Positions 1 to 64,000 of a stretch of DNA of 64,000 nucleotides are shown one piece after another. The stretch comes from Chlamydiota bacterium. Lineage in GTDB: Bacteria; Chlamydiota; Chlamydiia; Chlamydiales; Parachlamydiaceae. The number at the start of each line of letters is the position of its first letter. Position 1 is the stretch's first letter. Below the pieces are notes generated by a model. That model had not been told where the DNA came from, made no database searches, and saw nothing but the letters and a program-made list of their open reading frames with translations. Made by a program: the position numbers and the translations under genes. Where the stretch lies: the NCBI GenBank assembly GCA_013285965.1, contig JABDGQ010000001.1, forward strand, positions 63,106-127,105, written 5' to 3'.

Positions 1-1725
1 GTAATGCAAGCATTAGAATGGGGATCTAAGGGAAGCGAAACAATTTGCTCGTTTTCCCATCATTTGGGCAATATTTCTGATCCATCTTGTGATATACATG
101 CAGCGATTGAAGAATTTGAATTGCGTGCCGATTTCCCATCACATGTTATTGAAGAAGCTACTAGTTTAGGCACACGTATACCACTTAAAACAATAAAAAC
201 GCGCGAAGATTTACGCCATATTACAGCAGTTACCATTGATCCAGACACTGCCAAGGACTTTGACGACGCTTTAAGTTTAACCAAAGAAAATGGCATTTAT
301 CATTTAGTGGTGCACATAGCTGACGTTTCCCATTATGTTAGCCCAGGGACCGCATTAGATGATGAGGCTCGACTGCGTTGTAATTCTACTTACTTTCCTA
401 ACTTTTGTTTGCCGATGTTGCCAAGTGTTTTATCCGACAATCTATGTAGTTTAAAACCAAATGTGAATCGTTTAACAGTATCTGTAATCATGAATTTTGA
501 CGCTGATGGAGCTCTAATTGATCATCGCATCACTCGCTCTGTGATTCGTAGTGCCTATCGCTTTTCTTATCGTGAAGCCTTTCAAGTACTACAAGGTAAA
601 AAAACTAATGTGCATTTACCTTTGCTACAATTAATGGTTGAGTTGTGCAACTTACTTAAAGCACAACGTTATCAGCGCGGTTGTGTCGAATTTTCATTAC
701 CTGAACTAGCTGTCATTGTCGATAAACAGGGCATGCCCTATAAGACTGATTATATTACCTATGATGTGACACATCAAATGGTGGAAGAGTTTATGTTAAA
801 AGCTAATGAAATAGTAGCGCAAGAACTAAGTGCGCAAGGAAAAAATCTTACCTATCGTGTGCATGATGAACCAGCTGAAGAAAATTTACGCGATTTTGCT
901 GTGCTAGCCTCCGCCTTTGGATTTAAAATACCTGATTACCCTAACCCACAAGATTTACAAAAATTTTTCAAAGAAGTCAGTGAAACTGGCTATGCCAATT
1001 ATTTAGCTGCAAGTTATATACGACGCATGCGTCTAGCCATTTATTCCGCTGAAAATATCGGTCACTATGGTTTGAGTTTAACCCATTACTGCCATTTTAC
1101 TAGCCCTATTCGCCGCTACATGGATTTGGTTGTCCATCGCATATTGTTTGGCGATGAGATTGAGCTTGTACAATTACAGGAGATGGCCGCTCGTTGCTCA
1201 GAGCAAGAGCGTATTAGCGCCAAAGCCGAACAAAATGTCAATACGCTCAAAAAACTGCGCTTATTACAAAAAATTTACCAAGAAGACCCCCATAAACAAT
1301 TTAATGCTATTGTCACACGTGTGAAGAATCATGGCATTTATTTTGAAGTGCTGGAATTGATGCTTGAGGGATTTGTCCATATATCTGAGCTTCCTCAAGA
1401 TTATTTTGTGTTAGATGAAAAATTAATGCGTTTGCGCGGAGTACGCAATGGCTATATCTATGCGGTGGGGGATACATTATCTGTCATGATTCAAAGCATT
1501 GAATTTATATTGCAAGAAACAAGATGGATGTTAGTAGCTCATCAGATGGCTCATCAGACTTTATTGAAACCTAATGAAAACAAATCTAAAGAGCATAAAT
1601 CGGCTAAAGAAAAAAAAATAACGCGCTCAAGAAAAACAGCCCCATCGTCTAATGCTAAAGTAAGCTCTGCCCCTTCTAAGAGAGCAAACAAACAAAAAAC
1701 AATAAAAAAATCACGCAAAAGCTAA
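1..1725 (+). CDS. rnr: Ribonuclease R (VacB), 5' end cut by window edge
   Basis: 3'-5' exoribonuclease of the RNase II/R family, which degrades structured RNA. The frame is open from base 1, so the N-terminal cold-shock domains lie outside the window. Visible parts are the RNB catalytic domain (about residues 60-390 of the visible part) with the metal-binding aspartate motif TIDPDTAKDFDDAL and the late motif FTSPIRRYMDLVVHR, then an S1 domain (about 430-505, with EGFVHISEL), then a Lys/Ser-rich basic tail typical of RNase R rather than RNase II. The next gene starts 9 bp downstream, so it is probably cotranscribed with the DUF502 genes. Confidence 0.95.
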   Translation, partial: VMQALEWGSKGSETICSFSHHLGNISDPSCDIHAAIEEFELRADFPSHVIEEATSLGTRIPLKTIKTREDLRHITAVTIDPDTAKDFDDALSLTKENGIYHLVVHIADVSHYVSPGTALDDEARLRCNSTYFPNFCLPMLPSVLSDNLCSLKPNVNRLTVSVIMNFDADGALIDHRITRSVIRSAYRFSYREAFQVLQGKKTNVHLPLLQLMVELCNLLKAQRYQRGCVEFSLPELAVIVDKQGMPYKTDYITYDVTHQMVEEFMLKANEIVAQELSAQGKNLTYRVHDEPAEENLRDFAVLASAFGFKIPDYPNPQDLQKFFKEVSETGYANYLAASYIRRMRLAIYSAENIGHYGLSLTHYCHFTSPIRRYMDLVVHRILFGDEIELVQLQEMAARCSEQERISAKAEQNVNTLKKLRLLQKIYQEDPHKQFNAIVTRVKNHGIYFEVLELMLEGFVHISELPQDYFVLDEKLMRLRGVRNGYIYAVGDTLSVMIQSIEFILQETRWMLVAHQMAHQTLLKPNENKSKEHKSAKEKKITRSRKTAPSSNAKVSSAPSKRANKQKTIKKSRKS

Positions 1726-1734
1726 TTATCACCA

Positions 1735-2421
1735 ATGAAAAAATATTTTGTAACGGGTCTAATCATTTTATTGCCTTTAACTTTTACTTTGGCAATAGTA
1801 ATATTTTTATTTAATTTATTAACAACACCATTTTTAGGATTAGTAAAAGAGCTGTTTTTACATTATCATTTATTTGAAAGTGGTTTTCTTTTTTTTACCT
1901 CTAATCAAATTCAACATCTGATAGCCCGATTGTTAATTATAATTTTTCTTTTTTTGTTTGCTTGTGGATTAGGTTTAATAGGCCGTTGGTTCTTTTTTCA
2001 CACTTTCATTAAATTTACTGATTATATCGTCAAAAAAATTCCTTTGGTTAGTTCAATTTATAAAACTTGCCAAGAGGTAATTAAAACGATTTTTACTACT
2101 TCAACCAAATCGTTTAAACAGGTGGTTTTAATACGTTTTCCTAATCCAGAAACCTATTCATTAGGATTAATCACACGCGAGCATTTACCAGGGTTAGAAA
2201 ATACGTCCCATGCCAGTGCAATAGCTGTTTTTGTACCAACCACACCCAATCCAACATCAGGTTTTTTGGTGATGTACAAGCCACAAGATGTCATTTATTT
2301 GGATATGAAAGTTGAAGAGGCCTTTAAATATATCATCTCTTGTGGTGTCATTACCCCACCCTTTAATGTCCTCAAGCCAGATGCAATCAAGAATGCTATT
2401 GATCCACTAACAGGAAATTAA
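1735..2421 (+). CDS. DUF502 family membrane protein (copy 1)
   Basis: 228-aa inner-membrane protein with two transmembrane helices (about residues 6-28 and 62-85) and a C-terminal soluble part carrying the DUF502 motifs TPNPTSGFLVMY and DMKVEEAFKYI. The biochemical role of DUF502 proteins is not established. It starts 9 bp after rnr and is followed 5 bp later by a clear paralogue, so the pair arose by tandem duplication or acts as a heteromer. The family call is secure; a function cannot be given. Confidence 0.88.
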   Translation: MKKYFVTGLIILLPLTFTLAIVIFLFNLLTTPFLGLVKELFLHYHLFESGFLFFTSNQIQHLIARLLIIIFLFLFACGLGLIGRWFFFHTFIKFTDYIVKKIPLVSSIYKTCQEVIKTIFTTSTKSFKQVVLIRFPNPETYSLGLITREHLPGLENTSHASAIAVFVPTTPNPTSGFLVMYKPQDVIYLDMKVEEAFKYIISCGVITPPFNVLKPDAIKNAIDPLTGN

Positions 2422-2426
2422 TTGCT

Positions 2427-3104
2427 ATGCGCAAACATTTTACCACTGGTTTAGCTCTATTGCTACCGCTAGTTTTAACTGCATTGATTGTCATCTTTAT
2501 CGTTAATTTTTTGACACAACCATTGTATCATTTAGTTGAGAATTGGATAATAGAGTGGAGTAAATATCACCCGGCCTTTGTTTCCATTACCCATCCCACC
2601 GCTTTAATTATAATTAGTAAAGTTTTAATTTTACTTTTTTTAATTACTATGATTTTCATTTTTGGCATTTTTGGTCGCATGCTATTTATGCGTACTGCTT
2701 TTGGTTTTGGTGATTATTTATTGCATCGTGTGCCATTTTTTAATAAATTATACAAAGCCTCGCAAGATGTCATTCATCATTTATTATCTGACTCTAGCAA
2801 AGCCTTTTCACAAGTTGTCTTGGTACCTTTTCCACATGCTAATAGTTTGAGCGTTGGTTTAGTGGTTTGCCATGCCATTAAGGTACATAAAGAAAGAGAT
2901 GAAATGGATTTAATACCAGTATTTATCCCCGGTACCCCTAACCCTTCGGTAGGATTTTTATTAATGTTTTCATCCAATCAACTAATTGAATTAAATATGA
3001 AAGTCGATGAAGCGATGAAATTTATTGTCTCTTGTGCCGTTGTTATGCCTCCTTTTTCAATCGTTGCAAAAAGCCCTAAATCTAGCATAGAAAGCCCAGT
3101 TTGA
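2427..3104 (+). CDS. DUF502 family membrane protein (copy 2)
   Basis: 225-aa paralogue of the preceding gene with the same plan: helices at about 7-30 and 58-83, then TPNPSVGFLLMF and NMKVDEAMKFIVSC. The two proteins share the N-terminal pattern (K-x-F-T/V-TGL...LLPL) and the C-terminal motifs but differ over most other positions, so the duplication is old. The stop codon abuts or overlaps the start of holC, indicating one operon rnr-DUF502-DUF502-holC. Confidence 0.88.
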   Translation: MRKHFTTGLALLLPLVLTALIVIFIVNFLTQPLYHLVENWIIEWSKYHPAFVSITHPTALIIISKVLILLFLITMIFIFGIFGRMLFMRTAFGFGDYLLHRVPFFNKLYKASQDVIHHLLSDSSKAFSQVVLVPFPHANSLSVGLVVCHAIKVHKERDEMDLIPVFIPGTPNPSVGFLLMFSSNQLIELNMKVDEAMKFIVSCAVVMPPFSIVAKSPKSSIESPV

Positions 3105-3106
3105 AA

Positions 3107-3529
3107 ATGCAGGCAAATTTTTATCATCTGAAAACTAATCAAGCTAAAGTAGGATGCATCATAGATATTGCCATGCATGCCATAGATACGGCCCAAAAAT
3201 TACTGATCGTAGTATCTTCAGCTGAAGCTGCTCAATACATTGAAAATGCTTTGTGGAGTTTTAGGCACGAAAGTTTCTTGCCAAGCATAATCACCAATCA
3301 ACCAAATACCAATGGGATTGTCATTACTACTCAGCAGCAAACCAACCTCAATAATGCCCATAATTTATTGAATCTGTGTCAATCCATATCACCTTTATAT
3401 ACACAGGTAAAAGTAATTCATGAAATATACGACTTATCTAATGATCAAAGAAAACAATCTTCGCAAACCCGATTGGACTTCTATATCTCTCAAAATATCA
3501 CCATTGAGCACTCTTCAAATTATGCATAA
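3107..3529 (+). CDS. holC: DNA polymerase III subunit chi (HolC)
   Basis: 140-aa protein resembling the chi subunit of the clamp-loader complex, which links the replisome to SSB. The key resemblance is the segment ALWSFRHESFLPS, matching the family's LW-x-x-x-x-x-S-F-x-P-H pattern after an N-terminal N-x-FYHL strand. ATG 3107 is preferred; an in-frame TTG at 3101 overlaps the upstream TGA and is the alternative start. The C-terminal residues (HSSNYA, then TAA) are encoded by the end of a family-1 inverted-repeat element, so the original terminus has been replaced. The family is divergent, so confidence is moderate. Confidence 0.72.
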   Translation: MQANFYHLKTNQAKVGCIIDIAMHAIDTAQKLLIVVSSAEAAQYIENALWSFRHESFLPSIITNQPNTNGIVITTQQQTNLNNAHNLLNLCQSISPLYTQVKVIHEIYDLSNDQRKQSSQTRLDFYISQNITIEHSSNYA

Positions 3530-3535
3530 GGTGAG
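3509..3535 (+). repeat. Isolated right end of family-1 inverted-repeat element
   Basis: Carries the family-1 right terminal sequence (TTCAAATTATGCATAAGG core, ending GGTGAG) four bases before a nearly full copy. It contains the stop codon of holC. Confidence 0.8.
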
Positions 3536-3538
3536 TAA

Positions 3539-3702
3539 CTCAGCTACGCATAATTTGAACAAGTGATTTTTGACATAGCCTAGAGCTATATATAAGGAGA
3601 CACATTGCAGCAAATAGCCTAAGCTCTTTGCAAAATGTGTCTCCTTTATAGATGCTTTCGGATAGGTACTAAAGGCACTCTTCAAATTGTGCGTAAGGTG
3701 AG
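3539..3702 (+). repeat. Family-1 MITE-like element (164 bp)
   Basis: Nearly full-length copy of a short element with terminal inverted repeats (CTCACCTTACGCATAA... / ...TTATGCGTAAGGTGAG; the left end is slightly degenerate here). Inside is a 13-bp inverted repeat AAGGAGACACATT / AATGTGTCTCCTT that can fold into a hairpin. No coding capacity. It lies between the convergent holC and antiporter genes and supplies coding ends to both. Other copies or parts are near 28961, 29318, 35166, 42570, 42726, 56512 and 58050. Confidence 0.88.
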
Positions 3703-4886
3703 TTATATATGTAGCGCAGAGCAAACGGCGCAAAAAAAGTTGTTAGGAGAATGACTAATATCACAGCAGCATATAAATCATCATTAAAAACTCCCGCACT
3801 TAATGCAATGTTAGCAAAAATCAATCCTACTTCCCCTCTTGGAATCATAGCTGTACCGATTATAAACTTGCTTGCAAAAGTCTCACCCTTGAGCAAAAAG
3901 CCTGAGGCTAATTTTCCAATAACAGCAAAAACAAACAATAATCCAGTTATGGCCCAAATAAAGGACGACTGCCAATCAATGGTGTTGAGATTGAGTGACA
4001 AGCCAATTGCGATAAAGAAAATAGGTGTAAACAAATGGACAATAGGTTTTATTTGCTCCTCTACCCGATCGCTAAATTCAGGTGCTTGTTTTAATATGTT
4101 TTTAAAGGGGAAAACAAATTGTCGCGATAAGGCAAGACCGGCGGCAAAACCACCAAGTAACTCAGGGGCACCTAATTGATAGGCTATCCAGGCAAACAAC
4201 AAAATTAGCGACACAATAATAGTTGGCAAAAGCCCTGGAATATTACTTCGCTCTTCCCATTTCATAATTGTCATCGATACACATTTAACGGCCAATGGAG
4301 CAATTAAGAAAAATAAAACAATAAAAATTAAAACTTTTGCCGCGTTCCAAAAATCAACTGACCCACTCATCGAAAATTCGTATAATAAGGCCAATAAAAT
4401 TATCCCCACAATATCATCCAAAACAGCTGCACCTAAAATGATTTGAGCTTGTGGGCTATTTTGTTTTTGTAAATCGTGCAACACACGCAGTGTGATGCCA
4501 ATGCTAGTAGCCGTTAATGTGCAGCCAATAAATAAGCTCGTCAATAGATTAAAATTAAACCAAAAATAACTGAGGCCAAAGCCTAGAATAAATGGTAAGA
4601 CAACGCCACCAATGGCAACAATGCTAGCTTTAACACCAGCAGATTTGAGTTTTGCTATATCAGTTTCAATGCCAACTTCAAAAAGTAGTAATATAATACC
4701 TATCTGTGCTAATAGGTCGATCGGCAGACTCAACTCAACTAGACCAAGCACACTTGGACCAATTAAAATACCAGCAATTATTTCGCCAATAACGGAGGGA
4801 GCTTTAAAGTAAGCAGCTACTTCCCCTAATAAGCGTGCAGAAAAAAGTATAAGAACTAACTGTATCAAAAATGTATGTGCTTCCAT
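3669..4886 (-). CDS. Kef-type cation/proton antiporter (CPA2 family)
   Basis: 405-aa, very hydrophobic protein with about 11-13 membrane segments across its whole length and no RCK/TrkA-N domain. Motifs of the CPA2/Na+-H+ exchanger fold are visible: LLLFEVGIETD early and AAVLDDIVGIILLALLYE, the paired aspartates being the ion-binding site. It exchanges Na+ or K+ for protons across the inner membrane; the ion cannot be told from sequence. The last codons (NSPYAQFEECL, then TAG) lie inside the family-1 repeat, so the C-terminus is repeat-derived. Upstream, a duplicated 21-bp sequence lies between it and the divergent DUF1207 gene. Confidence 0.88.
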   Translation of the reverse strand: MEAHTFLIQLVLILFSARLLGEVAAYFKAPSVIGEIIAGILIGPSVLGLVELSLPIDLLAQIGIILLLFEVGIETDIAKLKSAGVKASIVAIGGVVLPFILGFGLSYFWFNFNLLTSLFIGCTLTATSIGITLRVLHDLQKQNSPQAQIILGAAVLDDIVGIILLALLYEFSMSGSVDFWNAAKVLIFIVLFFLIAPLAVKCVSMTIMKWEERSNIPGLLPTIIVSLILLFAWIAYQLGAPELLGGFAAGLALSRQFVFPFKNILKQAPEFSDRVEEQIKPIVHLFTPIFFIAIGLSLNLNTIDWQSSFIWAITGLLFVFAVIGKLASGFLLKGETFASKFIIGTAMIPRGEVGLIFANIALSAGVFNDDLYAAVILVILLTTFFAPFALRYIYNSPYAQFEECL

Positions 4887-4917
4887 AACGCCTTACCACC
4901 CTCTCTATAAATCTGAG

Positions 4918-5031
4918 TTTAGATTTTTCTAAAATTTAGTTTAAATCTTGCAGATAATGAAATCTTTTGCTATCGATTTCTATTTGCAACAAATAACATA
5001 CAACCTAAAGTTAGATTTTTCTAAAATTTAG
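4918..5031. promoter_or_regulatory. Duplicated A/T-rich 21-bp sequence in divergent promoter region
   Basis: The sequence TTAGATTTTTCTAAAATTTAG occurs at about 4919-4939 and again at 5011-5031, 92 bp apart, one copy near each of two divergent genes (antiporter, DUF1207 protein). Each contains the partial dyad TTAGA...TCTAA. A pair of regulator binding sites is a plausible reading; no regulator is identified. Confidence 0.45.
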
Positions 5032-5053
5032 GTAAAACTCTAATCTTAATGAG

Positions 5054-6079
5054 ATGAAAAGAATGATGCGCTTGAGATATTTTTTTGCCGGAATCTTATT
5101 TTTAACTTTGGGCAACGCCATGGCTTTGTCAGCTGACACTGATGAACCAACCGCAAATCCTTCACCGGAATGCCCAACTCCCGAATGTGAATGTCCTGAA
5201 GCAGTCGAAGACCACCTTTACGATAGCGACTGTTGGTATGTCACAGAACCCAATACCGATTCTGAATATGCTAGAGAAAACCATTTGTGGGGTATTTGGC
5301 TACCGGAAGATCCACCCCTATTTCGTCCTTTTATTGCCGATCCACGTCAAGTCACTTATTCAGTAGGCTGGCGTTTTAACGATCGGGCACTTGAAAAAAA
5401 TATTATTCCAGTGTCGTTTGGTGATATTTTACCAATCTTTCGTTGGTGCGATATTTGGGCACTACGTGGTGATTTAGAATTAGGTTTAGAAGGAGCTGTA
5501 TGGGCCGTATTTGATCCATTGCATGAATCTTCACCGTTAATCGACGCTGACTACTATGTTGGTTTTCCAATTACCTATGCATTTGGTCATTGGTCGTTTC
5601 GTTTACGCGGTTATCACATATCAACGCATCTAGGTGATGAATTTTTATTAAATCATCCTCATTTCCATCGACGAAATCCAAGTATTGAGGCTTTTGACCT
5701 CTTTGTTTCTAACCAATTTTCGCGAGATATTCGCCTTTATGCCGGTTTAGGATGGGTGCCATGCGAAGATGATTCGTTCCGAACAGGACAATTTTATTGC
5801 CAAGGCGGTATTGAGGTACGCTTATTTGCTTTAGGATATCGCGATTATAGTAACCGCCTATATGGTGTGCCATTTTTTGCCTTTGATCTTTTCTATCAAA
5901 GTCACATGAAGCACCATATTAATTCCACTTTCGCTTTGGGTTATGAATGGGGTAAAGTATCGGGATTGCGCCGTCGCTTTCGTATATTCTTTGAATATCA
6001 CGATGGTTATTCAGTGGATGGGCAATTTGCAAAAACGCCTACTCATTATTGCGCCATACGCGGTACATACGGTTTTTAA
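5054..6079 (+). CDS. DUF1207 family envelope protein
   Basis: 341-aa exported protein. The N-terminus is a signal peptide (about residues 1-27, ending NAMALSA), followed by a short Cys/Pro/Glu-rich segment (ECPTPECECPE) and then a long aromatic-rich region with alternating beta pattern, including DPPLFRPFIADPRQVTYSVG, which I recognise as the DUF1207 hallmark. An outer-membrane or periplasmic location is inferred; no function is known. Alternative in-frame starts at 5063 and 5066 would shorten the basic N-region only. It is transcribed divergently from the antiporter. Confidence 0.8.
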   Translation: MKRMMRLRYFFAGILFLTLGNAMALSADTDEPTANPSPECPTPECECPEAVEDHLYDSDCWYVTEPNTDSEYARENHLWGIWLPEDPPLFRPFIADPRQVTYSVGWRFNDRALEKNIIPVSFGDILPIFRWCDIWALRGDLELGLEGAVWAVFDPLHESSPLIDADYYVGFPITYAFGHWSFRLRGYHISTHLGDEFLLNHPHFHRRNPSIEAFDLFVSNQFSRDIRLYAGLGWVPCEDDSFRTGQFYCQGGIEVRLFALGYRDYSNRLYGVPFFAFDLFYQSHMKHHINSTFALGYEWGKVSGLRRRFRIFFEYHDGYSVDGQFAKTPTHYCAIRGTYGF

Positions 6080-6088
6080 ATCAAAACT

Positions 6089-6147
6089 TAAAATCCTGTT
6101 TGTGCCCACTTAGCTTTAATATAAGCAAAAGTACAATCAGGATTTTA
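6089..6147. other. 10-bp inverted repeat after DUF1207 gene
   Basis: TAAAATCCTG at 6089-6098 is repeated inverted at 6138-6147 (CAGGATTTTA) with a 39-bp spacer. It could be a weak terminator or a remnant of another short element. The rest of 6080-6337 is AT-rich and non-coding apart from the family-2 repeat. Confidence 0.35.
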
Positions 6148-6218
6148 GCATCTCTCTCACACTCTTTGTCATAATAGGAGTATTTATTTCTATCGCGCTG
6201 CTGGCTTAATTTTAATAA

Positions 6219-6288
6219 TAGATTTCTTTGGAAACAATCTTTTTTTTGGAAAAATTTAACAAACAAATGTAGTTTCCAAAGAAGTCTA
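6219..6288 (+). repeat. Family-2 inverted-repeat element, internally deleted (70 bp)
   Basis: Bounded by TAGATTTCTTTGGAAAC and AGTTTCCAAAGAAGTCTA. Compared with the 163-bp copy at 7375 it keeps the left CTTTTTTTGGAAAAAT block and the right AACAAA-AAATGTAG block but lacks the middle. It ends 49 bp before map. Confidence 0.75.
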
Positions 6289-6337
6289 ATGAGTGTATAC
6301 TCACTACTTTTATCATTAATGAAAAAAGAGTGCTGCC

Positions 6338-7240
6338 ATGATTGGAAGAAATGATGAATGTTGGTGTGGAAGTAATAAAAAGTGGAAAAAATGCCATTAT
6401 CCACATAGTGGCGAATTTAATTCCAATGACACACATAAAGGCAAAGACCTTGCGCAAGAATATTTGCAAAAATATGACATTTATGTAAAAAGCCAAGCAC
6501 AAATTACCAAAATTAAAGCCGCTTGCAAGCTAGCCTCTAAGATTTTAGATCAAACCTGCGCACAAGCCCAAGCTGGAGTTTCTACACAATATTTAAATGA
6601 TTTTGCCCATAATCTACATATAGAAGCTGGTGCTATTCCTGCCCCACTACATTACGGTAAGCCACCATATCCTAAAAGTATTTGCACCTCACTTAATGAT
6701 GTGATATGTCATGGCATTCCTAATGACATCCCCCTAAAAGAGGGCGATATTTTAAACATTGACGTTACATGTATTTTGGATGGTTACTACGGTGATTGTA
6801 GTCGTATGGTAGCTATTGGACCAATTAATAAAGAACGTCAATTAGTCGTGGACGTCTCTTACGAATGTTTGATGCGTTCAATAGCGATCTTAAAACCAAA
6901 TATTCCTGTTTGTGCCATTGGTGAGGTCATCGAAGATTATGCTGCAGCACATGGTTGTTCAGTCGTAAATCAATTTGTCGGTCATGGTGTGGGTTTAAAA
7001 TTTCACGAAGGGCCACAAATTCCACATCACTTCAATAACAATCAAATTAAACTTATACCGGGCATGACATTTACTATTGAACCAATGATTAACGCTGGGG
7101 TGGTACAAGCTGTCATAGACCAACAAGATGGTTGGACCGCTCGTACAGCTGATCGCAAAGCTAGTGCACAATGGGAACATACGGTGTGCATCACCGAGCA
7201 TGGCTACGAAATCCTCACAACTTGGACGCGTAGCATGTGA
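6338..7240 (+). CDS. map: Methionine aminopeptidase with N-terminal SEC-C motif
   Basis: 300-aa type I methionine aminopeptidase, which removes initiator methionine from nascent proteins in the cytoplasm. Residues 3-20 form a SEC-C zinc-binding motif (NDECWCGSNKKWKKCH), as in chlamydial Map. The pita-bread catalytic domain follows, with metal ligands in NIDVTCILDGYYGDCSR, FVGHGVG, FTIEPM and WEHTVCIT. In many bacteria map lies in the spc operon near secY; here it is separate, next to pheT. Confidence 0.95.
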   Translation: MIGRNDECWCGSNKKWKKCHYPHSGEFNSNDTHKGKDLAQEYLQKYDIYVKSQAQITKIKAACKLASKILDQTCAQAQAGVSTQYLNDFAHNLHIEAGAIPAPLHYGKPPYPKSICTSLNDVICHGIPNDIPLKEGDILNIDVTCILDGYYGDCSRMVAIGPINKERQLVVDVSYECLMRSIAILKPNIPVCAIGEVIEDYAAAHGCSVVNQFVGHGVGLKFHEGPQIPHHFNNNQIKLIPGMTFTIEPMINAGVVQAVIDQQDGWTARTADRKASAQWEHTVCITEHGYEILTTWTRSM

Positions 7241-7321
7241 CCTGTTTGGAGATCTTAGTCCGCTAATATTTTGATTGCAGCAGCAATATCAAGCGTGCTA
7301 TATTTTTGATTAACGAATATG

Positions 7322-7337
7322 GTTCAAAAGAAGTCTA
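7322..7337 (+). repeat. Isolated right end of family-2 element
   Basis: TTCAAAAGAAGTCTAA matches the family-2 right terminus. With the left terminus at 7375 it forms an inverted pair (AGAAGTCTAATG / CATTAGACTTCT) around a short AT-rich spacer. Confidence 0.6.
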
Positions 7338-7374
7338 ATGCAAAGTTCATGAAACATTTTGTCGTTTTTGACAT

Positions 7375-7537
7375 TAGACTTCTTTCGAAACTGGCTTTTT
7401 TTGGAAAAATTGATGTTTTTTGAGCAGATTTGATTCCAAATTTTAAGAGCATATTGGCAATATGATCGAAAAATTTAGGATTAAAGATGCCAAAAAAGGC
7501 AATTTTAACAAATAAATGTAGTTTCGAAAGAAGTCTA
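7375..7537 (+). repeat. Family-2 MITE-like element (163 bp)
   Basis: Fullest copy in the window: terminal inverted repeat TAGACTTCTTTCGAAACT at the left and its complement (AGTTTCGAAAGAAGTCTA) at the right, non-coding inside. It fills most of the map-pheT gap (7241-7575), which holds no gene, and ends 38 bp before pheT. Related pieces are at 6219, 7322, 31905 and 42514. Confidence 0.82.
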
Positions 7538-7575
7538 TTTATAAATAATTTGATTTTTTATTTTGGGAAGCTTCT

Positions 7576-9981
7576 ATGCGCATCATTTTATCTTGGCTTA
7601 AAGAATTTATCGACGTGACCAACACACCTGATGAAATTGCCCGTTTATTGACTATGGCAGGCGTTGAAGTGGACAATTGGACCACTTTTGGTGCTCTATC
7701 ATCAGAAATTGTGGTAGCCACTGTCCTTGAATCACATAAACATCCCAATGCTGACAAACTAAACATAGCTCTAGTCTTTGATGGGCAGAACAATTATCAA
7801 GTTGTTTGTGGCGCACCGAATTGTCGCGCTGGGATAAAAACTGCTTTTGCACGTGTGGGAGCTACCTTAAAAGACGCGCAAGGAGAATTTACGATCAAAC
7901 AAAGCCAGCTGCGTGGTGTTACATCAAATGGCATGTTATGCTCTGCGCATGAGTTAGGTCTGTCTGAGGATGCCAATCAGATCATTGAATTATCGCTGGA
8001 TTCTGTAGAAGGCACACGTTTAAAAGATATGTATGCTGACGTTATCTTTGACATATCGCTAACACCTAATCTTAACTATTGTGGCAGCGTTATGGGAATA
8101 GCGCGCGAATTGGCTTGCCAAATCAATAAATCAATGCACTTACCTTCTATTAATCTGCAGACTACTTCTATTAAAACGGAGAAAACGCTAGCAATAAAGG
8201 TGCTTGATCCTCAAGCTTGTCCTCGCTACACCTGCCGACGGCTACAAAATGTTACAGTTAAGCAATCCCCAGAGTGGTTAAGAAGAAGATTGGAAATGAG
8301 TGGTCTACGCTCAATCAACCATGTAGTAGATGTTACCAATTATGTTCTTTTAGAAATGGGCCACCCCCTACACGCTTTTGACTATGCTAAAATACAAGGA
8401 GCTATTTGCGTACGATCTGCCCAGAATAATGAGGTGTTGCAAACTTTAGATGGCAAAAATAGGATACTTGATGACTCTATGCTCGTTATTAGTGATAATG
8501 AAAAAGCACTAGCCATAGCTGGTGTAATGGGTGGTATTGAAAGTGCCGTCAACGATAATACACATGATATTATCCTTGAGGCAGCTTATTTTGATTCCAC
8601 CTCTATCCGCCGCACTAGCAAAAAATTAGCCTTACAAACAGATGCTTCTAAAAGATTTGAGCGTGGCACTGATCCCAACCAATTAAAATTAGCGCTGGAT
8701 CGCGCCGCGCAGTTAATTCAAGAAATTGGTGGTGGCCAAATTTTAGAAGAGATTTACGAAAATGCCACTCGCCAATTCCCCCAATTAATCACCACCTGTC
8801 GTTTGAGTCGTATTAATCGACTGCTGGGCATTACATTTAGCCGCGATGAGGTAGAAAATATTTTTTCAAAGCTTGATTTTAAACATGCTTGGGATGGCAA
8901 CGATATATTTACTGTACATGTGCCCACTTATCGCAATGATATAATTGGCGAGGTAGACTTAATTGAAGAGATAGCTCGTATTTATGGTTATGAAAACATA
9001 GCCAAACAAAAAAATATCCGCTATCAGGCTTCTTTATTACCTAATGCGCCTATTTATCAATTTGAGGCGTTTGTGCGCACACAAGCAGTGGCAGCAGGTT
9101 TGCAAGAATTTGTCACCTGTGACCTGGTTGGACCGCTTACTTTGGATGTTGTTTATGATTCGGCCACTCTCAAAGATGATTTTATAAAAATCCTAAACCC
9201 AACCTCTGTAGAACAATCCATTTTACGCACCTCATTACTGCCCTCTTTGTTACAAGTGCTCAAACACAATTCAAATCATCAAATGCATGATATCAGCGGC
9301 TTTGAAATTGGCCATGTTCATTTTCGTGATGGGGAACAGTATAAAGAGCAATCGGTATTAGGATTAGTTTTGTGTGGTAAAGCTGCGGCGCCATATTGGG
9401 CTGATCACGACAGATGTTATGACTTTTTTGATTTAAAAGGGATTATTGAAAATCTACTGCGAGAATTAGGAATCGAACAGGTGATTTTTAAAAATCTAGA
9501 TCTCCCTACTTTTCACTGTGGACGTCAAGCCTCTGTATATGTAGGGGCCTTGGAAATTGGTTCATTTGGAGAGGTTCATCCATCAATACAACGCCGCCTT
9601 GATGTACCACAGCGCATTTTATTTGGTGAATTTAATTTAAAAGATCTATCGGAGGTTGCTAAATCTTTACAACGTGTTGCCCCATTAACGCTATACCCAG
9701 CATCAGATCGCGATTGGACTTTTACTGTATCATCATTGGTAACGTTTGAGCAAATCAACAATGCCATCCCCTACAAGCAACTGCCATTGCTTGAAAATGT
9801 TTCACTCAAAGCTGTTTATCAGAGTGACAAACTAGATATGAATTCCAAAAACATTACACTGCATTGCATCTATCGCGATCACCATAAAACAATTTTGCAA
9901 GCAGATGTCGAAGCGCAACATGCCCTTTTACAAGAAGTAGTGCTTAAGGAATTGAGCAAGATGCTCAAGCAAACGGCTTGA
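7576..9981 (+). CDS. pheT: Phenylalanyl-tRNA synthetase beta subunit
   Basis: 801-aa beta chain of the alpha2-beta2 PheRS, full length for the family. Domains in order: EMAP/OB tRNA-binding domain (about 40-150, with HPNADKLNIALV), B3/B4 domain (about 205-380, with editing-domain sequence), B5 domain (about 405-475), catalytic-like core, and C-terminal FDX-ACB anticodon-binding domain (about 705-800, starting LTLYPASDRDWTF). pheS is not in the window. The accessory region begins directly after its stop codon. Confidence 0.97.
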   Translation: MRIILSWLKEFIDVTNTPDEIARLLTMAGVEVDNWTTFGALSSEIVVATVLESHKHPNADKLNIALVFDGQNNYQVVCGAPNCRAGIKTAFARVGATLKDAQGEFTIKQSQLRGVTSNGMLCSAHELGLSEDANQIIELSLDSVEGTRLKDMYADVIFDISLTPNLNYCGSVMGIARELACQINKSMHLPSINLQTTSIKTEKTLAIKVLDPQACPRYTCRRLQNVTVKQSPEWLRRRLEMSGLRSINHVVDVTNYVLLEMGHPLHAFDYAKIQGAICVRSAQNNEVLQTLDGKNRILDDSMLVISDNEKALAIAGVMGGIESAVNDNTHDIILEAAYFDSTSIRRTSKKLALQTDASKRFERGTDPNQLKLALDRAAQLIQEIGGGQILEEIYENATRQFPQLITTCRLSRINRLLGITFSRDEVENIFSKLDFKHAWDGNDIFTVHVPTYRNDIIGEVDLIEEIARIYGYENIAKQKNIRYQASLLPNAPIYQFEAFVRTQAVAAGLQEFVTCDLVGPLTLDVVYDSATLKDDFIKILNPTSVEQSILRTSLLPSLLQVLKHNSNHQMHDISGFEIGHVHFRDGEQYKEQSVLGLVLCGKAAAPYWADHDRCYDFFDLKGIIENLLRELGIEQVIFKNLDLPTFHCGRQASVYVGALEIGSFGEVHPSIQRRLDVPQRILFGEFNLKDLSEVAKSLQRVAPLTLYPASDRDWTFTVSSLVTFEQINNAIPYKQLPLLENVSLKAVYQSDKLDMNSKNITLHCIYRDHHKTILQADVEAQHALLQEVVLKELSKMLKQTA

Positions 9982-9985
9982 GCAA

Positions 9986-10273
9986 AGTATGTGAATAGCT
10001 TGACACTAAAAGATCCAAACCCATTATTTTAAAAAGAGATTGTACAAACCCTTGCAGATTTCTAAGAGAACATATATTCTTTTCTCTGAGGATAAGCATC
10101 ATTAGTATTGCTTCATCAGAATATTTTGCAGGCCTGCCAGCTCGACAAGTATGATGCGAAGAAATCCAGTTTTTTATGGTTTTTTCTTCAATCCAAACAG
10201 TTATACTCCCTCTCTTAATGAGAGCTTTGTTGTATTCTGACCAATTTCGGATGCGATAAGTCGATTCTTGCAT
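9986..10273 (-). pseudogene. IS5-family transposase, N-terminal remnant
   Basis: The first 90 or so residues resemble the N-terminal domain of IS5-family transposases (YRIRNWSEYNKALIKRG...GRPAKYSDEAILMMLILRE...LRNLQGFVQSLFKIM). The DDE catalytic part is absent: similarity stops near SSYSHT and the remaining frame runs into the end of pheT. An imperfect inverted repeat just outside (10269-10281 and 10305-10318, TGCATGG-GTAGTC) may be part of the old insertion boundary. A dead fragment marking the start of the island. Confidence 0.75.
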
Positions 10274-10333
10274 GGGTAGTCCCTCTTTTCTTTTGTCAGA
10301 AATAGACTACTCCATGCATTTTTTATTTACATA

Positions 10334-10555
10334 CTATTTCAAATTAGACTTGAAGGTCTTTGTGCAACAAGGCCAATCTAATAACCAATTTATGTCTTTT
10401 TGCCCTAGATAAAAGGGTTTTCCTTTGCAAGAGCTTTCAATATGATCAAGTTCAACAAAAAAATCAGCGATGTTTTTCGGTTTCCACTCATGTTTATGTT
10501 CTATTACGATAGTACTACGACAAAAAGGCTTAATCGATTTCATGTGTAAAAACAT
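10334..10555 (-). CDS. Short hypothetical protein downstream of antitoxin
   Basis: 73-aa frame (or 69 aa from the ATG at 10543) starting 6 bp after the antitoxin stop. It has a plausible globular composition (IVIEHKHEWKPKNIADFFVE, two cysteines near the end) but I recognise no family. No good ribosome binding site is seen. It may be a third gene of the toxin-antitoxin operon or a fragment whose 3' end was lost when the IS remnant arrived. Confidence 0.35.
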   Translation of the reverse strand: MFLHMKSIKPFCRSTIVIEHKHEWKPKNIADFFVELDHIESSCKGKPFYLGQKDINWLLDWPCCTKTFKSNLK

Positions 10556-10561
10556 ATTTTA

Positions 10562-10870
10562 TTATGCTAATTTAAATCGTTTTCCATCTTCATGCTTAGG
10601 AGTAAAAATGATCTGATAACCTACCGCATCCAAAATTTTTGATAAGGTATCAACCGTAATATTTGCCCTCGATCCAGATCTTAGCCCTTGAATGATCGTG
10701 GGAGAAACTCCAGCAGCTGATGCTAATTTTCTTACAGAAATATGATCATGCTCCATTGCTGCAATTAGTAACTCGGACAAGAGAAGTTCTTTATATTCTT
10801 TGTCGAGTAAGTCCCTTTGTTCATCGTCTTCAATAAATTCTTCATAGGTAGACTTAGCTTTCTTTTTCAT
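10562..10870 (-). CDS. HigA-type XRE antitoxin
   Basis: 102-aa antitoxin-like repressor. A helix-turn-helix of the XRE/Cro type spans about residues 43-75 (VRKLASAAGVSPTIIQGLRS), followed by the ITVDTLSKILDAVGYQIIF segment common in antitoxins of HigB/RelE toxins. A strong ribosome binding site (GAAGGAG) lies ahead of the ATG. It is preceded 15 bp upstream by the broken toxin gene. The antitoxin is intact and is expected to bind the palindrome at 11252-11269. Confidence 0.85.
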   Translation of the reverse strand: MKKKAKSTYEEFIEDDEQRDLLDKEYKELLLSELLIAAMEHDHISVRKLASAAGVSPTIIQGLRSGSRANITVDTLSKILDAVGYQIIFTPKHEDGKRFKLA

Positions 10871-10885
10871 AATAGTCTCCTTCTT

Positions 10886-11227
10886 TTATTCTTTTTTCGT
10901 TAACGCCTGATTTTTTTCACCCTGTGGGAGCTTCTGCGTTTTCTTAATAAAAGCGTTTGTGACAATAATTTTCATTCCTTTAAAGAAAAAGCAAAGGTAA
11001 CGATCAGGTTGAGGTTTAAAAGCGTAAATTCCAGCCCCTTCATTTCTGAACTTAGTTTCATCAAAAATTTTACCCTGCTATGCCATTAAGCGAAAAAGAT
11101 TGAGTAGCTTCCTCTGCTTATCTTTTGGCTGCTCTTGAAAGTAATCGAGGGCTTGGCTATGTCCTTTGGTGTCGTAATACCATTCGATGGTGAATTCATG
11201 CCCCTCATAGGCCACTCGCTGTTTCAT
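10886..11227 (-). pseudogene. HigB/Gp49-type toxin with in-frame amber stop
   Basis: A 113-codon frame beginning MKQRVAYEGHEFTIEWYYD and ending EKNQALTKKE is interrupted only by one TAG at codon 50 (11078-11080), after NLFRLMA; the frame continues unchanged with GKIFDETKFRNEGAGIYAF. The second half has the Gp49-like/HigB features: an aromatic-Lys-Pro segment, RYLCFFFKG, and the KKTQKLP ending. The toxin is an mRNA endonuclease in this family. As written it is inactive unless the amber codon is suppressed. Confidence 0.8.
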
Positions 11228-11248
11228 TATCGCCCCCTTATATCTATA

Positions 11249-11277
11249 ATCGTATCATTTTTATGATACACTGTCAA
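11249..11277 (-). promoter_or_regulatory. Sigma-70-like promoter and operator of the toxin-antitoxin operon
   Basis: Reading the minus strand: -35 TTGACA (11277-11272), 17-bp spacer, -10 TACGAT (11254-11249). The spacer contains a palindrome GTATCAT-AAAA-ATGATAC (11252-11269) touching the -10 box. That is the expected arrangement for autorepression by the antitoxin. Confidence 0.72.
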
Positions 11278-11345
11278 GATGGAGATTTTTTGGATTTTAT
11301 GAGGGTTGCTATGACATTCAACCAGTGCAGAGGAAAGTCTTGCAA

Positions 11346-11382
11346 AGATATAATACGTATACGTATTATATCTGATATCAGA
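11346..11382. promoter_or_regulatory. 28-bp perfect palindrome plus adjacent 12-bp palindrome
   Basis: 11346-11373 is a perfect palindrome (half site AGATATAATACGTA). Directly joined to it is TCTGATATCAGA (11371-11382), also perfect. Both lie just upstream of the ribosome binding site of the VOC gene, the first gene of an operon that ends with a marR gene, so an operator for that MarR protein is the natural inference. The A/T-rich centre does not look like a Rho-independent terminator. Confidence 0.6.
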
Positions 11383-11408
11383 TGGATTTAACTTTACAGG
11401 AGGGGTTA

Positions 11409-11780
11409 ATGTTTACAGCCAATTTAGGTTTTGTGCTGCTCTTTGTGGCAAATCCTCAAAAAAGCAGTCTCTTTTATCAGGACCTTTTTGAAATAAAGCC
11501 AATTGAGGAATCGGCAACATTTGTCATGTTTGCACTAAAAAATGGTGTAATGTTTGGTTTATGGTCCAAATATACAGCTGAACCACGAGTAGAAGCTCCC
11601 GCTGGGGCTCTAGAAGTATGCTTCCCAACCCCAGATGTAGATCTGCTTTATGAGGCTTGGAGTAAAAAACATGTCACTGTAGCACAAAAACCGACAGATA
11701 TGGATTTTGGTCGTACATTCGTAGTCTTGGATCCAGACAGTCATAGAATAAGAATTTACAAGTTATTTGAAGGCAAATAA
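11409..11780 (+). CDS. VOC (glyoxalase/bleomycin-resistance fold) protein
   Basis: 123-aa protein of the vicinal oxygen chelate superfamily with the paired beta-alpha-beta-beta-beta modules and typical ends: VANPQKSSLFYQDLFEIKP near the start and GRTFVVLDPDSHRIRIYKL at the end. The substrate cannot be predicted. ATG 11409 is chosen over an upstream in-frame ATG (11382) because a strong AGGAGGGG sits 4-10 bp ahead of it and the upstream part is covered by palindromes. The stop overlaps the next start (TAATG). Confidence 0.85.
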   Translation: MFTANLGFVLLFVANPQKSSLFYQDLFEIKPIEESATFVMFALKNGVMFGLWSKYTAEPRVEAPAGALEVCFPTPDVDLLYEAWSKKHVTVAQKPTDMDFGRTFVVLDPDSHRIRIYKLFEGK

Positions 11781-12199
11781 TGACACGATATTGGATAGGC
11801 GTTGCTTCTCTTGAACATGTTTTGAGAGGAGTGGCGGGAGGATTTGCACAAGTCTGTCATGGGAAACCAGGGCCTTTGAGGTCGATGAAGGGAGACGATT
11901 GGATCATTTACTATTCTCCTACTACTCAATTTGGCGGTAAAGAATCTTGTCAATCATTCACTGCTGTAGGCAAGATTAGTCCAGGAGACCCATACACGTT
12001 CGCTATGAGCAACAATTTTATTCCATGGCGTCGAAATGTGAGTTTCTTACCATCAAAGCAAATCCCTATTCAACCTTTATTGGAAAAACTAACTTTTATA
12101 AAAGATAAAAAGAAGTGGGGGTTTCCTTTACGACGAGGTTGTTTTGAAATACCAGAGGAAGATTTTCTACTGATCGCAAAGCATATGGGAGTTATCTAA
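11780..12199 (+). CDS. EVE-domain protein
   Basis: 139-aa protein that matches the EVE (PUA-like) family over its whole length: YWIGVASLEHVLRGVAGGFA at the start, the GDWIIYYSP strand, and FTAVGKI. EVE domains are predicted to bind modified bases in RNA or DNA and are common in defence-related contexts. It is translationally coupled to the VOC gene (TAATG), and the marR start follows its stop codon directly. Confidence 0.85.
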   Translation: MTRYWIGVASLEHVLRGVAGGFAQVCHGKPGPLRSMKGDDWIIYYSPTTQFGGKESCQSFTAVGKISPGDPYTFAMSNNFIPWRRNVSFLPSKQIPIQPLLEKLTFIKDKKKWGFPLRRGCFEIPEEDFLLIAKHMGVI

Positions 12200-12500
12200 A
12201 TGGGAAAAATGTAGATTTCAAACAAATCAGCGTTCATCAAACTCCTGAACGTAGCCCTGGATTTCTCCTTTGGCACATTAGCACTTCGTGGCGTACTTCA
12301 ATCGAAAGTATCCTGAAGCCTATGAATTTAACCCATCCTCAATTCGTTGTTCTTGCCACTTTAGGGTGGCTGACACGAACTGGAGATCGTGTTACTCAGG
12401 CGGCCGTTGGGAAAATGGCAGGGCTTGATCCTAATACAACCTCCCAAATTTTAAAAGGACTTGAGCAGAAGGGCCTAATCGAGCATGATCCCTCTATGCT
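12200..12500 (+). pseudogene. MarR-family regulator, frameshifted and 3'-truncated
   Basis: From ATG 12200 the frame is MGKM then TAG. In the next frame from about 12204 a good MarR sequence runs without a stop: VDFKQISVHQTPERSPGFLL, LWHISTSW, then LTHPQFVVLATLGWLT and winged-helix residues GLDPNTTSQILKGLEQKGLI. One extra A in the A5 tract at 12205-12209 would restore MGKNVDF. Similarity ends near HDPS at about 12495, where the tRNA-like fragment and the recombinase tail begin, so the C-terminal half is missing. It probably once repressed the VOC-EVE-MarR operon. Confidence 0.75.
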
Positions 12501-14021
12501 GGTTTGTGGAAGGAGTACGGACTCGTAACCCGCTGGTCCTTGGTTCAAGTCCAAGTTGCCCCATCCTTTTGGACTCTTCTTATAGTCCACTAGGGTAGTA
12601 AATGGTTCACATGTGTCTATGGAAAGATTTTTACCGTCTAATTTTAAGTTCTGAAACACAAAATTCAAAAGTTGACGTTTTTCATCCACTTCAGAACTTT
12701 CGAAGATTTCTCTAGCGCGAGCGGCCAAGTTCATAACCATATTAGCAGTGACGTAAAAATTTTGGTCTGCCTTTTCATGCCGAGTCATCTGTTCTGTGAT
12801 TTCAATTTGGCGAGCTTTGTAGTCTTTTATCTTGTCGAGATACATCTTCTCATCAATAAGACCGTCTAGCTTATCATCGTATATTTGGTTAATTCGCTTC
12901 TGAATTTTATCTTGCTCTTTTCGCAGAGCTGCTAAACTTTCAGTATGGAAAAGGCTCTCTGATTCATGAATTTTCTTGAGATAGTTCGTCACTTCAGCAA
13001 TCTGTTCTTCACTCAAGGCTATACTATCGAAATAATGTGATAAGGATTCAACCAGCGGTTCTTCACGAACATAAACTTTCTTACAAATACCCTTAGCATT
13101 TGTGCAGCTATAATAAATGTAACGCTTTTTATGGATTTCTGGGGTAACGGTACAGCCACAATGAGAGCATGTAATCATTCCTCGAAGAATAAATGGTTCA
13201 CTAATCTTTTTGTGAGGCTTTTTGTGATACCCTGCAGCGACATTTTGCACTTGTTGATATAAAGATGTCGAGATAATAGGCTTATAGTGGTGCTCAACCA
13301 AACCATATTTTGTCCTCATCACTCCGCAGTAGAAAGGGTTTTTAAGAATGGAATCGATTTGTGATTTAGCTATCTTTTTTCCTTTCTTAGTCTGGAAACC
13401 GACTTTGGCAGCTTCTTCTGTTAATTTTAGAAGGGAATAGTTGCCTGTTGCATACAACTCAAATAGTTTAATGATGTGGAAAGCTCTTTCCGGGTCAGGA
13501 ATAATGTTTTTTTCACCCTTCTCATCTACAACATGAATATAACCTAAAGGTGCAAGCCCAATCCATTTTCCACTTTTTACAGCTTGTTCCTTGCTGCGTT
13601 TAACGTTATCACTCAATTGAAGGACATAGCTGCGAGCAAACATAACCCCCATATCCCAACGAAGAATGTCAGCCGAATTAGATTTTAGGTTAAGTACAAG
13701 CCCCTCTCGCATGAAATGAATTTCGACCTTTCCTTCCTTTCTCAGCTCATCAAGAATCACAGATTCTTTAAAGCTACGCTGTACTCGGTCAATTGTATCT
13801 GCCACTAAGGCAATCGTTTCTTTAGATTTACCAATTTGTGCAATAATTTTTTCAAATTCTTTGCGAGTATCTTTGGTAGACGATTCTGTAATTTTATAAA
13901 CCCGATTAACAATAAGGTTTTTTCTTTCGGCATACTCTATGAGACGACGTTCTTGAGCCGGAATGGATTGACCTTCTTCTTGCTCTTTACTGGAGACTCT
14001 AGCAAGCAATATCGCTTTCAT
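12396..14021 (-). CDS. Large serine recombinase (element A)
   Basis: 541-aa site-specific recombinase. The N-terminal resolvase domain (1-140) has the catalytic serine in LARVSSKEQEEGQS; a recombinase domain (about 160-260) follows, then a zinc ribbon (TCSHCGC ... YSCTNAKGICKK, about 297-325) and a coiled coil (about 365-420). The family-like part ends near LVDYKKSPKG. The rest (WGNLDLNQGPAGYESV...) is the reverse reading of the tRNA-Thr fragment and of marR, so the native C-terminus is uncertain and the last 60 or so residues may be a product of integration. It likely mobilises the element upstream of it (14-17 kb). Confidence 0.85.
   Translation of the reverse strand: MKAILLARVSSKEQEEGQSIPAQERRLIEYAERKNLIVNRVYKITESSTKDTRKEFEKIIAQIGKSKETIALVADTIDRVQRSFKESVILDELRKEGKVEIHFMREGLVLNLKSNSADILRWDMGVMFARSYVLQLSDNVKRSKEQAVKSGKWIGLAPLGYIHVVDEKGEKNIIPDPERAFHIIKLFELYATGNYSLLKLTEEAAKVGFQTKKGKKIAKSQIDSILKNPFYCGVMRTKYGLVEHHYKPIISTSLYQQVQNVAAGYHKKPHKKISEPFILRGMITCSHCGCTVTPEIHKKRYIYYSCTNAKGICKKVYVREEPLVESLSHYFDSIALSEEQIAEVTNYLKKIHESESLFHTESLAALRKEQDKIQKRINQIYDDKLDGLIDEKMYLDKIKDYKARQIEITEQMTRHEKADQNFYVTANMVMNLAARAREIFESSEVDEKRQLLNFVFQNLKLDGKNLSIDTCEPFTTLVDYKKSPKGWGNLDLNQGPAGYESVLLPQTSIEGSCSIRPFCSSPFKIWEVVLGSSPAIFPTAA
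12517..12563 (+). other. 3' part of a tRNA-Thr (anticodon CGT), probable attachment-site remnant
   Basis: Anticodon loop CTCGTAA (anticodon CGT at 12524-12526) with the 3' stem CCCGC, variable loop TGGTC, a perfect T arm (CTTGG-TTCAAGT-CCAAG, 12539-12555), the acceptor 3' strand TTGCCCC and discriminator A (12563). No matching GGGGCAA 5' acceptor strand or anticodon 5' stem is present, so it is not a functional tRNA. It lies under the C-terminal codons of the serine recombinase, as expected of an attachment site. Confidence 0.65.
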
Positions 14022-14061
14022 ACTTAAACCTTTATTACATCTTTATCGATAGAACAGTATA

Positions 14062-14574
14062 TCAATTCTCTTCGACTTCTTCGATACAATTTTGCGAAAC
14101 AAAGCCAATTTCTATTTCGGCATGAGAGATTCTTGTTGATTGTAAATCTCTTAGCTCAGCAAGGGAGCGAAAAAGAATCTTTTCAAGAGAAGTTTCATAA
14201 CGGCAAAGCAGAGATAATTCATCTCCTTGCCTTCCACTTAAAACATCAGCAAGTCCTCTTCCAAAAGACTTTTTAGTCGCGTGATTCATCAAAATAGATT
14301 CTATTTGCATCATTCTCGACAATCTCCATGCGGCCGTTAATGCTCTTTCAAGAAATAACTTTTCTAATAATCCTTGAGGCTGAAATTGTGAATAAAATTC
14401 TTTCTTTAATTGTTCAAACTCATCAACAGATTCTTCCTTCAGGACAATTTGTTTACTGAAAATGCCATGTTTTATGGCGTTCTTAGCAATTAAGGCTTTC
14501 CCCGTTTCAGTTTTAGGTCCAGTAGAAAGTTTTGCATTCTTAATATTCGCTAAGATTTGTTTTTGCGTTGCCAT
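14062..14574 (-). CDS. GPKT-family protein of unknown function (element A copy)
   Basis: 170-aa protein. The N-terminus has a conserved signature, NIKNAKLSTGPKTETGK followed by A..NA.KHGIFS, then a long alpha-helical region (ALTAAWRLSRMMQIESILM, RYETSLEKILFRSLAELRDL). I know this pattern from uncharacterised proteins of bacterial mobile regions but cannot assign a function. ATG 14574 is chosen because AGGTGAGAG precedes it. The same family occurs at 24233 in element B. It follows the DUF927 gene with a hairpin between them. Confidence 0.75.
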   Translation of the reverse strand: MATQKQILANIKNAKLSTGPKTETGKALIAKNAIKHGIFSKQIVLKEESVDEFEQLKKEFYSQFQPQGLLEKLFLERALTAAWRLSRMMQIESILMNHATKKSFGRGLADVLSGRQGDELSLLCRYETSLEKILFRSLAELRDLQSTRISHAEIEIGFVSQNCIEEVEEN

Positions 14575-14610
14575 CGCTCTCACCTCAACTTAAATTTTTT
14601 AGGTGAGAAT

Positions 14611-14637
14611 TGTGAGAAAGTGAGATTTTTTCTCACA
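14611..14637 (-). terminator. Hairpin between DUF927 and GPKT genes
   Basis: TGTGAGAAA (14611-14619) and TTTCTCACA (14629-14637) form a perfect 9-bp stem with a 9-nt loop, preceded by a further GTGAGAATT copy. It could be a partial terminator or a protein-binding hairpin; there is no clear U-run for the minus-strand transcript. Confidence 0.5.
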
Positions 14638-14675
14638 TTATCACCAATATCACCGTTTATGTAGTCTCATACAAA

Positions 14676-16391
14676 TTATTCTTTTCCGCCTGGAATCTTT
14701 TGAAATCTGTAACATCTTACAGGACCTATGCTTGGAAGGCTTTCTGTTCGAGTGGATTTGTGGTCAGTTGAAGGCTTCAGGTATCCTTTCTCTACCAAAA
14801 TTTTCGCAGCACGTTTCCAGTCGTGACCCTGACAAAGTTCATTTTTAAAGACCTCTTCCAAAACATAATATTCTGTTCTATCTCCCTCAGTTTTTTTGAA
14901 GCCCGCTCTGTTATAAGTTTTTGTATCGAATTCGCTATACCAATTAGAGAAACGGCTATCTCCATGCATTTCAAAGAAGAGCTGAATTTTAGAAAGGATT
15001 TTCTTTTCTTCTATATTTTGGTCATCTCCTCGATGCTCTAGCCAGTCAGTAAAACATCTGCCAGCACCAGATTTGGCAAAGCCTTTTTCCCATGGAATAA
15101 TCCCAAAATAAATAGCTAACTCTCCACCAGCAGCCACAAGTCCAAAACGACGTCCTACGCGTTTTACTTGTCCTGATGAACCCTTAGGAACATATTCTTG
15201 TACGAAAGTATCTATAGTAGCATCAACAGCTGACTTAACCATTTCATGATTTTCAGAAAGATAGGCGATGTATTCCCGTCCAGCGACTCCATGGCATTCT
15301 CTTGCTGCTTCAGCAATCGCATTAGCAAAACTTGCTCCATCAACATACTGGTGCAAAAACTCGAAAACCCCATAAGGACCTAAATCAGCTGGGATATCAG
15401 CTATTCGTGTTTCTTGACCCGCTTTAGCTTTTTTTCCGTCTTCAAGCATATGCTGAGCAAGACTGATTTCTCCGGTGGACAAAAAGAGGCACCGAAACTT
15501 TGCTTTATCTCTAGCTCCTCCTGTTTTATCGGCTCTCGCCTTTCCTGTGCCATTTCCAAGCATATAGGCAACTTCTCCTGCCTCTTTCGGATTAATTTCT
15601 CCCATTTCGTCTAGAGGCAATAAAAGGTCATTATACATTTTGGCCGTGGCTTCTAGTCCATTAGCTGTTGACCGCCAACGTTGGATGTAATCTTTTCCTC
15701 CAAATAAGGAAGCAGCCACGTAAAGAGAAGTCGTCTTGCCTGTGCTACTTGCTCCGCGAAGATGAAAACCGCCATTTTCTTCATGACAAATGCCTAAAAG
15801 AGGGCCTGCAAATGCTGCACTTAAAGAGAAAATTAAACGTGAATTGCCAATACAGGGAGTAGCAATGCGGGTTTGCCATTCCTTTAGACTTCCTAAAGAA
15901 TGAAAGATGGGTTGTCCAACATGTGACCCCAAAAACAATACTTTTTCTTTTGATTGTTTGCCTATCGGACCTTCAGGTAGTATATAAGATTGACCATGCC
16001 ATCCTGTTCTATCTATAGTTCTTACGCGGTCAATTGGGTCACATGATAAAAGATATCGAGTGAGAAGGTCTTTAGCTCTCCGCTCCTCTCCAATTTTTAA
16101 TCCCATTGATAGCAGGGTTTTTCTTACTTCACTGCCATCGCCAGCAAGTAATTCTTGAGGCATGAGCCATTCATGTAAGTTATTATCCGGGTCATAAAAC
16201 TGCAGTAGTTTGGAGTAATTTTCGTGACGCTCATTGCGCGCATATGCAAGAACGTATAAGGGAGCGCACACAAAAATTCTTTGAATTTCATTTCCCTGTG
16301 AGCTTAGATACCAAACACCTTCCTGGTTTAGCTCAAATCCCACTCCAAGTGGATAATTAATTTCTTTTAATTTTTCCTGTTTTGAAGACAT
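14676..16391 (-). CDS. DUF927-family ATPase (mobile-element helicase/primase-like)
   Basis: 571-aa protein. The central DUF927 domain carries a P-loop (RGASSTGKTTSLYVAASLF, about residues 213-231), a Walker-B-like segment (DLLLPLDEMGEI) and the region SLAQHMLEDGKKAKAGQETR seen in DUF927 proteins. These are encoded by phages, plasmids and chromosome cassettes and are thought to act in element replication; the exact reaction is unproven. A winged-helix-like C-terminal region (WKRAAKILVEKGYLKP) may bind DNA. It is in line with the SpoVG-like gene upstream and the GPKT gene downstream. Confidence 0.82.
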   Translation of the reverse strand: MSSKQEKLKEINYPLGVGFELNQEGVWYLSSQGNEIQRIFVCAPLYVLAYARNERHENYSKLLQFYDPDNNLHEWLMPQELLAGDGSEVRKTLLSMGLKIGEERRAKDLLTRYLLSCDPIDRVRTIDRTGWHGQSYILPEGPIGKQSKEKVLFLGSHVGQPIFHSLGSLKEWQTRIATPCIGNSRLIFSLSAAFAGPLLGICHEENGGFHLRGASSTGKTTSLYVAASLFGGKDYIQRWRSTANGLEATAKMYNDLLLPLDEMGEINPKEAGEVAYMLGNGTGKARADKTGGARDKAKFRCLFLSTGEISLAQHMLEDGKKAKAGQETRIADIPADLGPYGVFEFLHQYVDGASFANAIAEAARECHGVAGREYIAYLSENHEMVKSAVDATIDTFVQEYVPKGSSGQVKRVGRRFGLVAAGGELAIYFGIIPWEKGFAKSGAGRCFTDWLEHRGDDQNIEEKKILSKIQLFFEMHGDSRFSNWYSEFDTKTYNRAGFKKTEGDRTEYYVLEEVFKNELCQGHDWKRAAKILVEKGYLKPSTDHKSTRTESLPSIGPVRCYRFQKIPGGKE

Positions 16392-16426
16392 AAACTCTTA
16401 CCTTTTTGTTACTTTTTTCTTAATAT

Positions 16427-16690
16427 TCATAGACCCATTAGTTCTTCTGCTTTGCTGCAAATAGCTTGCTCCATCTCTTTGCTGAAACTCGGTTCTGTGG
16501 GATGGAAAATCGTTTGATTCTGGTCACCTACTTTTTTAGTAGGGTAAGTGATTCTATAACCAATGCCATCACGTCTTTTGTGGACGCCGATTGAGCTAAT
16601 GTAGAATTGGTTATTAATCTCCACGCACGCAAATGCCATCAAGCCGTTGTTTGGCTTGATTGGAAGAAGCTCCACTTTGATTGTGTTCAT
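16427..16690 (-). CDS. SpoVG-domain DNA-binding protein
   Basis: 87-aa protein matching the SpoVG family fold: IKVELLPIKPNNGLMAFACV, then FYISSIGVHKRRDGIGYRIT and TIFHPTEPSFSKEMEQAI. SpoVG proteins bind DNA/RNA and regulate transcription. ATG 16690 fits the family N-terminus; a TTG at 16717 is an alternative. It overlaps the preceding small frame by 77 bp in another frame and lies 35 bp upstream of the DUF927 gene. Confidence 0.75.
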   Translation of the reverse strand: MNTIKVELLPIKPNNGLMAFACVEINNQFYISSIGVHKRRDGIGYRITYPTKKVGDQNQTIFHPTEPSFSKEMEQAICSKAEELMGL

Positions 16691-16814
16691 AAAGTTCCGG
16701 GTTGTTACGTTTATCAATTGTCATCAACAATTCAAAAAATCGAGCTAATCGCTGAGAGTCATTCAACGAAAGAACAGATTGAGTGGATTGACTTGATGAT
16801 TTTTTGCTTTTCAT
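16614..16814 (-). CDS. Small hypothetical protein upstream of SpoVG-like gene
   Basis: 66-aa frame from ATG 16814 (MKSKKSSSQSTQSV..., with LNDSQRLARFFELLMTIDKR). The first 44 residues have a credible helical composition, while the last 25 are read in the frame overlapping SpoVG and look random, so this may be a gene whose original end was lost. A TATAAT lies 9 bp before the ATG. No family recognised. Confidence 0.4.
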   Translation of the reverse strand: MKSKKSSSQSTQSVLSLNDSQRLARFFELLMTIDKRNNPELYEHNQSGASSNQAKQRLDGICVRGD

Positions 16815-16991
16815 ACCCCGAATTATATCACATTTACCGCCTGTTTTCGGGCTATTGGGAGCATTCCCATGGCTCTCTAGGAAAGGTTTTTGACCGAGTG
16901 GTATAAAAAATGGAATTTGAGGCAAAAAATGCTTTTTCTTCGGTAAATGAGCTGATATGCTCTGCGACAAAGAAGTAGTAAAAAGGTAATC

Positions 16992-18293
16992 ATGACTCGA
17001 ACTCAGGTCTTAAAATCCAGTATTAAACTTCCCAAAAGCTTTGAACCTATACAAAGCCTTGTTGAGTCTGCTTACAAGCAAAAAGACGAATCTGAGTTCT
17101 TTAAGCTATTATGTGAAAGTATCATGTCTTTATTGCAAACGTATCCTCTTCTAGGCACATTGAGAGCTAAATGGCAAGAGGAAGAGAGGGCATTCGAAAA
17201 TGAGCTTCGCTCGACTGAGGATTTAGCTAAAAGGCAAGTAAGGAAAACGTATGCATTTTTCTTGGAATTGCTCAAAAATGAAGATATTGGGTCCATTTCT
17301 GGCTTTCAGGATGAACTAAAGCGAGCTGATGACCTTCTAGAAAACCGTGAAATCCATCATGACGGTAGAGAATATGAAAAAGCTTATGATGTTCTTTGCA
17401 AGCTTTGCTCTATTCTTTTAAAACATGGAAAATCAGAGAGCATAACTGGTTTAGTCACAATTGAATCAAGAGAGCAATATGTTTTAAGCAGTGGCTCATA
17501 TCAGCCAAAATCAGTTCCATTCATTTCAGGTTTTTGTTTTGGAGCTGCTGTTCGTAAAATGCAAGCAATGTTAGCTTCCTGGAATCAAAATAATTCGCCT
17601 GACTGGATGATTTGGAAACGTCTTTGTAATGCTACATGGGCATGGAATGCTTCCATGGATATTTTTGAGGATAAAGAACTTAATTTCTCTACTCCTATTC
17701 TGCGAAAAAGGTCGAATCGTGCAAGAGGTATAAGCATCGATATTAAAAAAATGCATGCTTTAAAAAATGAAAAGATTCAAAATCCTAATCCAGACCGCTA
17801 TTTTAGCAAAGATAGATTTCAGCTGTTTCTAAAAACAATCATAGAACGAATAGCTGCTGAATTAGCTCAAAAGCACGCTGAAGTTTATGACAACGATGAG
17901 ATTGATGTTCATGCTATGGAATTAGAGAAGACTGGTAACGAATTGTGGATTAAAATTGAATGGAAAGAGGGACTACCTATCGAACAATTTTGCTTAAAAT
18001 CCAACATCCAAACTGGGAAGATAACAGACCAATTTATTGATATATTAATGAAAGCTGCTCCTAATTCCACCTTTGCTGTACCTGACCGTTCTCCAGCTGA
18101 CCTCATTCAACGTTGTCATTTAAGAGATGCTGGGCTTAAAGAATTATTTTTTGGAGAATGCACAAAAAAACATCTTACTTTCAAAGGAATCAGGATTGAA
18201 AAACAATCTATAAAGAATGAAAAGCTTGCTGAGCTGCTAATCTATCTTCAAAAATGTCATGCAGCTTCTGGGTCTCCAATTCGGTTTAATTGA
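16992..18293 (+). CDS. Hypothetical protein, 433 aa
   Basis: Unrecognised. Mostly alpha-helical and charged, no signal peptide or membrane segment, with an early acidic helical region (about 60-150) and a middle part with FISGFCFGAAVRKMQAMLAS. A short RBS (AAGG) precedes ATG 16992. It is transcribed away from element A and sits between the two integrated elements, so it may be cargo of either one. Confidence 0.7.
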   Translation: MTRTQVLKSSIKLPKSFEPIQSLVESAYKQKDESEFFKLLCESIMSLLQTYPLLGTLRAKWQEEERAFENELRSTEDLAKRQVRKTYAFFLELLKNEDIGSISGFQDELKRADDLLENREIHHDGREYEKAYDVLCKLCSILLKHGKSESITGLVTIESREQYVLSSGSYQPKSVPFISGFCFGAAVRKMQAMLASWNQNNSPDWMIWKRLCNATWAWNASMDIFEDKELNFSTPILRKRSNRARGISIDIKKMHALKNEKIQNPNPDRYFSKDRFQLFLKTIIERIAAELAQKHAEVYDNDEIDVHAMELEKTGNELWIKIEWKEGLPIEQFCLKSNIQTGKITDQFIDILMKAAPNSTFAVPDRSPADLIQRCHLRDAGLKELFFGECTKKHLTFKGIRIEKQSIKNEKLAELLIYLQKCHAASGSPIRFN

Positions 18294-18398
18294 GAATACA
18301 GGACTAAACATTTAAGTAGATTTTTTCAAAAATTTTTGGTAACCTCGCATCTCTTTATAATGTATGAACAAAGCAGGCTTTTATACTTTTGGGACGAT

Positions 18399-19046
18399 AT
18401 GAACAAGAAAAATTTATTGATTTGGAGAATAATTTTAGGAGTAGGACTAATGTCTTTTTGTAATCATAGCCATGCAGAAAACGTACAAATTGTTACTATA
18501 GATAGCCCCTTAAGCCATATCTTAAAAACCAAAACAGAAGATATCCAAATTGATGAATTAACCTTAGCTCAAGAAATTCTTGACAAGTTATTTCTAGCTC
18601 TCAAACCTTATTTGCCCGCCGCAGGATTAGCGGCTCCTCAGATTGGCATAAGTAAATCTATATTTATATTTAGTTTTGACCGCAATCCAAATAATCTTGA
18701 AGGAGTAATTAACCCATCTTTCATTCCGATAGGAGATACAAAAATAGAAGGATGGGAAGGGTGTTTTTCAGTCATGTTAAGTAATGGGATGTGGAAGCTG
18801 GCAAAAATTCCTCGTTATGAAAAAATTCAAGTTAAATATTTAAATATAAAAGGTGAAAAAGTAGAAAAATTCCTTGAAGGATTTGCAGCGAAAGTATTTC
18901 AACATGAATATGACCATTTACAGGGAATTGAAAATATTGACCGAGAAGATGCTATTGTGTTGGATTTTACTACTCAAGAAGAAATGCTAAGCTTTATGCA
19001 GGAGGTTAAAAAAGAAGATTCTGTTCATTATAAAAAACCAAATTAA
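18399..19046 (+). CDS. def: Peptide deformylase-family protein with predicted signal peptide
   Basis: 215-aa member of the peptide deformylase fold. All three metal/active-site motifs are recognisable: AAGLAAPQIGI (motif 1), EGCFS (motif 2, normally EGCLS) and QHEYDHLQGI (motif 3, HExxH). Unlike ordinary Def it has an N-terminal hydrophobic segment after a Lys pair (MNKKNLLIWRIILGVGLMSF, then CNHSHA), which looks like an export signal. ATG 18399 is chosen because the 21 codons before it do not look like the family. It is probably a second, horizontally acquired deformylase of unclear substrate. Confidence 0.82.
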   Translation: MNKKNLLIWRIILGVGLMSFCNHSHAENVQIVTIDSPLSHILKTKTEDIQIDELTLAQEILDKLFLALKPYLPAAGLAAPQIGISKSIFIFSFDRNPNNLEGVINPSFIPIGDTKIEGWEGCFSVMLSNGMWKLAKIPRYEKIQVKYLNIKGEKVEKFLEGFAAKVFQHEYDHLQGIENIDREDAIVLDFTTQEEMLSFMQEVKKEDSVHYKKPN

Positions 19047-19301
19047 TATCACATAAAAATTAACTTAATTGAATGGGATTATTTTTTTTGCGATTATTTT
19101 CCAATCCAAAGTTCTGAATCCGTCCAACCGCCCCCACTTTTTATCCAGTGCCCACAAGCGCCTACAAGCACGATTCAGCTTGATTCAATAATATTGTTTA
19201 AGCTAAATAGAAATGCTTGCGGTGCAAATTCGGTGCAGTAAAGAACAATCTTAACAAGCACTATCCAGCCGCTCGAACCATAAACACTATGAGGTTTGAG
19301 T
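19047..19301. other. Non-coding gap upstream of tyrosine integrase with possible arm/attachment sites
   Basis: No gene seen. At 19218-19238 there is TGCGGTGCA-N5-GGTGCAG, two direct GGTGCA units; the same layout occurs at 27349-27369, after the island genes. The position next to an integrase gene suggests an attachment region, but no longer repeat was found by eye. Confidence 0.35.
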
Positions 19302-20375
19302 ATGGCATCTATTTATAGACGTAAAGACAGAGAAGGTAAACCCTGCGGATGGAGAGCTGTCGTTCGCATCAAGGGTCACCCTTCCGTTTGCAATCAATTC
19401 GAAAGAAAGCAAGAGGCTGAAGATTGGGCTCTTTCGGTTGAGCGACAGATCAAGCAAGGACAATTTAAATTCGAAAGGCATAAAGTTCAACGCACATTTT
19501 CTGAACTGGTTGATCACTTTGTGCAAAGCGGTGCATTGGAACATCACCGCTCAGCCAAAGATACTGTTCGACATCTTGAGTATTGGAAAAGTCGTATCGG
19601 GGATTATGCCCTTGTTCACTTAACTCCTGAACGTTTGGGTAAGGAAAGACAATTCCTTATTGATACCCCGACACATAAAAGCACTAAGCGATCATCTGCT
19701 ACAGTCAATCGCTACATTGCTTCGCTATCAGCCGCATTGACTTATGCCTGTCGTCAATTACGTTGGATCGATGATAACCCCTGTTTCAATCTAATCAAGC
19801 TTAAAGAAGCTCCTGGAAGAGATCGAGTGCTGAATGAAGATGAGACTGTCAGGCTTCTTGAAGTCTGCCGTAAAAGTCGATGTGATTATCTTTATTGCAT
19901 CGTACTCATGGCCTTCACTACAGGCATGAGACAAGGTGAAATTTTAGGTCTTACATGGAATCAGGTCGATTTTGAAAATCAAATGGCGCACCTCAAAGAA
20001 ACGAAAAATGGAACGCCTAGAAGTGTTCATTTAATTGACGCAGTCGTCCAAGAATTGAAGGTGTTAGTCGAAAATCGCAATCCCGCTAAATCATTCGTAT
20101 TTGCAAGTAAAACGGCTTTTGGAGCGCTAGACATCAACAAGCCCTGGAAAGAGGCTCTTAAGCTGGCTAATATTGAAAATTTCGTCTTCCACAGCATTCG
20201 TCATCATTTTGCTACTCTTGCAGCTCGATCAGGGGCAAGTAATCTTCAACTTAAGGCAGCATTAGGTCACAAGACATTGCAAATGCTCGAGCGCTATACC
20301 CATTTAGATGTCCAAACAACCCGTCTTTTAAGTCAGCAAGTCTCCCAAAAAATTTTAGGTGAAAAAAATGAGTAA
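19302..20375 (+). CDS. Tyrosine recombinase/integrase (element B)
   Basis: 357-aa phage-type integrase. An arm-binding-like N-terminus (MASIYRRKDREGKPCGWRA) and a SAM-like core-binding domain (about 60-150) precede the catalytic domain with AFTTGMRQGEILGLTW (first Arg), HSIRHHFATLAARSG (H-x-x-R) and LGHKTLQMLERYTHL (His and nucleophile Tyr). All catalytic residues are present, so it is probably active. ATG 19302 has GAGG upstream; TTG 19296 is the alternative. It overlaps the next gene by 8 bp. Confidence 0.92.
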   Translation: MASIYRRKDREGKPCGWRAVVRIKGHPSVCNQFERKQEAEDWALSVERQIKQGQFKFERHKVQRTFSELVDHFVQSGALEHHRSAKDTVRHLEYWKSRIGDYALVHLTPERLGKERQFLIDTPTHKSTKRSSATVNRYIASLSAALTYACRQLRWIDDNPCFNLIKLKEAPGRDRVLNEDETVRLLEVCRKSRCDYLYCIVLMAFTTGMRQGEILGLTWNQVDFENQMAHLKETKNGTPRSVHLIDAVVQELKVLVENRNPAKSFVFASKTAFGALDINKPWKEALKLANIENFVFHSIRHHFATLAARSGASNLQLKAALGHKTLQMLERYTHLDVQTTRLLSQQVSQKILGEKNE

Positions 20376-21387
20376 AGAATTAGAGGAAGCAAAAAGCATG
20401 CTAAATGACCTTGAAAATGATCTAAAAGAATTGGAAGCCTTTTATAATCAAGTTAGAATTGACAATCCCTGTTTTTCCCCAGTTTCAAATCAAGAATGGG
20501 AGAGAAAGAAAGCCTATTGTTGGATACATGGGGCTACTGAATTACATGAAACCAATGAGTTAGAACGATGGTTATTCGACCATCCTCCACTTTCGGATTT
20601 TGCCAAAGAAAACGCAACTGAATGTGTTAGATGTTGGCGTGAATGGCTAGAAATGAAAGATGCCTATTATGAACCTTTTGAAGCTTTTGAATTTGAAAAA
20701 CCTCTTGAAGAAGAAACCTTAAGGGAATTTCTGATCAGGATGGCTAGAAAAGTTCAAGAAGAAGGAAAAGGAGCACGCTTAGAATGGCGTGCTCTTAAAA
20801 GCTTTTTGTCCTATTTGCGTAAGATGCCTCAAGAATGGATTGCGTTTATTGAGCAAATTTTCCCGCAAAAAATGGGATTTTCAGGCGATCAAATCATTAG
20901 AAAAATTTCCCCTGAAGTATATCCTATCCCTTATGAAATTGCCGCTCGCATTCTTTTAGAATTAGCCCGACAGTGTCGGTTTAGTCGAACTAATGCTCAA
21001 CTAGCTGCGGCAGAAAGTTTAGGACTTTGTTGGATATGCTTAAGCGCCTCTCGTCTTCGCTTGCCTATCCATTTGGAGTCAATTCAACCTATCGAAACCA
21101 AAGCGATTCAATTGGATAATGATTTTCCCCTGCTTAAAGTACCAACATTGTTTGGTGATCGAACAGTTCGAATATCAACACGGGTTGCTGAATATCTCGA
21201 TCGCCTTTCCCGTATTCCATCAAAAAAGTCTAGAACAACTATTTTACAAAGCCCAGTCCGTACGCTAGCTCGAACTTTGGATAGAGCTTTAGCGAATCTT
21301 GAGTTAGAATCTTTGGGCAATATTACATATGTGACTTTCCTTAGCTATCCGCACCATTTTGGCAATCATCGATACCAACCTAAATAA
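20368..21387 (+). CDS. Integrase-coupled hypothetical protein
   Basis: 339-aa protein. A predicted coiled coil at the N-terminus (SKELEEAKSMLNDLENDLKE) is followed by a basic alpha-helical C-terminal half (about 190-339, with SASRLRLPIHLESIQPI and RTLARTLDRALANLELESLG). The C-terminal half loosely recalls the tyrosine-recombinase fold, but no catalytic Arg/His/Tyr set can be lined up, so this is only a suggestion. The 8-bp overlap with the integrase gene argues for a partner role in recombination. Confidence 0.65.
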   Translation: MSKELEEAKSMLNDLENDLKELEAFYNQVRIDNPCFSPVSNQEWERKKAYCWIHGATELHETNELERWLFDHPPLSDFAKENATECVRCWREWLEMKDAYYEPFEAFEFEKPLEEETLREFLIRMARKVQEEGKGARLEWRALKSFLSYLRKMPQEWIAFIEQIFPQKMGFSGDQIIRKISPEVYPIPYEIAARILLELARQCRFSRTNAQLAAAESLGLCWICLSASRLRLPIHLESIQPIETKAIQLDNDFPLLKVPTLFGDRTVRISTRVAEYLDRLSRIPSKKSRTTILQSPVRTLARTLDRALANLELESLGNITYVTFLSYPHHFGNHRYQPK

Positions 21388-21504
21388 CTGATAAACAAAC
21401 AGTTATCGATTAAGAAAAAAGTGTCCACCACCGTGCCGACATGATTCAGGAGTAATAAATTACAATAAGCGCAAACCCTTTTTAAACAACAGGAGGAGGC
21501 GTTT

Positions 21505-21708
21505 ATGAGTGATTATCAATACTTATCAATCAAACAAATAACTGACAGATATCCATTCACGGCTGGGCAAGTTAGGCATTTTCTTACTATGCGGCATCGT
21601 AATGGCTTGGAAGGTGCGATTCGCAAAATAGGAAAACGGGTTTACATCCGTTTAGACCTTTTTCAAAGTTGGATTGAATCTCAAGGTTCAAAAGGAGGTG
21701 TATCATGA
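21505..21708 (+). CDS. HTH/excisionase-like DNA-binding protein
   Basis: 67-aa protein with a MerR/AlpA-type helix-turn-helix: YLSIKQITDRYPFTAGQVRHFL, then AIRKIGKRVYIRLDLFQSWI, the usual 'key strand plus wing' of excisionase-like proteins. A strong RBS (AGGAGG) precedes it. It likely acts as recombination directionality factor or regulator for element B. The stop overlaps the next ATG (ATGA). Confidence 0.78.
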   Translation: MSDYQYLSIKQITDRYPFTAGQVRHFLTMRHRNGLEGAIRKIGKRVYIRLDLFQSWIESQGSKGGVS

Positions 21709-22013
21709 AACGATACCCTCGCTTTGACATAAGCGAAATGAAGCGGCAGATTCGCCCTTATGACTTTTATCTCAAAGAACAAGGCTTAAATCGATTTGCT
21801 CACCGTTCTCGTCAATGGGCTACGGCAGGTCTGTGTCCCTTTCATGAAGATAGTTCGGCTGGATCATTTAAAATCCATGAGGAATCAGGAGCTTATATCT
21901 GCTTTTCCTGTGGAGCTAAGGGCGGAGACATTATCGATTTTTTACAAAAAAAATATCACCTCTCATTTAAAGAAGCCATCGCAAAACTTAAAGATGAATG
22001 GAGGATTGTATGA
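21705..22013 (+). CDS. CHC2 zinc-finger (DnaG-type primase N-terminal) protein
   Basis: 102-aa protein consisting of a primase zinc-binding domain: ligands in LCPFHEDSSAGSF and YICFSCGAKGGDIIDFLQ. The rest of a primase (Toprim and helicase-like parts) is in the next gene, which overlaps by 4 bp (ATGA), so the two form a split primase of element B. Confidence 0.85.
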   Translation: MKRYPRFDISEMKRQIRPYDFYLKEQGLNRFAHRSRQWATAGLCPFHEDSSAGSFKIHEESGAYICFSCGAKGGDIIDFLQKKYHLSFKEAIAKLKDEWRIV

Positions 22014-24167
22014 ACTTACCTCCTATCGTCAAAAGAGAGCACTTAACCTTCCATTGGTATTACAGAAATGAAAGGGATGACATTACCGCATTAGTTGCAA
22101 GGTATGACAACCCTATTCAATCCAAGCAAAAGAAATGGTTTCATCAGTATTACATCGATAAAAATAGAAATTGGGTAGAAGGAGCTGTCACTCCTTCGCC
22201 CCTATTTGGAATTGATACGCTTCCTAAAAATGATTCTGATCAAATGGTCTATATTTTTGAAGGAGAAAAATGTACACAGGCTGCGCATCATTTAAATTTA
22301 CCTGCACTTACTTCAATGATGGGGTCTAATCAATCCCATCTTGCAGATTGGGCTGTATTAGCTCGTTATCGGCATCTCAAAGGTTTTGTTTTGATTCCTG
22401 ATAATGATGCTGCAGGAAAGAAATACATTAGGTCTATTTACGATGAAATCCAAAAGGCATGTCCCCATACCAGTATTTGGGTCTTAACTCTTCCTAATCA
22501 AGAAAAAGGAGCTGACTTCGTTGATTGGATTCAATCTAATCCTTATTGTCCTCCAGAATGGAAGGGATTCGGCCCAATTGATGATCCAAATTGCCAATAT
22601 CTAAAACAAGCTTTTGAATCCTATGTTAAAGAAAATTATACTTTGGCAAATGAGTATTTTTCCGATTCCGATGAAAATAATTTAACATTTGAAAATGATC
22701 CAGAACCACTTGAGGCAGATTTAAACAAAGTTTTGCCATGTCCTATTGAGACATTCCCCTATCAAGTTAAAGGCTGGATTCAAGCTTTGACCAATCAGAT
22801 GCAGATTTCCCCAGATTATATTGCAGCGGCGTTGATTGTTCATATTGGGAGCTTGATTGGAAGAAAACGAGGTCTTGAGCTTAGACCTAGAACGAATTGG
22901 ATTGAATTCCCCAATTTATGGGGAATGCTTATTGGCAGACCCTCTTCTATGAAAAGTGTTGCCTTACAATCAGTCATCAAACCTCTTATAGCTTTAGGAG
23001 ATCAAGCAAGATCCAAATATAAGCAGGATATGAAACGCTTTGAAATTGAATTGGAAGCCTGGGAAATGCAGAAAAAAGCACATCAGGAAAAATACAAGAA
23101 TTCTTTCAAAGAGTCCAAGTTAAAAGAATTTTCTACTACCGAATATAACCCGACCGATCCTCCAGAAAAACCTAAGCAGAAACGATATAAATCTGATGAT
23201 CCGACAGTTGAAAAATTGGGGGTTATATTGGCAGAAAATCCTCAAGGCATCTTACTTTATCGAGATGAGCTTGCTGGATGGCTAAATAGTTTTCAAAAAA
23301 AGGGAAGAAAATGACTGACCATTTTTTCTAGAAGGATGGAGCGCTAAACAGGGTTTTGAGATTGATCGAATAGGGCGGGAAGCTCCTCACATTGAAGCGG
23401 TCTGTATTTCGATTTTAGGAGGCATACAACCAGGTCCAATTTCGCAACATGTTCATTCTGCCATTAATGGCGGAATGGGTGATGATGGACTCATTCAACG
23501 TTTCCAAATCACGGTATGGCCAGATAGCAAACCCGTTTGGGAACTTGTTGAAAATATTGATCTAGGGATTTGGGAGCCATGGATTTATCAGATTTTCAAT
23601 AATTTGGATCAAATGCAATTCCATAGCGGACAACCGATTATTTTGTCATTTAATAGAGAAGCTCAAGCTTTGTTTGATCAATGGCAAAAAGAACTGGAAA
23701 ATAGACTACGCAAGGGAAACTTGCCTCCGCATATGGAAGCCCATCTTGGTAAGTACAAAAAGCTACTACCTGCCCTATGCTTGATATTTGAACATATGCA
23801 ATCGGCTTTAGATAACGAATATCCACAGCATATCACACCTCAATGCGTACAAAAGGCAATCATTTGGTTAAAATATTTCGGAAGCCATGCAGAGCGTATT
23901 TATGGAAGCTCTGCTCATGCAATTCCTCAAGCTGCCACTAATCTTATTCGTCGCATTCAACAGAAAGAAGTCAAGATCCCATTCACAGCTAGAGATGTTT
24001 ATCATGGCCGTCATTGGGCTGGGCTATCAAATGCCGATGAAGTGGAAGAGGTTTTAGAATATCTAATCGAAAAGAACTGCATAAAATGTTCTACCCTACA
24101 GACGTCTGGTAGGCCAACCAAGAAATATTGGGTGCATCCCAAAATTTTGGAACAAAATGATCAATAA
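22010..24167 (+). pseudogene. Toprim-DUF3987 primase/helicase, broken by frameshift and TGA
   Basis: One ancestral protein of about 718 aa read in two frames. Part 1 (22010-23314) has a Toprim domain (YIFEGEKCTQAAHHLNLPAL, IPDNDAAGKKYI) and the start of DUF3987 with GRPSSMKSVALQSVI (P-loop position) and LLYRDELAGWLNSFQKKGR. The frame then shifts by one base near 23306. The continuing frame meets TGA at 23316-23318, where related proteins would have a sense codon, before PFFLEGWSAKQGFEIDRIGR and the rest (to 24167, with IQRFQITVWPDS). Two separate lesions make it a real pseudogene rather than a sequencing slip. Confidence 0.85.
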
Positions 24168-24168
24168 A

Positions 24169-24218
24169 CAAAAGTTCAAAAGGTCCAAAAGGGTGCTTAT
24201 GAACCTTTTGAACTTTTG
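24169..24218 (+). terminator. Large hairpin between DUF3987 and GPKT genes
   Basis: Perfect 16-bp arms CAAAAGTTCAAAAGGT (24169-24184) and ACCTTTTGAACTTTTG (24203-24218) around an 18-nt loop, directly after the stop codon of the upstream gene and 14 bp before the GPKT start. It lacks a GC-rich stem and U-tail, so a regulatory or protein-binding role is as likely as termination. Confidence 0.55.
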
Positions 24219-24819
24219 AAAAAGGAGACAGTATGAATAATAAAGCCATAACTAACCGAACGAATGCTCTTAAATCTACGGGACCTAAAACGAAAAAAGG
24301 CAAAGCCATTGCCAGCCAAAACGCCATGAAGCATGGCCTACTTTCACAAAAATTGATTCTCGAAGAAGAAAGCCATCAGGAATTTGATTGTTTTAGACAA
24401 AAGCTTTATCAAGCCCTACTCCCAATCGGTGCTTTAGAAGAAATCTTAGTCGAAAAAATTGTCAGCTCAGGATGGCGATTTCGACGCCTTATCAAAGTTG
24501 AGAAAAGTTTTTTCGAAGAAGAAGACGAGTATGCTCTACGTCCGCCAGAATTTTGCGATGCCTTTAAAAAGTCTGGGGGTAATTACATGCAAATTTTATC
24601 TAGATATGAATCAGCCATAGAGAAAAGCTTTTATAAAGCAATTCATGAACTTCAGCGAGTTCAGGGTATGCGATTGGGTCAGCCAGTACTTGCTCCGATC
24701 GCATTAGACATTAATGTAAGCGATATCAATGAAGTTGGCTTCGTTTCGTAAAATGAATCTTGTTAGAGATAAAAATTCTATGCGGGAGTTCATTTCAAAA
24801 GTTCAAAAGGTTCATAAGC
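24195..24819. repeat. 24-bp inverted repeat pair flanking the GPKT gene
   Basis: 24195-24218 (GCTTATGAACCTTTTG... end) is repeated exactly, inverted, at 24796-24819 (CAAAAGTTCAAAAGGTTC...). The two copies bracket the 519-bp GPKT gene at 24233-24751 and nothing else. Confidence 0.7.
24233..24751 (+). CDS. GPKT-family protein of unknown function (element B copy)
   Basis: 172-aa protein of the same family as 14062-14574: signature LKSTGPKTKKGKA followed by ..NAMKHGLLSQKLILEEES, then helical segments with VSSGWRFRRLIKVEKSFF and RYESAIEKSFYKAIHELQRV, and a hydrophobic/Asn end. Spacing between the conserved blocks is similar in the two copies. An AAGGAG RBS lies 6 bp upstream of the ATG. Function unknown. 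It is the last gene of element B and is bracketed by a perfect 24-bp inverted repeat. Confidence 0.75.
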   Translation: MNNKAITNRTNALKSTGPKTKKGKAIASQNAMKHGLLSQKLILEEESHQEFDCFRQKLYQALLPIGALEEILVEKIVSSGWRFRRLIKVEKSFFEEEDEYALRPPEFCDAFKKSGGNYMQILSRYESAIEKSFYKAIHELQRVQGMRLGQPVLAPIALDINVSDINEVGFVS

Positions 24820-24918
24820 CCTAGTTCTTATTCAATAAAATCGTTCATAACTTGGAGAAGTGTCCATGATTGACTTATTTACGGCGATACGGTATTATAT
24901 AGGAAAAGGAGATTGTTT

Positions 24919-25179
24919 ATGAAACAGCAACAGCAACATCATCAAAAACAGGATACCGTTCGTTTAACGATCGATTTCCCTGTAGATCAACATACATACA
25001 TTAAGATGTTAGCGGCCAAAGAAGGTGTCAGCTTAAGGCAATTCGTTATTGAGCACTTACCAAGTCTTGAAAAAAGCAAGGAAAAGCATAAAGACATCGA
25101 AAAAGATGAATTTGATGAATTGTTAAAAGAATTACTCGTAGAAAAAGCTGATGTATTGAAGAGATTATCCAAGAAATGA
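24919..25179 (+). CDS. RHH-type antitoxin (partner of Doc)
   Basis: 86-aa protein. A Gln/His-rich leader (MKQQQQHHQKQ) is followed by a ribbon-helix-helix-like segment (TVRLTIDFPVDQHTYIKMLA, then AKEGVSLRQFVIEHL) and an acidic/basic C-terminal helix (DEFDELLKELLVEKADVL) of the kind that masks a toxin. ATG 24919 follows AAAAGGAG. The last bases overlap the Doc start (ATGA), which is typical for antitoxin-toxin pairs. Confidence 0.78.
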   Translation: MKQQQQHHQKQDTVRLTIDFPVDQHTYIKMLAAKEGVSLRQFVIEHLPSLEKSKEKHKDIEKDEFDELLKELLVEKADVLKRLSKK

Positions 25180-25559
25180 TTAAATACCTAGCTCTCGAGC
25201 AAGTTATCAAAATGCATGATGCGTTTATCGAAAAATTTGGCGGGCTTCAAGGGATTAGAGACATGAATCTTTTATTGTCTGCCATCGAAACACCTAAAGC
25301 GGCTATGTTTGGTACCGACCTATACCACACTATTTATGATAAGGCCGCCGCTTACTTGTATCATATTGTGCAAAATCATCCATTTAATGATGCAAATAAG
25401 CGCACTGGTTTCGGTGCAACTTATTTATTTCTGAAAGCAAATAATGTAAATTTTTTATTTGATGATGCATCATTCGAAAACTTAATAATAGAGGTTGCAA
25501 AAGGGAAAAAAACAAAAAAAGAAATTTCTCATTTTTTTGAGCATGGCCAGAATGAGTGA
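25176..25559 (+). CDS. Doc-family (Fic fold) toxin
   Basis: 127-aa protein with the Doc/Fic active-site motif HPFNDANKRTGFGATYLFLK (about residues 67-86) and the N-terminal Doc pattern YLALEQVIKMHDAFIEKFGG. Doc toxins inactivate translation by phosphorylating EF-Tu. All motif residues are intact. It overlaps the antitoxin by 4 bp and the following kinase-like gene by 8 bp. Confidence 0.9.
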   Translation: MIKYLALEQVIKMHDAFIEKFGGLQGIRDMNLLLSAIETPKAAMFGTDLYHTIYDKAAAYLYHIVQNHPFNDANKRTGFGATYLFLKANNVNFLFDDASFENLIIEVAKGKKTKKEISHFFEHGQNE

Positions 25560-26298
25560 GGTTATCCGTATCGGCAATTTCATCTACCGTAAATCAGGTC
25601 CCTGGTCACAACAAGTCCAGCAATTTCTTCGGCACCTTCACACCCAAGGATTTCATAGGGTTCCAGAGCCTTTTGGCTTTGATGAAGATGGTCGAGAGAT
25701 CGTAAGTTACATAGAGGGAGAAACATTTGATTATCCCTTAACAGAAAAAGCTAAAGCCGTGAATGTCTTATTATCTGCAGCACAACTTTTACGTGTTTAC
25801 CATGACGCATCAATTAATTTTTTAAATTCGAATCTTTACTCTCAAAATTGGATGTTCCCTTGTAAAGAGCCGCAAGAAGTGATGTGTCACAATGATTTTG
25901 CCCCATACAACATTGTCTTTCAAGGAGAGCAGGCTATTGGCATTATTGATTTTGAAACTATTCATCCAGGACCTCGTAAATGGGATATTGCTTATGCCCT
26001 TTATCGTTTTGCACCTTTTACAAGTAAAGACGATGAGGATGGCGTGGAAGGCATAGAAAATCAAATTAAAAGGGCTCGTTTGTTTTGCCAAGCCTATGGA
26101 TTAGTTGAAGAGGATAAGAAGGGAATGGCTGACTTAATGATTGAAAGACTGCAAGAGCTACTGAATTTTTTAATAAAATCTGCTAATGAAGGAAACAAGA
26201 AGTATGTATTGAATTTTCAAGCTAAACATCATATAAAATATATGAATGATTTGGAATATATAAAATCAAATAAGTTTTTAATAGAAAAAATGCTATAA
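25552..26298 (+). CDS. Aminoglycoside phosphotransferase-family kinase
   Basis: 248-aa protein of the APH/choline-kinase fold with the catalytic loop CHNDFAPYNIVF (H-x-D-x4-N) and the metal-binding IIDFETIHPGPRKWDIAYAL. The N-lobe (IYRKSGPWSQQVQQFLRHL) is short. The true substrate is unknown; many such proteins do not act on aminoglycosides. ATG 25552 overlaps the Doc stop (ATGAGTGA), so it is translationally coupled to the toxin-antitoxin pair. Confidence 0.82.
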   Translation: MSEVIRIGNFIYRKSGPWSQQVQQFLRHLHTQGFHRVPEPFGFDEDGREIVSYIEGETFDYPLTEKAKAVNVLLSAAQLLRVYHDASINFLNSNLYSQNWMFPCKEPQEVMCHNDFAPYNIVFQGEQAIGIIDFETIHPGPRKWDIAYALYRFAPFTSKDDEDGVEGIENQIKRARLFCQAYGLVEEDKKGMADLMIERLQELLNFLIKSANEGNKKYVLNFQAKHHIKYMNDLEYIKSNKFLIEKML

Positions 26299-26360
26299 AA
26301 TCAATTTTCCATTAATTATAATAACGTTGTCATATTATTATTCTTTTAAAAAAAGATAAC

Positions 26361-27301
26361 TTATTTCTTTTTTAAAACCAGATAGTGCATTCCCAAAACA
26401 GTCCAAGCATTTTCGTCTTCTAAGTATTCTATTAGTTCATTATAGGCTTTGTTTATATCTATTTGAACTTGATAAGTTCTGTGCAGTAGGGTCAAAAACA
26501 AAAGATTATGATTAAAGTAACGTTTTCTAACTTGTTCCCCTTCTAAACGAATATTTTCATATAAAACTTTTCCTGTGACATCTAAATTGCTAGAAATCAC
26601 TTCATACAACTCACTGAGTTGAGACTGTGGGTTTTCTAACATTTGTAATATTTCAAGGGTGATCTTACGATTTCCTATCCCATTATTACGTTGAGATTCT
26701 GCGACTAATGCTAAAGCTTTATCGATAGCAGTAATTGGATGCGAGGTTTTTTAGCTGAATCACAGGAATCGATGATGAGAACATATCCATTTGATAAAAG
26801 ATAGTCCCAAGTATTTTGCAAAGCTAATAATGGCTTTTTAAGATGCTGTAAAGTTAAGCGAAACAAAACCACTTCAGCAGAATTGGTCAATTGCTCATTG
26901 AAAATTTCAGCATCACCTTCTTGAAATTCTACCCTATCTCTTGCGTAGCGCTCATTTGCTTGCCTTACCGATAAAGGCAGCTTTTCTACTCCTAAAAAAA
27001 TTTTATCCTGAAATTGATCTGCAAGCCTGGAAAGGTATGCACCATTTCCACTTCCAATTTCTAAAATGCTTTTTACCTCTTTCCACCAATCTTGGGTCGC
27101 AATCCAATGAAACTCAGGTTCAAAAAAAAGTTCAGCTTGTCCTTGAAGAAAAGCGTCCCATAATTCTTCAGTAGTCGCTTGTTCTAATCTTTCCAAACAT
27201 ATTTCTTTATCGTATTGGAGAAGATGCCTCAGAGAGACTTCTGCATTCAAAGAGGACGTAGATATGATTAAAGAGAAAAAGAGCATTAGGATTTTTTTCA
27301 T
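26361..27301 (-). pseudogene. Exported SAM-dependent methyltransferase, frameshifted
   Basis: Two frames join into one protein of about 313 aa. The 5' part (27301 to about 26755) has a signal peptide (MKKILMLFFSLIISTSSLNA) and methyltransferase motif I (SILEIGSGNGAYLSRLA). At an A6 tract near 26751 (GCTAAAAAACC) the frame must shift by one, after DSCDSAKK, to continue with SHPITAIDKALALVAESQRN and then MLENPQSQLSELYEVI to 26361. As written the product stops after 196 aa (KLL region). A homopolymer error or transcriptional slippage cannot be excluded. Confidence 0.72.
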
Positions 27302-27310
27302 ACACAGTCC

Positions 27311-27660
27311 TTACATAAGTTTTGAAGAACCTAGTTCCTCAGATAATCTGCGGTGCACTAGTGGTGCAGCGAAAGGCATATTCTGCCAGTCAAATTCAAT
27401 AAAATCCAGTAGCATTTTAGACATAAACCCTTTATCATCTTGTTCATAGCGGTTGGATGGTAATGGGTAATATGAAAGGCGACCGCCCTCATAATCCGTG
27501 CACCACCAATGTACCGTGATTAAGCTATTTTTTCACTTGATAAATCGAATTATGATTAGGATCCTCATTTCCCGCAAAAATTGTAATTAGGTCTAGGCCG
27601 GCAACGTAATTTTGAGCCCCTCTAAAATTTCTCGCTGTGGTTTCGTCACATCAATGAGGA
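27311..27660 (-). pseudogene. Unidentified gene remnant with homopolymer frameshift
   Basis: On the minus strand one frame (DLITIFAGNEDPNHNSIYQV) ends at an A6 tract near 27530. Removing one A joins it to a second open frame (SLITVHWWCTDYEGGRLSYY ... HRRLSEELGSSKLM, stop 27313-27311). Further upstream a third frame (DVTKPQREILEGLKITLPA) may be part of the same gene. No start codon is found. I do not recognise the family. Confidence 0.4.
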
Positions 27661-27710
27661 TATTGTGGTTTAAAATTTAATTAATAATTTGGTAGACTCA
27701 CTCCTTTTAA

Positions 27711-28007
27711 AAAATTGGGAGAGAATACACGTGTGATACAGCTCTATTCAAAGTCTGGTTACAGCAAGAACTGCTTCCAAACTTAACTTCCGGACAAGTA
27801 TTGATTCTCGACAATGCAAGTTTTCACAAGTCAATCGAGGTTCGGAGACTGGTAGAGTCCTATGGGTGCGAAATACTTTATCTGCCGCCTTACTCACCTG
27901 ATCTAAATCCTATCGAAAAATATTGGGCAAAAATACGAGAGATACTGCCTACTGTAGCCACTTTATCGGCAGCTATTGACTTAGTAGTTTTATCAATGTC
28001 AATTTAA
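27711..28007 (+). pseudogene. IS630-family transposase, C-terminal remnant
   Basis: The open frame has the second half of the IS630 DDE domain: DTALFKVWLQQELLPNL, GQVLILDNASFHKS (second Asp) and LPPYSPDLNPIEKYWA (Glu). The N-terminal HTH and first catalytic Asp are missing, and a stop precedes the frame at 27708. A dead fragment. Confidence 0.85.
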
Positions 28008-28029
28008 ACTACTATATATAGCAAATAAA

Positions 28030-28647
28030 CTAATGAAATAGTGCTTTGAAGAGGTATGAAGCAGGGTAATTAGCATTAATTATTATTCTGAATTTGTAAT
28101 ATTGTGCAAAATTTTGATTCCATAATGCATAAACACTGAGTCCGCATTCGCTGAAAAAACAAGCTAGTAATCGTAGCGGGATTTCTACAGCGAGTAAAAC
28201 CATCATCAAAGAGTGTAGCCCTCTTGAACATAAATCGTCTTTATCATGCATTTCTTGAGCAATTTTTAAGGCAAATGAATCTGGAATAATTGGAGAAAAT
28301 ACCAGATCACAAAAAGTATGATGGACTAAGGTCGTATTTGGATAATTATAGGCGCTGATAGGTAATTCAGTATGTAGCTGTCGTAGTGCGAGCCAGATAG
28401 CGTAGATTCTTTCAGGTGGCACATCATAAGTGCTTAAACCATATTGAGTGGTATTCAATACTTCGGTTATTACCCTAAATGTTTGATTAGCATTTTGGCG
28501 CGGTGCATTCACATTAATTGTGTCATATGTACCTAAAATATATCTAATGAAGTCGTAGGCTGCTATGTATTCTTTAATAGAACAATGGTGGTCATAATTT
28601 GATACTACCATCCATGGTGGGTTTGCTAGTGAGGCCTGCATATACAT
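28030..28647 (-). CDS. Hypothetical protein, 205 aa
   Basis: Unrecognised. Aromatic- and His-rich without a signal peptide; one hydrophobic stretch near the C-terminus (LHSLMMVLLAVEIPLRLLACFF, about 143-164) could be a membrane segment. Codon use matches the core genes rather than the island. It may be one of the lineage-specific chlamydial genes. The next 300 bp upstream (28648-28960) is AT-rich and holds no recognisable gene. Confidence 0.6.
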   Translation of the reverse strand: MYMQASLANPPWMVVSNYDHHCSIKEYIAAYDFIRYILGTYDTINVNAPRQNANQTFRVITEVLNTTQYGLSTYDVPPERIYAIWLALRQLHTELPISAYNYPNTTLVHHTFCDLVFSPIIPDSFALKIAQEMHDKDDLCSRGLHSLMMVLLAVEIPLRLLACFFSECGLSVYALWNQNFAQYYKFRIIINANYPASYLFKALFH

Positions 28648-28960
28648 ATCATCCTTATAATAAAGGTTTAATTTTAATTATTTTATTCTATCATAACAAT
28701 TGATTAAAAGTAAACGTGTTTTATAATTTTTGTTTTATAATTTTTTTAAATTATTTGTTAAATAATGTAATTGATACGCTACTAATGATAAACAATCTAA
28801 GTTGTTCTTTTAGGCAGAGACCTTTTGTTGTTGTTAGCTAATCAAGTAAATTATTTATATGTTCAGCCCGTTCATGAGCATAATTTTTTGCTTTCTTGGG
28901 CGCCCTATAATTCTTTTCATTTTAGGTGCAGGTTTTAATGTTCGCTAACCGCCTCAGTAA

Positions 28961-29125
28961 CTCACCTTACGCATAACTTGAACAAGTGATTTTTGACATA
29001 GCCTAGAGCTATATATAAGGAGACACATTGCAGCAAATAGCCTAAGCTCTTTGCAAAATGTGTCTACTCTATAGATGCTTTCGGATAGGTACTAAAGGCA
29101 CTCTTCAAATTATGCGTAAGGTGAG
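28961..29125 (+). repeat. Family-1 MITE-like element (165 bp, full length)
   Basis: Best-preserved copy: CTCACCTTACGCATAA at the left, TTATGCGTAAGGTGAG at the right, and the internal arms AAGGAGACACATT and AATGTGTCT-CT. It is about 90% identical by eye to the copy at 3539. It lies in a 758-bp gene-free gap (28648-29405). Confidence 0.9.
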
Positions 29126-29317
29126 TCAGTAAGGTGATACATAGGTAAAAAATGGTGATAATCCAATTAACGCTCGGCATGTATTTCGCTTTGGAGGCTT
29201 TCTCCATTCCGGTCTTGGGCAAAAGTCTTCATAATCTTTATCCCCTTATACCATTACACTGGATAACAACAGCGCACTGTAAATTGCTACATGAAATGCA
29301 GGCTGTTTATTTACTGA

Positions 29318-29372
29318 CTCAGCTTAAGCATAATTTGAAGAGTGCCTTTAGTACCTATCCGCAGCCATCTAT
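29318..29372 (-). repeat. Partial family-1 element (right half, inverted)
   Basis: Carries the terminal repeat (CTTAAGCATAATTTGAAG) and about 30 bp of the adjoining interior (GTGCCTTTAGTACCTATCC). The opposite end is missing. The stretch between this and the full copy (29126-29317) contains only a doubtful frame. Confidence 0.75.
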
Positions 29373-29405
29373 CTAAATAGCTAAATTGAAAAATTGTTAT
29401 TAAAT

Positions 29406-30479
29406 TTATTTTAATTTACGTATATTTTCAGCTACTATGCGATGATTAATGTTTGGTATAACTAAATAGTTTACACCAGCAAGAGTTATTGTCTTGCTCA
29501 GTATCTTAACTTTTTTTAATGTTTGGACAATCTGCTCTTTTAGCGTATTACTCTCCACTTGCCAAAGAGCATCGGCTTGAAAGCCGGGACGGATAAAAGC
29601 TCTAAAATTTAATTTAAAAAATTCGTTTAACCAATGGCTATGGCTGATACCTTGGGACACCTCTTCTTTATATTGCAAATTTTTGCGCTTAATATCGCTT
29701 AAAATGCGATTCATCAGGCGAATTTGAGCATCTGGCTCATTTAAACAAAAAGTATGTCCCTCTAAGACTTTAGAAGCAAAACACTTGCTAATATCGTCAC
29801 AGCGCGTATCGTAGCGTTTTGGGCTATGTGGAAAATAATACACTACGTGCTCGCTCATGTTGTGCTTTGTTAGTTTTTCCATTAAATTATTGGCATGCGC
29901 AGCTCCACAAATAAATACCACCCCTTTACCTTGTGCATGCAATTTTAACAAATTTTCTGTCATAATTGCTATGCGCGCCTTCTCATTTTTATCTATGAGC
30001 ACATGTCTTTGTGTGATGTCCAGAGCCATCATTTTTTCATGTTTATTACTTTCAATATCAACAGCTTTTATATTGATTGCCCATTTAAGAGCATTTTCAA
30101 AAAGGGCTTTACAAGCAATGGCTGCAGGCAGCTCTTTTATTTTCTCGGCTATTTTAATATAATCTTGGCTGCTGACTTTTTGCTGCATTAAATTGAAGAG
30201 TTTAAAAAAACACATATCAAATAAATTAGCATTTTTAATGCCTGCCTTAACTAATAGTGCTTGTGCTTGTTCATGATACTGTTGTGTCTGAGCAATGTCT
30301 AGTGTAATAGACGAGAAAATTCTTCCTTCATCAAAGTCACAGGGAGCTTCCGTACAAATATAGTCGTAACCTTGCTCAAATAACTGTGGTAGCATGTCGT
30401 TTAAAATTGTCTTTGGTTCTACTTCCCAATGTCTTTCAAACATAACGACAATAGGAGGAGCAGCCTTTGGATTAATCAT
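29406..30479 (-). CDS. TraB/Tiki-superfamily-like protein, 357 aa
   Basis: The middle segment ARIAIMTENLLKLHAQGKG then VVFICGAAHANNLMEKL matches the helix plus G-x-x-H-x-x-x-L motif shared by TraB/PrgY, ChaN and Tiki proteins, and an early FDEGRIFSS-like turn may hold other active-site residues. Members of this superfamily are putative metal-dependent hydrolases or haem-binding proteins. No signal peptide. The assignment is by motif only. The 246-bp gap upstream (30480-30725) is AT-rich and shows nothing clear. Confidence 0.5.
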   Translation of the reverse strand: MINPKAAPPIVVMFERHWEVEPKTILNDMLPQLFEQGYDYICTEAPCDFDEGRIFSSITLDIAQTQQYHEQAQALLVKAGIKNANLFDMCFFKLFNLMQQKVSSQDYIKIAEKIKELPAAIACKALFENALKWAINIKAVDIESNKHEKMMALDITQRHVLIDKNEKARIAIMTENLLKLHAQGKGVVFICGAAHANNLMEKLTKHNMSEHVVYYFPHSPKRYDTRCDDISKCFASKVLEGHTFCLNEPDAQIRLMNRILSDIKRKNLQYKEEVSQGISHSHWLNEFFKLNFRAFIRPGFQADALWQVESNTLKEQIVQTLKKVKILSKTITLAGVNYLVIPNINHRIVAENIRKLK

Positions 30480-30725
30480 TTTTTTACCTTATTTCAAATT
30501 TTAAAAAATTATTTAATTATATATTTTTATATTAATTGGACATATAAACTTGAGTTTTGCTTTAAAATTAGTATAAAAGACATTTTAGTAGCTAAACTAG
30601 AAAGTGACAACACATAAAATTTTGTCGTTATAAAGAAATTATAAATAACATTGTTCTTCACAAATCACAACAAACTATTACGCAGTCTTATTATAATTAT
30701 AAATTATAATAATTCATGTCAATGT

Positions 30726-31004
30726 TTATTCTATAATTGTATCACCTAAAATCGCACACTGACATGCCAAGCGATGCTGTTCCAATTTTAAGCGAGCTAA
30801 GGTTTCCTTTTCTTGCTTTGTTTTAGGTGAGAGATTATTAGCTTCTATCCGTATTTTTATAACGCAAGCGCCGCAAAGACCTTGACAACAGCCAAACTTA
30901 ATAGGTGTTTTTAAGGGTAAATGGGCAAGTTGTCTTAGTTCAGTCCCTTCTTTTAATGGGCATATAGAACCATCTTTTGCAAAAATCAATTTAGCCATGT
31001 CCAT
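30726..31004 (-). CDS. Plant-type [2Fe-2S] ferredoxin
   Basis: 92-aa electron carrier. The cluster loop is FGCCQGLCGACVIKI (C-x4-C-x2-C) and the fourth cysteine is in LACQCAILGD near the end, which is the adrenodoxin/plant ferredoxin layout. ATG 31004 has AGGGA four bases upstream; the second ATG (30998) is an alternative. It stands alone; the redox partner is not evident. Confidence 0.88.
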   Translation of the reverse strand: MDMAKLIFAKDGSICPLKEGTELRQLAHLPLKTPIKFGCCQGLCGACVIKIRIEANNLSPKTKQEKETLARLKLEQHRLACQCAILGDTIIE

Positions 31005-31131
31005 TTATCCCTTATATCCTTATTAATCTTAGTTTTGAATCCACAATTGACAATAAGCAATTTTTAATATATATTTAATTACATCATTTTAGCTAACTAA
31101 AAAACAAACATAATAAGCAGAGGATAATAAT

Positions 31132-31905
31132 ATGTTGTATTTATCAGTACCAATCACTTACGCTTGCGTGGAAGGTGGTGCCCAGCTATGGATCACTAAA
31201 GACAAACAGATCAGTGCCACTTGTGCGGCACTTACTGCTATAGACGCAATTATCCAAATTTCCGCTCACCATTTTTTTTCAGAATACTTTCCTCCAGAGA
31301 GATCGATGGATGATGAGATATCTCTTTGCTCTAAAGCTATCATCTTACTTGCCGCAAAAAATGTTGGTAATGATTATGTTTTTTATAATAGTTGTGCAAC
31401 AATGGTTAACAAAATCATTCAAATTGCTATTACAAATTTATTTGAGAAATGTGATGAGTATTTCCCAGAATTTAATGAACCCTTAAACTATTTACCTAAC
31501 GTGGCACGCGATACTTTAAGTGGATTTTTAAATGGTGTTGTCATGGATCTGATTGCTAACAATGGCAGATTAATGTGGCATAGAGGAACTTATAACGGAT
31601 TGACAGCTGGTTTTACTCGTTGTGTTCACGTCATTTATACCGAATTGACAAGCCTTATAAATCTAGAATTACTTAAGGATGGCGGTAATTACAATATGCA
31701 GCGTGTAGCCACTATTTTGACTCAGTTTGTTCCCGAATTACTAGCCAGCATATTTTTAGGCGCACACGCACGCTTTGAAGCACTAGCTGAAACTACAATT
31801 CATACTTATCTCTATGATGAAGATTCACAGGAGAATTATGGCAAACCTATATCAGTAAGCTCCAGCAGAGTACCATTTAACTTTTACAACGATTTCTGTA
31901 AATGA
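31132..31905 (+). CDS. Hypothetical protein, 257 aa
   Basis: Unrecognised. An AGAGGAT RBS precedes ATG 31132. The protein is mildly hydrophobic (segments TCAALTAIDAIIQISAHHFF and LTQFVPELLASIFLGAHARF) with many Asn, Tyr and Cys. Its style resembles the unknown proteins at 59048-60581, so it may belong to a chlamydia-specific group of host-interacting proteins; this is only an impression from composition. Confidence 0.65.
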   Translation: MLYLSVPITYACVEGGAQLWITKDKQISATCAALTAIDAIIQISAHHFFSEYFPPERSMDDEISLCSKAIILLAAKNVGNDYVFYNSCATMVNKIIQIAITNLFEKCDEYFPEFNEPLNYLPNVARDTLSGFLNGVVMDLIANNGRLMWHRGTYNGLTAGFTRCVHVIYTELTSLINLELLKDGGNYNMQRVATILTQFVPELLASIFLGAHARFEALAETTIHTYLYDEDSQENYGKPISVSSSRVPFNFYNDFCK

Positions 31906-31938
31906 ATAATAGACTTCTTTAGAAAGAAGTCTATTATT
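31905..31938. terminator. 34-bp perfect palindrome built from two family-2 ends
   Basis: AATAATAGACTTCTTT-AG-AAAGAAGTCTATTATT, starting at the last base of the upstream stop codon. The arms are the family-2 terminal repeat, so this looks like an element that lost its interior. It would form a strong hairpin in RNA; no U-run follows. Confidence 0.65.
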
Positions 31939-32010
31939 CTTATAAAGATATATATTGATGGTCATGCTATGCATAAATTTTTATAGACAAGAATTTTTTA
32001 AAGGAAAGTA

Positions 32011-33951
32011 ATTACGCTTACACTATCCAATCTATCTATGCGCTTTGGCGCTAAAATTCTTTTCGATGATGTCTCGTTGCAATTCCACCATAATCAACGT
32101 TATGGTTTGGTAGGGGCCAATGGTTCAGGCAAATCTACCCTTATTAAAATTCTCAGCGGTGAACTCACATCAGAGAAAGGGCAACTACATGCTCCACAAC
32201 GACAGACAATTGGCACTTTGCAACAAGATCATTATGCTTATGAAAATAGAATCATCTGTGACATTGTTGTAGAAGGCAATAAACAGCTCTACGCCGCTTT
32301 GCATAAAAAAAATCTGCTTTTAAACGAGAGCTCTTTTGCTGCGCATCATTGTGAAGATTTAGCTGAGGCAGAAAAGATTATTCATGCTCAGGGTGGTTAT
32401 GTCGCCTATAGTGAGGCGGCTAAGCTTTTAGAGGGTTTAGGGATTGCCCAAAAACAACACGAGCAACCCTTGCATACTTTGTCAGGTGGTTATAAGCTAC
32501 GCGTTTTATTAGCGCGCGTATTATTTGCCAAACCCGATCTATTAATTCTCGATGAGCCGACCAACCACTTAGATTTATATTCCATTCGTTGGCTAGAAAA
32601 CTATTTACGTAATTATAGTGGTACGATAATTTTGACATCACATGATCGCGATTTTTTAAATGGCGTTTGTACACAAATAGCTGACATCGATTACGGAACC
32701 ATCAAAATCTATAGCGGTAATTACAATGCCTTCCTAGAGCGCAAGAAATTAGATCGGATCGAAAAAGAACACCTCTTACAAAAACATGAAGAAAGGCGCT
32801 CGGATTTACAAGAATTTATCGATCGTTTTGGCGCCAAAGCCTCTAAAGCCCGTCAAGCTAAATCAAAAGGGCATTTAGTGGAACGCTTAGAAGAACAAAT
32901 GGCTGTATTAAATTGCAAGCCCACCACACATGTAGCACCTAAGTTAGAATTTATCCCCTTGCGCCCATCTGGCGCACATGTATTAGAAGTCAAAACATTA
33001 GCTAAATCTTATCAAGAACGACAAGTTTTAAATGATATCTCCTTTGCAATAGAGCGCGGTGAGCGCATTGCTATTATTGGTGCAAATGGCATGGGTAAAT
33101 CAACATTGTTAAAGATATTAATGCAGCGCATTACCCCTGATCAAGGTAGCTTTACTTGGGGTTTTGCTGCTCACTTAGCTTACTTTCCACAAGATTTATC
33201 CACTGAAATAGCAGGTGATTTTTCGCTATTAGAGTGGTTAGGACAGTGGGATAGTAATGTAGCGCAGGAAAAGTTGCGCGATTTATTAGGGCGCGTTTTG
33301 TTTTCAGGCGATGTCGTCCATCAAAAAGTCAATACTCTTAGTGGCGGAGAAATGGCGCGCCTGGTGCTGGCCAAAATTATTTTACAAAAACCTAACGTAT
33401 TATTACTAGATGAGCCAACTAATCATCTTGATATGGAAGCTATCGAAGAATTAGCCAGAGCACTAGAAGCCTTTGAAGGCACTTTGTTATTAGTAAGCCA
33501 TAATCGCTACTTTGTCTCTCGTCTGGCACAACGCATTTTAGAAATCGGTAGCGATGGCATCAATGATTTTCGCGGGACCTACGATGAATTTTTGATCAGA
33601 GAAGGTCATAACGATCATTTAGATCGCAAAGCTAATTTACAGACACGGCGTACACAGGATCAAAATAGTGTAGTAGCTTATGCTTCATATGCCACTCAGA
33701 AAAAAGCTAAAAATGAAAAAGAGCAATTAAAAAAGCGTATTGCGCAAATTGAAAAAACTTGTGCTCATTTAGAAGAGCAAATTGCCAAGATTCACACGCT
33801 AATGGAGCGTGATGATTTTTACAGCCAGCACGATGCTGCACAACAACAACATTTTATCGCAAAATGCGCTGAATTGCAAAAGGAACTAGAATCATTGCTA
33901 ATCCAATGGGAAAACAGTTCTCTGACTTTACAGGCTTTAGAGCATGAATGA
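32011..33951 (+). CDS. ABC-F family ATPase (ribosome-associated), probable ATT start
   Basis: About 646-aa soluble protein with two ABC domains and no membrane part. Walker A GANGSGKST and GANGMGKST, signatures LSGGYKLRVLLARVLF and LSGGEMARLVLAKIIL, Walker B LLILDEPTNHLD and VLLLDEPTNHLD, a charged linker between the domains, and a C-terminal coiled coil. ABC-F proteins act at the ribosomal E site. The first ATG (32038) would remove the N-terminal strand ITLTLSNLS that all family members have; the frame is open upstream to ATT 32011, which has AAGGA 5 bp ahead, so I place the start there. The stop overlaps the next gene by 8 bp. Confidence 0.9.
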   Translation: MTLTLSNLSMRFGAKILFDDVSLQFHHNQRYGLVGANGSGKSTLIKILSGELTSEKGQLHAPQRQTIGTLQQDHYAYENRIICDIVVEGNKQLYAALHKKNLLLNESSFAAHHCEDLAEAEKIIHAQGGYVAYSEAAKLLEGLGIAQKQHEQPLHTLSGGYKLRVLLARVLFAKPDLLILDEPTNHLDLYSIRWLENYLRNYSGTIILTSHDRDFLNGVCTQIADIDYGTIKIYSGNYNAFLERKKLDRIEKEHLLQKHEERRSDLQEFIDRFGAKASKARQAKSKGHLVERLEEQMAVLNCKPTTHVAPKLEFIPLRPSGAHVLEVKTLAKSYQERQVLNDISFAIERGERIAIIGANGMGKSTLLKILMQRITPDQGSFTWGFAAHLAYFPQDLSTEIAGDFSLLEWLGQWDSNVAQEKLRDLLGRVLFSGDVVHQKVNTLSGGEMARLVLAKIILQKPNVLLLDEPTNHLDMEAIEELARALEAFEGTLLLVSHNRYFVSRLAQRILEIGSDGINDFRGTYDEFLIREGHNDHLDRKANLQTRRTQDQNSVVAYASYATQKKAKNEKEQLKKRIAQIEKTCAHLEEQIAKIHTLMERDDFYSQHDAAQQQHFIAKCAELQKELESLLIQWENSSLTLQALEHE

Positions 33952-35161
33952 AGCTAAAACTCATATAATTGTTGGTGGTGGTGCCGCCGGTTTTTTTGGC
34001 GCTATTGCTTGCGCGCAACATCACCCTTGCGATCGCGTTATTATCGTTGAAAAATCAGCACAGGTATTATCTAAAGTACGCATCTCAGGCGGTGGGCGCT
34101 GTAATGTCACTCATGCTTGTTTTGATCCAGCCGCTTTAATTACTTATTATCCACGCGGTGCCAAAGAGTTACGTGGTCCTTTTAGTCGCTTTCAGCCTCT
34201 TGACACTATTGCCTGGTTTGAAAGTCGCGGCGTTACTTTAAAGACCGAAGAAGACGGGCGTATGTTTCCGACTACTGATGATTCAGGAACAATCATCAAT
34301 TGTCTGCAGCAAGAAGCAAAACGATTAAAGGTGGAAGTTTTATTACAACATGCACTGCAAGAGATAAAAATTAAAGGTTCAGGCTTTGATTTGCATTTTG
34401 CAAACGAAAAAATAGTTTTTTGTGATCGTTTGTTATTGACTACTGGTAGTGCCCCCAAAATACATGCGATGTTAGCACAATTAGGACATAAAATCGTGCC
34501 ACCCGTACCATCGCTATTCACCTTTAATATACCTGACTCACCGCTACTTGATTTGGCTGGTATAGCTGTTGATGCGGTTAAAGTTGCTCTGCCTGCTTGT
34601 GGCTGCCAACAAAATGGCCCCATACTATTGACTCATTGGGGATTAAGCGGTCCTTCTGTACTAAAAGCTTCTGCTTGGGCAGCCCGTGAATTATGCGATT
34701 TGAATTATAAGACAGAGCTTATTGTTAATTGGATACCTAAATACACTCCTGAAGAGCTTAAACAAAGCATACTAAAGCACAAACAGGCAACAAGCCTACG
34801 GCAAATTAGCGCTGACCCCCTATTTAATCTTCCTAAACAACTATGGAAACGGCTAGTAACTTTAGCAGGGTTTGAATCTACCCAAAAGTGGTCTAATCTA
34901 TCGCACTTGCAACTACAGAATTTAGCACAAAATTTGCAAGCTACCACTTTGCAGATCGCCGGCAAAACCACCTATAAACAAGAATTTGTGACCTGTGGTG
35001 GTATAGCCCTTGATGAGGTAAACTTTAAAACTATGAGCAGTCGCCAAATACCAAATTTATTTTTTGCTGGTGAAATTTTAAATATCGATGGCGTGACGGG
35101 TGGCTTTAATTTTCAAAATGCTTGGACGACTAGTTGGATTGCTGGGCAAGCGATGAACTAA
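33944..35161 (+). CDS. HI0933/YhiN-type FAD-dependent oxidoreductase
   Basis: 405-aa flavoprotein. N-terminal Rossmann motif VGGGAAGFFGAIA (about 10-22), family motif SGGGRCNVTH (about 48-57), and the C-terminal FAD-contact segment GGFNFQNAWTTSWIAGQAM. Proteins of this family are putative reductases of unsettled substrate. It is coupled to the ABC-F gene by an 8-bp overlap. A family-1 element begins 5 bp after its stop. Confidence 0.88.
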   Translation: MNEAKTHIIVGGGAAGFFGAIACAQHHPCDRVIIVEKSAQVLSKVRISGGGRCNVTHACFDPAALITYYPRGAKELRGPFSRFQPLDTIAWFESRGVTLKTEEDGRMFPTTDDSGTIINCLQQEAKRLKVEVLLQHALQEIKIKGSGFDLHFANEKIVFCDRLLLTTGSAPKIHAMLAQLGHKIVPPVPSLFTFNIPDSPLLDLAGIAVDAVKVALPACGCQQNGPILLTHWGLSGPSVLKASAWAARELCDLNYKTELIVNWIPKYTPEELKQSILKHKQATSLRQISADPLFNLPKQLWKRLVTLAGFESTQKWSNLSHLQLQNLAQNLQATTLQIAGKTTYKQEFVTCGGIALDEVNFKTMSSRQIPNLFFAGEILNIDGVTGGFNFQNAWTTSWIAGQAMN

Positions 35162-35165
35162 ACTA

Positions 35166-35332
35166 TTCGCCTTAAGCATAATTTGAAGACTCTCTTTAGT
35201 ACCTATCCGCAGCCATCTATAAAGGAGACTCATTTTGCAAAGAGCTTAAGGCTATTTGCTGCAATGTGTTTCCTCATATATAGCTATAGGCTATGTCAAA
35301 AAACGCATTCTTAAAGTTCTGCGTAAGGTGAG
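35166..35332 (-). repeat. Family-1 MITE-like element (167 bp, inverted)
   Basis: Full-length but more divergent copy in the opposite orientation, between two convergent genes. Its end at 35311-35332 encodes the last residues and stop (NSPYAEL, TAA) of the glycogen debranching enzyme gene. Confidence 0.85.
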
Positions 35333-37320
35333 TTTTTAAGATGTGTTTTTAAATTTATACAACTGCGTAACACCTCAGCAATGCTCCAGGCTTGCGCAAA
35401 GCATCCCCTTACATTGTAAGGAGCATGTGCATCAAAAATCTCGCCAATGGTACCGATGCAAAACTTATTGAGCAACTCTTCAAAAACAAACAAAATATCA
35501 TAAATCTGTTTGGTCTCATTCGGATATACTTTTAACCACACATCAATATAGGGACCAATCAACCATGGCCAAACCGTCCCTTGATGATAGGCCCCATCAC
35601 GAGTGCGTAAATCGCCATCATAGCTACTTTTAAAATCAGGATGTGTGGGAGACAATGTTCTCAAACCGTAAGGGGTCAACAATTCTTTTTCTACAATATC
35701 AAGTACAGCCTTCCAGTGTTTTTTATCTAGAACCGGAAAGGTTAGTGAAATAGCAAAAAGTTGATTGGGTCGCAGAGCATCATCATTGCCATTTTTTCCT
35801 TCAATCACATCGTAAAGACAATTTGTTTTGGCATTCCAAAACTTCTGATTAAAGGAATCATAACATTTTTTAGCAATATCCAAAGGTTGCTTTGTCCATT
35901 TTTCAAATAGTCTAAGGGCGTTATACCAAAGTGCGTTTATTTCGACAGCTTTTCCTCTTCGCGGTGTAACGATCCAATCACCCATTTTGGCATCCATCCA
36001 AGTTAAGGCATAACCCTCTTGACCTTGCATGAGTAGCCCATCATCATCCATTTTAATTCCAAAGCGCGTCCCTTTAATATGTTGATTGATAATTTCTTGC
36101 AATTTAGGTAAAAGGAAATCCAAGATTTCCCCATCCCCTGTTATGTCAATGTAGCGATCAATAGCATGAAAGAACCACAATGTAGCATCAGCAGTATTAT
36201 AAATACCAAGCACTTCCCCATCAGGGAACATGTTTGGAATCAAGCCATCTTGAATATAATAAGCAAATGTATGCAAAATAGAGTGTGCTTCTCGAGAACG
36301 ACCAGTTAATAAAGTTAACCCCTCCAAAGAGATCATCGTATCGCGTCCCCAATCGGTAAACCAGGGGTAACCGGCGATAACCGTTCTAACACTTTCTCCA
36401 AAAGCTTGTAATCTAACCATATCATTAAAACGAGTACGCGGTGAGATAATGAATTGATCAGCCGCTAGCACTAATTTAGCTAAAAATGGACTTTTACTAA
36501 TCTCACCGGCAGTCCTGAGCAGATTCTTTTTTCTAATACGCTCAACATGCCAAGCCTCATTATGCGATAAAGCAAAAATCGTTTCCCAAGATTCGACTGA
36601 GACTACAAAAGATATTCTTTTATTGGGAGTTAAGGTGACAATGAAAGCGCCAGGACTTTTTAGCGAGCCGACTGATTCATAACCTCTTTCAGCTTCAGTT
36701 TGATAAAAAACGTTTGGCAATTCTTCGGATACTAAAAGTAATTCTGTGGGCGCATTGCTGTGGATACGCAAAGTGGGAAAATGGGGACATTGAATTTCAT
36801 ATTGAAAATCTCTAGCCTGCACCGTATAGCTTTCATTTGGAATCTCAACATTTACTGCTTCTTCATTTCGCCTAAAGTGAAAAAATGGACGCCATTGCAA
36901 AAAAGCATTTTCGATATTAGAAAGCAATTTATAGCTTATGTGTAGCGTATTTTGATTGTAAACAAGAAACAGACTTTTTTCAAACAGTAGGCCGTTAATT
37001 TCATATTTCCAAATCGGTATACCATCTTCTATACGAAATTCTACCAAATGAGTAGAGAGAAATGGTTCTTCCCCCACTAATCTGACATTAGATAATGCTA
37101 TAGGAGGTTGATTAGCTATTATAATGCTTTCATGAATGTAGTTGAGCATTATGGTTCGACCATAAGGGGCAGGAAGTGCTGCATTTAAAAAAGAATGATA
37201 TTTTCGCATTGGAATGCCAGAAATAGAACCACAAGCAAAACCGCCAATACCATTTGTGACAAGCCACTCATGGAAAGCTGCTTCTGGAGTCTTTAAATCA
37301 ATTTTAGTGGCTGTCTTCAT
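35311..37320 (-). CDS. Glycogen debranching enzyme (amylo-alpha-1,6-glucosidase type)
   Basis: 669-aa enzyme of the GDE family acting on alpha-1,6 branches of glycogen. An N-terminal beta-sandwich domain (about 1-260, with WLVTNGIGGFACGSISGIP) is followed by an (alpha/alpha)6 barrel with the diagnostic GYPWFTDWGRDTMISLEGL and DGAYHQGTVWPWLIGPYIDV. It lies 3 bp after treZ, so the two are an operon for alpha-glucan use. The C-terminal NSPYAEL is contributed by a family-1 repeat. Confidence 0.9.
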   Translation of the reverse strand: MKTATKIDLKTPEAAFHEWLVTNGIGGFACGSISGIPMRKYHSFLNAALPAPYGRTIMLNYIHESIIIANQPPIALSNVRLVGEEPFLSTHLVEFRIEDGIPIWKYEINGLLFEKSLFLVYNQNTLHISYKLLSNIENAFLQWRPFFHFRRNEEAVNVEIPNESYTVQARDFQYEIQCPHFPTLRIHSNAPTELLLVSEELPNVFYQTEAERGYESVGSLKSPGAFIVTLTPNKRISFVVSVESWETIFALSHNEAWHVERIRKKNLLRTAGEISKSPFLAKLVLAADQFIISPRTRFNDMVRLQAFGESVRTVIAGYPWFTDWGRDTMISLEGLTLLTGRSREAHSILHTFAYYIQDGLIPNMFPDGEVLGIYNTADATLWFFHAIDRYIDITGDGEILDFLLPKLQEIINQHIKGTRFGIKMDDDGLLMQGQEGYALTWMDAKMGDWIVTPRRGKAVEINALWYNALRLFEKWTKQPLDIAKKCYDSFNQKFWNAKTNCLYDVIEGKNGNDDALRPNQLFAISLTFPVLDKKHWKAVLDIVEKELLTPYGLRTLSPTHPDFKSSYDGDLRTRDGAYHQGTVWPWLIGPYIDVWLKVYPNETKQIYDILFVFEELLNKFCIGTIGEIFDAHAPYNVRGCFAQAWSIAEVLRSCINLKTHLKNSPYAEL

Positions 37321-37323
37321 AAA

Positions 37324-39174
37324 CTAAACAACTTTTTTTGTTTTTAATAAAATGGCCGAATGTCCCAATAATTTCCAAGAGGGCTTATTAATCGGTGGGG
37401 TGCCGCCTCCACCATAAATAGTTGATTCACTTGACCATTGCAGCTGTAATGGATCATTGAGCGCTGTACCTAAAAGAGGCTCTGGAGAGGGTAAAAAATA
37501 GTAGTCTGGACCAAAATTTACAATCAATACACGATCACCATCCTCTTCCCCAAAGTAACGCAATACCAAGCAATCGGTCCCTAAAACGGCACCATCAATT
37601 TTTATGTTTTGTATTTTTTTAAACACTTCATCTGTTTTTCTCAAGTTAATTAAGTCTCGATAAAGAGTATATATTTTTGATCCTTCTCTATCTTTTGCAT
37701 TTAATTTACTTTTTATAAAAGTGAGTGGGTTTTCCGGATCTGGCAGTGTTTTTTTAATTTCTGCTGTGGCACAGCGTGGAAATTGTCCCATTTCCTTTCT
37801 TCGTCCTTTGCGGACTATGGGAGCAAGATCGGGCGCATGATCGGCAAAATAATAAAAAGGCTGCATCGAATTGTACTCTTGCCCTTGGAATAGCATGGGT
37901 GTGTTTGGACTTAATAAAAATAGAGCTGTTAGAGCTTTGTAATTGCCTTGATCAGCTTTTTCATGCAGCCTCAGTCCTCCTAAATTAGCCACCTGGTCAT
38001 GATTTTCTAAAAAAATCACCATGGATTCAGGTTTAATAGAAAAATATGGAACGCCACGGGATTTGGCTTGCCAACTATAATATTGTCCTTGATAAAGAAA
38101 CCCATATTTTATTGCCGAAATAAACTCTTGGGGTGTTCCTAGATAATCAAAGCAATAAGCTTCACGCTTTCCAGTTAAACGCACTACGGAGGCATGGTGA
38201 AAATCATCATTCCAAAGCATATCATATCCATAACCACCTTCCTCATATGGTCTAAGCAACTTGGTGTTTTGCGGTTCATTTTCCCCAATAATTATAGTTT
38301 TGCGCTCGCCACCACTAGTTTTAACTACCCTGCTCAGTTCTTCTAAAATATGCATGGGTGTGGAGGAAAATAACCAAGGGGTAGCGTCGATGCGCAAGCC
38401 ATCAAAATGATACTCTTCAATCCAATAACGAGCATTGGTTAAAAAAAAATCACGCGAACCTTGTAAATCAAAATTAATGGCGTTTCCCCAATCAGTAGTA
38501 AAATGATCGCTCAGATATCCTTTAGCAAATTGTATCATCTGATTCCCCTCTGGTCCCAGATGATTGTAAACGACATCCAAAATCACCCCCATCCCCAAGC
38601 GATGGGCTGTATTGATAAAACATTTAAGCTCTTTAGGAGTGCCATATAAATGGGTGGGTGCAAAAATATTAACACCATCATATCCCCACCCAAAATGCCC
38701 TGGAAAATCATTCAGTGGTAATATTTCAATGAGTGTGATCCCTAATTCGGCTAATCTTTTTAATTCTTTGGTGGCAGCATGATATGTGCCGGCTTCGGTA
38801 AAAGTGCCAATATGCATCTCATATATTATGTGACCTTGCGTGCCAACACCATGCCAATGTTGATCACTCCATTCATAATTGCTATTTACTACACAAGAAG
38901 GTCCTTGTGGCCCTTTTGGTTGATAACGCGAAGCTGGATCGGCTAGCCATTGAATTGAATTTGCAAAATGAAAATAATAAAAACTATTTTCACCAATATC
39001 TTTGATGAAAATAGAAAAATAACCATCTTTTTCTTTTTTCATCTCATGACTTATGCTTTCAGGATCTCCTGCAATCACTAAAAAAACTTTATTATGATCC
39101 GGTGCCCACACTCTAAAATCTACCCCTTTACCAGATATAATTTCTGCTCCAATGTGATATTTGCGCTTATGCAT
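37324..39174 (-). CDS. treZ: Malto-oligosyltrehalose trehalohydrolase
   Basis: 616-aa GH13 enzyme that releases trehalose from maltooligosyl-trehalose. The N-terminal CBM48/isoamylase-N domain (about 1-100, with GVDFRVWAPDHNKVFLV) precedes the barrel with VILDVVYNHLGPEGN, the nucleophile in FDGLRIDATPWLF, acid/base Glu in IIGENEPQN and LENHDQVANLGG. The layout fits TreZ better than a branching enzyme. Its usual partner treY is not in the window; a debranching enzyme is adjacent instead. Confidence 0.88.
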   Translation of the reverse strand: MHKRKYHIGAEIISGKGVDFRVWAPDHNKVFLVIAGDPESISHEMKKEKDGYFSIFIKDIGENSFYYFHFANSIQWLADPASRYQPKGPQGPSCVVNSNYEWSDQHWHGVGTQGHIIYEMHIGTFTEAGTYHAATKELKRLAELGITLIEILPLNDFPGHFGWGYDGVNIFAPTHLYGTPKELKCFINTAHRLGMGVILDVVYNHLGPEGNQMIQFAKGYLSDHFTTDWGNAINFDLQGSRDFFLTNARYWIEEYHFDGLRIDATPWLFSSTPMHILEELSRVVKTSGGERKTIIIGENEPQNTKLLRPYEEGGYGYDMLWNDDFHHASVVRLTGKREAYCFDYLGTPQEFISAIKYGFLYQGQYYSWQAKSRGVPYFSIKPESMVIFLENHDQVANLGGLRLHEKADQGNYKALTALFLLSPNTPMLFQGQEYNSMQPFYYFADHAPDLAPIVRKGRRKEMGQFPRCATAEIKKTLPDPENPLTFIKSKLNAKDREGSKIYTLYRDLINLRKTDEVFKKIQNIKIDGAVLGTDCLVLRYFGEEDGDRVLIVNFGPDYYFLPSPEPLLGTALNDPLQLQWSSESTIYGGGGTPPINKPSWKLLGHSAILLKTKKVV

Positions 39175-39319
39175 TATAATTTTTCCTTAGATGGTATATA
39201 TCGCAACATATGCAAAAACAATTTTTCAGCAAAGAAAAAATAGACATAGCACTCTCACTTGACCTATATGCAGTGAGGAAATAACATAATTAAAAACAAA
39301 AGATTTCTAAAGTAATCCT

Positions 39320-40087
39320 ATGAAAGCAAGTTTACAGTTTTTGGGAACGGGTGCCTCAGCAGGCGTGCCGTTAATTGGATGTGACTGTGCAGTGTGTCTT
39401 TCAACAGCAAGCTTTAATAATCGAATGCGTTCATCGGCTTTATTACGTATAAATGAGAAACAGTTATTGATAGATATTGGACCTGATTTCCGCACACAAG
39501 CACTGCGCAATAAAATTTCGCATTTAGATGGTGTATTGCTAACACACGCCCATTATGATCATGTGGCAGGTATTGACGATCTACGCCCTATTTTTTTTCA
39601 TCGCACCACACCTCTACCGATTCTACTTTCACAAGAAACTGCTAATGAATTAGCTGTTCGTTATAGCTATCTTTTGCATTCCAAACATATTGATGATCAA
39701 ATTGCATTACACATATTGCCAAAAACAGACGGGGAAATATTATTTGCTGATGTTTTGATTAAATATGTCTCATATAAGCAAGCCAATATGCAGGTAAACG
39801 GCTATCGCTTTGGTAATCTTGCTTATGTATCTGACATTAGAGAATTTCCAAATTCCATTTTTGAGCAGTTAGAAGGTGTACAATACCTCATTATCAGCGC
39901 ACTACGCCTGACACCATCTTTAATGCATTTATCGGTGCAAGAAGCCATCGATTTTGCCACAAAGTTAAATGTTAAATATGTTTGGCTAACCCATCTCTCT
40001 CATGATCTAGATTATGCCAGCACTAATGCTATGCTTCCCAATTATATTCGTTTAGCTTATGATGGATTGGAAATTGAATTTGAATAA
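39320..40087 (+). CDS. Metallo-beta-lactamase-fold hydrolase (PhnP-like)
   Basis: 255-aa protein. FLGTGASAGVPLIGCDCAVC at the N-terminus, with the Cys-x-Cys-x-x-Cys cluster seen in PhnP-like enzymes, then the zinc motif THAHYDHVAGIDD and later His residues in WLTHLSHDLDY. PhnP is a cyclic-phosphate diesterase; here the substrate is unknown. It is transcribed divergently from treZ and is followed 50 bp later by hflX. Confidence 0.88.
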   Translation: MKASLQFLGTGASAGVPLIGCDCAVCLSTASFNNRMRSSALLRINEKQLLIDIGPDFRTQALRNKISHLDGVLLTHAHYDHVAGIDDLRPIFFHRTTPLPILLSQETANELAVRYSYLLHSKHIDDQIALHILPKTDGEILFADVLIKYVSYKQANMQVNGYRFGNLAYVSDIREFPNSIFEQLEGVQYLIISALRLTPSLMHLSVQEAIDFATKLNVKYVWLTHLSHDLDYASTNAMLPNYIRLAYDGLEIEFE

Positions 40088-40137
40088 CTAACTCACCTTA
40101 AAAGGCAACAAAAGGTGCTTAAATAAGGAATAATACC

Positions 40138-41463
40138 GTGTCAGATTTTGCCCCACATCATCGTGAAGATCTACTAAGCACATCTAAAAAAATTCCTAGA
40201 GCCATTTTGGTATCGACTTATCAAGGAACAACGCAAATTGCCAACTGTCAAGAACATTTACGCGAATTGGCTTTGTTGACAAGCACTTATGGCGTAGCTG
40301 CTGTGCAGCAAATTCCTTGCACAATGCGCAAATGCGATCCAGCTACATATATAGGCAAAGGAAAGCTCACAGAACTTGTGCAAATAGCACAAGCTGAAGC
40401 AGCAGATATGATCATTTTTGATGATGAGATTACACCGGCACAGCAACGCAATTTACAAAAAGTTTTTCAACTTCCCGTATTAGATCGCACCGAAGTGATC
40501 TTAGGGGTCTTTGCACAACGTGCGCAAACTAAAGAAGCACATTTGCAAATTGAATTAGCAAAAGTAAAGTATGAGGCACCTCGTCTTAAGAGTATGTGGA
40601 ATCATCTATCGCGTCAATCGGGCACATCAGGAGGTGGCGGCGGTGGCGCTTATTTAAAAGGCGAAGGTGAAAAGCAAATCGAGATTGATCGTCGCATTTT
40701 AAAACGTAAAATAGATCAATTACAAAAAGAAATTGAAGAGGTGCGCAAGCATCGTCATATTCAACGCTCCAATCGCCAAAAAACACAAATACCAGTATTT
40801 GCTATTGTCGGTTACACCAATGCCGGTAAATCAACATTACTTAATGCATTAACTGATGCAGGAGTGTTTGTAGAAGATAAATTATTTGCCACGCTTGATA
40901 CAATTACCCGCAAGTTTACTTTGAACAATCATCAAGATATCTTGCTAATCGATACAGTCGGTTTCATCCGTAAACTACCACACTTACTGATTGCAGCTTT
41001 TAAAAGCACCTTGGAAGAATCATTGGCCGCTGATATTTTATTACATTTGATTGACGTTAGTCATCCAATGGCTGAAGAACAAGCTAAAACCACGTATGAA
41101 GTGTTAAAAGAGTTGGGGGCCCAGCAAAAAAACATTATCACAGTATTTAATAAAATCGATCTGCCTCATGATGAAGCTATGTTATTACGTCTACGCATGA
41201 GTTATCCTAAAAATGTGCAGATTTCAGCAAAAACACAGGCAGGCTTTGCGGAACTGCAAGAAATGATGATCTATGAAATAAGTCAGCAACGGCATATGAT
41301 TTACCTGAGCATTCCGCAAAGTGACTATGCCATGGTCAGCGCAATCATCCGTTCTGGTGAAATTCTAAAACAAGAATATGAAGAAAACAATATTTTATTA
41401 GCTGTTAATATTCCATTAACTTTGCTGTATAAACTAGCCGATTATCAAATTGAATCTTTTTAA
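40138..41463 (+). CDS. hflX: Ribosome-associated GTPase HflX, GTG start
   Basis: 441-aa GTPase that splits stalled ribosomes. The HflX N-terminal domain (AADMIIFDDEITPAQQRNLQ) is followed by the Gly-rich linker TSGGGGGGAYLKGEGEKQIE, coiled coil, and G domain with G1 GYTNAGKST, G3 DTVGFI, G4 NKIDL and G5 SAK. GTG 40138 is the start, with AAGGA 8 bp upstream. It converges with gapA (38-bp gap). Confidence 0.95.
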   Translation: MSDFAPHHREDLLSTSKKIPRAILVSTYQGTTQIANCQEHLRELALLTSTYGVAAVQQIPCTMRKCDPATYIGKGKLTELVQIAQAEAADMIIFDDEITPAQQRNLQKVFQLPVLDRTEVILGVFAQRAQTKEAHLQIELAKVKYEAPRLKSMWNHLSRQSGTSGGGGGGAYLKGEGEKQIEIDRRILKRKIDQLQKEIEEVRKHRHIQRSNRQKTQIPVFAIVGYTNAGKSTLLNALTDAGVFVEDKLFATLDTITRKFTLNNHQDILLIDTVGFIRKLPHLLIAAFKSTLEESLAADILLHLIDVSHPMAEEQAKTTYEVLKELGAQQKNIITVFNKIDLPHDEAMLLRLRMSYPKNVQISAKTQAGFAELQEMMIYEISQQRHMIYLSIPQSDYAMVSAIIRSGEILKQEYEENNILLAVNIPLTLLYKLADYQIESF

Positions 41464-41500
41464 ATTTTTTCTTCACTAGATTTCTTTTCAAATCAGGTTG

Positions 41501-61483: not shown

Positions 61484-63400
61484 TTATATAATTTGTTTTT
61501 GGTCAGGTAAATGTTCTAGATATGAGGTGACAATTTCAGGCGTTAATACTTGTGGTAAAATCATAGGCTCTTGCCCTGCCACGTGCAATACATATAGCGG
61601 AACACTGTTTCTTCCAAATTGACTCAAGGCCTGTGTAATGGCAGGATCATTCTTTGTCCAGTCCGCCTTTAGTGCCACAACCCCTTTTTCTTGAAAAGAT
61701 TTTTGTACTTGGCTTGAATTTAAAACTATGTGATTAGCCTGGCAAATTAAACACCATTTAGCGGTAAAATCAATAAAAACAGGTTTACCATCACGATGTG
61801 AGTCGACCACTTTGTTTGTAGAAAAACTTTCCCACTTTTTGTTACTAGCTTGTGCTATTTGAACAGCATTATCTTCTTGCTCCAAATGCCAACTTGACTT
61901 TGGCAACAACATGATTTGAATACCACCTAGTGCCCAGAGCGTTATCAAGGCATATGACACTATTAAACGAGAACGGCTCATAATCCTCAAACCAGCGCGT
62001 CCATAAATCCAGCAGCTGATAGTAAAGCATAATAAACAACTCAACAAGCAAATCACTGCAAATAAATTAGTTTGAGACCCAAACACCCATAGTAACCATA
62101 AAATAGTAGCACACAACAAAAAGCCCATTAGTTGTTTAAATGTTTCCATCCAAGATCCTGGCTTTGGTAAGAAACGCAAACAAGATGGAAAAAAAGCTAA
62201 TAATAAATAAGGACTACTCATACCTAGAGCTACAAAGGTGAAAATTGATAGTGATTGCCAAAAAGGCAATATGACTGCTATACCGACGGCTGATCCTAAA
62301 AATGGACCAGTGCATGGCGTGGCTACAGCTGTGGCTAATACACCGCTTAAAAACGAGCGTGTAATACCTGTTGTTTTGGCGGCATCAACCTCTTTTTGAC
62401 CAGCCCAGGCCGCCATCGATAAGCCCCACTCAAAGAGACCAAATAAATTAAGAGCTAATACGAATAGTATAATTGTCAAAGTGGCTACAAAAAGCGGCTC
62501 TTGTAATTGAAACCCCCAACCCACACTTTGGCCATAAGTGCGCAATAATAACATTAAAGAAGCTAATAGCCAAAAAGAGCAAACTACACCACCGGTGAAT
62601 GCCAAGCCATGTCGCCAAATCAACGCACGACTTTGACCAGCCATTTTAACAAAACTCATAATTTTTAAAGACATCACAGGCAAGACACAAGGCATACAAT
62701 TTAGTATTAATCCGCCTATAAATGCTAAAAATAAAAGCACTAATAGATTTTCAGTGCTACTCTCATTAACTTGTATTGAGTCGGCATTTTGACTTGCTAC
62801 ATCAAAATTATTTTTTACAGGCGATAGGACCGCAATATCAGTAGCAGATCCTGCACTAATTTTTGGCAAACGCTCGCGAGCTTTAATGAAAGCATCTTTA
62901 ACATTATCATTAATAATAGGTTCTTGAGCGGAGAGCTTTAAGGGAAAGGATAGCGTCATATTACCTGGTTGACAAGCTTCTTCCGAACAAATTAAATATT
63001 CCACGGATGCTTTTAATGTGGCGCTTTGTTGTTCTGTAGGGTTGTTAGAGGGTCTAATGCGACTCAGTACATAAATTTCACCCTCATACCCAAAAGATTC
63101 TATCCCCGCGGTATTAAATAATTGCGAAGTAGGCCATTGCGTTGATTCCAGCACATAATTTTCTGGCAACTCCCATTCAATTTGTAAGGGTACACCAACT
63201 TCACCGCAATCTTTACTATAAGCATGCCAACCATCTGGAATGTGCAAACGCGCAGCCACGTTAAATGGACGCCCCGCCATAACACTCTCTTCTTCACAAA
63301 TAATTTCGGCTTTTATATTTGGGGAAATAGCACTTAAAGTAAAACAGTGCGATAAAATTAGCAAATACGATAGGCTGATTATGTATAACTGATTAATCAT
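61484..63400 (-). CDS. dsbD: Thiol:disulfide interchange protein DsbD
   Basis: 638-aa inner-membrane protein carrying electrons from cytoplasmic thioredoxin to the periplasm. A signal peptide (to about 30), the periplasmic alpha domain (with VEYLICSEEACQPGN), eight helices with the redox cysteines in NCMPCVLPVMSLKIM and ATAVATPCTGPFLG, and a C-terminal thioredoxin domain with WCLICQANH. ATG 63400 is preferred over an upstream TTG (63421); a purine-rich GAGAGAGA lies ahead of it. Confidence 0.95.
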   Translation of the reverse strand: MINQLYIISLSYLLILSHCFTLSAISPNIKAEIICEEESVMAGRPFNVAARLHIPDGWHAYSKDCGEVGVPLQIEWELPENYVLESTQWPTSQLFNTAGIESFGYEGEIYVLSRIRPSNNPTEQQSATLKASVEYLICSEEACQPGNMTLSFPLKLSAQEPIINDNVKDAFIKARERLPKISAGSATDIAVLSPVKNNFDVASQNADSIQVNESSTENLLVLLFLAFIGGLILNCMPCVLPVMSLKIMSFVKMAGQSRALIWRHGLAFTGGVVCSFWLLASLMLLLRTYGQSVGWGFQLQEPLFVATLTIILFVLALNLFGLFEWGLSMAAWAGQKEVDAAKTTGITRSFLSGVLATAVATPCTGPFLGSAVGIAVILPFWQSLSIFTFVALGMSSPYLLLAFFPSCLRFLPKPGSWMETFKQLMGFLLCATILWLLWVFGSQTNLFAVICLLSCLLCFTISCWIYGRAGLRIMSRSRLIVSYALITLWALGGIQIMLLPKSSWHLEQEDNAVQIAQASNKKWESFSTNKVVDSHRDGKPVFIDFTAKWCLICQANHIVLNSSQVQKSFQEKGVVALKADWTKNDPAITQALSQFGRNSVPLYVLHVAGQEPMILPQVLTPEIVTSYLEHLPDQKQII

Positions 63401-63511
63401 GCAATGTCTCTCTCTTGACAAAATAGCTATTATTGACTATTTTTTGTTATATTTTATGTATTTAATAAAATTAAGCAATGTGATCTTCACAAAATATTAA
63501 TGGATAATATA

Positions 63512-64000
63512 ATGATTGTCAAACTTTTTTTGTTAAGTTCTAATCCTTTTTTTGAATCTTATATACAATCAGATATATTAGGAAAACTAATTTTTATTGG
63601 ACTTTATCTTATTTCAATATGCAGTTGGTCTATTTTATTATATAAAATATGGACCACTTATCAAGCTAAGAAAAATGCTTTTCGTTTTTATGAAGCTTTC
63701 CAACTTCACAAAATGAATCCTACTACTATTGATTACGAACGGCTCAATCAAAAAAAAACCATCAACCCTTTTTTGGCACTTTATATTACCTTACATAAAC
63801 AATGTGCAGAATTGTTAACTTATGAAAAAAACCTACATAGCCAAAGCGTTGCCCATCCAAAGCAAGGGCTAACAACACAAGAGATTGATTATTTAGCTTC
63901 ACATTTAACTACACAAATCGCCCATCAAGTCAAAAATCTTGAGAAAAACTTATATATTCTTGCAACTACTGTCAGCCTAGCTCCTTTTTTAGGACTTTTA
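63512..64000 (+). CDS. exbB: ExbB/TolQ-type proton channel protein, 3' end cut by window edge
   Basis: The first 163 residues are visible: a first membrane helix (about 24-45, LIFIGLYLISICSWSILLYK), a cytoplasmic loop, and the start of the second helix with ILATTVSLAPFLGLL, the ExbB/TolQ/MotA signature. It energises outer-membrane transport or Tol-type processes with ExbD. It is divergent from dsbD. An in-frame ATG at 63500 is an alternative start; GGAT fits 63512 better. Confidence 0.88.
   Translation, partial: MIVKLFLLSSNPFFESYIQSDILGKLIFIGLYLISICSWSILLYKIWTTYQAKKNAFRFYEAFQLHKMNPTTIDYERLNQKKTINPFLALYITLHKQCAELLTYEKNLHSQSVAHPKQGLTTQEIDYLASHLTTQIAHQVKNLEKNLYILATTVSLAPFLGLL

Follow-up and report, generated by a model that had tools for sequence, protein, structure and literature searches.

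The window analysed in this study (64,000 nucleotides of contig JABDGQ010000001.1) comes from a metagenome-assembled genome of the Parachlamydiaceae (1.46 Mb, 61.6% complete) and contains two different integrated elements, each carrying one gene of the GPKT family (Table 1). A search of the genome revealed no further GPKT genes beyond these two. The gene order of element 1 is SpoVG-like gene, DUF927 helicase, GPKT and large serine recombinase, with a divergent gene (433 aa) beyond; the SpoVG-like gene precedes the helicase again in sister serine-recombinase elements. Element 2 comprises a tyrosine integrase, an overlapping gene (342 aa), a small HTH gene, CHC2, Toprim-DUF3987, GPKT, ParD and Fic. 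The initial annotation correctly recognised that these elements share neither recombinase nor helicase, and that in both of them GPKT directly follows the gene of a replication-type ATPase, i.e. it is placed directly 3' of the DUF927 gene in element 1 and of the C-terminal half of Toprim-DUF3987 in element 2. The latter gene is present in the assembly as two parts (21998-23314 and 23475-24167), with a frame change near position 23300 beside an A-run, and because the helicase gene is broken this copy of element 2 may be decaying or misassembled. Attachment sites were sought for both elements as direct repeats; none was convincing, and the ends of the elements were not found.

Table 1. Features of the two GPKT-containing elements (positions are those of the window)
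Feature	Position	Strand	Remarks
Element 1			
Large serine recombinase	12396-14021	-	Resolvase, Recombinase and zinc ribbon; profile matches
GPKT protein 1	14062-14574	-	ATG at 14574 favoured by family alignment; proposed small-terminase-like DNA-recognition protein
Iteron-like palindrome, GTGAGA/TCTCAC type, in DUF927-GPKT gap	14601-14657	-	Proposed origin bound by DUF927 helicase
DUF927 (Cch-like) replicative helicase	14676-16391	-	PF06048 1e-83; phrog_1139 6e-89
SpoVG-like gene, head of operon	16427-16717	-	PF04026 9e-9
Divergent gene (cluster c6)	16992-18293	+	Conserved in serine-recombinase elements; no Pfam match
Element 2			
Tyrosine integrase	19296-20375	+	PF00589 7e-33
Integrase-overlapping gene (cluster c8)	20359-21387	+	Positional match to PICMI iolg (PMC10803314)
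Small HTH_17-like (AlpA/excisionase-type) gene	21505-21708	+	Weak match, below cut-off
CHC2 primase zinc-finger protein	21705-22013	+	PF01807 9e-16
Toprim-DUF3987 primase/helicase, broken	21998-24167	+	PF13148 5e-35
Palindrome in DUF3987-GPKT gap, units CAAAAGTT/CAAAAGGT	24169-24218	+	Proposed origin
GPKT protein 2	24233-24751	+	172 aa
Second copy of palindrome arm, downstream of GPKT 2	24796-24818	+	

Sequence comparison confirmed that the two GPKT proteins belong to one family: they are 31% identical over 167 aligned residues (E 2e-32), and this similarity, which extends nearly full length and far beyond the motif alone, identifies them as homologous. For GPKT 1 a longer open reading frame with a GTG start is also available (14062-14583, minus strand, 173 aa). 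The closest relatives on named contigs were those of Parachlamydiales, “Candidatus Anoxychlamydiales” and other Chlamydiota. Direct searches of Pfam, PHROG and NCBIfam with GPKT gave nothing at useful E-values, and among solved sequences none matched at E ≤1. The AF2 monomer model of GPKT is a long helical hairpin (pLDDT 81), for which Foldseek found no significant relative in the PDB and BFVD. Within the incomplete collection of literature that was searched, no paper mentioned STGPKT or HGGxSTG.

The GPKT family was found in 37 of 234 Chlamydiota genomes (most of them draft assemblies). Among the fetched chlamydial loci, 28 of the 31 GPKT genes with a length of ≥130 aa have a replicase gene directly upstream, and five types of replicase occupy this place: DUF927, CHC2-AAA_25, CHC2 plus Toprim-DUF3987, RepB-DUF3987, and DUF5906 with a separate primase. 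Of the exceptions, L050 and L036 have no recognisable replicase directly upstream, and L066 begins at a contig end. The GPKT position in this phylum is almost invariant and co-directional with the replicase, and whole GPKT clades hold to one element type; the replicase-linked slot with a palindrome in the gap, first noted in the two elements of the window, is general in Chlamydiota. There are two forms of the protein (approximately 170 and 288 aa), which have the N-terminal hundred residues in common and a similar C-terminal RYE...LQ helix. In elements with a tyrosine integrase, the next gene overlaps the integrase in about half of the cases.

The presence of a perfect hairpin in both gaps was also borne out. 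Positions 14611-14637 contain a perfect 9-bp inverted repeat (TGTGAGAAA...TTTCTCACA), which is part of a larger iteron-like array, and the arms of the palindrome in element 2 (24169-24218) are perfect over 16 bp. Both of them beat 100 of 100 dinucleotide shuffles of their own gap, and for 21 of the 27 gaps from Chlamydiota no more than one of 100 such shuffles equalled the palindrome. The arms are composed of short iteron-like repeats spaced by approximately 9 bp, and each class of helicase has its own type of repeat: GTGAGA with DUF927, TTTCCGA with AAA_25, the ATAAAC type with most CHC2-DUF3987 and GCTAAT with RepB-DUF3987. It might be argued that these palindromes, situated just past the helicase stop codon and able to fold as RNA, act as intrinsic terminators for transcription of the helicase gene, in which case they would be uninformative on replication. 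This is highly improbable, given that no T-run follows them in the loci read, that their repeats are so regularly spaced and helicase-class-specific, and that the GPKT gene is directly next on the same strand.

Comparison of the gaps revealed what the palindrome is associated with. Gaps with different slot genes (genes occupying the place of GPKT) had on average 10.8 six-mers in common when the helicases were of the same class and 1.6 when they were of different classes (p ~0.0005), an association of palindrome and helicase, and not a proof of binding, since helicase classes carry relatedness. Conversely, in gaps of different helicase class the presence of the same slot gene had no effect on six-mer sharing (p 0.69). 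Furthermore, the palindrome is kept in loci that lack GPKT (L146, L158, L186, L187 and L198); in L146 and L158 the DUF927 gene is followed by the palindrome and then directly by the serine recombinase. The GPKT tree is also informative, as GPKT 1 of the window is placed in a clade of nine rows (support 100/100), of which six are linked to AAA_25 and three to DUF927. The DUF927-linked window GPKT 1 and that of L048 group with AAA_25-linked proteins, and each locus has the palindrome that matches its own helicase. Judging from this clade of mixed helicases, a helicase and its palindrome would seem to move between elements as a pair.

The origins of SaPI and SCC elements are located just downstream of the Rep/Cch2 gene, contain inverted and direct repeats and are bound by the helicase (PMC7581432). 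Since the sequence of the chlamydial palindrome tracks the class of the helicase, irrespective of the slot gene, and since it persists without GPKT, it is most likely the origin of the adjacent helicase and not a target of GPKT. The suggestion that the hairpin is the target of GPKT was accordingly rejected. A GPKT protein acting as a palindrome-binding regulator of transcription or copy number would be in keeping with the location of the palindrome directly upstream of the gene, where it could hold a GPKT operator, and with the further copy of an arm downstream of GPKT 2. We regard such a regulator as improbable, because inside a single GPKT clade the palindrome varies with the helicase, because its sequence does not follow the identity of the slot gene, and because loci devoid of GPKT still have it. 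The downstream arm copy was not seen in other loci, and was therefore dismissed as a general feature.

In sister elements, the place behind the helicase and its palindrome is taken by proteins other than GPKT. Several DUF3987 genes are followed by 82-aa-type proteins with an HGG_STG domain (NF041373, E 2e-11 to 9e-15), although the majority of these loci encode a protein of approximately 200 aa between DUF3987 and the HGG_STG protein. Other slot proteins are HTH proteins matching the small terminase (TerS) family phrog_2538 (6e-14 and 5e-10; also 1.5e-10 and 2.4e-7). In L210 the slot following the RepB-DUF3987 helicase and its GCTAAT palindrome is occupied by a GP3_package protein (P22-type small terminase), which scored above the curated Pfam cut-off. 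It is followed by an overlapping gene that encodes a large terminase (phrog_2, 1.3e-33). This P22 gp3-type protein takes the same slot as GPKT but has no detectable sequence relation to it.

The chlamydial HGG_STG slot proteins and GPKT have STGPKT..GK...HG in common. Phage proteins of the HGGxSTG type (NF041373) resemble GPKT as well: they contain STGxxT-x-x-GK...KHG-x-x-S, followed by a helical region. They are encoded in the TerS position, directly before the large terminase (TerL) gene, in Rossellomorea phage phiT1, Bacillus phage vB_BboS-125 and a Halobacillus plasmid-prophage, and in several phages they are annotated as small terminases. The GPKT profile matched the phage HGG_STG-type proteins (probability 96.7%, E 3e-10 for this single comparison, 61 columns), with an alignment that spans the N-terminal part only, from the motif into the beginning of the helical region. 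GPKT differs from them in that it lacks the Cys/His zinc-knuckle part and has no recognised large terminase gene beside it. GPKT gave no match at E ≤1 to the NF041373 model, the C...C...C..HGG-x-STG domain. TerS profiles matched GPKT 1 at E 0.18 (phrog_1889) and 0.046 (NF040601) only, and GPKT 2 not at all, and no large terminase was recognised among the scanned neighbours of GPKT in the mapped loci. It speaks against a packaging role that a search of 50,697 phage records retrieved no GPKT proper; its one match in IMG/VR is on a replicase/restriction element, which is not clearly a phage.

On balance, and as the most economical account of the slot, we tentatively propose, with somewhat less than even confidence, that GPKT recognises DNA in the manner of a small terminase, in satellites which resemble PICI and PICMI and in which the palindrome serves as the origin of the helicase. 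The wording is deliberate: we suggest that GPKT works like a small terminase, and not that it is one, because it has no direct TerS profile match, no recognised large terminase beside it and no fold match. The replication module of such an element would consist of a primase/helicase followed by an iteron-like palindrome, acting as the origin of that very helicase. The slot gene behind the origin would encode a TerS-like DNA-recognition protein; various unrelated proteins occupy this place, GPKT among them. In a cycle of the PICI/PICMI kind, the element would excise itself, its own helicase would start replication at the palindrome, and the element DNA would be marked by GPKT for the large terminase of a helper phage.

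Of the accessory roles that had been named for GPKT (replication, copy control or packaging), packaging fits best, in view of the TerS-type proteins in sister slots. The main rival explanation is that GPKT assists the helicase in replication (through single-strand binding, loading or priming), as a counterpart of LP1413/MP of SCCmec that is unrelated to packaging. Such a role would explain just as well as packaging why a replicase, of whatever type, so constantly adjoins GPKT, also on a cyanobacterial plasmid, in Theseobacter and on an IMG/VR element, and a function in replication is established for small partners of Cch/Cch2 (PMC7581432). We nevertheless consider it rather unlikely. One GPKT clade occurs with several unrelated helicases, which would be odd for a dedicated partner, and the same helicase and palindrome occur in elements without GPKT. 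Moreover, TerS-type proteins occupy the GPKT slot elsewhere, and the failure of GPKT to match any solved sequence also counts against such an accessory.

The satellite-like reading of the elements is consistent with several features of known systems. The defining genes of PICMIs are those for an integrase, AlpA and a DUF3987/DUF5906 primase, and a gene overlapping the integrase is often present (PMC10803314); a small terminase is encoded by some PICIs themselves (PMC6092414). The elements described here likewise contain an integrase (PF00589, or PF00239 plus PF07508), an integrase-overlapping gene, an HTH regulator and a DUF3987 primase; their palindrome of iteron-like repeats is situated after rep, where PICI/PICMI have an iteron origin, and may play the same part. 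The resemblance is incomplete, as in element 1 the recombinase is of the serine type and the helicase domain is DUF927 instead of the DUF3987 found in element 2 (in a broken gene). In addition, the match of the HTH gene of element 2 to AlpA profiles (PF05930/PF12728) is below the cut-off (PF12728, E 0.0046), and a fis site and a helper phage are among the PICI/PICMI features that do not figure in this resemblance. With its serine recombinase and DUF927 helicase, element 1 also recalls SCC/SCCmec (Ccr, Cch/Cch2, LP1413, MP), where inverted and direct repeats are likewise found downstream of the helicase gene (PMC7581432). However, its scores are far from the SCC equivalog cut-offs (CcrB, 90.5 bits vs 900; Cch1, 45 vs 700), and LP1413 and MP are encoded 5' of the helicase gene, whereas GPKT is encoded 3' of it.

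Outside Chlamydiota the replicase neighbourhood was observed again on a Picosynechococcus plasmid (PriCT-2 primase followed by GPKT), in “Candidatus Theseobacter” (Prim-Pol-DUF5906, a primase-like ORF of 191 aa, GPKT, HTH and serine recombinase) and on the IMG/VR contig, where GPKT adjoins a replicase as in Chlamydiota. A match on a Fischerella plasmid was dropped, since its frame differs from that of the annotated gene. The GPKT genes of Planctomycetota, Acidobacteriota and Verrucomicrobiota are mainly chromosomal, often multi-copy (up to 26 matches per genome) and without a constant partner; they lie beside housekeeping genes, among them what we take, from reading the sequences, to be his genes in L106 and glycogen genes in L096. 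The association with a replication gene within a mobile element, which the initial annotation expected of the family, therefore holds for Chlamydiota, together with the palindromes, and fails for most of the members found elsewhere. These chromosomal copies count against the terminase-like reading and weaken the claim that the whole GPKT family is a mobile-element replication protein.

They also raise the question of whether GPKT could be a selfish or housekeeping gene, forming a dispersed unit of its own that stands behind replicases by chance. In the planctomycete B3_Pla, GPKT is indeed part of a dispersed unit of approximately 1.15 kb, which occurs at unrelated sites with shared repeated motifs in both flanks (many of the copies are at contig ends), and some Acidobacteriota genomes have 11-26 matches. 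For the chlamydial genes this explanation is nonetheless improbable, given their almost invariant, co-directional position and the constancy of element type within GPKT clades.

If the interpretation of GPKT as a terminase-like protein is correct, Chlamydiota might contain widespread, unrecognised satellite-like elements, in which interchangeable modules of helicase and origin are followed by a likewise interchangeable packaging-specificity gene, and GPKT might constitute a new terminase-like family that has also spread beyond phages, into the chromosomes of Planctomycetota and Acidobacteriota. We put forward this broader view with more reserve than the role of GPKT itself. A search of the literature (in an incomplete collection) for “phage satellite” together with “Chlamydiota” found no paper. 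Little is known about the tailed phages that infect environmental chlamydiae. Satellite-like elements would imply the existence of helper phages and of a route of gene transfer between obligate intracellular bacteria. The link between helicase and palindrome further provides a list of candidate origins, with one sequence class per helicase class, and the proposed role would offer a first clue to the function of a widespread family that has no Pfam, PHROG or NCBIfam model. It counts against the proposal that a large terminase of the Terminase_6N type was not found in the genome from which the window derives (61.6% complete), and was detected in 10 of the 234 Chlamydiota genomes with this single large-terminase model.

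In the planctomycete B3_Pla, the GPKT gene forms a dispersed repeat unit of ~1.15 kb (loci L086, L090-L095, L098, L099 and L119-L125), with ATCAGTGTnn-type repeats on the upstream side and CAAAGCCAAT repeats at the 3' end. The GPKT proteins of three other loci from Planctomycetota (L084, L087 and L097) have the C-terminal tails CETNPI, KTNPI or KQTQF, which look as if the GPKT gene were running into a DNA repeat family.

The slot that follows the replicase gene and the palindrome can also house a family of ~200-aa proteins with the C-terminal end HV-x-V-x-x-GG-KAIVGN (L170, L174, L178, L187 and L142). Its gene either separates the HGG_STG gene from DUF3987 or DUF927, or is the sole occupant; the family had no PHROG match. 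The Chlamydiota locus L210 has a terminase pair at this site, and the genes downstream of it resemble the kdp potassium-transport genes; capsid genes therefore do not come next.

Within the window, the DUF3987 gene of element 2 is interrupted alongside an A-run, which may reflect decay, assembly error or frameshifting. The tail closing the serine recombinase ORF of element 1 was not seen within recombinase domains, and the ORF may extend into unrelated DNA at the element end.

Coordinates of features in the window and in L210
Location	Feature	Remarks
window:12396-12560	LDLNQGPAGYE-type tail	closes serine recombinase ORF
window:18336-19046	peptide deformylase gene	between elements 1 and 2
window:21998-24167	DUF3987 gene	broken near 23300
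window:24913-25559	ParD-like antitoxin gene, then Fic/Doc gene	4-base overlap; immediately downstream of element 2 GPKT
L210:2927-4910	small/large terminase pair	immediately 3' of RepB-DUF3987 helicase and palindrome
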